64,000 nt of DNA from Akkermansia muciniphila (GTDB taxonomy: Bacteria > Verrucomicrobiota > Verrucomicrobiia > Verrucomicrobiales > Akkermansiaceae), in assembly GCA_945901795.1 (NCBI GenBank), contig CAMDLP010000005.1:29575-93574 (forward strand), in the 5' to 3' direction. Of the stretch, positions 1 through 64,000 are shown in pieces. A model generated the notes under the pieces. It had not been told where the DNA came from. It saw only the letters and a program-made list of their open reading frames with translations, and searched no databases. The translations under genes were made by a program, and so were the position numbers. Position 1 is the first letter of the stretch; every line of letters starts with the position of its first letter.

Positions 1-42
1 CCTGTGCCGCCTGCCATTTCATCCGAAACCGCCGATCCATGA
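1..42 (+). CDS. C-terminal tail of an upstream CDS, probably a urea ABC transporter permease (urtC)
   Basis: Frame 1 reads PVPPAISSETADP* and its TGA overlaps the urtD ATG (ATGA); identity inferred only from usual urt order. Confidence 0.4.
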   Translation, partial: PVPPAISSETADP

Positions 43-809
43 GCCAGAAGCCATTCCTCCTCGCAGCAGAGGGACTCAACAAGTCCTTCGACGGCTTCAA
101 AGCCATCAACGATCTCAATTTCTATCTCGATGAGGGCGAGCTCCGGACCGTGATCGGTCCTAACGGTGCAGGGAAAACCACCTTCCTCGACCTCATCACC
201 GGGCGCACCCAGCCTGACGAAGGCACCCTGCTCTGGGACGACTCCAAGCACGATCTCCTCAAGCTCAACGAATACGAGATCTATCGACTTGGCATCGGCC
301 GCAAGTTCCAGACCCCCACGGTTTACAACGATCACACCGTCACGGAAAACCTGATTCTCTCGCTCGCCGGTTCGCGCGGCATCTGGCACAGCCTCTTCGG
401 GAAAACCACCTCCGCCCAGCGCGACCGGATCGCCGAAATCCTCACGACCATCAAGCTCGCCGACCACGCCCATCGCAAGGCCGGCGCTCTCGCCCACGGA
501 CAGAAGCAGTGGCTGGAAATCGGCATGCTCCTCGCCCAGGAGGCCCGCTTGCTGCTTGTGGACGAGCCCGCCGCCGGGATGACCGACGAGGAGACTTATC
601 GCACCGGTGAGCTTCTTCTCTCGCTTGCCGGGAAGCACACCATTGTGGTCATCGAGCACGACATGACCTTTGTGCGGCAGATTTCCCAAGACCGCAAGGT
701 CACCGTTCTTCATCAGGGACACGTCCTTTGCGAAGGTCCCGTTGACCAGGTCCAAGCCGATGAACGCGTGATCGAAGTCTATCTCGGCCGCAAATCCAAA
801 GCCGCATGA
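39..809 (+). CDS. urtD: Urea ABC transporter ATP-binding protein UrtD
   Basis: Walker A GPNGAGKTT, branched-chain/urea type ATPase, LLVDEPAAGMTDEE; next to urtE and urease genes. Confidence 0.92.
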   Translation: MSQKPFLLAAEGLNKSFDGFKAINDLNFYLDEGELRTVIGPNGAGKTTFLDLITGRTQPDEGTLLWDDSKHDLLKLNEYEIYRLGIGRKFQTPTVYNDHTVTENLILSLAGSRGIWHSLFGKTTSAQRDRIAEILTTIKLADHAHRKAGALAHGQKQWLEIGMLLAQEARLLLVDEPAAGMTDEETYRTGELLLSLAGKHTIVVIEHDMTFVRQISQDRKVTVLHQGHVLCEGPVDQVQADERVIEVYLGRKSKAA

Positions 810-1531
810 TCGCTTCCCCGACACAAACCGAAAGCCTGTCCGTTTCAAATCTCCGGGTCTCCATCGGTGGCAGCGCCATCCTGCGGGGTGTCGATCTATC
901 CATACGCCCCAAAACCGTCTTCTGCCTGATGGGGCGCAACGGCGTTGGGAAAAGCACGACGCTCAAGGCGCTCATGGGGTTGCTCCCGGCCGATTCCGGG
1001 ACAGTCGAACTCGGGGGAGCGTCCATCGACCGCGCGTCATCCGCTGATCGCGCCCGGTTGGGACTCGGCTACGTCCCCCAAGGCCGCGAGATTTTTCCCC
1101 ATCTCACCGTCGAGGAAAACCTCTTCATCGGCCTCAACGCCCGCGGCCAAAAGCGTGACACCAGTCAGACCGACCGGATCTACGCCTTGTTTCCTATCAT
1201 CAAGGAGTTCCTCCACCGCAAAGGCGGCATGCTCTCAGGCGGCCAGCAGCAACAGCTCGCCATCGGCCGCGCGCTGCTGACCCGGCCGAAGCTGCTGATT
1301 CTCGACGAACCCACCGAAGGTATCCAGCCTAACATTATTGACCAGATCGGCGACGCCATCAAGATGCTGCGTGCCGAAGGCGAGATGAGTATTCTCCTCG
1401 TCGAACAGTATCTAGACTTCTGCAAGGAACTCGGCGACGACTTCGCCATTCTCGAGCGCGGAGCCGTTGCCGCAGCGGGGGAGATTACCGGTCTCACCGA
1501 CGATGTCGTCAAAGAATTTCTGACGGTTTGA
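806..1531 (+). CDS. urtE: Urea ABC transporter ATP-binding protein UrtE
   Basis: GRNGVGKSTTLKALMGLLP, LSGGQQQQLAIGRALLTRPKLLILDEPTEGIQPNII, typical of UrtE/LivF. Confidence 0.92.
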   Translation: MIASPTQTESLSVSNLRVSIGGSAILRGVDLSIRPKTVFCLMGRNGVGKSTTLKALMGLLPADSGTVELGGASIDRASSADRARLGLGYVPQGREIFPHLTVEENLFIGLNARGQKRDTSQTDRIYALFPIIKEFLHRKGGMLSGGQQQQLAIGRALLTRPKLLILDEPTEGIQPNIIDQIGDAIKMLRAEGEMSILLVEQYLDFCKELGDDFAILERGAVAAAGEITGLTDDVVKEFLTV

Positions 1532-1574
1532 TGGAAGTGGTGGTCGGTGATGTGGTGGATTCATGCTCATTACT

Positions 1575-1586
1575 GTCATGCATGAC
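1575..1586. repeat. 12-bp perfect palindrome GTCATGCATGAC in the urtE-porin intergenic region
   Basis: Direct reading; possible operator. Confidence 0.5.
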
Positions 1587-1662
1587 GGGGATTCATCGTG
1601 GTTTGAAGAAGGCTGATCCAGCCCGGCTAATTTAATGATTTTGCTAATGAAAACATCAGATT

Positions 1663-1678
1663 TGGCATGGATAAAGCT
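1663..1678 (+). promoter_or_regulatory. Candidate sigma54 (-24/-12) promoter TGGCATGGATAAAGCT upstream of the porin gene
   Basis: GG-N10-GC spacing with TGGCA core, ~55 nt upstream of ATG at 1731; matches consensus only partly (AAGC instead of TTGC). Confidence 0.35.
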
Positions 1679-1730
1679 ATCTGAAGTTACGAGCGGAATC
1701 CCGCCAATAAAGCAACAATACCTATCGAAA

Positions 1731-2774
1731 ATGAAAAACAAAACACGATTCAGTAAGTTTCACTTGCCGTTGGCAATGGCGCTCGGCACCGCAGGCGCGA
1801 TGGCCGGAACCGAGACGGTGGCAGCTCCGTCATTGGTGCCGACTCCGGATTGGTTGAAGGTCAGCGGCTACGCTGCCGTATCTTATATCCACACGGAGGT
1901 GGATTCTGATCTAGGAGATTTTGATGAAGATACGTTGTTCGACGCAGGCACTCCATTCGATGCCGTGAAGCTCGGGCTCGAAGCAACCAAGGGATCCTTC
2001 ACGGCTTACGCGAGCCTCTTCTTCTCGCCGGTTAATGACAATGATGCGTTTGGAGCCGGCAGTGATGCGGGTATCCTAGACGCGTATGTCACCTACAAGG
2101 CCGGTGATTTTTCCGTTACGGGGGGTAAGTATCTGAGCTGGCTTGGGTACGAAGCATTTGACGCGGTGAACATGGCACAAATGTCCTATGCGAACAATTT
2201 CCTGGGAGCGATTCCCGCCTACCACACCGGGATCAAATTTGAATACACGACCGACGTGTTTGGCGCTGGCTTCAATGTTTCCGACTCCATCCGCGGTGGC
2301 GATAATACTTTCTGGGGTGGTGACGAAGACTATGGCAACGGTCTGGGTTACGAAGCTTATGTCGTCTATAAGGGAATCGAAAAGCTGACGCTCTGGGGCG
2401 GTATTGCTTATGACACCTCTGATGACATTGAAGGTGTTCCGGTGGATGATTTCGTCACTTATGATGTCTGGGCGAGTTATGCGCTTTCGGACAAAATGAC
2501 AGTGGCCGCAGAACTCGCCTATTGCGACAACGGTGCCGCGTTCGGTACTCAGGGGCTCGCTTTCCTGCAATACGCCTTCACTGAGAAGTTCTCGACCGTG
2601 TTCCGCTTTGGCTATGACGATGTGCAAACCTTCGATACGACTGCCTACAAATACACGATCGCGCCAAGCTACGCCTTCAATGAGCACTTCACGCTCCGTG
2701 GCGAAGTCAGCTACACCGATGTGGAAGATGCGGATATCCTCTTCACCGGCGTCCAAGCTCTGGTCAAATTTTAA
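1731..2774 (+). CDS. Outer-membrane beta-barrel porin-like protein
   Basis: Signal peptide (MKNKTRFSKFHLPLAMALGTAGAMA), alternating aromatic/hydrophobic strands, C-terminal Phe (LVKF). Confidence 0.8.
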   Translation: MKNKTRFSKFHLPLAMALGTAGAMAGTETVAAPSLVPTPDWLKVSGYAAVSYIHTEVDSDLGDFDEDTLFDAGTPFDAVKLGLEATKGSFTAYASLFFSPVNDNDAFGAGSDAGILDAYVTYKAGDFSVTGGKYLSWLGYEAFDAVNMAQMSYANNFLGAIPAYHTGIKFEYTTDVFGAGFNVSDSIRGGDNTFWGGDEDYGNGLGYEAYVVYKGIEKLTLWGGIAYDTSDDIEGVPVDDFVTYDVWASYALSDKMTVAAELAYCDNGAAFGTQGLAFLQYAFTEKFSTVFRFGYDDVQTFDTTAYKYTIAPSYAFNEHFTLRGEVSYTDVEDADILFTGVQALVKF

Positions 2775-2801
2775 TCCAATTTCCTGGTATTAAACGGTTG
2801 C

Positions 2802-2855
2802 GGCGGGAGAGTCCTATGGATCATCCGGTATCGATGCTCTCCCGCCTGCTTTTTC
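2802..2855 (+). terminator. Rho-independent terminator between porin and urtA
   Basis: GGCGGGAGAG ... CTCTCCCGCC 10-bp stem followed by TGCTTTTT. Confidence 0.7.
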
Positions 2856-2903
2856 AAACGAGTTGTTTCCAATTTCACGATCCAATACAAACATTCTAAT
2901 CCA

Positions 2904-4151
2904 ATGATCCCTAAATTCATCCCCTCCGCACTTGCTGCGATTGCCCTCACCGGTGTTTCCGCGCAAGCGGCAGAAGCCGTCAAAGTCGGCGTGCTCCACT
3001 CGCTCAGTGGAACCATGGCCATCAGTGAAACCTCCCTCCGCGACGTCCTGCTTTTCACCTTCGACGAAATCAACGCCGCTGGCGGTGTGATGGGCAAGAA
3101 GATTGAGCCCGTCGTCGTGGACGGCGCTTCGAACTGGCCGCTCTTCGCTGAAAAAGCCAAGCAGCTGCTTGACCAGGACAAGGTCTCGGTGACGTTCGGT
3201 TGCTGGACATCGGTGAGCCGCAAGTCGGTGCTTCCGGTGTTCGAGGAAAAGAAGGGCCTGCTCTTCTACCCGGTGCAATACGAAGGCGAGGAAATGTCCC
3301 CGAACATTTTTTACACCGCCGAGGCCGTCAACCAGCAGGCGACGCCCGCGGTTGATTACTTGCTCGAAGAAGGTAAGAAGAAGTTCTACCTGATCGGCTC
3401 GGACTATGTTTATCCTCAGACCACCAACCTGATCCTTCTTGAGTATCTCCTCAGCAAGGGAGTGCGTCTTGAAAACATCGGCGGTGGATTCACCAAGGAT
3501 GCCAGCGGCAAGATCATCTCCGCCGGTAAATACACGCCGTTCGGTCACACCGACTATCAGCAAATTGTCTCCGAGATCAAGCAATTCGCCGCCAGCGGCG
3601 ACGCCTGCATCATCAGCACGCTCAACGGCGACACCAACGTGCCCTTCTTCAAGGAGTATGCTGCTGCCGGACTCGATGCGGAATCCTGCCCGGTGGTTAG
3701 CTTCTCGGTCTCCGAAGACGAGTTCCGCGGACTTCCTGCCAGCCAGCTTGTCGGCCAACTCGGATGCTGGACTTACTTCCAGTCGATCAAAAGCCCGGCG
3801 AACGCCAAGTTCATCAAAAACTTCCAAGCCTGGCTCGCCAAGTCGGTCGTTCCCGGCATTGTCAAAGAAGGCCGCGTGACTTGCTCGCCGATGGTGCTTT
3901 CCTACAACGGTGTCTATCTCTGGAAGGCCGCTGTTGAAAAGGCCGGCTCATTCGAGGTGGAGAAGGTGATGGCGGCTCTCAAGGGCGGCATCTCGTTCGA
4001 CGGCCCCGGCGGCAAGGTGACTACCCAAAAGAATCATCACCTTACCAAGAACGTCTTCATCGGTGAAACTCGCGCGGACGGACAATTCAAGATCCTCAAG
4101 GAATTCAAGGATGTCGTCGGCGAGCCATTCCTGAAGGGTACCTACAAGTAG
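2904..4151 (+). CDS. urtA: Urea ABC transporter substrate-binding protein UrtA
   Basis: [87 protein letters not shown]. Confidence 0.95.
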
Positions 4152-4184
4152 AACTGATTTGGTTTTCGGTTGCTTACGGTTATT

Positions 4185-4215
4185 AAACCATGCCTCCCCC
4201 CGGGGGCATGGTTTT
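4185..4215 (+). terminator. Rho-independent terminator downstream of urtA
   Basis: AAACCATGCC-tccccccggg-GGCATGGTTT followed by TT. Confidence 0.7.
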
Positions 4216-4271
4216 TCATTACCCGCTTGGCATGAGCGCTGCTCACTCTCATTCTGTCCCTTCATCCGCCT

Positions 4272-4568
4272 ATGAAAATTTTCCTTACGTCTGATTGGCG
4301 TCAGTCCGCCGCCCGCGTGCTTTCCGCGGGAGTTTGTCTTTGTCCTTCATTGCTGTCCGCGCACCCTGGGCATTACCACCCGGATGAGACCGATGAATTT
4401 GATTTTCTGAGGGCCACGTTTTTCCACTCGCATGGAGCCTTCGATTACCTGCTCGCGGGATTGGTCATCTCAAGCGTCGCAGTCGCCTGCCTTCATGGAA
4501 AACGCGGTGTCCGGATCAGCGCTCTCGCCGCGGCGTTGGGTTCGCTCTGCCTGCTCCCCGTTCTCTAA
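4272..4568 (+). CDS. Small (98 aa) His-rich membrane protein, mini HupE/UreJ-like
   Basis: Signal peptide then HPGHYHPDETDEFDF and FLRATFFHSHGAFDYLLAGLVI, reminiscent of the HupE/UreJ HPxxGxDHLLA core; lies between urtA and ureA. Confidence 0.6.
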   Translation: MKIFLTSDWRQSAARVLSAGVCLCPSLLSAHPGHYHPDETDEFDFLRATFFHSHGAFDYLLAGLVISSVAVACLHGKRGVRISALAAALGSLCLLPVL

Positions 4569-4580
4569 TCGTCCGCGCCG

Positions 4581-4883
4581 ATGCATCTTTCCCCGCGCGA
4601 ACAAGAAAAGCTGCTCATCGTCGTGGCCGGTGATCTCGCCAGTCGCCGCCGCGCGCGCGGGCTGAAGCTCAACTACCCGGAAGCCGTAGCTCTGATCACC
4701 GCCGAGCTGCTCGAAGGCGCGCGCGACGGGAAATCGGTTTCAGAGCTCATGAGCTATGGCACCACCCTGATTTCCCGCGATGAAGTCATGGAAGGCGTGG
4801 CGGAAATGATTCACGACGTGCAGGTGGAAGCCACCTTCCCGGACGGCACCAAGCTTGTCACCGTTCACAATCCCGTCAGATGA
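4581..4883 (+). CDS. ureA: Urease subunit gamma
   Basis: [53 protein letters not shown]. Confidence 0.97.
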
Positions 4884-5193
4884 TCCCCGGCGAAATCATC
4901 ACCCCGTTAGGAGCCCCGGATTTGATCCTGAATCCGGGTCTCGCCAAGCTGAATGTCGTGGTGGCCAACACCGGCGACCGACCCATCCAAGTGGGCAGCC
5001 ATTTTCATTTCGCCGAAGTGAATTCCTCCCTGCATTTCGACCGCGCCGCCGCGCGTGGGTTCCGACTTAACATTCCGGCCGGCACCGCCATCCGCTTTGA
5101 ACCCGGCGACACCCGTGAAGTCCCCTTGGTCGCGCTTGCCGGAACCCGCGAAGTGCACGGTCTTAACAATCTCGTCAACGGCCCGCTCGACTC

Positions 5194-5197
<4 letters not shown>
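4880..5197 (+). CDS. ureB: Urease subunit beta
   Basis: [20 protein letters not shown]...[49 protein letters not shown]. Confidence 0.97.
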
Positions 5198-6915
<1,718 letters not shown>

Positions 6916-6924
6916 ATCCGGGCC

Positions 6925-7356
6925 ATGCATGTCATCCAGCACGCCCTCGCTACGGTCTCCGATTTGCCGCCGGAAAAGCAGATCTCCCTCGCCGCCGAGC
7001 GCCGGCTGTTTTTGAAGCGCCGCTGGAGGGGAGTCGCGGAGGACGGAACAGAGTTTGGATTCGATCTGGAAACGCGCCTCACTGATGGCTGCGTGATTTA
7101 TCACCAAGCGGGAATCGACTACATCGTCCACCAGTTGCCCGAGGCCGTTTATGAAATTCCGTTGGAGTCACCTGCGCAAGCCGCGTTGGTTGCTTGGAAA
7201 GTGGGTAACCTTCACCTGCCTGCCCAGATTCTCGATCACAGCGTCCGGGTTCTGCATGATGAGGCCATGACTCAGCTCCTCGAGCGCGAGGGCTGGCCGT
7301 ATACCGAACCTGATGTCGTTTTCACGCCCATGAAAGCCATGGCTCACACCCCATGA
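6925..7356 (+). CDS. ureE: Urease accessory protein UreE
   Basis: Position between ureC and ureF; AWKVGNLHLPAQILDHSVRVLHDEAMTQLLE; no His-rich C-terminal tail. Confidence 0.85.
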   Translation: MHVIQHALATVSDLPPEKQISLAAERRLFLKRRWRGVAEDGTEFGFDLETRLTDGCVIYHQAGIDYIVHQLPEAVYEIPLESPAQAALVAWKVGNLHLPAQILDHSVRVLHDEAMTQLLEREGWPYTEPDVVFTPMKAMAHTP

Positions 7357-8018
7357 CCTCCGATCCATGGCTCTGGCTGCTTCAGGCGAATGACACAGCC
7401 TATCCGTCGGGTGCTTACGCGCACTCGTTCGGCCTCGAGGAATTGGTCGAATCCGGTGTTGTTCAAACTGCGGGGGATCTTGAAAACTTCCTGCGAAAGC
7501 AAATCCTGCCCGCGCTGCTTACCTTCGAGATTCCATTCTTCGCTCGCGCCCATGCCGCTGCCTGCGCAGGAGATGTGGACGGACTTCTCGCGCTGGATGG
7601 CGAGCTCGACGCCTGGCGAATCCCGGCGGAACTGCGCGACGCCTCCCGCCGAATCGGTTCGCAACGGCTCGATCTTCTCGCGCAGCTTGATTCCAGTCCG
7701 CTTGTTCTCCGCTGTCGCGAGCGTTCGCCACGCAGCCACCATCTTGTCGTCACCGCGCTGGAGCTTTCGGGCGTTCCCGTCGGCCAGGCAGCCCGCGCGT
7801 TTGCCTTCCAGTCGATCGCCGGACTTTCCGCCGCGTCGATGAAGCTCATGCGCATCGGCCAGACAGCCTGCCAGCAAATCGTCCGCCGCACGCTCACGGA
7901 GCTCGGCGGGGAAATCGACGTTTCCCTTTCCCGGCCGGTGGACGGCTGGTTCAATCCGCTTCTCGAAATCGCCTCACTCCGCCATGCCCGCGCCCATGCA
8001 AGACTCTTCATCTCCTGA
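7353..8018 (+). CDS. ureF: Urease accessory protein UreF
   Basis: [29 protein letters not shown], typical UreF. Confidence 0.95.
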
Positions 8019-8628
8019 TTTGAAAAAGCGTCCGTTCCGCCTTGGTGTCGGCGGCCCGGTCGGTTCCGGGAAGACGATGTGCGTCCTCCGCCTCAGCCAA
8101 TGGCTCAAGGATGAGGTCTCGCTCGCCGTCATCACTAACGATATCTACACCCGCGAGGATGCCGAGTTCCTTCTCCGCGAGGGCGTGCTGCCGGCCGGTC
8201 GCGTCATCGGTGTGGAAACCGGCGGCTGCCCGCACACCGCGATCCGGGACGACACCAGCATGAACATGGCCGCCGTGATCGATCTCGAAAACCGCCATCC
8301 TGACCTGAAGCTCATTCTCATCGAAAGCGGCGGCGACAATCTATCCGCCACGTTTTCACCCGAACTTGTCGATGCCTACATCTACGTGATCGACGTCGCG
8401 GAAGGGGACAAGATCCCGCGCAAGGGCGGCCCGGCCATCCGGACCAGTGATCTTCTGCTCATTAATAAAACCGACCTTGCGCCGTATGTCGGGGCCGACC
8501 TCGAAGTCATGGCGCGTGATTCAAAAATGCAGCGCGGCAATCGCCCGTTCCTGTTCGCTGATCTGAAATCCGAAAAGGGCAAGGATGACCTAATCGCCTG
8601 GTTGAAGCATGAGTATCTGTTTGTGTAA
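7984..8628 (+). CDS. ureG: Urease accessory GTPase UreG
   Basis: [63 protein letters not shown]. Confidence 0.97.
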
Positions 8629-8630
8629 CT

Positions 8631-8692
8631 GGAGCGCGGAATTTATTCCGCGCGAAACCTCCAATTCTCGCGCGGAATGAATTCCGCGCTCC
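8631..8692. repeat. REP-like nested palindrome (two 25-bp palindromic arms in inverted orientation, 12-bp spacer)
   Basis: GGAGCGCGGAATTTATTCCGCGCGA ... TCGCGCGGAATGAATTCCGCGCTCC; arms match with one mismatch. Confidence 0.9.
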
Positions 8693-9519
8693 CGGTGTCG
8701 GGCACCGCCCTTGACGGCCATCTGCACCTCCGCTGCGAGAGCCGTGCCGACGGCGTGCCGTTCATCGCCCGCCAGAGTTTCCGGGCGCCGGTGCACCTCA
8801 GCAAATCTCATGTCGATCACGGGCATCTCGTGCAAAGCATCGTTAATCCGACGGCCGGATTCTTTGATGGTGACCATCTTGAGACGGATATTCACGTAGC
8901 TCCCGGCGCGAAGCTGGTGCTCAGCACTCCGTCGGCGTCCCGCGTCTATCGAACGCGGTCCGGCGCGGCGGCGGTGAGCTGTCAGAAGTTCCGGGTCGAG
9001 GAAAACGCCTCCCTCGAGTGGATTCCCGAGCCGTTCATCCCGCATGCCGGGGCGAGGTATGTGCAGCGCACGATGATCGACCTGCATCCGGCGGCGAGCC
9101 TGCTTTTCTTCGACTGGATCACACCCGGCCGTGTGGCGATGGGGGAGGTTTTCGCCTATCAGCATCTCGGCTGGGAGTTGGACCTGACTCTCGGGGGCAG
9201 TCTCATCGCCCGTGAGGGATACGATCTGCGGCCCGATGATGATAGCTTGGAAGCGCTTCGCGCGAAGTTCCCCGCCGCGCATTATCTCTCGGTTTATGCC
9301 GCCGGGGAGATGGCTGCAAATTGGCCGGTGGAAGCGCTGGATGCGCTGAAATCGGAAGATACCTATCTCGGCCATGGACCGCTCGCGGGCGGCGTTCACG
9401 TGATTCGCGCGCTGTGCCGCGACAGTCTTGCCACCCGCAAGCTGCTGGGGACGCTGCGTCCCTTGCTTTACGTCGCGGCCGGCTCGAGGCCGCCCGCACT
9501 GGGCCGGATATTTTGTTAG
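8677..9519 (+). CDS. ureD: Urease accessory protein UreD/UreH
   Basis: GHLHLRCESRADGVPFIARQSFRAPVHLSKSHVDHGHLVQSIVNPTAGFFDGDHLETDIHVAPGAKLVLSTPSASRVYRTRSG. Confidence 0.93.
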   Translation: MNSALPVSGTALDGHLHLRCESRADGVPFIARQSFRAPVHLSKSHVDHGHLVQSIVNPTAGFFDGDHLETDIHVAPGAKLVLSTPSASRVYRTRSGAAAVSCQKFRVEENASLEWIPEPFIPHAGARYVQRTMIDLHPAASLLFFDWITPGRVAMGEVFAYQHLGWELDLTLGGSLIAREGYDLRPDDDSLEALRAKFPAAHYLSVYAAGEMAANWPVEALDALKSEDTYLGHGPLAGGVHVIRALCRDSLATRKLLGTLRPLLYVAAGSRPPALGRIFC

Positions 9520-10331
9520 TCTTCCTGGATTTGGTGCCGGAGGAAATAGTGCCGCACGGCCTCGATGGAGCCGCGGCCGTGGGCGGCCTGGGTGATGAGG
9601 CCGCCGGTGGCGGTGACTTTGTCCCGGACGGCGGCGATCGCATTGGCCGGGCAGGCGGTCATCGCTGCGTGGGCGGGGTCGAGCATTTCGAGATCGTTGT
9701 GGCTGTCGCCGATGGCAAAGCAAGCGGCGGCGGTCAGGCTGTAGTGTTTGGCGACCTGACTCAGGCTGCTGCCTTTCTGGAAATCCCGGTGGCCGAAACG
9801 CAGGTAGATCGAGTTCCGCTGCCAGGTGAGGTGGGGCTCGGCGGCGACGAGAGGTTCGATGCGGTCGACGATCCATTCCATTTCCTCCTCGGACTGGGAG
9901 ATGACGCCTGCGGGTTCGCCGGTCATTGCGATCCATTGCGCGCCGGTGTGTTGCTCGACCTGCTGGCGGATGTGGCTCAGGAGCTTGCGGGTGTGCTTGA
10001 AGAGGTCGTCGATTTCCTTCTCACAGAGTTTGTTCCATTTCAGGTGGGGAAGCCAGCGTCCGGAAGAGTTAGGGAAATGGATTTCACGTTCGCGGGCGAC
10101 CACCCAGTCCGGCAGGAAAGGGAAGCTGCTTTCCATGAATCCCTCGACCATGTGCTCCATGGAGCGGCCGGTGTTGATGCCCCAGATCACGCCTTGTTTC
10201 TCGCGGAGTTTGCGGATGAGTGTGAAGAACTCGACAGGCACAGGCGGGTTTCCCGCCGCGTGGTGCAAGGTCCCGTCGAAATCGAATGAGAGGACTGCCG
10301 ATGGCTGGGGCGGAGGTGGGAGGGTGGTCAT
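9516..10331 (-). CDS. HAD-superfamily hydrolase
   Basis: LSFDFDGTLHH, GINTGRS, GDSHNDLEML motifs. Confidence 0.85.
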   Translation of the reverse strand: MTTLPPPPQPSAVLSFDFDGTLHHAAGNPPVPVEFFTLIRKLREKQGVIWGINTGRSMEHMVEGFMESSFPFLPDWVVAREREIHFPNSSGRWLPHLKWNKLCEKEIDDLFKHTRKLLSHIRQQVEQHTGAQWIAMTGEPAGVISQSEEEMEWIVDRIEPLVAAEPHLTWQRNSIYLRFGHRDFQKGSSLSQVAKHYSLTAAACFAIGDSHNDLEMLDPAHAAMTACPANAIAAVRDKVTATGGLITQAAHGRGSIEAVRHYFLRHQIQED

Positions 10332-10362
10332 AAATGAATGACGCGGCGACCGATGATCGCCT

Positions 10363-10971
10363 CTACATCAGAAGCGCGATCTGCTCGCCGGGGCCGTGGA
10401 CGCCTTCGATGAGGATGCCCTCGACGTCAGCGGTTTTCGACGGGCCGGTGCACCAGATGATGTTCGGGCTGTCGCCGAAGGCGGCGATGGCGTCCGGGAT
10501 GGTGCGGTGGATTTCCGAGCGCTCGAGCACGGCGACGTGGACCCACGGCGAGAGGGCGGCGAGGCGGCTGGACGTGCGGTTGTCGTCGATGATGACGGAG
10601 CCGGACTCCGCGATGGCTCCGGTGGCGCGGGTGATGCCGAATTGATAGTCGTCGTAGCGGTCGCGGTGATATTCGGTTTCCACGGTCAGTCCGGCGGCGG
10701 CGAGTTGGCTGCCGACGGCGTCGTAGAGCGCGGGATCGCAGTAGCCGTGAAGTTGCTTGGTTTCCAGAAGGAAAGCGACGAGTTCGGCGGTGGAGGTCAT
10801 CGTCTTGCCATTCACGTATTTGAAATTGCGTGAAAAGATTTCCCAGAGGTCGCTGCCTTCCAACTTCGGAAGCGAGTGGACGAGTGACATGTCGTAGTCC
10901 GGATAGGCCGCTTTGGTTTTCAAAGCGGCGTTGGCGGATTCGATTTTGGCGAAGATGTCGGCGCGGGACAT
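10363..10971 (-). CDS. lutC: LUD-domain lactate utilization protein (LutC-like)
   Basis: ATGAIAESGSVII, HVAVLERSEIHRTIPDAIAAFGDSPNIIWCTGPSKTADVEGILIEGVHGP; ATG at 10971. Confidence 0.85.
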   Translation of the reverse strand: MSRADIFAKIESANAALKTKAAYPDYDMSLVHSLPKLEGSDLWEIFSRNFKYVNGKTMTSTAELVAFLLETKQLHGYCDPALYDAVGSQLAAAGLTVETEYHRDRYDDYQFGITRATGAIAESGSVIIDDNRTSSRLAALSPWVHVAVLERSEIHRTIPDAIAAFGDSPNIIWCTGPSKTADVEGILIEGVHGPGEQIALLM

Positions 10972-10979
10972 GCTGGATT

Positions 10980-12260
10980 TCAGTGGGCGGTGGCGAGGGC
11001 TTGGTCGAGATCGGCGAGGATGTCGTCGATGTGTTCGATGCCGACGGAGAGTCGGATGAGCTCGGGCGGAATGCCGGCGGCAAGCAGTTGCTCCTGGCTG
11101 AGCTGCGAGTGGGTGGTGGTCGCCGGGTGGATCGCGAGCGACTTTGCGTCGCCGACGTTGGCGAGGTGTTTGAAGAGCTTGAGGGAGTCGATGAATTTTG
11201 TTCCCGCAGAGGCACCGCCCTTGATGCCGAAGACGACCATTGAGCCGCCTTTGCCGCGGAGGTATTTGTCGTTGAGCGCGGCCTGGCTGTCGCCGGGCAG
11301 GCCGGGGAAGCGGACCCACTCGACGGCAGGATGGGCTTGCAGGTGCTTGGCGACGGCGAGGGAATTCTCGCAATGCCGCTCCATCCGGAGGGGCAGGGTT
11401 TCGATGCCTTGGAGCGATTGCCAGGCGTTGTCGGGCGAGAGGCAGGCGCCGAGGTTGCGCAACGGGCCGGTGCGCATTCTCAAAATATAGGCGAGCGGCG
11501 CAAGTGGCGCGGGCAGGTCGTGGCCCCACCGGAGACCGTGATAGGAGCCGTCGGCTTCGTCGAAAAGCGGATGTTTGCCGCCGGCCCAGTTGAATTTCCC
11601 GGAGTCGATGACGATGCCGCCGATGCTGGTGCCGTGGCCGCCGAGCCACTTGGTAAGCGAGTGGACGACAATGTCCGCACCGTGCTCGATCGGTTTGGTG
11701 AGGTAAGGCGTGGAGAAGGTGGAATCGACGATGAGCGGCAGGCCGTGGACGTGGGCGATTTTTGAAATCGCCTCGATGTCGGAGATTTCCAGCGATGGAT
11801 TCGAAACGGACTCGCAGAACAGCGCGCGGGTCTTGCCGTCGATGGCGGCGGCGAAATTTTCCGGGTTGTTGGAATCCACGAAGCGGACCTCGATGCCGAG
11901 CGCGGGCAGGATGTTTTTGAACTGCGTGTAAGTGCCACCGTAGAGGTTCCGGGCGGAGACGATGTTGTCGCCGGCTTGGGCGAGATTGATGATCGAGTAG
12001 AAAATCGCCGAGGTGCCGGAGGAGACGGCGAGGCCGGCGGCACCGCCTTCGAGCGCCGCGACGCGCTGCTCGAGCACGTCGTGGGTGGGGTTCATCAGGC
12101 GGGTGTAGATGTTCCCGAGTTCGCGCAGGGCGAAGAGATTGGCGGCGTGCTCGGTGTTTTTGAAAACGTAGGACGCGGTCCGGTAGATCGGAACCGCGCA
12201 GGCCTGGGTGGTGGGATCCGAGGAATAACCGGCGTGAAGGCAGAGGGTTTCGAGTTTCAT
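10980..12260 (-). CDS. metY: O-acetylhomoserine aminocarboxypropyltransferase / Cys-Met metabolism PLP enzyme
   Basis: ETLCLHAGYSSDPTTQACAVPIYRTASYVF, VVHSLTKWLGGHGTSIGGIVIDSGKFNW, RLSVGIEHIDDILADLDQAL. Confidence 0.92.
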   Translation of the reverse strand: MKLETLCLHAGYSSDPTTQACAVPIYRTASYVFKNTEHAANLFALRELGNIYTRLMNPTHDVLEQRVAALEGGAAGLAVSSGTSAIFYSIINLAQAGDNIVSARNLYGGTYTQFKNILPALGIEVRFVDSNNPENFAAAIDGKTRALFCESVSNPSLEISDIEAISKIAHVHGLPLIVDSTFSTPYLTKPIEHGADIVVHSLTKWLGGHGTSIGGIVIDSGKFNWAGGKHPLFDEADGSYHGLRWGHDLPAPLAPLAYILRMRTGPLRNLGACLSPDNAWQSLQGIETLPLRMERHCENSLAVAKHLQAHPAVEWVRFPGLPGDSQAALNDKYLRGKGGSMVVFGIKGGASAGTKFIDSLKLFKHLANVGDAKSLAIHPATTTHSQLSQEQLLAAGIPPELIRLSVGIEHIDDILADLDQALATAH

Positions 12261-13660
12261 GATTTGTGAACGGGCTTGCGGTTTTTCATCCACTTGCGGA
12301 AGTCGCCGCCGTGGGAATCCGGCAGGGTGCGCTGGCCTAACCAGTCTTGCAGCGGCTTGATCGGGGCGACTTGGATGGGCAGGTGGTTCATCGCCTTGCT
12401 CATGGTCATCGCGGTGCGCCAGAGCGACGGCGAGGTGGCCAGCACGGCGAACGGCGACATCGGAATGGCGGCAGGGGAGTGGATGTGCTCGCGGTGGGCT
12501 TTGTCGCGCAGCCGAAGCAGCAAGTCCGGGATCGGGATATCCACCGGACAGACTTCGTTGCAGGCACCGCAGAGGGATGAGGCTTTCGGGAGGTCGGCGA
12601 GTTCCGGGAAACGGCTGCCGAAGAGGATGGGTGATAGAACCGCGCCGACGGGGCCGCCGTAGGTGGAGCGGTAGGCGTGGCCGGAGGCTTGTCGATAGAC
12701 CGGACAGACGTTCTGGCAGGCGCCGCAGCGGATGCAGCGGAGGATTTCCTTGCAGTTCGAGGCGAGCACGTCGGTGCGGCCGTTGTCCATGAAGACGACG
12801 TGCATGTGTTCCGGGCCATCCGGCTGGTTGGCGGATTTCCGGCCGTTGATGAACTCGGTGTAAACGGTGAGCTGCTGGCCGGTGGCGGAGCGGCTTAGCA
12901 GATTCAGGAAAACCGCGAGGTCCTTCTCCTGCGGGATGATTTTCTCGATGCCGACAAGCGCGATGTGCACGCCGACGGGAGCCATGCCGAAGCGGGAGTT
13001 GCCCTCGTTGGTGATGAGCGCGAGCCGGCCGGTGTCGGCGCAGACGAAGTTCGCCCCGGTGATGCCGGCCTGCGCCTGCATGTATTTTTTCCGCAGATAG
13101 ACGCGGGCGCGGCGGGTGATGGTTTCCGGATCATCGTTGTAATCGGCGGCGATGCCCTCGCGGAGGAAGGTCTCGGCGATTTCGCGGCGGTTCTTGTGGA
13201 TGATCGGCTTGACGATGTGCGAGGGCTCGTCGCCGTCGAGCTGGATGATGAACTCGCCGAGGTCGGACTCCAAGCACTCGACGCCGTTTTCGATGAGGAA
13301 CGGATTGAGGTGGATTTCCTCGGCCGCCATCGACTTGGACTTGGTGAGCTGGGTGACGCCGTGGCCTTGCAGGATGGATAGAATCGTCTGCCGCGCATCC
13401 TCGTCGGTGGAGGCGAAATGGACGTTTACTCCCCGGGAAACGAGCGCCTGCTCGGCCTTGGCGAGATAATCGCCGAGGTGGTGGAGCGTGTGGTCCTTGA
13501 TGGAGGCCGCGAGTTTCCGCAACGCGTCGGGATCCGGGTAGTCCTTGTGGAGGACCTGATAGCGCTTGTTGGTGCCGGCTGCGGATCCGCTGATGACGGA
13601 TTGCTGTTTTTCGTCAGAGATGTTCCGGGCGTAGTCGTCGATGAGTTGGGTGCCGATCAT
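12257..13660 (-). CDS. lutB: Lactate utilization iron-sulfur protein LutB
   Basis: IRCGACQNVCPVYRQASGHAYRSTYGGPVGAVLSP; LCGACNEVCPVDIPIPDLLL; ATG at 13660. Confidence 0.92.
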   Translation of the reverse strand: MIGTQLIDDYARNISDEKQQSVISGSAAGTNKRYQVLHKDYPDPDALRKLAASIKDHTLHHLGDYLAKAEQALVSRGVNVHFASTDEDARQTILSILQGHGVTQLTKSKSMAAEEIHLNPFLIENGVECLESDLGEFIIQLDGDEPSHIVKPIIHKNRREIAETFLREGIAADYNDDPETITRRARVYLRKKYMQAQAGITGANFVCADTGRLALITNEGNSRFGMAPVGVHIALVGIEKIIPQEKDLAVFLNLLSRSATGQQLTVYTEFINGRKSANQPDGPEHMHVVFMDNGRTDVLASNCKEILRCIRCGACQNVCPVYRQASGHAYRSTYGGPVGAVLSPILFGSRFPELADLPKASSLCGACNEVCPVDIPIPDLLLRLRDKAHREHIHSPAAIPMSPFAVLATSPSLWRTAMTMSKAMNHLPIQVAPIKPLQDWLGQRTLPDSHGGDFRKWMKNRKPVHKS

Positions 13661-14409
13661 GGGAGTGTGTCGCGGAGGACTTGGATGGCGTGCAGGTGTG
13701 TGATCGGGCGGCCCTGGGTCCGGGCGAGTCCGCTGAGGTGCATCAGGCAGGACATGTCGATGCCGACGAGCAGGTCCGGCTGGATTTCGAGAATCCTGTC
13801 GAGCTTGAGGTTCCCCATCTTTCCGGAAATGTGCGGGAAGGTGACGGAAAACGTCCCGCCGAAGCCGCAGCATTGTTCGGCCTCGCCGAAAGGGACGACC
13901 TCCGCGTTTTCGATGGAGGCAAGCAGCGTGCGGACCGCTTCGCCAGTGCCGGTGCCGCGGGCGTGGCAGGAGCGGTGGAACGCCAGACGGGTGGATTTTC
14001 CGAATTTTCCGGGCCAGGTCTTGATGCCTAAGCCGTTATAAATGAAGTCCATGACTTCCCACGTGCGGTTGGCGAGGGAGGTGATGGCGGGGTCCGGGTT
14101 CTCCTCGAACTGGAGGAGGTTGCCGTGGAAATTCATCGCCGCGCAGGAGCCGGACGGGACGATGACGGGCAGTTCGCCAGCGAAAACGGAGGCGGTGTGG
14201 CGGGCGACTTTGCGCGAGGCGGTCCAGTCGCCGGAGTTGAAGGCCGGTTGGCCGCAGCAGGTCTGGTTGTCCGGGAATTCGACGGAAATGCCGAGGTGTT
14301 CGAGGACTTCGACGGTCGCCTTGGCGGTGTCGTCGTAGAAAGCGTCGCAAAGGCAGGTGCCCATGAGGAGCACGCGTTTGTTGAGAGGGCGGGCGATCGG
14401 GTTGGCCAT
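13657..14409 (-). CDS. lutA: Lactate utilization Fe-S oxidoreductase LutA
   Basis: VLLMGTCLCDAFYDDTAKATVEVLEHLGISVEFPDNQTCCGQPAFNSGD; HRSCHARGTG; EQCCGFGGTFSV. Confidence 0.92.
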   Translation of the reverse strand: MANPIARPLNKRVLLMGTCLCDAFYDDTAKATVEVLEHLGISVEFPDNQTCCGQPAFNSGDWTASRKVARHTASVFAGELPVIVPSGSCAAMNFHGNLLQFEENPDPAITSLANRTWEVMDFIYNGLGIKTWPGKFGKSTRLAFHRSCHARGTGTGEAVRTLLASIENAEVVPFGEAEQCCGFGGTFSVTFPHISGKMGNLKLDRILEIQPDLLVGIDMSCLMHLSGLARTQGRPITHLHAIQVLRDTLP

Positions 14410-14430
14410 GGAAAGATTGTTTCCCGCAGG

Positions 14431-15045
14431 CTAGGGCTTGGGAACGTGGCCGCAACCCGGAAAAGCAAATTGTTCGGATTTTCGCCTGCTCGCAGGAACC
14501 GACGTCATCCGCGGCGTGGACGGCGAACACGCGGCCGCTGATGAGGACTTCCGCACCGGTGAGTTGGGCGACTTTGGCGGCTTGAGTGGGAGTGACGGCG
14601 TCATGCCATCGACGAACCGCAGCAGGAGGATTTCGCGGTGATCCGCGCTGAGGTCGGCGACGATCTGCTGGAAGTCGCCGTGTCCTGAGGGCGCGTCGTC
14701 AGGAGCGGCGAGCTGGTCGAGCGCGGCCGTGCCGGTTTCCCCGCCGATGAAGCGGCGGGAACCGCGCAGCGCGGCAAGCGCGAGATTGCGGACGGCTGGG
14801 TAGAGGAAGGTCCGTAGCTCGCAGCGCAGTTCGAAACCGGGGAACTTGCCGAGGAAATAACGGAAAACCTCCTGCACCACGTCCTGCGCGAGGTGCTCGC
14901 TGCCACTGCTCCGGCAGGCCATGCGGAACACCCACTCGCGATGGCGGTGATAGAGTCGCTCGAACGCCTGCTCGTCGCCCGCATTGATTCGGGCTATCAG
15001 TTTATGATCGTTGGCGGAATCGCCGGGTGGATGCGGGGCTGTCAA
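14431..15045 (-). pseudogene. ECF-type RNA polymerase sigma factor with a scrambled or frameshifted C-terminus (region 4 missing)
   Basis: Good sigma region 2 (DEQAFERLYHRHREWVFRMACRSSGSEHLAQDVVQEVFRYFLGKFPGF) up to HREILLLRFVDGM, then low-complexity SLPLKPPKSPNSPVRKSSSAAA. Confidence 0.6.
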
Positions 15046-15128
15046 GGTGGCTGGCGGGTGTCAGGCGAGGAAGTCCGCCCCTGTTTAAGTGCGGGATCGC
15101 ATGAAAAGGTTTAATGAAAACAGCCTGC

Positions 15129-15593
15129 TCAGCGAAACAAGCGCGGGTCCGGTCGGAATTGTTGGAACGGGCCGATCTGGATGCGCGGAAAATGCGAGTG
15201 GGCTGGATTGAGCAGATAGTTCCATTCACCCGGCGTTACGACCGAGGGCACGGCGAGGGCGGCGCTGCGCATCGAGCGCAGCCAGACGTCTCCCACGGCC
15301 CGCGAGATCGGGCCGGCTTCGTCATGGTTCCAGCCGCTGGCAAGAGTGGTGGGGTTTACGGTTTCCACTGAATCATGCGGGATTTCTATCGGGATCCATG
15401 AAAACAGGCGGGCGAACACCTCGGGATCCTCCAGATGGACCAGCACCTCCAAGGTTGCTAGAGACAACGATGAGGACGCGTAAACCACGGAGTTTCCAAG
15501 AGAATTCCAGCGGCCGCCGTTCAGTCGCGCGCCCTCGCCGGTGAAAGCGGTGGACAGGTGCTTCGTCTTGCAGAGGCGGAAGGCCCGGATCAT
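15129..15593 (-). CDS. RES-domain toxin
   Basis: AFTGEGARLNGGRWNSLGNSVVYASSSLSLATLEVLVHL, typical RES family. Confidence 0.88.
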   Translation of the reverse strand: MIRAFRLCKTKHLSTAFTGEGARLNGGRWNSLGNSVVYASSSLSLATLEVLVHLEDPEVFARLFSWIPIEIPHDSVETVNPTTLASGWNHDEAGPISRAVGDVWLRSMRSAALAVPSVVTPGEWNYLLNPAHSHFPRIQIGPFQQFRPDPRLFR

Positions 15594-16123
15594 GAGAAAA
15601 CACCGTGTTCAATGCGGCCTAACAACGACTCCACCTCGCGGGCACCGATCTCGGTGTCGCAGCAGCGCAGCGGCGTGAGGCCGCCGAGCGCGCGTTTCGG
15701 CTGGGTCATCCAGCGGCGGGCTGCGACGGGATCCTCGAGAACATCCGCCGCCTTGGTCACCACCGAACCCAGCCTCAGCAGGCGCTCGGATTCATCCGGT
15801 TTGAAGCGATCCGTGCGGCGGGCCAGCGTGCGGCCGGGGATACCCAGAATTTCCGCGAGCTCCTCGGTGGAGACGCCGAGATCCGCGCGGAGTTGCTCGA
15901 AGGCGCTCCGTGGCACCCCTTGGCGTAAAGCCTCGCGCACTTGCTTGAAACTGCTGCCAGCGCTTGCCGAAGCCCTCAGTCCGAAGTGGCGCAGCACCTC
16001 CAACCAATGATCCATCGCTTCCAGCAGAGCCGGTTCCTTGATGCTGCCGGAGGTGGTGATGGGTGACTCCACACGCCCGGAAAGCTCGGGATCATGGTCT
16101 CCGTCTTGCAAGGTATTTGGCAT
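15590..16123 (-). CDS. Xre/MbcA/ParS-type antitoxin (DUF2384) partner of RES toxin
   Basis: LGVSTEELAEILGIPGRTLARR...LLRLGSVVTKAADVLEDPVAARRWMTQPKRALGGLTPLRCCDTEIGAREVESLLGRIEHGVFS; 4-nt overlap with RES gene. Confidence 0.88.
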   Translation of the reverse strand: MPNTLQDGDHDPELSGRVESPITTSGSIKEPALLEAMDHWLEVLRHFGLRASASAGSSFKQVREALRQGVPRSAFEQLRADLGVSTEELAEILGIPGRTLARRTDRFKPDESERLLRLGSVVTKAADVLEDPVAARRWMTQPKRALGGLTPLRCCDTEIGAREVESLLGRIEHGVFS

Positions 16124-16186
16124 ACGGCATATATAATCCGCCAATCGCCGGATGTCACCTTTTATTTTGATTCCGCGGTATTTTGA

Positions 16187-18079
16187 TCAGGAAAAATGCT
16201 GGAGCACTCGTTCGGCCGCCACTTCGGGGGTGAGGCCGTGGAGTTCGCGGAGGGTTTCTGGTTTGCCGTGTTCGATGAATTGATCCGGCCAGCCGATGCG
16301 CACGACCGGGGTGTGGATGCCGGCGTCGTGGAGATTTTCAATCACCGAGGCACCGAAGCCGTTGAAAAGGACGTGGTCCTCGAAGGTGCAGATGACTTTG
16401 CATTTCCCGGCGTATTCCTGAAGCACCGTGTCGTCTAGCGGCTTGATGAAACGCGGGTTGATGAGTGCGACGGATAGGCCCTTCGCTTCGAGCAGGACCT
16501 TGGTGCGCTCGGCCATTTCGAACATCGTGCCGAGTCCGACGAGCGCGACGTCGGTGCCGTCCGCGACGACTTCGGCCTTGCCGATTTCGAGGAGCTGCGG
16601 GGTGGCTTTGACGGGAGTGCCCTTGATGACGCCGCGCGGGAACCGGATGGCGGAGGGGCCGGCGTCGTGTTGCGCCATGGTGTGGAGCATGTCCACGAAC
16701 TCGTCCTCGTCCTTCGGCTGCATGTGGATGATGCCGGGGATGTGGCGGAGGTAGCCGATGTCGAACAGCCCGTGATGGGTCGGGCCGTCATCGCCTGATA
16801 GGCCGCCGCGGTCCATGCACAGGCGGACCGGTAGGCCTTGCAGCGCCATGTCATGAATGATCATGTCGTAGGCGCGTTGCATGAAAGTCGAGTAGATGGC
16901 GAGAAACGGGCGGAAGCCTTCGCTGGCGAGCCCGCAGGCGAAAAGCGCGGCGTGCTCCTCGGCGATGCCGACATCGAAATAACGATCCGGCAGTTCTTTT
17001 TTGAAAATCTCCAACTTCGTGCCGCCGGGCATGGCGGCGGTGATGGCGACGATTTTCGAGTCCTTCTTGGCGAAGTCCGTGACCGCCCGGCCGAAGATGT
17101 CCGAGCAGGTCGGGGTGGCGGTGGAATCGGTGGAGCCGTCCTCGATCTTGTAGGTGCCGAGGCCGTGGAATTTCCCGGGGTTGTCGAGCGCCGGCTGATA
17201 GCCGCGGCCTTTCTCGGTGATGATGTGGAGGACGACCGGCTCGTGCAGCGTCTTGAGATGCTCGAAAGTGCGGATGAGCAGCGGCAGGTCGTGACCGTCG
17301 ATCGGCCCGTAGTAACGAAGGCCGAATTTTTCGAACAGGACGTTAGGAAAAAGCAGATTCTTCGCGCCTTCCTCGACCTTGTGGGCGAGCGTGCGGGCCG
17401 CCTTGCCCGCGACTTTTTCGACGAACTCGGCAGCCTTGGCGCGGACGGAGGCGTAGGTGTGGTGAGTTTGGAGCGCGTTGAAATAGCGGGCGATGGCACC
17501 GACGTTTTTATCGATCGACCATTCGTTATCATTGAGGACGACGATGAATTTTTTGGTCGTCTCCGCGATGTTGTTGAGCGCTTCGAGCGTGGGTCCGCAG
17601 GTGAACGCGGCATCGCCGGCGACGGCGACGATATGGTTATCCCCGCCCGATAGATCGCGCGCGGCTGCCATGCCGAGGGCGGCGGATAGGGCGGTGCCGG
17701 CGTGGCCCGCGCCGTAGGAATCGTGCTCGGACTCGCTGCGGAGAAGAAATCCGTTGAGCCCCTTGTAGGTGCGGATCGTGTGGATCTGGGCGGCGCGGCC
17801 GGTGAGCATCTTGTGGACGTAACCCTGGTGGGAGACGTCGAACACGAACTTGTCCTGCGGCGTGGAGAACACTCGGTGCATGGCCACGCTCAACTCGACG
17901 ACGCCGAGATTGGGGCCGAGGTGGCCGCCGGTTTTCGACAGTGAATCAATCAGCGTGTCGCGGATTTCCGCGGCGAGTTTCGGCAAATCCTCGGCAGCGA
18001 GATTTTTGACATCGCAGGGTGAATGAATCGTGGAAAGCAGAAGGCCGAGGGCCGGGGAATTAGAAGAGGCGGATGTCAT
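16187..18079 (-). CDS. dxs: 1-deoxy-D-xylulose-5-phosphate synthase
   Basis: HLGPNLGVVELSVAMHRVF, FDVSHQGYVHKMLTGR, ALGMAAARDL, GPIDGHDL, MDRGGLSGDDGPTHHGLFD. Confidence 0.93.
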   Translation of the reverse strand: MTSASSNSPALGLLLSTIHSPCDVKNLAAEDLPKLAAEIRDTLIDSLSKTGGHLGPNLGVVELSVAMHRVFSTPQDKFVFDVSHQGYVHKMLTGRAAQIHTIRTYKGLNGFLLRSESEHDSYGAGHAGTALSAALGMAAARDLSGGDNHIVAVAGDAAFTCGPTLEALNNIAETTKKFIVVLNDNEWSIDKNVGAIARYFNALQTHHTYASVRAKAAEFVEKVAGKAARTLAHKVEEGAKNLLFPNVLFEKFGLRYYGPIDGHDLPLLIRTFEHLKTLHEPVVLHIITEKGRGYQPALDNPGKFHGLGTYKIEDGSTDSTATPTCSDIFGRAVTDFAKKDSKIVAITAAMPGGTKLEIFKKELPDRYFDVGIAEEHAALFACGLASEGFRPFLAIYSTFMQRAYDMIIHDMALQGLPVRLCMDRGGLSGDDGPTHHGLFDIGYLRHIPGIIHMQPKDEDEFVDMLHTMAQHDAGPSAIRFPRGVIKGTPVKATPQLLEIGKAEVVADGTDVALVGLGTMFEMAERTKVLLEAKGLSVALINPRFIKPLDDTVLQEYAGKCKVICTFEDHVLFNGFGASVIENLHDAGIHTPVVRIGWPDQFIEHGKPETLRELHGLTPEVAAERVLQHFS

Positions 18080-18380
18080 TAGCGTCGTCGTCAGAATCGT
18101 CCGGGAGTCCGGCGGCATCCGCAGGTTTGGTACCGGCATCCAGTGAAATTTCGTTCTGGTTGCGGAGGGTGATAAGTTCGATCCGGTCGCGGGCCGACTG
18201 GAGAATGGATTCGCAGCGGCCTAGCAGCGCGGAGCCCTTTTCGTAATGCGCCACGAGATCCTCGAGCGCGAGGTGCTCGTGCTCCATCTCCTCGACGATC
18301 GTCTCGAGGCCGGTTAGGGCTTCCTCGAACGTCGGTTGCGTCGAGTCCTCTTCTTCAGGGCTGGATTTGCGGCGAGCCAT
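18060..18380 (-). CDS. xseB: Exodeoxyribonuclease VII small subunit
   Basis: TFEEALTGLETIVEEMEHEHLALEDLVAHYEKGSALLGRCESIL. Confidence 0.88.
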   Translation of the reverse strand: MARRKSSPEEEDSTQPTFEEALTGLETIVEEMEHEHLALEDLVAHYEKGSALLGRCESILQSARDRIELITLRNQNEISLDAGTKPADAAGLPDDSDDDANDIRLF

Positions 18381-18385
18381 TGCGG

Positions 18386-20200
18386 TTAGTTTTCTTGGGC
18401 GGAGCGGATCGGGCGGTCGCTGTAATAAACCATGTCCATGCCCACGAGCGGCTGGCGGTAAGGGTAACGTTTGGCCACTCCTTGGATTTTCGGTTCCTTG
18501 TCGAAGAGCGAGACGCCGGACGGGTAATTGGTAAAAAATGTCCTGCCATCAAGGACCATGAAGGTGAAATCCTTGTATTGGCCGGCGATTTCGGAAAGTG
18601 AGCCCGATCCATGCGAGAGAGGGGAAATCAGCACGCCGGCGCAGGGGGTCTGGAGGTCGGCGGCGATGGTTTCGATTTTCTCAAATCCGGCGTAAGTCGG
18701 TGGCAGCCAGACGCTCACGCGGTCGGCGTACCAGGCGACGGCCCACGGCTGGTCGGAGAAGGTGATTTGCTTGTTAGTGATCCATGCCTTGAGTCCGGCC
18801 TTGTTGCTGTTGAGGGCGGGTGCGTAGTAAGGCGGCCAATGCGGCACGCCGCCGCGGTCGCGCAGGTGCATCCCGACCCGCACCTTCATCGGCAAGGCGA
18901 GCACCAGCGGCAGGGCGCAAATGCCGACGATCACGAAGTGGTGCACGTTCCGCAAAATCGGCGTGGTGGCGACGAAATCGAGGCGGCTCCAGAGGATCGA
19001 GATGAACGCCAGACCGTAGGCCATCATGATCGGCGCGAACAGCAGGTGGAGCTGATTGGGGTCGAGCTCGTTCTTGGAAATCCCGAAAATTGCCAGACCG
19101 AAGGCGGCGCCTACCCACATCAAGAGGATGGCCCAGCGGAAATTCGCGATCGCCGTCCGCTTGAACGGATGAAGCAGCGCGATGAAAAACAAGGGCGCGA
19201 TCACGATACCGCCGAGAAACGGGATGATGTCTGTGGCTTGCAGCAGGGTGGTGCGGAGGATTTTGGAAATGAGACCGTCGAGGACGAGTCGCTCGGCCTC
19301 CAGGTCGATCATGCGCATCACCGCGGTTTCGGAGCCGCTGCCCAAACCGTTGTAAAGCGTGAGAAAGGCCGTGCCAAAGGGCGAGTCGGTGATGCTTTGA
19401 TTGCGCAACATCGGGCCGATGGCGGCGATGAGCAGCAGCCCCAAAACCGAGAGCCCGACGATGCCGCGGGGACGGAAGGCGATCGCCGCGAAAATGATGT
19501 AACCCAGCGCGATCCAGACGGTCATCCAGTGGGTGAGCGCCAGCAGGGTGAAGAACACGCCCGCGATGATGGCCGGCGTCATGGAAATCCGGCCTTCCGC
19601 GGCGGCCTCGACCGCCCGATAGACGAAATAAATGGCGCAGGAGAACAGCAGCAACATCAGCATTTGCGGCAGTCCGCTCAGCGAGTAGTTCCAGAACGTC
19701 TCGCAAAACAGCATCAGGATCGCGCAGACGCCAGCGATTTTCGGGTCGAAGATTCGTGAAATCAGCAGGTAATTTACCCCGATGGCCATCAGGAAGAACA
19801 GCGTGGAAACAGTGGCGATCACCCGGTCGAGCGGGAAGACCATCTCGTTTTCGCTCATCTGCCAGGCATTCGGATCATCTGCGCCGATGAGTTTGAGGAC
19901 CGCGGCGTTGATCAGCGGGTTGAGCGGGGAGTGGTAGGTGTCTTGGAATCCGATGAGCGAAACCGAGCTGTTTTGCGCCTTTTGCGCCTGATAATAGGCG
20001 ACCGGGCGGATCATTTTGGTGGTGAAACCGTTGCCCCGGGCGATTTCGCGGGAAATCTGCGCCTGGTCCATCGCCTGCGGCGAGTTCAAGCCGCGGAACA
20101 GAACGAACACGTTCCCAAGCGTCAGGATGATCAAAACGAGGAAAAACAGACTGCGGCGGATCAGGATACCGGTGTCCAACTGGGAGGAAGTGATGCTCAT
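18386..20200 (-). CDS. Polytopic membrane protein, possible GT39/ArnT-like glycosyltransferase
   Basis: 604 aa, many TM segments, YHSPLNPLINAAVLKLIG-type lumenal loop; family uncertain. Confidence 0.65.
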   Translation of the reverse strand: MSITSSQLDTGILIRRSLFFLVLIILTLGNVFVLFRGLNSPQAMDQAQISREIARGNGFTTKMIRPVAYYQAQKAQNSSVSLIGFQDTYHSPLNPLINAAVLKLIGADDPNAWQMSENEMVFPLDRVIATVSTLFFLMAIGVNYLLISRIFDPKIAGVCAILMLFCETFWNYSLSGLPQMLMLLLFSCAIYFVYRAVEAAAEGRISMTPAIIAGVFFTLLALTHWMTVWIALGYIIFAAIAFRPRGIVGLSVLGLLLIAAIGPMLRNQSITDSPFGTAFLTLYNGLGSGSETAVMRMIDLEAERLVLDGLISKILRTTLLQATDIIPFLGGIVIAPLFFIALLHPFKRTAIANFRWAILLMWVGAAFGLAIFGISKNELDPNQLHLLFAPIMMAYGLAFISILWSRLDFVATTPILRNVHHFVIVGICALPLVLALPMKVRVGMHLRDRGGVPHWPPYYAPALNSNKAGLKAWITNKQITFSDQPWAVAWYADRVSVWLPPTYAGFEKIETIAADLQTPCAGVLISPLSHGSGSLSEIAGQYKDFTFMVLDGRTFFTNYPSGVSLFDKEPKIQGVAKRYPYRQPLVGMDMVYYSDRPIRSAQEN

Positions 20201-20231
20201 AAAAAATGGGGCTAAAAAGCAGACGGTGAAT

Positions 20232-21599
20232 TCAGATACCGAGGTCCTTCAGCTTGCGCTGGAGGGTTCTGCGGCTGACACCTAGAAGATCCGCCGCGTG
20301 GGTGCGGTTTCCTCCGGCGAGGGAGAGTGCGGCCCGGATCGTATTGGTTTCGAGCGCATGCAAGTTGAATTCAGCCGGAGCAGCAAGGGTGTTTTTGGTC
20401 GGCGGGGAGGAAATCCCGATGTCGGCGGCGGGAAAGCGCAGGAATTGCGGGAGGTGGCGGGCCTCGATGACCGAATCGTTACTCATCACCACGCCGTGCT
20501 CGATGGCGGTGCGGAGTTCGCGGACGTTGCCGGGCCACGAGTAGGTCAGTAGCAACTGCATCGCGTCGTCCGCCAGCGGTTTCACCGGGCGGTCGTTTTC
20601 CTTGGCGAATTCCTGGAGAAAACTCCCCACCAGCAAGACGATGTCCTCTTGCCGGTCGCGCAGCGGCGGCATTTCGATTTTCACCACGTTGAGCCGGAAA
20701 TAGAGATCCTCGCGGAAATTGCCGTTCGCGACCAGCGCCTTGAGATTTTTGTTAGTCGCGGCGATGACCCGGACATCGACCTTGATCGGCGAGTTCGAGC
20801 CGACGCGTTCGAGCGTGCGCTCGGACAGCACGCGCAGCAGTTTTACCTGGGTGGAGGCGTCGATCTCGCCGATTTCATCGAGGAAAAGCGTGCCGCCGTC
20901 CGCTTGCTCAAAGCGGCCGATCCGGCGCTGCGAGGCTCCGGTGAACGAGCCTTTTTCATGGCCGAAAAGCTCGCTTTCCAACAACTGCGGCGAGAGCGCG
21001 GCGCAGTGGACGATGACCATTTTCGCCGCCGGCCGGCCGGAAAGATGGTGCAGCGTGTGCGCGACGACTTCCTTGCCGGTGCCGGACTCGCCTTCGATCA
21101 GGACGGTGGCCCGCGTCGGCGCGACCTGCTGGACGAGTTCGGAAACCCGGCCGATGGCGGCGGATTTGCCGATCAGGCGGTCGAGCTTGTGGGATTTTTT
21201 GACCTGTTGGACGAGCTGTTGGTTCTCCGTTTCGAGCGTGCGGTTGCGGAGCGCGCGCTTGAGCAGCATTTCCACTTCGTCGATGTTGAGCGGCTTGGTG
21301 ACGAAGTGCCACGCGCCGCGGCGCATCGCCTCGACCGCTGTGTCCACCGAGCCGTAAGCGGTCATCATGATGGCGACCGGCGGTTCGGGCAGGGCGAGCG
21401 CTGCGTCTAGCAGGTCCATGCCCGAGTCGCCGCCGAGCCGGAGGTCGGTGAGCAGGATTTTGATCGGCTCGGATTTCAAAATCGCCAGCGCCTCGCTCGC
21501 GCTGGAGGCGGTGTAAACGTCGAATTCCTCTTCCAACGCGCTGCGCAGCCCCTCGCGGGTCGCGCGTTCGTCTTCAACGATCAGCAAGGTGGGTAACAT
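20232..21599 (-). CDS. Sigma54-dependent response regulator (NtrC family)
   Basis: Receiver domain, GESGTGKEVVAHTLHHLS, ELFGHEKGSFTGA, GTLFLDEIGEI, Fis-type HTH at C-terminus. Confidence 0.95.
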   Translation of the reverse strand: MLPTLLIVEDERATREGLRSALEEEFDVYTASSASEALAILKSEPIKILLTDLRLGGDSGMDLLDAALALPEPPVAIMMTAYGSVDTAVEAMRRGAWHFVTKPLNIDEVEMLLKRALRNRTLETENQQLVQQVKKSHKLDRLIGKSAAIGRVSELVQQVAPTRATVLIEGESGTGKEVVAHTLHHLSGRPAAKMVIVHCAALSPQLLESELFGHEKGSFTGASQRRIGRFEQADGGTLFLDEIGEIDASTQVKLLRVLSERTLERVGSNSPIKVDVRVIAATNKNLKALVANGNFREDLYFRLNVVKIEMPPLRDRQEDIVLLVGSFLQEFAKENDRPVKPLADDAMQLLLTYSWPGNVRELRTAIEHGVVMSNDSVIEARHLPQFLRFPAADIGISSPPTKNTLAAPAEFNLHALETNTIRAALSLAGGNRTHAADLLGVSRRTLQRKLKDLGI

Positions 21600-21611
21600 G
21601 GGCGTGGAATT

Positions 21612-22835
21612 TTAAAGGTCGATGACCGGATCGGGTTCGGGCGCGGCGAGCAGCCTGACTGGCCGCTCCTTGTGAGGTAAATTGATCAGCACGCGCGTGC
21701 CTTGGTTTTCCTCGCTCTCGATGGCGATCGCGCCGCCGTGCTCACGGATGATGCGGCGGACGATGAGCAGGCCGAGCCCGGAGCCCGAGGATTTCGTCGT
21801 GTGGTAGGGCTCGAACAGCGCGCCCATGTGCTCCGGGGAAATGCCGGTGCCGTTGTCCTCGATAGAGATGATGGTTTCGAAATCGTTCATCCGGGTGCGG
21901 ATGGTGATGCGACCGTCATCGGCCGGAATAGCCTGATAGGCGTTACGGATGAGGTTGTAGAAAACCTGTTGGAACTGCCCCGGATCGATGAACGCGGGCG
22001 GCAGAGAATCCGCGAGGTCGAGCTGCACGGCGATTTTCCGCGAGGCGAGCTCCGGCTCTAGCAGTCGCAGGGTGTCGTGTAAAATCGCGTGGAGGTCCTG
22101 TTTCTCGCGGAGCGGCGCGGTCGGCCGGACGGCGTGGAGGAATTGTTTGAGGATCAGGTCCAGCCGCTGGATTTCCGCGCGGGCGGTGGTGAGGTTTTCC
22201 TCCAGCGGCCCGCGCTCGCCGGGCGGCAGTTTGCGCAGTTTGCGGCCGAGAAGCTGGAGGTGGATATCGAGCGAGTTGAGCGGGTTGCCGATTTCATGGG
22301 CGACACCGGCGGCGAGCAGGGTGAGCGCGTTGAGTCGCTCGGATTCGAGATTTTCCTCCGCCTCCGCGCGGGTGCTGGTGAGATCGCGGACGAGCATCAC
22401 GTAGCCGAGCGGCTCGTGGTCGTCCTCCGCGCCATCGATCGGCGCGAGGTAGAAATTCAGGTAGCGGTTCTCCGGATAGAAAACCTCCAGGTCGCGGCTG
22501 ATCGTGCGGCCCGGTTTGCCCAGGATCGTCCAGTCGAGCCCGCGGATCTGGGTGGAAATGAACTCGCCGGTCGCCTGCTCCGGATTGAGTCCGAAGAACT
22601 GGCACGCCGCGTGATTGAGGAAACCGATCACGCCTTTCGGATCCAAAATGATCACGCCCTCATGCAGCGCCTCGAAGACTTTTTCCAGGAATCCTTTCTC
22701 GCGGATCAAGCGGGTGACGATCTGCTGGACGTCGCCGGGAACCACGCGATCCAGCCGGGCGACCAGCTTTTCCAGAAAGCCGGATTTCACCTTGTGGTTG
22801 CTTGTTTTGGATTTCCGGTGTTCAGGAATAGCCAT
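21612..22835 (-). CDS. PAS-domain sensor histidine kinase
   Basis: PAS region, AAGVAHEIGNPLNSLDIHLQLL H-box, N/G boxes (NLIRNAYQAI, IEDNGTGI, GSGLGLLIVRRIIREHGG). Confidence 0.95.
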   Translation of the reverse strand: MAIPEHRKSKTSNHKVKSGFLEKLVARLDRVVPGDVQQIVTRLIREKGFLEKVFEALHEGVIILDPKGVIGFLNHAACQFFGLNPEQATGEFISTQIRGLDWTILGKPGRTISRDLEVFYPENRYLNFYLAPIDGAEDDHEPLGYVMLVRDLTSTRAEAEENLESERLNALTLLAAGVAHEIGNPLNSLDIHLQLLGRKLRKLPPGERGPLEENLTTARAEIQRLDLILKQFLHAVRPTAPLREKQDLHAILHDTLRLLEPELASRKIAVQLDLADSLPPAFIDPGQFQQVFYNLIRNAYQAIPADDGRITIRTRMNDFETIISIEDNGTGISPEHMGALFEPYHTTKSSGSGLGLLIVRRIIREHGGAIAIESEENQGTRVLINLPHKERPVRLLAAPEPDPVIDL

Positions 22836-23163
22836 GAGCGACGTTTTATTGGTCCTTTGCACCTTCCCGGATTCCGAACAGGCGCGACAGATTGGCACGG
22901 TCCTAGTTGAAGCGCAACTCGCGGCTTGTGTCAATCTCGTGCCCGGCGTCGAGTCGGTCTACCGCTGGCAGGGGAAGGTCGAGACCGCCGCCGAGACGCT
23001 CGCGATTTTCAAGACCACCGCTGCCGCGTTCCCCGCGTTCGGGAAAATGCTGACCGAGCTCCACCCCTACGAAGTCCCGGAAATTCTCGCGCTGGAACCC
23101 GCGCAAATCGCCGCGCCCTATCGCGCGTGGCTGCTCAATAACGTGGCACTTCCGGATCGATGA
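22834..23163 (+). CDS. cutA: Divalent-cation tolerance protein CutA
   Basis: LVLCTFPDSEQARQIGTVLVEAQLAACVNLVPGVESVYRWQGKVETAAETLAIFKTT...LHPYEVPEILAL. Confidence 0.93.
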   Translation: MSDVLLVLCTFPDSEQARQIGTVLVEAQLAACVNLVPGVESVYRWQGKVETAAETLAIFKTTAAAFPAFGKMLTELHPYEVPEILALEPAQIAAPYRAWLLNNVALPDR

Positions 23164-23503
23164 GCCGCGACCACGCGTCGATGCCTCCGCTCATGGAAAA
23201 CGCGTTTTTCACTCCGTGCGCCCGTAAAAAAAGAGCGCCGCGCAGCGAGCGCATGCCGTGGTGGCAATAAACGACCATTCCGCGGGCGTCGTCCGCGGTC
23301 AGCCGTTCTCCGGCCTCCGGAAACGTGCCGAGAGGAAACCACTCGTTGCCCGCGATCTGACAGATCGCCAGCTCGTCTTGCTCGCGGCAATCGATTAGCC
23401 GCGGCCGCTGCTCACACGGCAGTCGGACCCACGCCGCGACCTCCTCCGGGGTGATTTCCGCAGTCTTTCCCGCATCTGGGAGAAATGACGATCTGTTGCT
23501 CAC
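23135..23503 (-). CDS. Rhodanese-like domain protein
   Basis: LIDCREQDELAICQIAGNEWFPLGTF...MVVYCHHGMRSLRGALFL. Confidence 0.92.
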   Translation of the reverse strand: MSNRSSFLPDAGKTAEITPEEVAAWVRLPCEQRPRLIDCREQDELAICQIAGNEWFPLGTFPEAGERLTADDARGMVVYCHHGMRSLRGALFLRAHGVKNAFSMSGGIDAWSRLIDPEVPRY

Positions 23504-24126
23504 TCGACGATGACGGGCGTGCCGACCTCGACGCTTTCAAAGAAGTGAGTGGACATGTGATGCGGCATCCGGATGCAACCGTGCGAGGCGGCGTAGCCGG
23601 GAAGATAGCCGGTGTGCATCCCGATGCCGCCGTTGAAGCGCATGAAATTCGGCATCGGCGCGTTGTAGAAAATTTCCCCCGGAGGAATTTTGTCCACCCG
23701 GATGTCCACGTTGTCGTTCGTCGTCATCCCCGTCGCCTTGTTTTTGAAAACCCCGTAGATTGACGAGACGTGATCTTTGTTCTTCTGGATGATTTTATAT
23801 TTCCCGGCAGGCGTTCCGTGGTCCTCGGTGCCGCTGGAAATCCGGGAAATCCCCACCAGCACGCCGCCCTTGTAGAAAAACGCCTTCTGCTGGCCGCGGT
23901 TGATCCTGACCAGCGGGCTGCCCGTCGCGCTGTCGCCATCCCAGTAGGAAACGTCGTCCGGAATCGCCGGGGCCGGGTGGTGCGGCCCACCGGAAGTCTG
24001 TTGCTGGATCGGTCCGCCGAGTCCTTTGAGGTAGTCGGATTGTCCGGGAACGGTCGGCCCGCACGAGCTTAGCAGCAATACCGCCAGCCCGAAAATCGGA
24101 AGATAGTTAAGGAAGCTTGATTTCAT
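23500..24126 (-). CDS. L,D-transpeptidase (YkuD) lipoprotein
   Basis: Lipobox LLSSC; YkuD motif IGMHTGYLPGYAASHGCIRM. Confidence 0.92.
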   Translation of the reverse strand: MKSSFLNYLPIFGLAVLLLSSCGPTVPGQSDYLKGLGGPIQQQTSGGPHHPAPAIPDDVSYWDGDSATGSPLVRINRGQQKAFFYKGGVLVGISRISSGTEDHGTPAGKYKIIQKNKDHVSSIYGVFKNKATGMTTNDNVDIRVDKIPPGEIFYNAPMPNFMRFNGGIGMHTGYLPGYAASHGCIRMPHHMSTHFFESVEVGTPVIVE

Positions 24127-24195
24127 TTTGCGGCGCAGATTGCACTCGGAACCGGGATCGGTCAAGGCTGGGAGAGGAAAGCGGGATTCCGGCAT

Positions 24196-24600
24196 TCAAA
24201 CGGGGATCAGGACGGTGACATCCGGCCAGAGGGCGAAAAGGGCTTCATCCAAGGTGGCGAGTTTCCCGCCCTTGCGCCGGGCCAGCTCGGCGAGCCATGC
24301 GTCCGTGACTTGGCGGTGACCGCTGAGGCGGCTGGGTGAAATCTCGGTGTAGGAGAAATTTTCGGGCCAGAAAACGTGCCGCGGGTGGGCGCGGACGGAC
24401 GCGAGGGCGGACCATGCCGCTGCTGCGGATTTGTCGCGGGCGTGGATCATGTGCATTCGGAGCAGGCTGCCTTCGGTGATCGGGCAAGTCGCGAAAGCGT
24501 CGCCTTGGATCGTGGCCAACCAGCGGTGCACCCGGTCGTGGTGGACGTGATCGGGGAGCATGGCACCGATCAGAATATTCCCATCCAGAAGCCAGGTCAT
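24196..24600 (-). CDS. vapC: PIN-domain toxin (VapC family)
   Basis: MTWLLDGNILIGAMLPDHVHHDRVHRWL ... CPITEGSLLRM...TDAWLAELARRKGGKLATLDEAL. Confidence 0.9.
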   Translation of the reverse strand: MTWLLDGNILIGAMLPDHVHHDRVHRWLATIQGDAFATCPITEGSLLRMHMIHARDKSAAAAWSALASVRAHPRHVFWPENFSYTEISPSRLSGHRQVTDAWLAELARRKGGKLATLDEALFALWPDVTVLIPV

Positions 24601-24896
24601 TTCAAGGCCTCCTCGATTTTCTCAGGTGGGAGGCCCATGATTTCGGAGGGCCGGACGAGGTCTTCATCCATGGCATGGCGGATGTCTTCGTCGGTGATCC
24701 GCCGACCTTCGCTTTGAGAGACAGGGAAGCCGGACAGCGGGTGGACACCGGGCGCGGACGGGGAAATCGGAGTTGCCGACAGGGTGCGGTGACGCAGCAG
24801 GTCTCCGACCGCTTTGCTGATGGAGGTTTTGGTCGCAATGGCGTGGCTGCGAGCCATGGCGTAGAGATCGTCGTCGAGATTGATCGTCAAGCGCAT
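24597..24896 (-). CDS. Ribbon-helix-helix antitoxin (VapB-like)
   Basis: MRLTINLDDDLYAMARSHAIATKTSISKAVGDLLRH; 4-nt overlap with vapC. Confidence 0.85.
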   Translation of the reverse strand: MRLTINLDDDLYAMARSHAIATKTSISKAVGDLLRHRTLSATPISPSAPGVHPLSGFPVSQSEGRRITDEDIRHAMDEDLVRPSEIMGLPPEKIEEALK

Positions 24897-24944
24897 GAAT
24901 GCACCATGGTGCAGTGGTGCGTCGGTGTCAAGTGGGATGCTTTT

Positions 24945-25301
24945 TCAGCGGCTTCGTTCGAGATGCACGGCGACGCACTCGGTGTTTGGGAGGATGTGTT
25001 TTTCGATGCTGATGGCGACGCGTGCGAGCGGGTGGTTTCCGAGCAGATGGTCGGCGATTTCTACGGCGAGCGTCTCGATGAGGCGGCGCGGGCGGGCGGC
25101 GGCGAGGGACTCGATTTCCTGCGAGACGGCGTAGTAATCGACGGTGCGGGAAATTTCATCCGCCAAGCCGTCGAAGCCTTGCGACGGGGTCATGCGGATA
25201 GTGACGAGGAGGGTTTGGGAAATGGCGCGTTCCTCGTCGGGCACTCCGATGAGGGTGCAGACGCGGAGGCGGCGGATCTCGATGGTGTCAGGCGGTTGCA
25301 T
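24945..25301 (-). CDS. folB: Dihydroneopterin aldolase family protein
   Basis: DTIEIRRLRVCTLIGVPDEERAISQTLLVTIRM...DYYAVSQEIESLAAARPRRLIETLAVEIADHLL. Confidence 0.85.
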   Translation of the reverse strand: MQPPDTIEIRRLRVCTLIGVPDEERAISQTLLVTIRMTPSQGFDGLADEISRTVDYYAVSQEIESLAAARPRRLIETLAVEIADHLLGNHPLARVAISIEKHILPNTECVAVHLERSR

Positions 25302-26340
25302 GGGGGATGAGGTTGCGGTCGATGGACTCGGTGAGGAGGAAGCGGGTGGGCTCGTTGAGATCGAGAGCGAGGGCGTCTGCGGGGGAAAGCCAGCGGAACT
25401 CCTCGGCTTCGTCGTTGAGGGTGACGGCGGTGGTGGTGGCGCGGGCGACGTAGTTGAGCAGCAGGAAATGCTCGGGGCGCTGGAATTCGGGCGAGAGGAT
25501 GCAGTCTTGGACGAGGGCGAACTCGATGTCGCGGAGCTCGAGCCCGGTTTCCTCGCGGATCTCGCGGCGGAGGGCGTCGTTGGAGGGTTCGCCGCGCTCG
25601 ATTTTGCCGCCGGGAATGCCCCAGCGGTCGCCCCATTTGTGGGTGCGGATCATCAGGACGTGGCCATTTCCATCGTGAATGAGCGCGCCGACGGTGGCGA
25701 CGGGGCGGGAAACGCCGCGGCGGCGGTCGAGCAGGCTGCGGAGGACGCCGAGGTCGGGCACGGTGAGATCCGGGCGGACGGCGGCGAGGATTTCCGCGTG
25801 GTTGTAGCCGGTGAGTACGGCGATGGAGGAAATGCCACCGTGGCGGGCGGTTTCCACGTCGTGGGTCATGTCGCCGACGAAAGCGGTCTCGGCGGGGTCG
25901 AGGCCGTGGGTTTCGAGGATTTGGTGGATGATTTCCCGCTTGTCCAGGACGCCAGAATAGGTGGCCTCGAAATGGTGGCGGAGGCCGAAATCGTCCATCT
26001 GGCGCTCGAAGGCGAGGGTGTCCATGGAGGTGAGGACGAAGCAGCGAATGCCGATGGCGCTGCACCATTCGAGCTTTTCGCGGGCGTGGGGCAGGACGGT
26101 GACGGGCGTGATCGCGGCGTCGAAGGCCGGGCGGAAATGGGCTTCAAGTTCCTCCAGCGAGACGTGCGGGAGGAGCTCGGCGTAGAATTCCCGGTAAGGC
26201 AACCGGAACGCGCGGCGGAAGCTTTCGCGGTCGAGCGCGGCGATTTCATATTTCCCGAGCACGGCGTTGGTCGCCTCGATGACCGGGCCGAGGTCGTCCA
26301 CCAGCGTGCCGGACCAATCGAAGATGAGATTTCTGAACAT
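25288..26340 (-). CDS. HAD hydrolase - Nudix hydrolase fusion
   Basis: N-terminal LIFDWSGTLVDDLGPV / VGDMTHDVETARHGG (HAD); C-terminal Nudix box GKIERGEPSNDALRREIREETGLEL. Confidence 0.92.
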   Translation of the reverse strand: MFRNLIFDWSGTLVDDLGPVIEATNAVLGKYEIAALDRESFRRAFRLPYREFYAELLPHVSLEELEAHFRPAFDAAITPVTVLPHAREKLEWCSAIGIRCFVLTSMDTLAFERQMDDFGLRHHFEATYSGVLDKREIIHQILETHGLDPAETAFVGDMTHDVETARHGGISSIAVLTGYNHAEILAAVRPDLTVPDLGVLRSLLDRRRGVSRPVATVGALIHDGNGHVLMIRTHKWGDRWGIPGGKIERGEPSNDALRREIREETGLELRDIEFALVQDCILSPEFQRPEHFLLLNYVARATTTAVTLNDEAEEFRWLSPADALALDLNEPTRFLLTESIDRNLIPHATA

Positions 26341-26352
26341 GGGAGAGCCGTT

Positions 26353-26751
26353 TTATCCAAGTTGAAACTTGATCGATTTGATCCGCCCCTCGCCGAGCTG
26401 GTCGCGGATGCGGGTGAGCAGCATGGGTTTCATTTGCTCCAATTGGAAGCGTAGCGCCGGCTGGGTCACGCGGAGGACGAGGTTTCCGCCCTTCACGGAG
26501 ATCGGCTCGGTGTGGCGGGCGATGAAATCCCCGGCGAGTTCCTTCCAAGTCGCGCGGACTTGGTCTTCGTGCAGGCCGTCTTCCGCCCCGGCGGCGCGCA
26601 GGATCGCGGCCACGAATTGCTGCGCGAGATGGATGCCGGCGTTGAGGTCCGCCGGTTCCTCGGCACCGCGCCATTCCCGCAGGATTTCCTCGCGGATTCT
26701 GCTGGAGCGCGGCGGCTTTTTCATCGCGGCGTGGCGCTTAGGCGTCGCCAT
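26353..26751 (-). CDS. DUF721 / DciA-like protein
   Basis: VRATWKELAGDFIARHTEPISVKGGNLVLRVTQPALRFQLEQMKPMLLTRIRDQLG. Confidence 0.75.
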   Translation of the reverse strand: MATPKRHAAMKKPPRSSRIREEILREWRGAEEPADLNAGIHLAQQFVAAILRAAGAEDGLHEDQVRATWKELAGDFIARHTEPISVKGGNLVLRVTQPALRFQLEQMKPMLLTRIRDQLGEGRIKSIKFQLG

Positions 26752-26974
26752 CCTCGCCGATCGCCTCCACCGGGCAACCTTCCATGGCCTCGCGGCATTG
26801 CGCGAGCTCCTCGTCGTTTCCGGGTTGCTTGAAAACGTAGGAATAACCCTCGTCCTCGGCACGAGTGAAATTGTTCGGCGCGGTCTCACGGCAGAGATCA
26901 CAATCGATGCACTGGCTGTCCACATAGAACTTGCCGGTTACGTTTTCCACATTCTTGTCTTCGCGGTCAGCCAT
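26738..26974 (-). CDS. Ferredoxin
   Basis: FYVDSQCIDCDLCRETAPNNFTRAEDEGYSYVFKQP...CREAMEGCPVEAIGEDGDA. Confidence 0.9.
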   Translation of the reverse strand: MADREDKNVENVTGKFYVDSQCIDCDLCRETAPNNFTRAEDEGYSYVFKQPGNDEELAQCREAMEGCPVEAIGEDGDA

Positions 26975-27111
26975 AGGAATTATCGGGATTAACAGCCCCT
27001 TGGATGACTTCAGCGGGCTTGGGATGCAACTCGATTTTTTCGGAAATTCAGATTCGGCTTTCGCACTGGTCAAGTCGGAGTCCCCGTTCTAAAAATGCCC
27101 CCGCACCCGTC

Positions 27112-28212
27112 ATGACACCCAACCCACCTCCATCCCCCGAAGGATCATCCCTTCCTCCGCGACATCGCCCGAAGATGGGTGATCTGGTCAAGGATACGAC
27201 CGAGCTGGATTTGTGGGCCTTCGACGAGCCGACCGGACCGGACGAGCAGGACAAGGGAGGCGCTCCAAGCCGGCCTGCTCGCTCCGTGGGAATTCCTGCT
27301 TCCCGCAGTTCGGGGAGCGTGAAGAAGCGGGCGGCCAGCGATTCGCTGAAATCCGAGGAATCGCCGCCACCGCAGAATTCAGGGACCGAGGAGCGCATCC
27401 AGATCGATGTCAGCAACAAGCGCCCGAGATCCCAACCGGTATCAAGTCCGGTGCACCGTGCGAAGCTTCGCGGCGAATTTGACGAGCTCGACGTGGGAAA
27501 CGAGCCGGAACCATCTCCCGAGCCCGCGCCGGTTTCCGTTAGTGAGATTGCGCCGCCGGAGCCGGCCATCGAGGAAATCGTTGAGGAAACTCCGGCGGTT
27601 GTGATTCCGCCGGTGGTTGAGCAGGACGAGTTTTCCCCGCGGATCCGGGAAAACGCCGAGCCCGTTTCCTTGCGCCCGCATCTGGGTCTTTCCAAGGTGG
27701 AGCGGATCGGTCTGGCGGGATTGCTGGGAGTGCTGCTGATCGGCGGGGGAGTGGTTTATTTCAAAGCCATCCACCGCTTGCCCGCGGGGGCCGGGCGTTT
27801 GCTGGAGAACGATTTCCCGGTCAAGGGCGCACACCTAACAATCGCTTCCGCCGACACTTACTGGCGCGCCCCGATCACCGATGGTGCTTATGTCGAAACC
27901 GTCCGCCGCGGCACCCAGCTGGTGCCGGTGGTCGATCTAACGGTGAAAAGCGGCCCGGCCGCAGTCCGGGTGTTTTTCCGTAACAGCGACGGCGACGTCA
28001 TCGGCGACGCGGTGACCCGCACCATCCATGCTGGGGCCTCGCTGGAGGTGGCCGCCACCGCCGGCTTTGAGGACGTGGGGATGCACGCCGCCTACCGCAC
28101 CGGACAAAGCAAGCCGTGGACGGTGCAGGTCTATGAGGCTCCTTCCGAAAATTCGCCGGGGCCTGCTTTCAAAAAGCTTTTCGAAATGAACATCTCCACC
28201 GACCGCCGCTGA
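27112..28212 (+). CDS. Hypothetical membrane-anchored protein with a disordered N-terminus and a single TM segment
   Basis: Pro/Glu-rich N-terminal half, TM IGLAGLLGVLLIGGGVVYF, C-terminal extracytoplasmic domain. Confidence 0.6.
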   Translation: MTPNPPPSPEGSSLPPRHRPKMGDLVKDTTELDLWAFDEPTGPDEQDKGGAPSRPARSVGIPASRSSGSVKKRAASDSLKSEESPPPQNSGTEERIQIDVSNKRPRSQPVSSPVHRAKLRGEFDELDVGNEPEPSPEPAPVSVSEIAPPEPAIEEIVEETPAVVIPPVVEQDEFSPRIRENAEPVSLRPHLGLSKVERIGLAGLLGVLLIGGGVVYFKAIHRLPAGAGRLLENDFPVKGAHLTIASADTYWRAPITDGAYVETVRRGTQLVPVVDLTVKSGPAAVRVFFRNSDGDVIGDAVTRTIHAGASLEVAATAGFEDVGMHAAYRTGQSKPWTVQVYEAPSENSPGPAFKKLFEMNISTDRR

Positions 28213-28224
28213 ATTTCCACCGCC

Positions 28225-29052
28225 ATGACCAATCAAGAAGTCACTCCGCTCGTGCCCAGGGAAGGCTGGCACGTCATGCATTTGTTCTATCACGTCGATC
28301 ACGCGCAATGGGCGCTTTACAGCGACGAGGAGCAGCGCCAAGCCAAGACCCGCCTCACCGAACTGGTGCAGGAAATCCGCGCCACGCCGGACACGCACCT
28401 GTTGATTTTCTCCGTCGCGACTCCGAAGGCGGACCTCGGCTTCATGCTGCTGACGCCGGACCTGCAGGTGGCTAACATGTTTGAAAAACAGCTCAGTCTT
28501 TCCCTCGGGCCGGAGATTCTCAGTCCGACGTATTCCTACCTTTCCCAAACCGAGAGCTCGGAATACACCACCAGCCGCGAGCAATATGCGGCGGAAACTT
28601 TGGGCACCGAGGAAGGTCTCGTCGAGGGGACGCCCGAGTTCGAAGCCGGGCTCAAGGCCTTCGACGAGCGGATGGCGCACTATCTCAAACACCGGCTCTA
28701 TCCGGTCCTGCCCGACTGGCCAGTGATTTGTTTCTACCCGATGTCCAAGCGCCGCAACGGCGGGGACAACTGGTATGCGCTCGATTTCGAAGCCCGCAAG
28801 AAATTGATGGCTGGCCATGCTCGCGTGGGGCGCACTTATTCCGGTAGGATTCTCCAGCTCATCACCGGCTCGACCGGTCTCGATGAATTCGAATGGTGCG
28901 TCACCCTGCTGGCTAAGGACACCATCGACATCAAGTCGATTGTTTATGAAATGCGCTTCGACGAGGTCACCGCGCGCTACGGCGAGTTCGGGGATTTCTA
29001 CATCGGTATGCAGCTGCCGCTCGATGTGTTGTTCCGGCGGATCTGCCTCTGA
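28225..29052 (+). CDS. hemQ: Chlorite dismutase-family protein, probable HemQ-type coproheme decarboxylase
   Basis: VICFYPMSKRRNGGDNWYALDFEARKKLMAGHARVGRTYSGRILQLITGSTGLDEFEWCVTLLAKD. Confidence 0.85.
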   Translation: MTNQEVTPLVPREGWHVMHLFYHVDHAQWALYSDEEQRQAKTRLTELVQEIRATPDTHLLIFSVATPKADLGFMLLTPDLQVANMFEKQLSLSLGPEILSPTYSYLSQTESSEYTTSREQYAAETLGTEEGLVEGTPEFEAGLKAFDERMAHYLKHRLYPVLPDWPVICFYPMSKRRNGGDNWYALDFEARKKLMAGHARVGRTYSGRILQLITGSTGLDEFEWCVTLLAKDTIDIKSIVYEMRFDEVTARYGEFGDFYIGMQLPLDVLFRRICL

Positions 29053-29063
29053 TTTCAAACACG

Positions 29064-29101
29064 AAAAAGCCCGGCTCCAGTGATGGAGCCGGGCTTTTTT
29101 T
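29064..29101. terminator. Bidirectional rho-independent terminator between hemQ (+) and tsf (-)
   Basis: AAAAAGCCCGGCTCCAGTGATGGAGCCGGGCTTTTTTT. Confidence 0.92.
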
Positions 29102-29111
29102 GTGAATCCAA

Positions 29112-29978
29112 TTATTCGCCGAGTCCGAAGCGGACGAAGCGGGTGACGGTGAGGGTGTCGCCGAGTTCCTTGCCCTTGGCTTCTAGCAGGGCGGAGACCT
29201 TGATGTCGGAGTCCTTCACGAATCCTTGCTCGAGGAAGCAGCTTTCGGCGAAGAACTTGCCGATTTGACCCTTGAGGATGTTTTCGATGATGTTCGCGGG
29301 CTTGCCTTCCGCGAGGAGGCGAGTGCGGAAAATGTCGAGCTCGTTGTCCACCACGGATTGCGGGATGTCGTCGCGGGAAAGTCCCTTGGGCGCGCAGGCC
29401 GCGATGTGTAGCGTCAGGTCCTTGATGAGTTCCTTGAAGCTCTCGGTGTTGCGGGTTTCAGGCTGGGTGGTGCCCACCTCGATGAGCACGCCGACCTTGC
29501 CACCGAGGTGGATGTAGGAGGCGACGACACCGCCGGTGGCTGCGTCGTAGCGGACGTATTTGCGGAATTGAAGGTTCTCGCCGACTTCGCCGACCTTCGC
29601 CTTGATCGTGTCATCGAGGGATTGCTCGCCGTGTTGATGGGCGAGGGCGGCGTCGAGATCCGCAACGGTGGAGGCGGCGAGTGCGTCTGCGATGTCACCG
29701 ACGAAGGCTTGGAAGCTCTCGTTTTTGGAGACGAAGTCGGTTTCGCAGTTCACTTCTAGCAGGAGGCCGGAGGTGGCATCCGCGTTGATGCGGGCGGTGA
29801 TGACGCCTTCATTGGCGGCGCGGTCGGCCATCTTGCTGGACTTCATGATGCCTCGCTCGCGAAGGAGCTTGATGGAGGCTTCGATGTCGCCGTTGGTTTC
29901 GGTGAGGACTTTCTTGCAGTCCATCATGGGGGCGCTGGTTTTATCGCGGAGTTCTTTGACGATTGATGCGGTGATCAT
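29112..29978 (-). CDS. tsf: Elongation factor Ts
   Basis: MITASIVKELRDKTSAPMMDCKKVLTETNGDIEASIKLLRERG; VNCETDFVSKNESFQ. Confidence 0.96.
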   Translation of the reverse strand: MITASIVKELRDKTSAPMMDCKKVLTETNGDIEASIKLLRERGIMKSSKMADRAANEGVITARINADATSGLLLEVNCETDFVSKNESFQAFVGDIADALAASTVADLDAALAHQHGEQSLDDTIKAKVGEVGENLQFRKYVRYDAATGGVVASYIHLGGKVGVLIEVGTTQPETRNTESFKELIKDLTLHIAACAPKGLSRDDIPQSVVDNELDIFRTRLLAEGKPANIIENILKGQIGKFFAESCFLEQGFVKDSDIKVSALLEAKGKELGDTLTVTRFVRFGLGE

Positions 29979-30006
29979 TTGAAAATTTTAGTGAGTGGTA
30001 GAGAGG

Positions 30007-30041
30007 AAAAACGGGCGCCCCGTCGCGAGACAGGACGCCCG
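30007..30041 (-). terminator. Rho-independent terminator/attenuator between rpsB and tsf
   Basis: Minus strand CGGGCGTCCTGTC-TCGC-GACGGGGCGCCCG-TTTTT: 13-bp stem with two G-U pairs and a U-run. Confidence 0.7.
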
Positions 30042-30055
30042 GTGTGAGTGAGGAT

Positions 30056-30739
30056 TTAGTTTTTGCGGCCGGCGACCATGGCATCTACCAGATTCTGGAG
30101 GATGAGGCGGATCGAGCGGATCGCGTCGTCGTTGCCCGGGATCGGGAATTGGACGAGGGCCGGGTCGGCGTTGGTATCGACGAGGGCGATGATCGGGATG
30201 TTCAAGCGGCGGGCTTCGGCCACGGCGATGGTTTCGCGGGCGGAGTCGACGATGACCACAGCGTCAGGCTTCTTGTCCATGTCGCGCACACCGCGGAGGT
30301 TGCGGAGGAGCTTTTCGCGCTCGCGGCCGAGGGCGGCGAGTTCCTTTTTCGACATGGCCTTGAATTCAGGCTGCTTCTCGATGTTTTCGAGATACTTGAG
30401 GCGCTCGACCGACTTGCGGACGGTGAGGCTGTTGGTGAGCATGCCGCCCAACCAGCGATGGTTGACGTAGTGTTGGCCGGTCGCTTCTGCGGCTTCGCGG
30501 ATGGCATCCTGGGCTTGGCGCTTGCAGCCGACGAAGAGGACTTTCTTGCCCTTGCCGACGAGGTCGGCGAGGAAATCGGAGGCTTTATCGAGCTGCTGGA
30601 CGGTTTTTTCCAGGTCGATGATGTAGATTCCGCCTTTGTCCTTCATGAGGAAGGGCTTCATGCGCGGATTCCATTTCTTGGTTTGGTGCCCGTAGTGGAC
30701 GCCGGCGTCCACCATTTCGTTGATGAGTTCGTTGATCAT
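30056..30739 (-). CDS. rpsB: 30S ribosomal protein S2
   Basis: [60 protein letters not shown]. Confidence 0.97.
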
Positions 30740-30980
30740 GTTGTGTTCTGTTTTTCCCGCCTTGAATCAGGACGGGCGATTTTTGAAGATTTGCCGCATG
30801 GAATCCCTCCGGATCTTCGTTGGTGAGTAAGGCGGCTTGAAGAGGGAGGCGGGAAATAGGGAACCGGCCCGGACTTGGCAAGGGAAATTCAAAGTAGTGT
30901 CGGCGACTGAGCAAAAGTGGAGAGCTTTTCCTGATCGTTAAGGCGTCTTAAAGACGGTATTCGGCGAGGATGTCGGGGCC

Positions 30981-31568
30981 TCACTGCCGGCGAATGTCTC
31001 GTAACGTCTCCGCCACGCGGATTGGATCAGAGCGCATTCGTTTCTCCTCCAGCCATTGCAAAATCTGTTGCCGAGCTTCCGCCTTCCCGTCACTGCCCGT
31101 AGGCCAGTTATTCTTTTCTGCATACTAATCGAAGTCTCTCTTCCGCTCGCCAATGATCGAGCGAAGATCGTAAATGAGTTCCCTTTTGGAAACCGTATCC
31201 AGCTTTTCGATCGCACCGCGCGCCAAAAGAAAACGCGCACCTTCGAGATTCCCGCTCCTCGCTGCCGCATACAACGGAGATCTCCCGTTCTCATCAGGGA
31301 TATCGACGGGCAATCCCGATTTTAAAAGAAACTCCATGATTGGGATGTGACCCAGCGCCGCCGCCATGTGCATGGCCGTGCCGCCATCCCCTTTGAACGC
31401 AGGGTCGCCACCCTCCTCAACCAGCAGTTCAACCAAAGACAAATCCCCGCTGAAGCATGCATTGGTGATCGCCGTATCGCCAAACCCATCCGGCTGATTG
31501 ATCTTCGCGCCATGTTCCAACAGCCACCACCAGCACCAGAAGCTCCCTATCTCTGATCTGGCAAAGGA
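30981..31568 (-). pseudogene. Decayed ankyrin-repeat protein gene (no ATG start, in-frame TAG at 31125-31127)
   Basis: Ankyrin repeats (GDTAITNACFSGDLSLVELLVEEGGDPAFKGDGGTAMHMAAALGHIPIMEFLL) then RDFD*YAEKNNWPTGSDGKAEARQQILQWLEEKRMRSDPIRVAETLRDIRRQ* in the same frame; opens after TGA with no ATG. Confidence 0.7.
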
Positions 31569-31690
31569 TCATGCTTCACTTCCTCGGCTGAGTAGATTTT
31601 CGCCGGACTTTCCAAGCGCCGGGTGAGCGCCCTCAACAGCGCCCTCAACAGCGCTTGCACTCCGCCGGGGATTCCCGTAGGAAACCCCCG

Positions 31691-32296
31691 ATGAAACGCC
31701 GACTCGCCCTCATTTCCCTCGTTCTATTTACAATGCTTCCCTCTTGTCAACCTGCCAAGGAAGCGGAAAAACCCGCCTCAACGCCCGTCACCGTCAAGGC
31801 CGCGAAAGTCAGCCTGAAAACCAACGAAGGCGACATTGTCCTCGAACTGAACGCGGAAAATGCCCCCGTCACGGTCGCCAATTTCCTCGGCTACGTGAAC
31901 AAGAAACACTACGACGGCACGGTCTTCCACCGCGTCATCGACGGCTTCATGATCCAAGGCGGCGGCTTCAAACTGGACGGCGGAAACCTCGTCGAGCAGG
32001 AAACCGGCAAGGGCATCGTCAACGAAGGCCAGAACGGCCTCAAGAACGAACGCGGCACCATCGCCATGGCGCGCACCAGCGACCCGAACAGCGCGACCGC
32101 CCAGTTCTTCATCAACGTGGTGGACAACGCCATGCTCAACTACCCGAGCAACGGCGGCTACGCCGTGTTCGGCAAAGTCGTCGAAGGCATGGAGGTGGTG
32201 GACAAGATCAAGGCGGTCAAAACCCGTGCCGACGCGCGCCTCGGCGGCGATGTGCCAGTGGAGCCCGTGACCATCACCTCCGCCACCGCCGAGTGA
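31691..32296 (+). CDS. Cyclophilin-type peptidyl-prolyl isomerase lipoprotein
   Basis: Lipobox [49 protein letters not shown]. Confidence 0.93.
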
Positions 32297-32317
32297 CGCG
32301 CCCCTAACCGCCGCCGC

Positions 32318-33061
32318 ATGCAACTCTGGCTCTGCCCGCTCGTCGCCTTTCTGCTAGGCTCGATCCCTTTCGGCCTGATCATTTCCAGGATCAAGGGGGT
32401 TAACATCCGCGAGCACGGCTCGGGCAACATCGGCGCGACCAACGTGCTGCGGATCGTCGGCAAGAAATACGGCGTCACCTGCCTGCTGCTCGACGCGCTG
32501 AAGGGATTCATCCCGGTGGTGATCGCGGTCAATTTGATCCAGATCGAAGGTAAAAAAGTCGGCTTGTTCCACATCGGCGGACTGGATTCGCTCGCGCTGG
32601 TCCTCCCCGTCGCCGCGCAGTTCAAGGGCCAGCTCCTCCATGTCATCACCGCGCTGGCGGCGGTGCTCGGCCACAACTACTCGCCATGGGTCGGCTTCAA
32701 GGGCGGCAAGGGCATCGCCACTTCCGCCGGAGTTTTGTTAGCCCTGATGCCGGCCGGCGTGGTCTTGCTGATCATCGTCTGGGTCGCCGTGTTCGCGGTC
32801 AGCCGCTACGTCTCGCTGGCAAGCATCATCGCCGCCGCGTCGCTGCCGCTCATCACCCATTACGGAGCCCGTTTCCACCACATCAACAACGACAAATCCC
32901 TGTCAACCTTGTGGCAGGCGGGCACCTGGAACAAACCGTTGTTCTTCTTCAGCCTGGTCCTCGCGATCCTCGCCATTTGGAAACACCGGACCAACATCCA
33001 GCGGCTGCTCGCAGGCACCGAGCACCGTTTCACCCGCAAGCCCAAACCCGGCGATGTCTGA
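32318..33061 (+). CDS. plsY: Glycerol-3-phosphate acyltransferase PlsY
   Basis: FLLGSIPFGLIISRIKGVNIREHGSGNIGATNVLRI; LGHNYSPWVGFKGGKGIATSAGVLLAL. Confidence 0.95.
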   Translation: MQLWLCPLVAFLLGSIPFGLIISRIKGVNIREHGSGNIGATNVLRIVGKKYGVTCLLLDALKGFIPVVIAVNLIQIEGKKVGLFHIGGLDSLALVLPVAAQFKGQLLHVITALAAVLGHNYSPWVGFKGGKGIATSAGVLLALMPAGVVLLIIVWVAVFAVSRYVSLASIIAAASLPLITHYGARFHHINNDKSLSTLWQAGTWNKPLFFFSLVLAILAIWKHRTNIQRLLAGTEHRFTRKPKPGDV

Positions 33062-34064
33062 ATCCAAGCTCACGTCCGCCGCCGTCCTGGGTTCCGGTTC
33101 GTTCGGCACCGCCATCGCCAAGCTGCTCTCACCCCGGCTCGACCGCATCGACCTGATAGGCCGCGATTGCGAGACGGCGGAAACCATCAACCGCGAGCAC
33201 CGGAACCCACACTACTTGAGCGACATCGCGCTCGACGAAAACGTCTACGCCTCCTGCGACCTGGCGGACGCGCTGGCCCACCCGTTGGTCATTTTCGCCG
33301 TCCCCACCTCCGCCACCCGCGAGACCGCCCGCAAGCTGGCCGCCGCCGGACTGCCTGAGCAAACCATCCTTCTTTCCTGCGCGAAAGGCATCGAGAAACA
33401 CACCGGCGACCGCATGAGCCAGATCCTGCGCGAGATCTTCCCGGCCAATCCGATCGCCGTCCTGTCAGGCCCTAACCACGCCGAGGAAATCGCCACCGGC
33501 ATGGCCACCTGCGCGGTCATCGGCTCGGAGGACCACAACCTCGCCGTCCGGCTCCAGGACCTTTTCACGCTGCCCCATTTCCGCTCCTACACCAGCGACG
33601 ACCTCGCCGGCATCGAGTTCGGCGGCGCGGTGAAGAACGTTTACGCCATCGCCGCCGGCATGGCCCACGGCCTCGGCCTGGGAGACAACGCGGTGGCCGC
33701 CCTCGTCACCCGCGCCCTGGCGGAAATGACCCGCCTCGGCACCGCGCTCGGCGGCCGGCTGGAAACCTTCGCCGGGCTTTCCGGCGTCGGCGACCTCATC
33801 GTCACCTGTTTCTCCGAGCACTCGCGCAACCACCGCGTCGGCCTCGCGCTGGGCGGCGGCAAGACCCTGGAAGAAGCCGTCGCCGCGCTCGGCATGGTCG
33901 CGGAAGGCGTGCCTAACACCCTGTCGATCCATGAGGCCGCCCGCCGCGTCGGCGTCCGCACGCCGATCATCGACTCCGTTTACAGCATCCTCTACGAAGG
34001 CAAGTCCGCCCCGCTCGCGATGCAGGACCTTCTCACCCGCGACAAGCGCCCCGAACACAGCTGA
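33054..34064 (+). CDS. gpsA: NAD(P)-dependent glycerol-3-phosphate dehydrogenase
   Basis: VLGSGSFGTAIAKLL; LSCAKGIE; LSGPNHAEEIA; GAVKNVYAIAAGMAHGLGLGDNAVAALVTRALAEM; GLSGVGDLIVTC. Confidence 0.96.
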   Translation: MSESKLTSAAVLGSGSFGTAIAKLLSPRLDRIDLIGRDCETAETINREHRNPHYLSDIALDENVYASCDLADALAHPLVIFAVPTSATRETARKLAAAGLPEQTILLSCAKGIEKHTGDRMSQILREIFPANPIAVLSGPNHAEEIATGMATCAVIGSEDHNLAVRLQDLFTLPHFRSYTSDDLAGIEFGGAVKNVYAIAAGMAHGLGLGDNAVAALVTRALAEMTRLGTALGGRLETFAGLSGVGDLIVTCFSEHSRNHRVGLALGGGKTLEEAVAALGMVAEGVPNTLSIHEAARRVGVRTPIIDSVYSILYEGKSAPLAMQDLLTRDKRPEHS

Positions 34065-34067
34065 CCC

Positions 34068-34724
34068 ATGACTGAAATTCTCGACCTTTTTTTACATCTT
34101 CCCGACCATCTCAGTGAATTCATCCGTGCCCACGGCATGTTGATTTACGGACTCCTTTTCCTGATTATTTTCTGTGAGACAGGCCTCGTTGTAACGCCCT
34201 TCCTGCCCGGCGACTCGTTGATTTTCGCCATCGGCGCGCTGGCTGCGGACCCCTTGTCGGGCCTGAATATCTGGATCTCCGCCGCGGTATTGCTAGTCGC
34301 CGCGATCCTCGGCGACACGGTCAACTACTGGATCGGCCGGAAATTCGGCGGCTGGATGATGTGGAAATTCCCGCGAATCGTGAAGCCCGGCCACATCGCG
34401 AAAACCAACGAGTTCTTCACCCGCTACGGAGGAAAAACCATCATCATCGCCCGCTTCGTCCCCATCGTCCGGACCTTCGCGCCCTTCGTCGCCGGCACGG
34501 GAGAAATGGAATACCGCCGCTTCATGTTCTTCAACGTGACCGGCGCGCTGCTGTGGGTCGGTCTCATTTTACCCGCCGGTTGGTTCTTCGGAAACATCCC
34601 AGTGGTGAAGCAGAACTTCGAACTCGTTGTCCTCGGAATCATCGTGATTTCCGTGCTGCCGATGGTCTTCGAAATCGCTCGCGCCAAGCTGAAAAAGCAG
34701 CCCCAAATCGAGCCCGCCGAGTGA
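34068..34724 (+). CDS. DedA family membrane protein
   Basis: FCETGLVVTPFLPGDSLIFAIGAL; ILGDTVNYWIGRKFG; IIIARFVPIVRTFAPFVAGTGEM. Confidence 0.93.
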   Translation: MTEILDLFLHLPDHLSEFIRAHGMLIYGLLFLIIFCETGLVVTPFLPGDSLIFAIGALAADPLSGLNIWISAAVLLVAAILGDTVNYWIGRKFGGWMMWKFPRIVKPGHIAKTNEFFTRYGGKTIIIARFVPIVRTFAPFVAGTGEMEYRRFMFFNVTGALLWVGLILPAGWFFGNIPVVKQNFELVVLGIIVISVLPMVFEIARAKLKKQPQIEPAE

Positions 34725-34903
34725 ACCCACTACTTGCGACACGAATGCGTTTAAACGCCTCAACCCCTTGTGATAGGTTTTTTAGCGGTATTTTCTCTGG
34801 ACAAAATTTCCCGAAAAGATACTTCGGTGGAGATTTGGAAATGGCGAAAAGCCGATCCCGCCTGCCACGCCCGGATAAGATTAAAAAAACAAGCACCACA
34901 CCC

Positions 34904-36256
34904 ATGAACACCCGCACCATCCTGGCCCTAGGCCTCAGCTCCCTTTTCACCGCCACCGCATTTGCCGCGGACGATGACGGCCTCACACCCGCCCCGTCCG
35001 ATCAAGCCGCGCCAGCCAAAGCCATTCCCGACCGCTACATCGTCGAGCTGCGTGCCGGCGTGAACCCGCGCGCGGTCGCACCGGCGCACGGAGTCGTGCC
35101 GGAGTTCGTCTATCAAAAAGCGGTCAACGGCTTTGCAGGCCATGTCCCGCCGGGCCGCCTCGCCGCTCTAGCGGCGGATCAGCGCGTGCTGCGCGTCGTG
35201 CCGAATCGCACGGTGTTCGCGATCGCCAGGCCCTCCACGGGCGGTGATGGTGGTGGTGGACAAGTCGTGCCCGAAGGCGTGAAGCGCATCGGCGCGGCTC
35301 CCGGTAGCCTTGCTTACAATGGCACCGGCGTGGGAGTCGCGGTGGTGGATACGGGAGTGGATTACAATCATGCCGACCTCCAACCGCTGGGCATTGGATC
35401 TTACTCCGCGTTTGCCGGCACGGCGCAAGATGACAACGGCCACGGCACGCACGTCGCCGGAACCATCGCCGCGCGCAACAATGCGGTCGGCGTGGTCGGC
35501 GTCGCCCCGTCCGCGACCATTTACGGCGTGAAGGTTCTCGACGCCTCCGGCAGCGGCAGCGAAGCGGGAGTGATCGCCGGACTCGATTGGGTGGCGGCGA
35601 ACGCCGCGTTGGTGACGCCACGGATCCGTGTCGTGAACATGAGCCTCGGCCGCCCGGGCACGCTCGGCGACAACCCCACCCAGCGGACAGCGATTCAGAA
35701 TCTCGTCGCCGGCGGCATCGCCGTCATCGTCGCCGCGGGTAACGACGCCACGCTGGAAGTCTCGCAGCAAGTCCCCGCCACCTATCCGGAGGTCATCGCC
35801 ATCGCGAGCACGACCGCAAAGGCAGGTACTAACGCTAACCGCAACTTCAGCGGCGTCATCGGCGCGGACACGGCGTCCTATTTCACCTCGGATGGAGCGT
35901 TCAACGCCACCACCGGCATCGGCGTGAGTATTTCCGCCCCGGGAGCGACTCAGGAAAACATCAGCAAGGCGGGCTTTCTCGAGTCCGTCGGAATCCTGTC
36001 CACCAAGCTCGGCGGCGGAACGACCAGCATGTCGGGAACCAGCATGGCGTGCCCGCACACCGCCGGCGTGGCGGCCCTCGTCTGGCAGAAGGCGCTGGTC
36101 CTCGGCCAAACGGTGACTCCGGAGCAGATCCGCAGCCGCATCCGCAGCAGTGCCAGCAACATCGGCAGCGCCCCTTTCAACAGCCCCACCAGCAGCTACA
36201 CCTTCGACGGCGTGCGCGAAGGCGTGCTCTCCGCACCCGGCGCGCTTGCACCTTAA
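34904..36256 (+). CDS. Secreted S8 (subtilisin-like) serine peptidase
   Basis: Signal peptide at 34904; catalytic VVDTGVDYNHADL, DNGHGTHVAGTIAA, GGTTSMSGTSMACPHTAGVAALV. Confidence 0.94.
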   Translation: MNTRTILALGLSSLFTATAFAADDDGLTPAPSDQAAPAKAIPDRYIVELRAGVNPRAVAPAHGVVPEFVYQKAVNGFAGHVPPGRLAALAADQRVLRVVPNRTVFAIARPSTGGDGGGGQVVPEGVKRIGAAPGSLAYNGTGVGVAVVDTGVDYNHADLQPLGIGSYSAFAGTAQDDNGHGTHVAGTIAARNNAVGVVGVAPSATIYGVKVLDASGSGSEAGVIAGLDWVAANAALVTPRIRVVNMSLGRPGTLGDNPTQRTAIQNLVAGGIAVIVAAGNDATLEVSQQVPATYPEVIAIASTTAKAGTNANRNFSGVIGADTASYFTSDGAFNATTGIGVSISAPGATQENISKAGFLESVGILSTKLGGGTTSMSGTSMACPHTAGVAALVWQKALVLGQTVTPEQIRSRIRSSASNIGSAPFNSPTSSYTFDGVREGVLSAPGALAP

Positions 36257-36272
36257 TCCCGCGCTTTTCCCA

Positions 36273-37298
36273 TCACCGACCCGTGATCTGGCCGATCGCC
36301 CATCGCGCATGCTCGGAAACCAGTGGGTCGGGATCGGCAGCCGCGCGCTCCAAGCTCGGCAAGTCTTCCCGCGTCCCGGTGTTTCCTAACGCCACGCAGA
36401 CGTTCCGCAGGAATCTATTGCGCTTGATGCGCTTGATCGGCGACTTGGCGAACAGCGTGCGAAAGCCGTCGTCGTCGAGATCGAGGAAATCCCGCAGGCG
36501 TTTTTCGAAAACCGTCGCCCGCGCGTGGAAAGTCATTTCCCGCGACTCCACCGCGAAGCGGTTCCACGGGCAGGCGTCGAGGCAATCGTCGCAGCCGTAA
36601 ATCCGGTCGCCCATCGCGACTCGGAACTCCTCGGGGATAGCACCTTTGTGCTCGATCGTTAGATACGAAACACAGCGCCGCGCGTCCACCCGCCGCGGCG
36701 CGGTGATCGCCTGCGTCGGGCACGCGGTGATGCAGGCGGTGCATTTCCCGCAGTGGTCGCCGAAAGGCCGGTCTGGAGTTAGATCGAGAGTCGTCAGCAA
36801 CTCCGCTAGAAAAAACCACGCGCCCATGTGGCGGTGGATTTGCACCGTGGATTTCCCGTTCCAACCGAGGCCGGCGTCGCTCGCGAAGTCGCGTTCCAGC
36901 ACCGGACCGGTGTCCACATAGAAGCGCTGGCTGCCGCCGAGAGATTGTAATTTCGAGTCAAACTCCCGCAGCCGCTTCTCGATTAGATCATGATAATCCT
37001 CGTTCCATGCGTAACGCGCGATCCGGTAGCCGCCGTCTTCCCCGTCGGGAAACGGACTGCTACCCGGATAGTAATTCAGCGCCAGGCAGATGATCGACTT
37101 GCATCCCGGCAAGACCTCGCGCGGATCACAGCGCCGCTCCGGCGTGCGCTCGAGCCACGCCATTTCGCCGTGCTTCCCCTCCCCGATCCAGTCGCGGAAA
37201 AGATCCGCGTGACTCGCCTCCTTCGCCACCGCGATCCGGCAATCATCGAATCCCAGCTCCGCCGCCCACGCTTTCACCTGCTCCACCATTTCGCTCAA
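36273..37298 (-). CDS. queG: Epoxyqueuosine reductase
   Basis: RYAWNEDYHDLIEKRLREF; DTGPVLERDFASDAGLGWNGKST; CGKCTACITACPTQAI; YGCDDCLDACPWNRFA. Confidence 0.95.
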   Translation of the reverse strand: MSEMVEQVKAWAAELGFDDCRIAVAKEASHADLFRDWIGEGKHGEMAWLERTPERRCDPREVLPGCKSIICLALNYYPGSSPFPDGEDGGYRIARYAWNEDYHDLIEKRLREFDSKLQSLGGSQRFYVDTGPVLERDFASDAGLGWNGKSTVQIHRHMGAWFFLAELLTTLDLTPDRPFGDHCGKCTACITACPTQAITAPRRVDARRCVSYLTIEHKGAIPEEFRVAMGDRIYGCDDCLDACPWNRFAVESREMTFHARATVFEKRLRDFLDLDDDGFRTLFAKSPIKRIKRNRFLRNVCVALGNTGTREDLPSLERAAADPDPLVSEHARWAIGQITGR

Positions 37299-37846
37299 AG
37301 GTGGCCGGTGAAAAAGTAACGCGCGCTTTCCAGAATCCCGGTCGCCAGCTCGCCCGCATCCAGACCGGCGGTATCCACCTGCAAGTGCGCGGCCTCCGCG
37401 TAAAGCGGCTTCCTAACCGCCATCAGCGCCTCCACCCGCGCCACCGGATCATCCGTGTGGAGCAGCGGCCGGTCCCGGTTTCTGCCGGTCCGGTCGAGAA
37501 TCACCGCCAGCGGCGCATGCAGCCAGACAACATAACCCAGATGCCGCAGCAAAGCCCGGTTCCGCTCGCGTCCGATCACTCCGCCGCCCGTCGAAATAAT
37601 CCGCCGCGGCGCGGCAGGGTCGTTAAGCTCCTCTAGCAAAGCCGTCTCCATGTCCCGAAACGTCTCCTCGCCCTCGTCCGCGAAAATCGCAGTGATCGGC
37701 TTACGCGCCCGCTGCTCGATCACGTGATCCATGTCCACTAACGGATAACCGAGCCGGTGATGCAGCTCGCGCCCCACCGTCGATTTCCCACTGCCCATGA
37801 AGCCGATGAGAACAATGCTCTTCGGCGGGGGTTGCGCTTCGTTCAT
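37295..37846 (-). CDS. aroK: Shikimate kinase
   Basis: IVLIGFMGSGKSTVGRELHHRLGYPLVDMDHVIEQRARKPITAIFADEGEETFRDMETALL; STGGGVI. Confidence 0.94.
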   Translation of the reverse strand: MNEAQPPPKSIVLIGFMGSGKSTVGRELHHRLGYPLVDMDHVIEQRARKPITAIFADEGEETFRDMETALLEELNDPAAPRRIISTGGGVIGRERNRALLRHLGYVVWLHAPLAVILDRTGRNRDRPLLHTDDPVARVEALMAVRKPLYAEAAHLQVDTAGLDAGELATGILESARYFFTGHL

Positions 37847-37937
37847 GCGCCCACCCTAGTTCGACGGAGGCGCGGGAATAAACCGTAAAAACCATGGAAC
37901 ACATCATTTCAGGAAATCAAGATTCGCCAGACGTGGG

Positions 37938-38990
37938 ATGCTCTGGCAAAACCCGCGCGTGTTTGAGACCCGAATTCTCCAAGTTGCCGATGATGAAATG
38001 AAGGACGCCGTCACCGAGGCCTGCGCCTTGCTGCGGGCCGGTGAAATCGTCGCCCTTCCCACCGAAACCGTCTATGGCCTGGCGGCGGACGCATTCAATC
38101 CCGAGGCGGTTGCCAAGGTTTTCGCGGCGAAGGAGCGGCCTTCGTTCGACCCGCTCATCGTCCACATCGCCTCGCGCGGGGATTTGAAAAACGTGGCCAT
38201 CGTGCCCGAAGACATCGCGGAAACGGTGAACAAATTGACGGCGGCATTCTGGCCCGGACCGCTCACGTTGATTTTACCAAAGCATCCGGACGTGCCGGAT
38301 TTGGTAACGAGCGGGCTGCCGACGGTGGCGGTCCGGCAGAGCGCGCATCCGGTTTTCCGGGCGGTCTGTAAGGAACTTGGTCGCCCGATCGCGGCTCCGA
38401 GCGCGAACCGCTTCGGCCGAATTTCTCCGACTTCCGCCTCCGCAGTGATGAAGGAACTCGGCGGCCGCATCCCGCTCATCGTCGATGCCGGGGCCTGCGC
38501 GGAAGGGGTGGAAAGCACGATTATTTCCATCGAGCCGCGCGAAGGGAAAAAGCCGGTTTTCCGGCTGCACCGCGCCGGTCCGATCACGAAGGAACAGCTT
38601 CAGGAATTCGGCAGGGTGGAGAAAGTCCGTGAAATCAAATCGGAGGCACCGCAGGCACCCGGCCAGCTCGACAGCCATTACGCGCCGCTCACGCCGCTGA
38701 TTCTGTTGGAAAAGCCCGAGGATTTCACGCCCGAGGAGGGCAAAAAATACGGACTGCTCAGCTACACCGGCGAGGACGATAGCCCTTACGTCACGCTTCA
38801 TGACTGGGACCTCATCGAGTCGCTCAGTCCCGGCAGCGGCAAGCTCGCGGAGGCGGCGATCCGTCTGTTTTTCGTGATGCGCCAGCTCGACGAGGCCGGA
38901 CTCGACGCGATCATCGCCGAGCCTGTCAGCGAAACCGGGCTTGGCGTTGCGATCATGGACCGACTCCGCCGGGCGTCGGTCAATTCGTGA
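37938..38990 (+). CDS. L-threonylcarbamoyladenylate synthase (Sua5/TsaC)
   Basis: GEIVALPTETVYGLAADAFNPEAVAKVFAAKERPSFDPLIVHIA; AFWPGPLTLIL; SANRFGRISPTSA. Confidence 0.94.
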   Translation: MLWQNPRVFETRILQVADDEMKDAVTEACALLRAGEIVALPTETVYGLAADAFNPEAVAKVFAAKERPSFDPLIVHIASRGDLKNVAIVPEDIAETVNKLTAAFWPGPLTLILPKHPDVPDLVTSGLPTVAVRQSAHPVFRAVCKELGRPIAAPSANRFGRISPTSASAVMKELGGRIPLIVDAGACAEGVESTIISIEPREGKKPVFRLHRAGPITKEQLQEFGRVEKVREIKSEAPQAPGQLDSHYAPLTPLILLEKPEDFTPEEGKKYGLLSYTGEDDSPYVTLHDWDLIESLSPGSGKLAEAAIRLFFVMRQLDEAGLDAIIAEPVSETGLGVAIMDRLRRASVNS

Positions 38991-39010
38991 CAAAGGGATT
39001 TCCCCGCGCC

Positions 39011-39913
39011 CTACCCTTTCGGCCTTGTCGGCATGAGGGTGAATTCCAGCTGTTCCACGTTCCTCAATAGTTTCACCCGCACCGACTGGCCGGGGATGAG
39101 GTAGAAAAACGCATTCGCGGCATCCGCGTAGTCGGTGATCTGCCTGGATCCGATGCTGAGAAGCACGTCGTTGGGCTGGATGCCCGCCGCGGCGGCGGGA
39201 GAATCCGGCAGCACCCGGCTGATCCGGGGGATTTGGGATTCGGCACGCAGTGCGAGTCCGAGCCAGCCACGGGACAGCTGGCCTCCAGTGGAGATATCCC
39301 GGAGCACCCGGTGTACCGCCTCGGCAGGCAGGGCGTAGCCGACATTCCCACCGCCCGAGCTTTGAAAAACAATGGCGACCACCCGGCCGGCGTCGTCCAG
39401 CAGCGGAGTCCCCGGCGGCGGGACCGAATTGCTGAAATTTACGCGCAGCAGGGCGAGCGGTAAAAATTTTTCACCCACCTGTTTCACCCAGCCCGTCGTG
39501 CGGCATTTGGCCAAGCCCGCGGGCTCCATCGCTTGCAGAGTGGTGCTCGCGCTCGCGGCGGCATCTGCGGCCCATGCTATCGATTTCGGCACGACGCTCC
39601 CCTCCACCTTGATGAATCCAAGCCGCGAGACCGGATCGTGGCCGATCATCTTGGCCGGGACCGCGCGACCTCCGGTCTGCAGCGTCGGGTTCGTCGGATT
39701 CGCGCCCGCCGCGACCACGACCACCATCATCGATGCTCCGTTGACAGGCACTGCAGTGGACTCGCCCGGTTTGCCATTCGCCGCAGGAGGAAAATTCACC
39801 TGCCAGCGCGGAGAAATCGCGACTGGCTGAGCCACGCATACGGAGGCGCAGGCGCTCACCACAAAAAACATTCGTGCCGACCACCGTCGGCGCGGGCATT
39901 CCAGATCCACCAT
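39011..39913 (-). CDS. HtrA/S1C-like protein with C-terminal PDZ domain, catalytic Ser motif lost
   Basis: SNSVPPPGTPLLDDAGRVVAIVFQSSGGGNVGYALPAEAV in place of GNSGGPL; PDZ PRISRVLPDSPAAAAGIQPNDVLLSIGSRQITDYADA. Confidence 0.75.
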   Translation of the reverse strand: MVDLECPRRRWSARMFFVVSACASVCVAQPVAISPRWQVNFPPAANGKPGESTAVPVNGASMMVVVVAAGANPTNPTLQTGGRAVPAKMIGHDPVSRLGFIKVEGSVVPKSIAWAADAAASASTTLQAMEPAGLAKCRTTGWVKQVGEKFLPLALLRVNFSNSVPPPGTPLLDDAGRVVAIVFQSSGGGNVGYALPAEAVHRVLRDISTGGQLSRGWLGLALRAESQIPRISRVLPDSPAAAAGIQPNDVLLSIGSRQITDYADAANAFFYLIPGQSVRVKLLRNVEQLEFTLMPTRPKG

Positions 39914-39929
39914 TTCGGGGTTTCTGAAA

Positions 39930-40325
39930 TTAGAATACCTGCTCGCCGACGTCGCCTTGAGTCGTGGGACTCAGGTCCAATTGCTTGAGTTGCTCAAGCC
40001 CGGGCGGCGCGGGTGCCGGAACGACTTGGTAATTCACCGGGGAAGCCGGCGCGTTTTCCTTCTCCACATCACGCGGTGTCAGGAAAAAAGCGATCGTAAG
40101 CGCGGCGTAGGCCATGCCAGCTCCGTAGGCCCATTTGGAAGGGCTCAAATCGGAGAACCAAGCGGACACGCCACCGAAGAAATTTGAAAATCCCGAGTTT
40201 TTCACGGCCTGCTCGCGCTGGTTCTGGTGAAATTCGCAGAGGAAATCCTGCCAGTAACCCTCTTCAGGACGCTCATCGCGCTTGAGGGCTAGTAGGTCTC
40301 CAATTTGTTCGATCGTTGGTTTCAC
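39930..40325 (-). CDS. Hypothetical single-TM protein, candidate anti-sigma factor
   Basis: Directly downstream of ECF sigma; ~60 aa N-terminal domain then TM AYGAGMAYAALTIAFFL. Confidence 0.5.
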   Translation of the reverse strand: MKPTIEQIGDLLALKRDERPEEGYWQDFLCEFHQNQREQAVKNSGFSNFFGGVSAWFSDLSPSKWAYGAGMAYAALTIAFFLTPRDVEKENAPASPVNYQVVPAPAPPGLEQLKQLDLSPTTQGDVGEQVF

Positions 40326-40378
40326 TGCGGTTGATATTTAGGATTTATAAAATAATTCCCGGATGTGCAAGGAGAATT

Positions 40379-40978
40379 TTAAAATCTTTCTTCCCAACTG
40401 TCTTGCAAGGCTGACTGGAGTTGGAGATGCGCATAATGGAGTCGTGAGCGAATGGTGCCTTCGGAGGCCTTGAGCACCTTGGCGATTTCCCCGTGGGACA
40501 TGCCTTGGACGTCAAACATCGTGACCACCATTCTGTGGGGGTCAGACAACTTCTTCATCGCTTCGTTCAATTTTATCTGCAGCTCATTGAGGTTGGTCTG
40601 CCGCTCGGGGTTCGCCTCGTGAGTGGTGTCGATGAGCGCCGGATCCTGCTGCACGGAAGAATCCATGTCATTCAGGCTCAGTCCGGTGCGACGCTTCCGT
40701 TTCTTCAGGAAATTGAGTGTCAGGTTGACGGATATCTGATAGATCCAGGTGTAGAACGCCGAGTTGCCCTTGAATTTTCCGAGCGATTGATAGGAACGGG
40801 CGAAGATTTCCTGAAGCAAATCATGAGTGTCCTCCTTGTGGGAGGTCATGTTATAAACGAGGCCGTAAAGCTTGTCGCCATACTTGAGGATCAGGGCGTC
40901 GAAAGCGCGCGTATCACCCTGTTGGGCACGCGTGACAAGGTCCTGGTCAGGGTCGGGGGGACGTGACTGACGAAACAT
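40379..40978 (-). CDS. ECF RNA polymerase sigma factor
   Basis: Region 2 AFDALILKYGDKLYGLVYNMTSHKEDTHDLLQEIFARSYQSLGKFKGNSAFYTWIYQISVNLTLNFLKK; region 4 MSHGEIAKVLKASEGTIRSRLHYAHLQL. Confidence 0.94.
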   Translation of the reverse strand: MFRQSRPPDPDQDLVTRAQQGDTRAFDALILKYGDKLYGLVYNMTSHKEDTHDLLQEIFARSYQSLGKFKGNSAFYTWIYQISVNLTLNFLKKRKRRTGLSLNDMDSSVQQDPALIDTTHEANPERQTNLNELQIKLNEAMKKLSDPHRMVVTMFDVQGMSHGEIAKVLKASEGTIRSRLHYAHLQLQSALQDSWEERF

Positions 40979-41127
40979 GAAGGTGGGTGGGGTGAGCAGC
41001 GGAAACAGGCTACACCGCCGCCGCGTGATGTAAAGAAGCGTGAAAACGACGGCCTGAAATTCCGGATTTTTTCCGTCGAAATGAACGTTCGCCTTTTCCG
41101 TCCCGTCTGATTTTCTCGGTGGCAACC

Positions 41128-41469
41128 ATGGCCACCTTCACCGCGAACGCCGACTATGAGGACAAGGACAGCAATCCGATCCACTTGAATCCCGGAGACG
41201 AGGTCACCGTCGGCCTCGCCGACCGCGCGTGGCCCGGTTGGGTGTGGGCGACCGACTACGACGGCAATGACGGCTACGTCCCGGAGGAAATCCTCGAACC
41301 GCTCGGCGAGGGGCGCTACGCCGCTATCGAAACCTATGATCCCACCGTGCTCACCATCAAGCGCGGTGACCGCCTCGAATCGCTCCGCCAGATCCACGGC
41401 TGGCACTGGTGCCGGAATGAGCGTGGAGAAGAAGGCTGGGTCGGCGGGTATTTGCTCAAGCCGGTTTGA
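41128..41469 (+). CDS. SH3-domain protein
   Basis: TANADYEDKDSNPIHLNPGDEVTVG...WVWATDYDGNDGYVPEEIL and a second SH3-like half ending EEGWVGGYLLKPV. Confidence 0.75.
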   Translation: MATFTANADYEDKDSNPIHLNPGDEVTVGLADRAWPGWVWATDYDGNDGYVPEEILEPLGEGRYAAIETYDPTVLTIKRGDRLESLRQIHGWHWCRNERGEEGWVGGYLLKPV

Positions 41470-41584
41470 AATTTTCGACATGGATGACTCCAAAGAGCGC
41501 CTGATCGAAGCGGCGGTGCGACCGCAGTGAGGCGGACAAGCTCCTGTTATTCGGCGATCTCACCAAGGACAGCAAAGGCGGGCG

Positions 41585-42913
41585 ATGCTTCGGGGTTTCA
41601 TGAAATTTTCAGTGATGGGGATTTGTTTCTCCGCAGGATTTGCAGTGCTGAAGCCGGGACTCTCGTGGATGAAGAGGAGGACGGAGAGGGTGACTTCCGG
41701 GGAGGCGAGGCCGCGCGCCTGTCACCTTTGTTCTTGGCAGGCGGGTGTGGCTGGCTTGAATGGCGGCATCTTGGCTGCCATCCCTATTTACCCGCCGCTT
41801 GATCACTGGCTCTGGCTCATTCCCGCGTTCCTGATCGGCGCCTGCATCGGATCGTTTTTAAACGTCGTCATCTACCGCGTGCCGCTGGGCATGGCGGTCA
41901 ACGAGCCGAACCGGTCGTTCTGCCCGCTCTGCAAGAACCCGATCCCGATGTGGTTGAATTTCCCCATGGTCAGCTGGCTTTGGCTGCGGGGAAAATGCCG
42001 GGAATGCGAGGCTCCCATCGCGTTCCGTTACTTCGGCGTGGAGCTGCTGACGGCCGTTTTGTTCACCGCGGTGTGGTGGATGTTCGCGCCGCTGGCGGTG
42101 GGCGTGGTGGTTTTCCTGTGGGTGCTGGTGGCTTTGTTCGTGGTGATCACCTTCATCGATGCCGAGCACTTGATCATCCCGACCTCGCTCACCTGGGCGG
42201 GCTCCGCGATCGGTCTCGGGGCCTGCGCGGTCTGGCCGCAACTCCCGGTGCTGGGCGGCGAGGCGGGGAACTGGCTCTCCGGACTCAAGCACGGCGCGAT
42301 CGGCTGGACCGCCGGGTTCGTCGGCTTGTGGCTCGTCGTGGAGCTCGGGAAAATGGCCCTCGGCAAGAAGGCGATCAAGTTCGACAAGCCGGTCGCCTGG
42401 TCGCTCAAGGAACCGGAAACCGACCAAGACCCGATGTGCTTCGTGATCGACGGCGAGGAGATCGCGTGGTGGGACATTTTCTCCCGCAAGACGGATCGTT
42501 TGTTAGTCGAGACGACCGACATCAAGGTCAGCGGTGAGTCGGTGGGCGGCGGCTCGCTGGTCATCCGCGAGACTGAAATTCAGCTACCGGACGGGACGAT
42601 CCATCAGTTGGCGGGCATCAAGTCGCTCGACGGGATCGCGACCAGCACGGTGATCCCGCGCGAAGCGATGGGCATGGGCGACGTGCATCTGCTAGGAATG
42701 ATCGGCGCGTTCTTCGGCTGGACCGGAGTGTTCTTCTCGCTGTTCGCGGCGTCGGTGTTCGCGATCATCGCGGCGGTGATCGGGCGGATCGGCTTCGGGA
42801 AGCAGCTGCCGTTCGGGCCGTTCCTGGCGATGGGTGCGGCGGCCTGGATGTTCGGCGCGTGGAGGATTTGGGAGTGCTACATGAACTTTCTCGGCCCGCT
42901 CGGCGCGCCGTAA
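41585..42913 (+). CDS. Prepilin peptidase (A24 family); true start probably further downstream (~41757)
   Basis: IGSFLNVVIYRVPLGMAVNEPNRSFCPLCKNPIPMWLNFPMVSWLWLRGKCRECEAPIAFRY; FIDAEHLIIP; GMGDVHLLGMIGAFFGW; large insert between the two Asp motifs. Confidence 0.9.
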   Translation: MLRGFMKFSVMGICFSAGFAVLKPGLSWMKRRTERVTSGEARPRACHLCSWQAGVAGLNGGILAAIPIYPPLDHWLWLIPAFLIGACIGSFLNVVIYRVPLGMAVNEPNRSFCPLCKNPIPMWLNFPMVSWLWLRGKCRECEAPIAFRYFGVELLTAVLFTAVWWMFAPLAVGVVVFLWVLVALFVVITFIDAEHLIIPTSLTWAGSAIGLGACAVWPQLPVLGGEAGNWLSGLKHGAIGWTAGFVGLWLVVELGKMALGKKAIKFDKPVAWSLKEPETDQDPMCFVIDGEEIAWWDIFSRKTDRLLVETTDIKVSGESVGGGSLVIRETEIQLPDGTIHQLAGIKSLDGIATSTVIPREAMGMGDVHLLGMIGAFFGWTGVFFSLFAASVFAIIAAVIGRIGFGKQLPFGPFLAMGAAAWMFGAWRIWECYMNFLGPLGAP

Positions 42914-42923
42914 ATTTTACCCG

Positions 42924-44741
42924 ATGCCACACAACAGTCATTCCGCCGAACCGGCCCGGCCCGTGATTTACCAGCTCATGATACGCACCTTCGGCAACAC
43001 CAACGAGACCCGCAAAACCAACGGCACGCTCGCGGAGAACGGCTGCGGGAAATTCTCCGACATCACCGGGCCCGCGCTGGTTTCCCTCAAACAGATGGGC
43101 TTCACCCACGTCTGGCTGACCGGCGTGCTGGAGCAGGCGAGCGGCACCGCCTATCCGGGTCGGCCGGCGGATGATCCGGATATTTTGAAAGGCATCGCCG
43201 GCAGTCCATACGCCATCAAGGACTACTTCGACGTCTGCCCGGACTATGCGTTGGACCCCGCGAACCGGCTTGCGGAGTTCGCGGAGCTGGTCGGGCGCTG
43301 CCACGCGCACGAGCTCAAGGTGATCATCGATTTCGTGCCGAACCATGTCGCCCGCTCCTACGCCTCCGATGTGATGCCGCACCTTTCATTCGGCCAGGGC
43401 GACAAGCGCGATGTGTTTTTCGACCGTGACAACCACTTCTACTATCTCGGCTCTAATGACGCGGGTGGCGGTCCTCCGCTCAAGCTGCCGACGGCCGGGA
43501 TGCCGGGCTGCGACGGGAGCTTCGATGGCGAGACGGGTTTCGGCCGGGTCACCGGAAACAACGTGGTTTCCTGGGTGCCATCGATTCACGACTGGTATGA
43601 AACCGTGAAGCTGAACTACGGCCACGATTTCACCCAAGGCCGCGCCACCTCGCATCTGCCCGGCCCGGATGCAGCGCTTTCCGAGGTGCCGAAAACCTGG
43701 CGGACGATGGACGCCATTCTCGCTTACTGGCAGAAAACGGGCGTCGATGGATTCCGCGCCGACATGGCCCACATGGTGCCCATGGAATTCTGGCGCTGGG
43801 CGGTGAAGCGCGCCCGCGCCCGCCAGGCGGATGTGTTTTTCTCGGCGGAGGCCTACGACAACGACCCCGCCAAGCTAACGGACGGTCATGTCCTCGACGA
43901 GCTGCTGCATGCCGGCTTCGACGCGGTTTATGACGATCCGAGCTACGACGTGTTGGAGGGGATTTACGATTCCGGAAAGTGGGCGAACGATCTCGATCCC
44001 CTGACGTTCGCCGGCCCGCGCTTCCACAAATCGCTGCGCTATGCGGAAAATCACGATGAGGTCCGGCTCGCCAGTCTGAAGGAATGGGGCGGGCATGGGA
44101 TGAAGGTCGGCAAGCCGGTTTCCGCCGTGCTGTTCGCGATGGGCCGCGGCGCGGTGATGCTCTATCACGGTCAGGAAGTCGGTGAGCCCGCCGCCGGCGC
44201 GGAAGGTTTCGGCGGCGATGACGCGCGGACCTCGATTTTTGATTACGGGTCGATGCCCGAGTTCGCCAAGTGGGTCAACGGCGGCAAGTTCGACGGCCCT
44301 CGCCTCAGCGACGAACAGAAATCCCTGCGCGAGTGGTATGGCAAACTCATCCGCGCCACCCAGGTCCGCGCCTTCACCGCCGGCGGATTCTACGGGCTCA
44401 ATCACGCCAACAAGGGGAATCCGGAGTTCGGCAGGGTGGGGGACGAGACGGTGTCCGGCCACTGGCTTTACGCCTTCCTCCGCCGCGATTCGCGAACCGG
44501 ACAGGCCTTCCTCGTGGTCGCGAATTTCCACCCATCCGAAACCCTGCGCGGGGTGAAAATCAGCATTCCGCAGGACGCCGTGATGTTCCTCGGTCACTCG
44601 GGCGACGACATCTGGTCCTTCACCGACCGGCTCGATTCCACCTGGTCGGGCTCCGTTCCCCGCAGTCTGTTGGAAACCGAAGGCGTCGCCCTTCCTGAGC
44701 TCGCGCCCTGCTCGGCGCTGCTGTTGGAAATCGGTAAATAG
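42924..44741 (+). CDS. Alpha-amylase family (GH13) glycosyl hydrolase
   Basis: KVIIDFVPNHVARSY; VDGFRADMAHMVPMEFW; FSAEAYDN; YAENHDEVRLAS. Confidence 0.92.
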   Translation: MPHNSHSAEPARPVIYQLMIRTFGNTNETRKTNGTLAENGCGKFSDITGPALVSLKQMGFTHVWLTGVLEQASGTAYPGRPADDPDILKGIAGSPYAIKDYFDVCPDYALDPANRLAEFAELVGRCHAHELKVIIDFVPNHVARSYASDVMPHLSFGQGDKRDVFFDRDNHFYYLGSNDAGGGPPLKLPTAGMPGCDGSFDGETGFGRVTGNNVVSWVPSIHDWYETVKLNYGHDFTQGRATSHLPGPDAALSEVPKTWRTMDAILAYWQKTGVDGFRADMAHMVPMEFWRWAVKRARARQADVFFSAEAYDNDPAKLTDGHVLDELLHAGFDAVYDDPSYDVLEGIYDSGKWANDLDPLTFAGPRFHKSLRYAENHDEVRLASLKEWGGHGMKVGKPVSAVLFAMGRGAVMLYHGQEVGEPAAGAEGFGGDDARTSIFDYGSMPEFAKWVNGGKFDGPRLSDEQKSLREWYGKLIRATQVRAFTAGGFYGLNHANKGNPEFGRVGDETVSGHWLYAFLRRDSRTGQAFLVVANFHPSETLRGVKISIPQDAVMFLGHSGDDIWSFTDRLDSTWSGSVPRSLLETEGVALPELAPCSALLLEIGK

Positions 44742-44750
44742 CGGTCGCTA

Positions 44751-45794
44751 TCAGAGCCGGACCTTCGCGCCGTCGTTCGCCGCGCTTTGATAGATCGCCT
44801 CGATCAGCGCCACGGCTTTCCTCGCCTCGGCCGCCGAGGTGCTAGGCTCGCGGCCCTCGCGGATGGCGGCGACCACCTCCTCGAAATTCCGCTGGTGCTG
44901 GATGGACTGGATCGCCTTCGGGTCGTTCGCGCCGAGCGCCGCTTGGTAGCCGCGCATCAGACTGCCGCGGATCTCGGCGTCGTGGGGCAGTTCGTTTTTG
45001 AAATCCCAGACTTCGAAGGTTTCGTCCGCGAGAAACACCGATCCCTCCGTGCCGCAGATCTGCACGCGCGCCGGGTGGCCGTCCTTCGACCAGCTGCACG
45101 TCGAGCCCTCGATGACGCCGCGCGCGCCGCTCTCGAACTCGAGGATCGCCACGGCCACGTCCTCGACTTCGATGCGCTCGTGCGCCAGGCAGGCGGTGGT
45201 GGCCTGCACCGAACTCACCGGCCCGGCGAGATGAAGCAGCGCGTCGATGGCGTGGATCGCCTGGTTCATCAGCGCGCCGCCGCCGTCGAGCGCCCATGTC
45301 CCGCGCCACGCTGCGGAATCGTAGTAAGCCTGGTCGCGGAACCATTTCACATAACAGGAGGCGGAGACGATTTTGCCCAAGCGGCCGCCGTCGCACGCCG
45401 CTTTGAAGGCGGTCATCGCCGGGTTGAAGCGGCGGTTGAGGATGGCTGCCAGAGTCTTACCACTGGCGGCTGCGGCGGCCGCGAGCTGGTCGATGCGCGC
45501 GCCGGTGATTTCCAACGGCTTCTCGCAAACGACGTGCTTGCCCGCCCGGAGAGCCGCCAGCGCGGGATCGAAATGCGCGCCGGACGGCGTGCCGATGGTG
45601 ACGATTTCCAACTCGGGATCGGCGAGGAAACCGGCGAGCGAGGTGAAGGCTTTCACCCCGTGTTCCGCGGCCAGCGCCTCGGCGCTTTCCGCGCGGTGGT
45701 TGTGAACCGAGTGCAGCGTCCCGCCGCTCATCGCGCGGATCGCCTGCGCGTGGAGGCGGCCGATCGAGCCGGTGCCGATGATGCCGAATTTCAT
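44751..45794 (-). CDS. Gfo/Idh/MocA family oxidoreductase
   Basis: FGIIGTGSIGRLHAQAIRAM; HVVCEKPLEITGARIDQLAAAA; WALDGGGALMNQAIHAIDALLHLAGPV. Confidence 0.94.
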   Translation of the reverse strand: MKFGIIGTGSIGRLHAQAIRAMSGGTLHSVHNHRAESAEALAAEHGVKAFTSLAGFLADPELEIVTIGTPSGAHFDPALAALRAGKHVVCEKPLEITGARIDQLAAAAAASGKTLAAILNRRFNPAMTAFKAACDGGRLGKIVSASCYVKWFRDQAYYDSAAWRGTWALDGGGALMNQAIHAIDALLHLAGPVSSVQATTACLAHERIEVEDVAVAILEFESGARGVIEGSTCSWSKDGHPARVQICGTEGSVFLADETFEVWDFKNELPHDAEIRGSLMRGYQAALGANDPKAIQSIQHQRNFEEVVAAIREGREPSTSAAEARKAVALIEAIYQSAANDGAKVRL

Positions 45795-45846
45795 GGCGCG
45801 ATCCTTGCTGGATCACGGCCCGAGGCCAGCCCAATGTCAGACATCC

Positions 45847-45991
45847 TGATCCGGGCGGAAAATGATTTGGTGCATTCAGCACGTGAAACACGCAGCCGAT
45901 GTGACAACGCGCCACAATGAATGTCGCGGCCGCGACATTCATTGTGGATGGCTTGTGCGTGTATGTGCCAAATCATTTTCCGATTGGATCA
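45847..45991. repeat. Nested inverted-repeat element with 23-bp outer arms and a perfect 36-bp central palindrome
   Basis: GATCCGGGCGGAAAATGATTTGG (45848) / CCAAATCATTTTCCGATTGGATC (45968); CCACAATGAATGTCGCGGCCGCGACATTCATTGTGG at 45912-45947. Confidence 0.9.
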
Positions 45992-46100
45992 TCAAAATCT
46001 CCGAGAGTCGCGAGAGCCGGATGAGGATGCCTGAACGTGGGGCTGAAATCCTGCGGGATGGCGCTTGAAATTTCCGGGGCCGCCCGTCAAAGCAAGCGGC

Positions 46101-46985
46101 GTGAACAAAGCTTTCATCCTCGGCGCCGGGCTCGGCAATCGTCTGCGGCCGCTCACCGGACGCCTGCCCAAGCCGCTGGTGCCGCTGTTTCACCACCCGC
46201 TCGCCGAGTGGGCGATGGCGGCCTGCGCGCGGGTCGGCATCGGGCAATTCGCGATCAACACGCATCATCTTCCCGAAGCGTGGGCAGATTTCGGCGCGGG
46301 AAATGCGGTGACGCTGTTTCATGAACCCGTTCTGCTGGAAACCGGCGGTGGACTGAAAAACATCGCCGCGTGGATGGGAAATGACCCGCTGCTGGTCCAC
46401 AACGGCGACATTTTTTCGACGCTGCCGCTGGAAAAACTCATCGCCGCGCACGAAGCGTCCGGCCTGCCGGTGACGCTGGCGCTGCGCTCGGAGGGCGTCG
46501 CCAAACACATCGCGCTCGATTCCTCCGGCACCCGCGTCACCGACATCCGCAAGTTGCTCGGCAGGGCGGAAGGAACCCACCTCTTCACCGGAATTTACTG
46601 CGTGAGCCCCGCGTTCCTGGACCTGATCCCGGCGGCTGAGAAAATCTCGGTGATCCCGGCATTTCTCGAACTCGCCAAATCCGGCCAGATTGGCGCCATC
46701 GTCCTCGACGAAGGCGTCTGGCTCGACCTCGGCGACCGCGAATCCTACCTGCAGGCGCACCGCGAGCTGGATCTGGCCCCGGCGGTCCACCCGCAAGCGG
46801 TGGTGGCTGGCGCGGTCATCGAGCGGTCCGTCGTCGGCCCCGGTGCGGTGGTGGAATCGGGAGCGGTGGTCCGCGACTCGGTCATCTGGCCCGGCGGGCG
46901 GGTTTCTGCGAACGCGGTTTTGGACCGTTGCATCGTCTTTTCCGCCACCCCGGCCGGAGAAATCCATCAGGACGCCGATCTCTGA
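46101..46985 (+). CDS. NDP-sugar nucleotidyltransferase (GTG start likely)
   Basis: KAFILGAGLGNRLRPLTGRLPKPLVPLFHHPL; LVHNGDIFS; C-terminal hexapeptide-like region. Confidence 0.92.
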   Translation: MNKAFILGAGLGNRLRPLTGRLPKPLVPLFHHPLAEWAMAACARVGIGQFAINTHHLPEAWADFGAGNAVTLFHEPVLLETGGGLKNIAAWMGNDPLLVHNGDIFSTLPLEKLIAAHEASGLPVTLALRSEGVAKHIALDSSGTRVTDIRKLLGRAEGTHLFTGIYCVSPAFLDLIPAAEKISVIPAFLELAKSGQIGAIVLDEGVWLDLGDRESYLQAHRELDLAPAVHPQAVVAGAVIERSVVGPGAVVESGAVVRDSVIWPGGRVSANAVLDRCIVFSATPAGEIHQDADL

Positions 46986-47122
46986 AAGAGGCTTGCGGGA
47001 AATCAGGTGATTCCACGGTATTTTTCCTGAATCCCGGGGGAAATTAAAAAATTTGATATTTCCCCACTCTCGTCCTTGCCATCCACCTCCGAAACCGATA
47101 ATTCCCGCGGACCCCAAATCCC

Positions 47123-48775
47123 ATGACACACATCGAACCATCGACAATACCAAACGCCAAGCGGCTCTTAGCAGCCGGTTTCACCGCCATTCTCGCCGCC
47201 GGCGTCGGATTCGGCATTCGCGGAGGGCTTTTCTCCACCTGGGCCGCCGAGTTTAATTTCACCGGTGCCCAACTCGGCGCGATCGGTGGAGCGGGCTTCA
47301 CCAGTTTCTGCTTCGGCATCATGATCGGCGGGGTGTTTGTCGATAAGATCGGCTACGGCAAGCTGGTCGTCGCCGCCTTCGCGCTGCACGTGCTTTCCGC
47401 ATTCATCACCTTCGGCGCGACCGCCGGGATGGACAACGCGACCGCCTACCAGTTCCTGTTCTGGGGCATGTTCGCCTTCGGTGCCGCCAACGGCACGCTC
47501 GAAGCCGTCGCCAACCCGCTGGTGGCCACCGTCTTTCCGCAAGCCAGGAACCATTATCTCAACATCCTCCACGCCAGCTGGCCGCTCGGCATGGTCGTCG
47601 GCGGTGTCGTCGGCTGGGTGCTTGGCGACACGATGCACGTCGGCTGGAAAGGCCAGCTCGCTTGCTACCTGCTGCCCACGCTCGCTTACGGCGTGATGTT
47701 TTTCGGTCAGAAATTCCCGAAATCGGCCGCCTCCGTCAAGGGCCTGCGGATGGGTGAAATGTTCAAGGACGTCGGCCTGCTCAGCGGCGGTGTCGTCTGC
47801 TTCATGCTTTATCTCTTTTTCAAAGGCACGCTCACTCCGCTTCTCGACGGAAACGTCCAGCTCGCCACCCTTCTCTCCGCCGGCGTCGCCCTCGGACTGC
47901 TCGCTTGGATTGGTGCCATTACCAAGTTCTCCATCGGCCATTGGCTGCTGTTCGTCCTTTTCATCATCCACGCCATGGTCGGCGCGGTCGAACTCGGCAC
48001 CGACGGCTGGATCCAGAACATCACCGGCGCCATCCTGACCCCGACTCAAGGCAAGATCCTCTTCGTCTTCACCTCGTTGTTGATGTTCCTGTTGCGCTTC
48101 TGCGCCCACTTTATCGAGACCCGCATCGGCCTGAAGCCGACCGGGCTGCTCTTCGTTTGCTCGCTTCTCGCCTGCCTCGGTCTGAATCTCGTCAGCGCCG
48201 TGTCCACCTTCGGCCCGGCGCTCGGTGCGTTGCTCGTTTACGCCCTCGGCAAGACCTTCTTCTGGCCCACCATGTTGGCCGTCACCGGCGACCGCTTCCC
48301 GCGCACCGGAGCCATCGCGATGAGCCTCATGGGCGGCGTCGGAATGATGTCCGCCGGCCTGATCGGCGGTCCCGGACTGGGCTATGCCAAGGACCGCTTC
48401 GCTGCCGAGGCGCTGGAGAAGGCGGATTCCGCCATTTACCAAGAGTGGAAGGGCGAGGGCGCGAAGAGCAAGTTCCTGTCCTTTGAGGAAGTCACCGCCA
48501 TCGACCCCGCCCGTCTTGAGGCCGCCAAAGCGGTGGCGGGTGCCAAGAAGGCCGAAGCCTCCGGCCAAACCGTCACCGCCGAGCAGAAAACGCTCGCGGC
48601 GACTCTCACGCCCGCCCAGCAAATCGCCGTGGACGCCGACATCACCGGCAACCGCAACACCCTCAAGGTGGACTCGTTCATCCCTGCAACGATGGCGATT
48701 TGCTTCCTCCTGCTGAGCCTCTATTTCAAGTCGATCGGCGGTTATCGCCCGCTCACGATCGACGAAAAACATTGA
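47123..48775 (+). CDS. MFS transporter
   Basis: About 12 hydrophobic segments, [18 protein letters not shown] loop motif; C-terminal insert before last TM. Confidence 0.88.
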
Positions 48776-48876
48776 TCCGGGAAATCCCTTGGTTTTTCAA
48801 ACGCGGCATGGCTTCACGGCGATGCCGCGTTTTTTCCGCTTGCGACATGGCCATTCGGAGGGTCCATTGGGGGCCA

Positions 48877-49536
48877 ATGACCGCAGGTGGCAAGATATGG
48901 AAAAAATTGGGTGCTGTCCTCGCGGGGGTGTTCCTCACCTGTCTTTGCGTGTCCGCCCAGCCGGTGAAAATCAACCTGGCGGACGGCTTCGACTTCCCCG
49001 TCGGCAAGCCCAACGCGGAGGGCTATTACAAGGCCCGGGGCCTGCGGTTGCGCGCTCCCCAGCATTTTGGCGAGGATTGGAACGGCCGCGCCGGCGGTGA
49101 CAAGGATCTCGGGGACCCGGTTTACGCGGTCGCCGACGGCATCGTCACCCTCGCCCAGAACGTCCGCACCGGCTGGGGCAACGTGGTGCTCACCCGCCAC
49201 GCCTACCGCGATCCGGCCACCGGCCAGGTGAAATACTGCGACACCCTCAGCGGCCACCTCAACCAGCTCATGGTCAAGGACGGGCAGTTGATCAAACGCG
49301 GCCAGCAAATCGGCACCATCGGCACCAATTTCGGAATGTATCCGGCGCACCTCCATTTCGAGATCCGCCACAACATCAGCATCGGCATGGCCCGCAGCAA
49401 TGTGCCCTCCGACATGGTCAATTGGGCGGATCCCACGGCATTTATCAATAAATTCCGCAAGCTGAACCGCGAGTGGCGTCCGGTCGTCATCCCGACCGGA
49501 ACGTATCAACCGTATGCCGGTTTCAAAGGGATCTGA
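48877..49536 (+). CDS. Secreted M23-family metallopeptidase
   Basis: HFGEDWNGRAGGDKDLGDPVYAVADGIVTLAQNVRTGWGNVVLTRHAY; YPAHLHFEIRHN. Confidence 0.9.
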   Translation: MTAGGKIWKKLGAVLAGVFLTCLCVSAQPVKINLADGFDFPVGKPNAEGYYKARGLRLRAPQHFGEDWNGRAGGDKDLGDPVYAVADGIVTLAQNVRTGWGNVVLTRHAYRDPATGQVKYCDTLSGHLNQLMVKDGQLIKRGQQIGTIGTNFGMYPAHLHFEIRHNISIGMARSNVPSDMVNWADPTAFINKFRKLNREWRPVVIPTGTYQPYAGFKGI

Positions 49537-49698
49537 CATGCGCGCGCTTCAGGAACTCGTCGAGTCCGGTGTCGTGCTTGGAATTTCCGGGTCCGCCAGA
49601 CCATATTGGGACGCTAGGTTCGCGTGGCTGTGGTTCACAAAAACCGACTCGCCCAGCGGGTGATGATTCCCGATCACGCCAAGGATCTTGGACTGCGT

Positions 49699-49737
49699 GC
49701 AGCCTGCTGCCGCTTTGCGTGTGACAGCCCTGCTGTC
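49699..49737. repeat. Pair of adjacent small hairpins GCAGC-CT-GCTGC and GACAGC-CCT-GCTGTC
   Basis: Direct reading of both palindromes in the intergenic region. Confidence 0.7.
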
Positions 49738-49761
49738 CACGGCGGGTGAGTAACCCGGAAG

Positions 49762-49771
49762 CCCCCCCCCC
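49762..49771. repeat. C10 homopolymer tract upstream of ankyrin gene
   Basis: GAAGCCCCCCCCCCGCTTC, with a G7 run ~40 bp downstream. Confidence 0.85.
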
Positions 49772-49869
49772 GCTTCGTCACGCGGCCAGCGTCTCCGAGG
49801 CACGCCGCAGGGGGGGATTTCGTGATTCCCGAAATTTCCAGCGGTAAGACACGTAGTCTGCAAACCTCG

Positions 49870-50514
49870 ATGAAACTCCTGCACAAAATCCTTCCCGCCC
49901 TCTGCCTCGTCGTCACCTCCACCAGCGCGATCGCGGCCGCTCCGGTTTATCCAACGATCGATGAATCCATCGCCAAGGGCGACTTGGCCGACGTGCGTCT
50001 CCACATCGCCGCGAATCCGAAAAGCCTGAACCAGGGCGGTCGTGAGAACTCCCGCCCGCCGCTCGAGCAAGCGGTGATCCGCAACAAGGCGGAAATCGCC
50101 CTCTACCTGTTGGAAGCCGGAGCCGATCCGAATACGGTGAACGCCTCCCAGCGCACGCCGCTGCATCTTGCCGTGGACAGGAATAACCCGGTCGTCGCCG
50201 CGGCGCTGCTGAAAGCCGGTGCGAAACCTAACCAACGCGACAAGGACGGCTGGACTCCGCTCCACCACGCCGCCGCCAAGAACCAGCTCGAAACCGCCAA
50301 GGCCATCCTCGCCGGCGGGGCGGACCCGATGACGCTCAGCGAGCTCGGCGGTACGCCCTTGCACGAAGCCGCCGCCAGCGGTGGTGCGGAAATCATCCGG
50401 CTGTTGCTCGCCCACAAGGTGAATCCCGCGGTGGTCTCCAAGCAGGGCGTCACCGCGCTCGACATCGCCAAGCAATACAAGAACCAGCCCGCTATCGACG
50501 AGCTGTCGAAGTGA
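49870..50514 (+). CDS. Secreted ankyrin-repeat protein
   Basis: Signal peptide MKLLHKILPALCLVVTSTSAIAA; ankyrin repeats (ASQRTPLHLAVDRNNPVVAAALLKAGAKPNQRDKDGWTPLHHAAAKN). Confidence 0.93.
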   Translation: MKLLHKILPALCLVVTSTSAIAAAPVYPTIDESIAKGDLADVRLHIAANPKSLNQGGRENSRPPLEQAVIRNKAEIALYLLEAGADPNTVNASQRTPLHLAVDRNNPVVAAALLKAGAKPNQRDKDGWTPLHHAAAKNQLETAKAILAGGADPMTLSELGGTPLHEAAASGGAEIIRLLLAHKVNPAVVSKQGVTALDIAKQYKNQPAIDELSK

Positions 50515-50544
50515 GGACGCTTTCCCACACGATGTCCGGATGCG

Positions 50545-50583
50545 GAAAAGCCCGCCGGCCTGGTGGCTGACGGGCTTTTCTTC
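50545..50583. terminator. Bidirectional terminator between convergent genes
   Basis: GAAAAGCCCGccggcctggtggctgaCGGGCTTTTCTTC. Confidence 0.85.
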
Positions 50584-50601
50584 AATTCTATCCCTGACGA
50601 A

Positions 50602-51326
50602 TCAGAGGGCCTTGCCGAAGACTTCCACTTCGATGTGGTGGTTCATCTCGTTGGAAGTGTTGCCGTTGCTGTAAAGGCGCACGTAGCGGCCCTTCGCGCC
50701 CTTGGCGTCGGCGAGAAGGCCGAAGCGGGATTCCACGTAGGGGCTGTCCGCGCCCTTGCCGAGCTTGGAGGAGTCGTCGTAGTCGTTGTTATAAATGGTG
50801 GTGACGCCGGTCTTGAATTCCGCGTCGTCGGAAACCTGGATGATCACGTCGTTGTAGGCACGCTTCTGCGAGTGGAAATGCCACAGCCAGATGGCCGAGA
50901 GGGCGGCACTTTTTTCGAGGTCGATCTGGACCCACTGGGTGCCGTCGAGAAGCTCGACGAAGTAACCTTCGCCCGCTTCCTTGTCGCCGTCGGTGACGAG
51001 CGTGAGGTCGCCGATGATCGGGTTGGCGTCGCTGCTAGTGACTTTTTTGCCCTTGGAAAGGAGGGTGGTGCCTTCGGGAACCAGGAACTCGGGGGCTTTG
51101 TTAGGAGCTTGGACGAGGTTGGGGACGTTCATCGGCTTGGGTGTGCCTTCGATGAGTTCCGGCGGGAACTCGGTGGTGAGCGGCACGCCGCCGACGGTGC
51201 CACCGGAGGCGGCTGGGCTTGCGGCGGCGGTGTCCGATGCGCCCGGAGCGGATTCGGATTTCTTGCCGCAGCTGGTGAAGGCGAGGGCGGAGACGGTGAG
51301 GAGGGCGGGAACGATTAGTTTGTGTT

Positions 51327-51330
<4 letters not shown>
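50602..51330 (-). CDS. Lipoprotein with discoidin (F5/8 type C)-like C-terminal domain
   Basis: Lipobox ALAFTSC; GTQWVQIDLEKSAALSAIWLWHFHSQKRAYNDVIIQVSDDAEF...GRYVRLYSNGNTSNEMNHHIEVEVFG. Confidence 0.75.
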
Positions 51331-52676
<1,346 letters not shown>

Positions 52677-52681
52677 GGGTG

Positions 52682-53251
52682 TTACCATTTCTTGAGGATG
52701 GCGAGGCGGTTGTGCTGCGCAAGGGCGAGTGCGGCGACGACCAGGATCATGTGGATGCCGAGCCACGAGACGCCGTCGTCCTGTTTGATCAGGATGAGGC
52801 CCCAGGTGAGGCTGATGTAGATCAGTCCTAGCAGAAACAGCGAGCTGCGGTAGGCGAGACCGAGGAGGATGGTGAGGCCGAGGATGATCAGCGCGGGGCC
52901 GAGGATCTTGTCGTAAAGCGGCAGGGCGAATTTCATCATCAGCGGCTCGGCTTCGAATTTCTTCATGAGGGCGGCGGGCACGCCGTGGTAGTTCTCCAGC
53001 GCGTAGTGTTTCAGCGCGCCTGCAGCGGTGAGGCCCTCCTCGTTGGGCACGCCGCCCACAGGGACCACCTGTTCAGAGGCCTTGGAACCGGCGTATTTTT
53101 CGAGGCCGGTCTGGATCGCGCGCACGCCCAGCCAGAGGCGGAGGAGCAGCGAGCCGTAAACGAGGGCCAGCGTGTTAGGTGAGCAGCAGGATTCCCCGGA
53201 TGATCCGGCGGATGATTCCTTGGCGGTTTCGGAGCAGCATTCTTTGGACAT
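52682..53251 (-). CDS. DoxX-like small membrane protein with Cys-rich N-terminus
   Basis: MSKECCSETAKESSAGSSGESCCSPN then about 4 TM segments. Confidence 0.6.
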   Translation of the reverse strand: MSKECCSETAKESSAGSSGESCCSPNTLALVYGSLLLRLWLGVRAIQTGLEKYAGSKASEQVVPVGGVPNEEGLTAAGALKHYALENYHGVPAALMKKFEAEPLMMKFALPLYDKILGPALIILGLTILLGLAYRSSLFLLGLIYISLTWGLILIKQDDGVSWLGIHMILVVAALALAQHNRLAILKKW

Positions 53252-53307
53252 GGTGGTTTCTGATGTTGTTGGGAAGAGATTTTCCGGGATCGGAGCGGGA
53301 ATCAAAC

Positions 53308-54579
53308 TCAAAGGCGGGCTCCGAGGCGAGGGTGCTTGGCTTGGTCGGGGTTGCCGAGGACTTTTTCGGTTTTCGGGTCCCAGTTGAGCGCTTGTTTCGA
53401 GTCCATGGCGACGATGGCCAGTTGGCCGAACGAGGCGGCGCGGTGGGCGGCTTCCGCGGGGGCGACGGTGAGCTTGCGCGAGCGGACGCAGTCGATGAAG
53501 TTCTGATAGTGGCTGGGCGGCTTGGTGTCGAAGTCGGCCGGGAGGTTGCGGAGTATTTCGCGGTCCGAGGCTTCGAGTTGGCCGCGATCGACGTGGATCC
53601 AGCCTTTTTCGCCGGTGAACTTGGTGCCGCCGAAGTCGCTGCGGACTTCGAGGACGCGGCCGTCGGCGAAGGTGCCTTGATAGGAATACTTGACGTAAGC
53701 GTTGAAGAACTCGTGGGTTCCGGCCTCGCCGGTGCCTTCCATTTTCACCGGGCCGGTGCCGTCGAGGCCGAGGGTCCAGAGCGCGATGTCCACGTGGTGG
53801 CCGACCCAGTCGAGCAGCTGGCCGCCGCCGAAGCTGTTGTGCCAGCGCCAGTTCCACGGGTGGATCATCGGGTGATAGGGGAAATCGCCGACGGGGGCGC
53901 TGTAGGTTTTCCAATCGAGATTTTCAGGCGGCTTGCCGATCATTTCCGCGACCTTGTCCACAGGCACGTGCTGTTTGATGCTCATGCCGGAGGGCGTGCC
54001 GCATTCGAAGCGGGTGATCTTGCCGAGGGTGTTGTTGTCAATGAGGGCTTTGAAGCGGCGGAACTCACCGCCGGAGCGCTGCCAGCATCCGGTCTGCCAG
54101 ACGCGGTTGTTTTTCGCGAGCGCGTCCACCAGCATGCGGCCCTCCGCGAGGCCCCAGGTGAAGGGCTTTTCGCCGTAAACATCCTTGCCGGCGTTGGCGC
54201 AGTCGATGCCGATCCGGGCGTGCCAGTGGTCCGGAGTGGCGAGGCTGACCACATCGAGGCCGGGGTGTTGGATCAGGTCGGCGTGGTGCGCGTAGATCTT
54301 GCAGTCGGAGTTTTTATAGAACGCGTCCACCTTGGCCTTGGCTTTGGCGGCTTGGGTGGAATCCACATCACAGACGGCGACGACCCGGACGCCCTTGATG
54401 TTGAGGAAATTGTTCATGTTCCCCATTCCCTGTCCGCCGACTCCGACGCAGCCCATCAGGATCTCGTCGTTAGGCGAGCCCTCTTGGGCGCGAAGGTAGG
54501 CCATGGGCGCGAGGCCGAGGGCCGCGGCGGTGGTGGCGAGGAATCTACGGCGCGGGATGGGATTGAAATCGGTATTCAT
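53308..54579 (-). CDS. Gfo/Idh/MocA family oxidoreductase with Tat-like signal
   Basis: PRRRFLATTAAALGLAPMAYL; GKDVYGEKPFTWGLAEGRMLVDA; GGQLLDWVGHHVDIALWTLG. Confidence 0.94.
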   Translation of the reverse strand: MNTDFNPIPRRRFLATTAAALGLAPMAYLRAQEGSPNDEILMGCVGVGGQGMGNMNNFLNIKGVRVVAVCDVDSTQAAKAKAKVDAFYKNSDCKIYAHHADLIQHPGLDVVSLATPDHWHARIGIDCANAGKDVYGEKPFTWGLAEGRMLVDALAKNNRVWQTGCWQRSGGEFRRFKALIDNNTLGKITRFECGTPSGMSIKQHVPVDKVAEMIGKPPENLDWKTYSAPVGDFPYHPMIHPWNWRWHNSFGGGQLLDWVGHHVDIALWTLGLDGTGPVKMEGTGEAGTHEFFNAYVKYSYQGTFADGRVLEVRSDFGGTKFTGEKGWIHVDRGQLEASDREILRNLPADFDTKPPSHYQNFIDCVRSRKLTVAPAEAAHRAASFGQLAIVAMDSKQALNWDPKTEKVLGNPDQAKHPRLGARL

Positions 54580-54596
54580 ATGTTTTGGTGGATGTA

Positions 54597-55955
54597 TCAA
54601 GTGAGTTTCGGCTCCCAACCGGCGCGGTAAACCCGCTTGAGGGTGGCTTTCACCTCGGGCAGGCTGCGGGCTTCCATGGCTTTCATGTCCCAGTCGATTT
54701 TCTTGCCGAGACGGACGGCGAAGTTGCCGACGAGGACCATCTCGGTGAGTGGCCCGGCGTGATCGACGAAGTTAGAGACGGGCTTGGGGCCCTCACCGCG
54801 GACGGCGCGGCAGAGTTCCTGGGTCGGGCCGCCTTTGACGCGGGCATATACCTCTGCGACTTTTTGGACCTTTTCCCTCACGCCTTTGCGGAACAGCATC
54901 GGGGTCTCGCCGCAATAGGCGTCGTTGATGAAAAGGACGCCCTCGGTGCCCACGAAGACTTGGCCGAATCCCTCGTTGAGTTTAAGATCCGCTGGAATCC
55001 CCGGAGGCCGGACGAATTCCTTGTCGGTGTTAGGATCGTTGACCCCGTCCTGCCAGATGACCTTGACCGGCCCACGTTTGCCCTTGGCGGGGAAGTCATA
55101 GACGATGGTCGAGCGCTTGGGGGCGATGGTGTCGTCGAAGGCGGAGACCTTGCTGGCTTCGACCACGAAGTCGCCGTTGAGATCGAGCGCCCAGAACGCG
55201 GAGTTCATGCTGTGGCAGCCGATGTCGCCGAGCGCGCCGCAGCCGTAGTCCCAGAATCCGCGCCATTTGAAGGGATGGATGCCCGGGTTGTAAGGGCGGT
55301 CGGTGGCGCAGGTGCCCTGCCAGACGTCCCAGTTGAGATCGGCGGGCACGGGCTGGGCGGGAAACTGAAGGCCCTCGCCCTGCGGCCAGATCGGGCGGTT
55401 GGTCCAGTAGTAAACTTCCTTCACGTCGCCGATGAGTCCGGCTTCGATCCACTCCCGCAGGATGCGTGTGCCCTGCATCGTGGCACCTTGGTTGCCCATC
55501 ACGGTGAGCACGTTTTTTTCCTTGGCGTAGTTGGCCAGCGCGCGGGCTTCCCAGAGGTTGTTGCACATCGGCTTTTGCACCATCACGGGCTTGCCGTGCT
55601 TGATCGCCTCGACGGCGATGGGGAAGTGCATGTGGTCGGGGGTGGAGACGGTGACCACGTCGATCTGGTCGGCCACGGCGGCGAACATTTCCCGGTAGTC
55701 GGAGAAATATTTGGCGTCGGGATACTGCTGGATCATCTTTTCGGCCCGTCCCTTGTCGATGTCGCAGAGGAAGGCGATGCGGTTGCCGCTCGCGATCTCG
55801 GAGATGTCGCTCGCGCCCTTTCCGTTGCAGCCGACGGCGGCAACATTGAGTTGCTTGAGGGCTTTTTCCTGGCCGAGAAGGAGATTGGGGGCGAACGCGG
55901 TGCCGGCGATGGCGGCGGCGGATTTGATGAAATTACGGCGGGTCGGATTTTGCAT
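54597..55955 (-). CDS. Gfo/Idh/MocA family oxidoreductase with Tat-like signal
   Basis: TRRNFIKSAAAIAGTAFAPNL; GKPVMVQKPMCNNLWEARALANYA; GCGALGDIGCHSMNSAFWALD. Confidence 0.93.
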   Translation of the reverse strand: MQNPTRRNFIKSAAAIAGTAFAPNLLLGQEKALKQLNVAAVGCNGKGASDISEIASGNRIAFLCDIDKGRAEKMIQQYPDAKYFSDYREMFAAVADQIDVVTVSTPDHMHFPIAVEAIKHGKPVMVQKPMCNNLWEARALANYAKEKNVLTVMGNQGATMQGTRILREWIEAGLIGDVKEVYYWTNRPIWPQGEGLQFPAQPVPADLNWDVWQGTCATDRPYNPGIHPFKWRGFWDYGCGALGDIGCHSMNSAFWALDLNGDFVVEASKVSAFDDTIAPKRSTIVYDFPAKGKRGPVKVIWQDGVNDPNTDKEFVRPPGIPADLKLNEGFGQVFVGTEGVLFINDAYCGETPMLFRKGVREKVQKVAEVYARVKGGPTQELCRAVRGEGPKPVSNFVDHAGPLTEMVLVGNFAVRLGKKIDWDMKAMEARSLPEVKATLKRVYRAGWEPKLT

Positions 55956-56045
55956 GGCGTTGGGGATTTACGGGCTGGGGTTGGCGGATCATTCAGGGTT
56001 TTTCGGGAAATTTCGGTAGGGTGGTAAGGTGGAATCCTGAGGCGC

Positions 56046-56543
56046 CTACCGCTTTTTCCGGAGGCGCTTGCCGGTCAGGCGGGTCGCGATGAGGTTCGGG
56101 CAACGGCCTTTGAGGCGGAGTTGCTCGCAGTTCGCCTCGATTTTGATCGACTGGCGGACGGGTTTGAAACCGAGCCGCCGGGTGATGCAGTCGTTGAGCA
56201 TGTCGAGGTGCGAGTCCTCGAATTCGACCACGCGGCCGCAGTCGATGCAGAGCAGGTGGTTGTGCGAGGGCTTGTCGAGGAAGTTGGGATCGTAGGTGGT
56301 TTGGTTTTCCCCGAGATCGATTTCGCGCAGCAAATCCGCCTCCACCAGCAGGCTCAGGGTGCGGTAAACCGTGGCCCGCGAGGTCTCGGAGTCGAGTTTT
56401 CGGACGCGGTCGAAAAGCTCGTCGGCGGTGAAATGCTCGTCTTTCGAGAACGCCGCCTTGACGATGCTGTCACGCTGACTGGTCCGGCGCAGGCCTTTGC
56501 GCCGGATGAAATCATTGAGCCGTTCCTGGATACCAAGGTCCAC
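56046..56543 (-). CDS. Fur family transcriptional regulator
   Basis: RRTSQRDSIVKAAFSKDEHFTADELFDRVRKLDSETSRATVYRTLSLLVEADLLREIDLGENQTTYDPNFLDKPSHNHLLCIDCGRVVEFED. Confidence 0.94.
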   Translation of the reverse strand: MDLGIQERLNDFIRRKGLRRTSQRDSIVKAAFSKDEHFTADELFDRVRKLDSETSRATVYRTLSLLVEADLLREIDLGENQTTYDPNFLDKPSHNHLLCIDCGRVVEFEDSHLDMLNDCITRRLGFKPVRQSIKIEANCEQLRLKGRCPNLIATRLTGKRLRKKR

Positions 56544-56636
56544 GGGGAATTCCTAGCGGCCCGAATCCCGCCCGCAAAGCGGAAACGCCGAAAATTTGCT
56601 TGAAAGTCTGACACCGCCACCGCAGTAGATAGCTTC

Positions 56637-57920
56637 ATGACCACTCAATTCACACGACGGAAATTTCTCGGAACCGCAGGGCTCGCCATCGGCATGCCTA
56701 CGATCATTCCCGGCTCCGCCTTGGGGAAAAACGGCGCGGTCGCTCCCAGCAACCGCATCGTCATGGGCGGCATCGGCATCGGCCCGCGCGGGCGGGAGGT
56801 GCTTAACTGTTTCCTCGCCCAGCCCGATGTCCAGTTCGTCGCGATCGCCGACGTGCAGGAGTCGCGGCGCGAAATCGTCCGGCGGATGGCCAACAAGCAG
56901 TATGGCAACGAGGATTGTTACAAATGCTGCGACATGATGGAAATCCTCGGCCGCGAGGACATCGACGCGGTCCAGATCACCACCGGCGACCGTTGGCACG
57001 CGCTCGGCACCATCCTCGCCTCGAAGGCCGGCAAGGACGTTTACGCGGAGAAGCCGTGTAGCATGACGATCCAGGAGACCCAGGAACTAGCAGACGCAGT
57101 GAAGCTCCACGGACGCGTCTTCCAAGCCGGCACCCAGCGGCGGAACGTGGACAATTTTCGCTTCGCCGCCGAGCTCGCCCGCAGCGGCCGTCTTGGCAAG
57201 ATCCACACCGTCCACGCCGGGATCCTCCCTCTCAAGCCGGACCTCGCCCCGCTGCCCGGCGAGCCCTTGCCGGATCCGGCGCTGATCGATTGGGAGCGCT
57301 GGCTGGGGCCCGCCCCGTCGCGCCCTTATAACAAGAAATACGTGGAAGGTCGCTGGCGCGGGTATTACGATTTCCACGGCGGCGCGGGCTTGCCCGAGTG
57401 GGGCGCGCACACGCTCGACCTCTGCCAGTGGGCGGCGAACGCGGACGGCACCACCCCGGTCGAGTTCGAGAGCAAAGGCGACACGCTCATCGAGGGCCGC
57501 TACGCCAGCGGGGTGAAATTGGTCATGCGTCTCGCCGGCTTCCAAGGCGAGGGCGACTGGGTCGTCCCCGGCACCTGTCCGGTGCGCTTCGAGGGCGAGG
57601 AAGGCTGGGTCGAGACCGCGGATTTTGGCAAGATCGCCGCCAGCAATCCTGCATTGTTAGTCGGCATGCCGACCGGAGAAATTTCCGGAACCAATCCCAT
57701 CAAGCACGTCCGCGACTTCCTCGACTGCGTCAAATCCCGCGGCGCGCCGGCGGCGAACGAGGTGGTCACGCGCAACGGCCACATCGCCTGCCACGCCGCC
57801 GCCATCGGCTGGCAGCTCGGCCGCAAAGTCCGCTTCGACCCCGCCACCGAGAAGTTCATCGGCGACGACGAGGCGAACAAAATGTGCAGCCAGCCGCGCC
57901 GCGCCCCGTGGCACGCGTGA
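56637..57920 (+). CDS. Gfo/Idh/MocA family oxidoreductase with Tat-like signal
   Basis: TRRKFLGTAGLAIGMP; GKDVYAEKPCSMTIQETQELADAV; GGAGLPEWGAHTLDLCQWAAN. Confidence 0.94.
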   Translation: MTTQFTRRKFLGTAGLAIGMPTIIPGSALGKNGAVAPSNRIVMGGIGIGPRGREVLNCFLAQPDVQFVAIADVQESRREIVRRMANKQYGNEDCYKCCDMMEILGREDIDAVQITTGDRWHALGTILASKAGKDVYAEKPCSMTIQETQELADAVKLHGRVFQAGTQRRNVDNFRFAAELARSGRLGKIHTVHAGILPLKPDLAPLPGEPLPDPALIDWERWLGPAPSRPYNKKYVEGRWRGYYDFHGGAGLPEWGAHTLDLCQWAANADGTTPVEFESKGDTLIEGRYASGVKLVMRLAGFQGEGDWVVPGTCPVRFEGEEGWVETADFGKIAASNPALLVGMPTGEISGTNPIKHVRDFLDCVKSRGAPAANEVVTRNGHIACHAAAIGWQLGRKVRFDPATEKFIGDDEANKMCSQPRRAPWHA

Positions 57921-57982
57921 TGCGGGAGGGCATTGGCGAAATTGAATCCGCTGAAATTTCTTGCAGGAAACGGAACCCCGGA

Positions 57983-59146
57983 ATGGTATTCAGCACCATG
58001 ATGAAACTGAACATGCTGTTGGGCTTGGCGGCGGCGCTGGTGATGCCGGCGCTGGGGCAGGAGGTGGCGAAGGTATTGGCGACCGGCGCCGGCCTGCCGG
58101 ATTTCTCGCTGCCGGGGACGGACGGGAAGACCTATACGCTAACGGATTTCAAGGGCTCCAAGGTGTTGTGTGTGATTTTCACCTGCAACCATTGCCCGGA
58201 CTCGGTGGCGGCGGGCTCGCGGATGGAGCAGGTCTATCAGGATTACAAGAGCAAGAACGTGGCGCTGGTGGCGGTGAATGGAAACAATCCGGCCAGCCTC
58301 ACGCCCGACGAGCTCGGCTACTCGCCCTTCGGCGACTCGCAGGAGGAAATGGCTCCCTTCGCCAAGGACTTCGGTTGGACTTTTCCCTATCTCTATGATG
58401 GCGCGAAGCAGGAATTCACCACCGCCTGCGGCGCGCAATCCACGCCGCACGTGTTCGTTTTCGATGCGGAGCGCAAGCTGCGCTACAGCGGCCGGATGGA
58501 CGACGGCGGGCGGAATTCCGGCCCGGTGCCCAACAGCTACCTGCGCGACGCGCTCGACGCGGTGCTCGCTGGAACCGCAGTCAAAGAGCCCGTCACCCGC
58601 TCGTTCGGCTGCTCGACGAAGTGGCTTTTCAAAACCAGCAATGCCGCGGCCGACCAGGCGGCGTGGGAAAAGAGGCCCGTCACCGTGGCGGATCTGGACG
58701 AGGAAATTTCCAAGAAGCTCCGCGCCAACGGCTCGAAGAACCTTCGCCTCATCAATTTCTGGTCCACCAGTTGCGGGCCCTGCGTGAAGGAGTTCCCGGG
58801 GCTGGTAGATACCGGCCGGCGTTTTCAAAACCGGTCGGTCGAGTTCATTTCCATCAGCCTCGATCCGGTGGCTCTGCGGCCCGCGGTTCTCAAGTTCCTG
58901 GAATCCCGCCACGCCGCCGCCCCCGGCTCGACCGCGAAATCCCTCGGCGAGCAGGGGCTCGCCTCCAACAACTATCACTGGACCGGCGGAAATCCGGACG
59001 CCATGGCCCAGGCGATCGATCCCGACTGGACCGGCGCCCTGCCGCACAGCGTGCTCGTCGCGCCCGGCGGCAAGATTCTTTGGCGCCACAGCGGCGAGAT
59101 CGACATCGTCGAGGTGCGCCGGCAGATTCTCAAGGGGCTGCAATGA
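57983..59146 (+). CDS. Secreted two-domain thioredoxin-fold protein (redoxin + TlpA-like)
   Basis: N-terminal redoxin LPDFSLPGTDGKTYTLTDFKGSKVLCVIFTCNHCPDS; C-terminal LRLINFWSTSCGPCVKEFPGLVD. Confidence 0.9.
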   Translation: MVFSTMMKLNMLLGLAAALVMPALGQEVAKVLATGAGLPDFSLPGTDGKTYTLTDFKGSKVLCVIFTCNHCPDSVAAGSRMEQVYQDYKSKNVALVAVNGNNPASLTPDELGYSPFGDSQEEMAPFAKDFGWTFPYLYDGAKQEFTTACGAQSTPHVFVFDAERKLRYSGRMDDGGRNSGPVPNSYLRDALDAVLAGTAVKEPVTRSFGCSTKWLFKTSNAAADQAAWEKRPVTVADLDEEISKKLRANGSKNLRLINFWSTSCGPCVKEFPGLVDTGRRFQNRSVEFISISLDPVALRPAVLKFLESRHAAAPGSTAKSLGEQGLASNNYHWTGGNPDAMAQAIDPDWTGALPHSVLVAPGGKILWRHSGEIDIVEVRRQILKGLQ

Positions 59147-59597
59147 CCCGTCGATCGACGTGGTTTACATCGTGCTGCCCAACAGCATGCACCACGAGTT
59201 CACGCTGCGCGCCGCCAAGGCGGGCAAGCACGTTTTCTGTGAGAAGCCGATGGCGAACAGTGCCAAGGACTGCCGGGAAATGATCGCCGCTTGCGTGGCC
59301 GCGAATCGCCAGCTCGGGATCGGTTACCGCTGCCGGTTCGAGTTGCACCACCGGGAAGCCATCCGCTTCGCCCGCGAGCAGGTTTTCGGCCCGCTCCAAC
59401 ATGTGGACGCCGGGTTCGGCTTCGCCATCGGCGACCCGAAGCAATGGCGTCTGCGCAAGAATCTGGCAGGCGGCGGCGCGCTGATGGACGTGGGCGTTTA
59501 CGCGCTCCAGGCCTGCCGCTACCTGGCGGGCGAGGAACCGCTGGAGGTGGTGGCGCTTGAAACCAAAACCGACCCGGTGATCGCCGCCACGGCCTAA
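59145..59597 (+). pseudogene. Truncated Gfo/Idh/MocA oxidoreductase fragment
   Basis: DPSIDVVYIVLPNSMHHEFTLRAAKAGKHVFCEKPMANSAKDCREMIAAC...GGGALMDVGVYALQACRYL; N-terminal NAD-binding GxGxxG part and C-terminus absent. Confidence 0.85.
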
Positions 59598-60874
59598 ACA
59601 ATCCGCCCGATCGCGAAGAGCGCCGAGGCGATCAGAACTGCAAGTGCCGCCGCTCCGGCGACGCGGTCGGTGATGGTGGCTCGCGGTCGGTTAGGCGACG
59701 AGGAGGCGGGGAAAACGATGGCTGCGTAGAGCATGCCCGCGATCAAGCCGCCGGTGTGGGCCGCGTTGTCGATGTAGTGGTAGCCGACCAGGCCGATCAG
59801 CGCGGTGAGCAACACGCCTGCTGCCAGACGGCGGCGTGCCCGGCGCGGGACCAGTCGTGCGTGGAGCGTCTCGAAGACCAGCAGGAACCCCAGCCAACCC
59901 ATCAAGCCGCCGGACGCGCCGACCGACGGAGTTGCGACGAACCGCGCGGACGCCTCGCCGCCGACACAGGCCGCGAACAGGAAAACCAGCGGCAGATGCG
60001 GCCAGCGCGCGAACACCTCCACGCGTTTTCCCAGATACGCGAGGGCCGCCGCGTTCATCAGGAAGTGCACCACGTTGCCATGGAGAAACGGCGCGGTGAA
60101 AAGCCGCCACCACTCGCCGTGCAGGTAGCGCTCCTTTATCAAGCCGGCGGCGGCGGTGCCTTCCCAGTTGTGAATCAGCGAGCTCCAGCCCGCGGCTTTC
60201 ACTCCGCCGAGGATTTGCGCCAGCGCCACCAGCGCGACCAGTCCGAGGAAGATTTTCGTTAGAGGTGCTTGCTGCCGCTCCAGCCACGTTTCGAAGCGGA
60301 GGGTCGGGACGATTTCAGCGATGCCGCTTTCCGTCCAGCCTGCCAGTTCCTTCCGTCGCTTGCGCGCCTGATACCACGGGATGAAGGCGAAAATCACGAA
60401 CATCAGCAAGGCGAGTCCGCACGCGGTGGAGTCGAGCACCGCCCGCGTGGCGAATTTCAGACGCTGGGGGAAATCGACCGTCGTGCCGGATTGTGCTGCT
60501 AGGCGTCCCGCTAGAACCAGCCCGCCGTAGAATATGTAAGCGCTCATTCCTAGCAGGATGGTCCCGAACCCACGCAGCTTGTGCGTCGCGTCGTCCAAGT
60601 CATCGCGGGACCAGCGCGCGCGGGCGGTCCGCAAGGCGTCGCCCATGCCGCCGAGTTCTTCCGGCAGGATCATCCGCGCGTGGCCGGGTGCCCAGACGAG
60701 AGTCACGTTGGCGTCGCGGTCGTCGCGGATTGTGGCGGCGAGGGATTCCAGCGAATCACAGGCATGGGGTTTTCCCTTCGCGTCGATCCAGCCCCATCCA
60801 TCAGGGGCATGAGGAAACGCATCTTCCCGCGCCCAAACCGGGACTTCGGGGTTTTCCTGAATTGTTTCCGTCAC
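59594..60874 (-). CDS. Rhomboid family intramembrane serine protease
   Basis: Catalytic VGASGGLMGWLGFLL and HTGGLIAGMLYA; FLHGNVVHFLMNAAALAYLGKRVE; ~80 aa N-terminal extension. Confidence 0.92.
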   Translation of the reverse strand: MTETIQENPEVPVWAREDAFPHAPDGWGWIDAKGKPHACDSLESLAATIRDDRDANVTLVWAPGHARMILPEELGGMGDALRTARARWSRDDLDDATHKLRGFGTILLGMSAYIFYGGLVLAGRLAAQSGTTVDFPQRLKFATRAVLDSTACGLALLMFVIFAFIPWYQARKRRKELAGWTESGIAEIVPTLRFETWLERQQAPLTKIFLGLVALVALAQILGGVKAAGWSSLIHNWEGTAAAGLIKERYLHGEWWRLFTAPFLHGNVVHFLMNAAALAYLGKRVEVFARWPHLPLVFLFAACVGGEASARFVATPSVGASGGLMGWLGFLLVFETLHARLVPRRARRRLAAGVLLTALIGLVGYHYIDNAAHTGGLIAGMLYAAIVFPASSSPNRPRATITDRVAGAAALAVLIASALFAIGRIV

Positions 60875-60898
60875 GCCGGGAGAGCGTTAGGGACCAGC

Positions 60899-61372
60899 TT
60901 ATTTGTCTGCCGGAGCGGGCGGTGCCGGCTCAACCGGCGGAGCGGTTTCCGCGGGAGCTGCTGGAGCGGGAGTCTCGATAGGAGCTGGAGTTGCCACAGG
61001 AAGTTCTTCGCTGAGGGACTTCGGAATAAGTGCCTCAACGGGTTTTTTCGCTGGCGCTTCTTCCACCTTGGCCGCGGTGTCCGCCTTGGTGACCGTGCTG
61101 ATCGTCTTGTTCTTTTGGCCGATCAAGACGGCGAGCGCGAGGCTCAGGATGAAAAACAGCGAGCCCAGATAAACCGTGCCGCGTTGCAGCACGTTGGTGG
61201 TGCGGGCACCGAACACCTGGTCGGTCACACCGCCGCCGAATGCCGCGCCCAGGCCTTCCTGTTTCGGGCGTTGCATCAGGATGATTAGAGTCATCAGGAA
61301 GCAGACGATCACGAAGATCACCAGCAACAGGTCGATGCTGATTGAGAGCCAGTTAATTGCAGCAAGAGTCAT
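60899..61372 (-). CDS. secG: Preprotein translocase subunit SecG with Pro/Ala-rich tail
   Basis: LTLIILMQRPKQEGLGAAFGGGVTDQVFGARTTNVLQRGTVYLGSLFFILSL. Confidence 0.93.
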   Translation of the reverse strand: MTLAAINWLSISIDLLLVIFVIVCFLMTLIILMQRPKQEGLGAAFGGGVTDQVFGARTTNVLQRGTVYLGSLFFILSLALAVLIGQKNKTISTVTKADTAAKVEEAPAKKPVEALIPKSLSEELPVATPAPIETPAPAAPAETAPPVEPAPPAPADK

Positions 61373-61478
61373 GGGCGGCGGAATATGGGTGGCGCTTCCG
61401 GCCTTGTAAAGCGGCGAGTTGCCGGAAATTTTCGGCCCGCAAATCCCGATGAAATCCCAGGGCGTTTGCTTGGCTGGC

Positions 61479-61757
61479 CTATTCTTGGCAAGGGGATGCA
61501 GAATTGATGATTTGCACCGATTTTCCGCGATGATCGCGGTAATAATCGAAGTCATCATTGAGGGACTCGAACCGTTCAAATGGGATCACGGCCAGCAGGG
61601 CGTTCCTTAGCAAGGCCAGGTTTTTGGCCCCATTTGGATTTCTTTTCGGGGCCCGGTCCTCTCGCCAGTAGCTGGCGTCCCGCTTCCAATGGTTGAGGTT
61701 TTCCACACTCCCTTCACAATGGGCTTCCAATGCTCTGCGCAGCAACCGCCCTAGCAT
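61479..61757 (-). pseudogene. Transposase C-terminal remnant (ISAs1 / H-repeat-like)
   Basis: AHCEGSVENLNHWKRDASYWREDRAPKRNPNGAKNLALLRNALLAVIPF resembles the ISAs1 transposase C-terminus; no DDE N-terminal part. Confidence 0.72.
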
Positions 61758-61810
61758 TTCATCTCCAAAGTCTTTGTTGCACTTTCCCGACTCATCCGCA
61801 AACTCCCGCC

Positions 61811-62089
61811 ATGGAACTCGACCTTATCGACGTTCAATTCGACCTTCGAAACATCAAACCGCGTGAGCTTGAAGAAGCTTTCGAGGATCCCTTTGCCGTC
61901 CGTTTCCTGCCAGACAACGAGCGCTCCGACAAGGCCTCCCGCTACTACGCGCTCGGCCGCACGGTGGCGGACCGGTATTTGTTCCTGTCGTTCAGCACGG
62001 ATGGCAAATCCGCCCGCGTCGTCGCCGCCCGCGAAATGTCGGATGCCGAACAGAAATTCTACGATCGCAAATACGCGGAATTCCGCTGA
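61811..62089 (+). CDS. BrnT-like (DUF497) toxin-family protein
   Basis: LEEAFEDPFAVRFLPDNERSDKASRYYALGRTVADRYLFLSFSTDGKSARVVAAREMSDAEQKFYDRKYAEFR. Confidence 0.8.
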   Translation: MELDLIDVQFDLRNIKPRELEEAFEDPFAVRFLPDNERSDKASRYYALGRTVADRYLFLSFSTDGKSARVVAAREMSDAEQKFYDRKYAEFR

Positions 62090-62103
62090 TTCCCTTTTAT
62101 CCC

Positions 62104-62376
62104 ATGCAAGCCGTCACCCGCTGGACTGAAATTCCCGAGTTTGCCGATGAGGCCGCCGAAGCCCGTTTTTGGGAAACCCACGAGCTCGATGGCCGCTTGA
62201 TGGCCACCTCCGTGCATGAGGCGGACTCGCGCGAATCCACCACCATCACCCTGCGCTTCGACCCGCGGATGCTCTCGCGGATCAAGCGCATCGCCCGCGG
62301 GCGCTTCCTCAACTATCAGTCGATGATGAAGCAGTGGCTGGCAGAGCGGCTTGAGGACGAGATGCGCAAGCTCTGA
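62104..62376 (+). CDS. BrnA/CopG-like antitoxin
   Basis: RWTEIPEFADEAAEARFWETHELD...TTITLRFDPRMLSRIKRIARGRFLNYQSMMKQWLAERLEDEMRKL; adjacent to BrnT-like gene. Confidence 0.8.
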   Translation: MQAVTRWTEIPEFADEAAEARFWETHELDGRLMATSVHEADSRESTTITLRFDPRMLSRIKRIARGRFLNYQSMMKQWLAERLEDEMRKL

Positions 62377-62378
62377 GA

Positions 62379-62768
62379 ATGGCGCGGCTTCCACGGAATC
62401 CGAAGTTCTGGCTTGGCGCGTTCCTGCTCTGGTTCGCAGTCTTGTGGACTCTCTCCTCGTTCTCGGGGCAGCAGCAATTCGCGCCACCGATCGATCATTT
62501 CGACAAGCTGGCGCATTTCGGTTACTTCTTCGGCGGCAGCGGTCTGCTCTGCGCCTACCTGTTCCGCTTGAGACCGGAGCGGCCGAATTGGAAGGTGATT
62601 CTATCAGCTGCGATCATCGTCATCGCGCTGGTCGGCTGGCTGGACGAGTGGCACCAAAGTTTCACCCCGGGCCGCAGAGGGAACGATCCTTACGACTGGC
62701 TGGCCGACGTGCTCGGTGCCGCGGCAGGCGCGTTTGCCTTCAAGCGGCTTCATCGCCGGTTGAAATAG
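62379..62768 (+). CDS. VanZ-like family membrane protein
   Basis: IDHFDKLAHFGYFFGGSGLLCAYLFR...GWLDEWHQSFTPGRRGNDPYDWLADVLGAAAGAFAF. Confidence 0.85.
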   Translation: MARLPRNPKFWLGAFLLWFAVLWTLSSFSGQQQFAPPIDHFDKLAHFGYFFGGSGLLCAYLFRLRPERPNWKVILSAAIIVIALVGWLDEWHQSFTPGRRGNDPYDWLADVLGAAAGAFAFKRLHRRLK

Positions 62769-62925
62769 GAGTCAACCGCACTAGCCCACCCGAGCCCCAA
62801 GCCGCCCACATCGACTCTCGGCGCTCCTTACATCACCCTCCGGCGTCTACGAGATCGCCCCCGGGTTCCACTATTTCACCGCCGCCACGGACATCAACCG
62901 CTTCAGCTTCACCCACGGAGGTGCC

Positions 62926-63534
62926 TTGCCAACAGGCAGCATCGCTGGCACCCAGGTCGCCCGCTGCGTCACCCTGGTCGGAGAAATCGGCCCGGACGAC
63001 ACCGCTCCCGGCACACCAGCCAGCCCGGCGACCGCCGCCATGGACCATCTCTTCGACAAGGTCTGGGAAGATCTCAAAGCCGTCTCCGGCACCGCCCGCA
63101 CCATCAACACCACGGAACCCGGTTTTTCCACCCGCTTCCGCCTCGGTGACGATACCCACGAAGCCATCCTCGCCACCGCCGACGATTTCCTGGAACACCT
63201 CGCAGACGCCGCCACCGTCGCCAAGTTCATCGCCTATCTCCTCCCCGCGGACTTCGTCACCACCCTCCAGGCCGACCTCGCCAAAATCTCTGGCAAAGGC
63301 GGCGAACAAACCGACGACCAGCTCGCGGACGTCGGCGACACCGCCCAAACCCGCGCCCTCATCAAGGAAGGCCGCGCGCTCATCAAGAGCCTCAACACCT
63401 CCGTCCGCAACTTCTTCCGCACCCACCCCGCGATCCTCGCCGAGTGGCGCACCGCCTCCCGCATCCGCCAAACTGGCGGCAGCGGCGAACCCGAAGAAAC
63501 CACCCCCGCCACCCCGGCACCAGCAACGCCCTGA
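62926..63534 (+). CDS. Hypothetical protein, possibly a 5'-truncated gene (frame open from 62785, no clear ATG)
   Basis: Coding-like frame; open reading continues upstream of 62926 (EIAPGFHYFTAATDINRFSFTHGGALPTG) without an ATG start. Confidence 0.4.
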   Translation: MPTGSIAGTQVARCVTLVGEIGPDDTAPGTPASPATAAMDHLFDKVWEDLKAVSGTARTINTTEPGFSTRFRLGDDTHEAILATADDFLEHLADAATVAKFIAYLLPADFVTTLQADLAKISGKGGEQTDDQLADVGDTAQTRALIKEGRALIKSLNTSVRNFFRTHPAILAEWRTASRIRQTGGSGEPEETTPATPAPATP

Positions 63535-63677
63535 TCCTCCTGACTTCGGGCCATTTTCGTGGCGTCATGCAAATGGTCCGGTCCTTCTTCCCATTCAATC
63601 TGAGCGCAGACGGATCAATGCTTGTTAGCCGGGACTGACCCCGAGGCAGGTTTCATCTCTTCATCTTCCAAATCAAA

Positions 63678-63738
63678 AATCATCAATCATCAATCATCAA
63701 TCATCAATCATCAATCATCAATCATCAATCATCAATCA
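63678..63738. repeat. Heptamer tandem repeat (AATCATC), about 8.7 copies
   Basis: Direct reading; flanked by AAATCAAAAATCA (63670) and its inverse TGATTTTTGATTT (63795). Confidence 0.95.
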
Positions 63739-63817
63739 AACCCCAGCAGCCGCGGCACTCGCCAATGGATTGACGATTGATGAACTCCGACTGTTGATTT
63801 TTGATTTTGAAGAACCT

Positions 63818-64000
63818 TCAGCCACCATCTGCGGTTCTGGTGCTACTCACAAAGATGGAAATTAGCTCATCGCATTCCGAGATGGCAGCGTCAACGGCCC
63901 CTCGCGCGACCATCTGTTTCCGCGAAATGATCTTGAGCCAGATCATCGTTTCCCTCAGTTCCTTGAGTGAGATCTTCATCTTGTGGATGAAATCCTTCCT
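63818..64000 (-). CDS. Four-helix-bundle protein (23S rRNA intervening-sequence protein family), C-terminal part, runs off the window
   Basis: Minus-strand frame RKDFIHKMKISLKELRETMIWLKIISRKQMVARGAVDAAISECDELISIFVSSTRTADGG*; not in the ORF track because no start lies inside the window. Confidence 0.8.
   Translation of the reverse strand, partial: RKDFIHKMKISLKELRETMIWLKIISRKQMVARGAVDAAISECDELISIFVSSTRTADGG

Follow-up and report, generated by a model that had tools for sequence, protein, structure and literature searches.

Bacterial MITEs, including Correia/NEMIS, RUP, ERIC and YPAL (reviewed in PMC2229807), are short, non-coding intergenic sequences which are bounded by terminal inverted repeats (TIRs), flanked by a target duplication, able to form a long imperfect hairpin and present in several near-identical copies. 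This applies to the element described here, too, which lies in a 64-kb stretch of DNA from a draft genome of Akkermansia muciniphila (the whole stretch analysed, referred to as the window). It differs from the described MITEs in its own sequence, an AANTT-like 5-bp target, a probably different parent transposase and, additionally, a perfect central palindrome of 36 bp. What was an odd palindrome becomes part of a recognisable mobile-element family.

Members of the IS1634 family, which was split from IS4, carry a terminal C and 5-6-bp AT-rich duplications as the window element does, and ISH3 elements have duplications of 4-5 bp (PMC2266710). RAYT transposases move intergenic palindromic repeats in many bacteria (PMC2817692, PMC3733652). 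Insertion sequences (ISs) encoding Transposase_29 (PF21804) share with the window element a CAGANNTCNTGATC-type TIR and a 5-bp duplication, and one of them, in genome G349, likewise combines a compact with a long end, both of which contain a CGGAAAATG subterminal repeat. These ISs are about 1.8-2.4 kb long and encode a transposase, whereas the window element encodes nothing. In the literature, we found no paper on Transposase_29 elements and none on Verrucomicrobiota MITEs of this type. Pfam names the family only 'Transposase protein'; ends and target duplication can now be given for it.

Extent and structure of the element

Mobile DNA has inserted at the window site with a 5-bp duplication. 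We are highly confident that the feature is a 196-bp non-coding MITE, inserted with a 5-bp staggered cut, the ends of which are most likely recognised by Transposase_29 supplied in trans. It is short and non-coding, possesses TIRs, target site duplications (TSDs) and an empty counterpart site, occurs in multiple copies and has ends that recur, identical or related, on PF21804 remnants and ISs of other genomes. The sequence-only reading had proposed a palindromic mobile element at 45847-45991. Its proposal agrees with the multiple copies, the TIRs, the target duplications and the empty site in relatives, but its boundaries were too narrow: copy homology, target duplications and the empty site place the ends as listed in Table 1.

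Table 1. Features of the element and its flanks (window coordinates)
Feature	Position	Strand	Evidence or remark
Gfo/Idh/MocA-type oxidoreductase	44751..45794	-	Pfam PF01408, PF22725; start codon 38 bp from left target duplication
Left target site duplication copy, 5 bp, AATGT	45833..45837	.	AATGT once in empty site of relative G012 (L276)
Whole MITE, 196 bp, compact end left	45838..46033	+	7-copy alignment, TSDs, empty site
Left terminal inverted repeat CAGACATCCTGATCCGG, compact end	45838..45854	+	Identical 17-nt sequence beside transposase remnants of G015
Left subterminal repeat CGGAAAATGATTTGG, 18 nt from TIR start, putative transposase site	45856..45870	+	Conserved at G349 IS ends
Interior left spacer, 41 nt	45871..45911	.	
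Perfect 36-bp palindrome, NotI site central	45912..45947	.	All 18 pairs retained in 7/7 copies
Interior right spacer, 20 nt	45948..45967	.	
Right subterminal repeat CGGAAAATGATTTGG	45968..45982	-	
Long-end-specific insert, ~34 nt	45983..46016	.	Same-position long-end inserts in G015, G073, G349 IS
Right terminal inverted repeat CCGGATGAGGATGCCTG (reverse complement CAGGCATCCTCATCCGG)	46017..46033	-	2 differences vs left
Right target duplication copy, AACGT	46034..46038	.	One T>C change
Sugar nucleotidyltransferase, likely GTG start at 46101	46101..46985	+	Pfam PF00483

The 17-nt TIRs of the window copy match at 15 positions, and TIRs are present in all six full copies. The element is asymmetric: its compact end is opposed to an end in which the ~34-nt insert separates TIR and subterminal repeat, and the unequal interior arms pointed out earlier (41 and 20 nt) are confirmed. 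At the centre, CCACAATGAATGTCGCGG is directly followed by CCGCGACATTCATTGTGG, both arms matching at 18 of 18 positions with zero spacer and with the NotI site GCGGCCGC in the middle, exactly as had been read from the letters. By our own estimate, a perfect spacerless palindrome with 18-bp arms is expected by chance about 1e-6 times per 64 kb (64000/4^18). The outer inverted repeat reported around it was recovered by a repeat search as an imperfect pair (45847-45878 / 45960-45991; 32 nt, 81%). When positions 45840-46000 were folded as DNA, z was -8.1 and none of 200 shuffles folded equally well; as RNA, the element region folds far better than shuffles, too (z -8.9). The 196 bp contain no ORF of their own, an Rfam search of the element gave no match at E<=1, and a scan for promoters and terminators found none in the element region.

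Copies in the genome and in the genus

In the window's own genome (draft, 3.28 Mb, 120 contigs, 95% complete) we found, instead of the single copy which the sequence-only reading had listed among the findings against its proposal, six full copies and a truncated one, seven in total including the window copy. Compared with the window copy, the full copies show 92-95% identity, and the earlier description as 'decayed' is mostly wrong. They start with CAGACATCC and finish with GGATGTCTG, or with close variants. The target-site duplications that had been suggested as a check are 5 bp long and perfect at the five other full copies (AGGTT on contig C16, AATTT on C2, AAATT on C35, AAGTT on C10 and AACTT on C1); those of the window copy match at 4 of 5 positions (AATGT/AACGT). 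Beyond these 5 bp, the flanks of the full copies are unrelated to each other. No long reading frame running across a copy is interrupted; the copies are located between the main frames or extend over what may be the start of a frame. Solo or truncated ends were seen at L018:1497-1519 (G000:C2:100739-100761) and in L034 (G000:C53:7114-7160), perhaps remnants of older copies.

Allowing at most one mismatch, the TIR occurs in 13 genomes, including that of the window, out of 73 in the genus; a reversed control pattern gave no match in the genus search. Genome G017 contains about 20 copies of a different MITE of ~187 bp (L053, L058-L074), which has the same first 34 nt and generates 5-bp duplications (AAATG, AAGGG, AATTC). 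Since these related copies have a base other than T in front of CAGAC, the length of the duplication is 5 bp. A 3-bp duplication (ANT) combined with the TIR TCAGA was rejected, the G017 copies with C or G at this position sharing 5 bp on both sides. Further interiors between the same TIRs are found in G073, G091, G024, G022 and G015. Across the family, the compact end consists of the TIR and CGGAAAATGnTTTGGC starting 18 nt in; at the long end, ~32-34 nt are inserted between the two motifs and the second motif starts about 50 nt in. The window element fits this plan, and the asymmetry is common to its relatives and a candidate parent insertion sequence. G015 furthermore holds a 64-bp near-perfect palindrome (L176:2597-2658; G015:C69:134595-134658), which is built from nothing but a pair of outer long ends (TIR + GCACCGCAAATTC...), with AACTT on one side and AACCT on the other. 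It is a minimal element of the same family.

The insertion site and its empty counterpart

The divergent genes on both sides of the element are listed in Table 1. An alpha-amylase family gene (42924-44741) adjoins the oxidoreductase and an MFS transporter (47123-48775) follows the nucleotidyltransferase, which gives a sugar-related neighbourhood. The best named matches of the neighbouring gene come from Akkermansiaceae and other Verrucomicrobiota MAGs. At 80 named loci holding the oxidoreductase the nucleotidyltransferase was not alongside, but the genus-wide search did find the pair. Within the genus, G012 and G061 are closest to the window's genome; their nucleotidyltransferases share 95% and 91% identity with that of the window. 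Both have the divergent gene pair but no element, and their two genes are separated by about 105 and 91 bp, compared to 306 bp in the window. If the element is cut out of the window sequence along with one of the two target copies, the remaining 135 bp can be aligned to G012 with no gap, and the junction reads AATGT once; the junction of G061 carries a small deletion. Elsewhere in G012, there is only one diverged partial copy (84% over 95 bp).

Because G012 keeps the gene pair gapless with a single AATGT, the element would most simply have been gained after the split from G012, and one T>C change after insertion would most simply account for the right-hand AACGT. Lack of conservation in close relatives, which the sequence-only reading had held to speak against the feature, is indeed found at this site in G012 and G061, as expected of a recent insertion. 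The element would have entered between the oxidoreductase and nucleotidyltransferase genes by a 5-bp staggered cut at AATGT, a target of the AT-rich, AANTT-like type. The window genome and G012 form a natural before/after pair for the effect of a MITE on a divergent promoter.

The putative parent transposase

PF21804 was detected in 10 of the 73 genomes of the genus. In G015, the exact 17-nt TIR opens DNA in which contigs break; at one of these ends the start of an ORF (MPQLLLPGMPEG...) follows, at the other the final 43 codons of an ORF. Both pieces occur together in L206 of this genome, frame-shifted and deleted. The C-terminal piece of 67 aa matches Transposase_29 with an E-value of 5e-5 (22.1 bits, below the cut-off of 27), and a frame in the G015 genome exceeds this cut-off with 27.9 bits. 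The end of these remnants carries a subterminal repeat similar to that of the MITE. The N-terminal peptide of the ORF matched nothing in 240 genomes of the order and no Pfam family. A full-length IS with the exact TIR was not assembled, the G015 version being fragmentary at contig ends.

Full-length relatives were reached by way of the C-terminal peptide of G015. In G349, a PF21804 gene (5.6e-108) lies between TIRs CAGACTTCCTGATCT matching at 13 of 15 positions. The 5' end of this IS follows the long-end plan and the 3' end the compact plan; the 3' end is identical to the compact end of the window element at 30 of 37 positions, compared to a maximum of 23 in 2000 shuffles. Its flanks do not match and its ORF is disrupted. 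An intact PF21804 ORF of 753 aa was found elsewhere in the phylum, in G470, within a 2.4-kb element (L236:1063-3509, G470:C1) that exhibits a 15-nt TIR CAGATATCTTGATCT and the TSD AGGCT/AGGCT. The PF21804 IS of G025 has the TIR CAGAACACCTGACCT and the TSD GGACA/GGACA. No NCBIfam model matches the PF21804 proteins found, and the G470 element could serve as the type element of an IS family that lacks such a model. A PDB sequence search with the transposase yielded noise only, and a plasmid search gave no match.

A transposase using the same ends, as the sequence-only reading had proposed to look for, was thus found in part: remnants border the identical TIR in G015 and related TIRs flank the ISs of G349, G470 and G025, but no PF21804 gene was detected in the window's own draft genome (95% complete, 120 contigs). 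Because of this, the MITE family looks orphaned there. PF21804 gave no match in G017 either, the genome with the ~20 MITE copies. The interior of the MITE has no evident match within the PF21804 ISs found, which means that the MITE did not arise from one of these by simple internal deletion. The CAGACATCCTGATCCGG ends and the CGGAAAATGATTTGG subterminal repeats are most likely recognition sites to which a PF21804-type transposase would bind. This enzyme probably came in trans from an autonomous IS that the draft genome either no longer contains or does not show assembled, and would have moved the copies of the window's genome.

Alternative explanations

The sequence-only reading had also considered a cruciform regulatory site. 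A cruciform or protein-binding site in the shared promoter would fit the position between two divergent starts, the perfect palindrome and the strong folding potential, but the nearest relatives G012 and G061 keep the divergent pair at a distance of only ~91-105 bp and lack the palindrome, near-identical copies are located at six unrelated places, and a scan of the region detected nothing promoter-like. As it is absent in relatives retaining both genes, an ancestral shared-promoter cruciform is unsupported, and we regard such a regulatory site as very unlikely; the insertion could change the expression of its neighbours secondarily. Still less credible is a REP/BIME-type repeat mobilised by a tyrosine (RAYT) transposase. 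The action of these enzymes on intergenic palindromic repeats in many bacteria (see above) speaks for it, but the TIRs of the element border PF21804 genes and, instead of insertion without target duplication as in REP/RAYT systems, 5-bp duplications are present. Long TIRs with 5-bp target duplications indicate a DDE-type transposase rather than Y1 transposition, and the empty site favours the former, too.

Alternatively it might be that the MITE is moved by another DDE transposase, e.g. of the IS1634 or ISH3 groups, and that the PF21804 ends are similar by common ancestry only. The terminal C of the IS1634 group, the duplication lengths of both groups and the lack of a detected PF21804 gene in the window's genome would agree with this. 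Against it, the exact 17-nt TIR adjoins PF21804 remnants within the same genus, together with a MITE-like subterminal repeat, and the PF21804 proteins, compared by NCBIfam only, match no model and are therefore not named IS1634 or ISH3 members there. We consider this explanation improbable.

Conservation of the central palindrome

Within the MITE, the palindrome stands out by its conservation. Across the seven copies, it shows 2 variable columns of 36, compared to 37 of 159 in the remaining element. These two columns pair with each other, and in two copies both sides changed (G-C to T-A and G-C to C-G). All pair cells of the palindrome are retained (126/126), whereas 90% of the TIR pairs are. 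For the whole structure, the observed number of double-changed pairs was reached by 252 of 500 shuffles. As there are only seven copies, the symmetry hints at palindrome correction or at a hairpin that is needed, but proves neither: the palindrome may be kept symmetric by hairpin-templated correction, or it may be required for mobility.

A further-reaching idea, which we regard as speculative and rather unlikely, is that PF21804 elements and MITEs together would form an undescribed IS family with compound asymmetric ends and that the palindrome would be an active part of the MITE, being extruded and templating its own repair, or forming a hairpin in replication or transposition. The active role is suggested because the arms stay perfectly matched while the copies diverge. 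As a small test set, the copies of the element lend themselves to asking how a perfect palindrome stays symmetric. One copy (L067; G000:C9:55219-55344) is cut no more than about 2 nt from the edge of the palindrome and retains the long-end half and the palindrome itself, as if the palindrome were the point of breakage.
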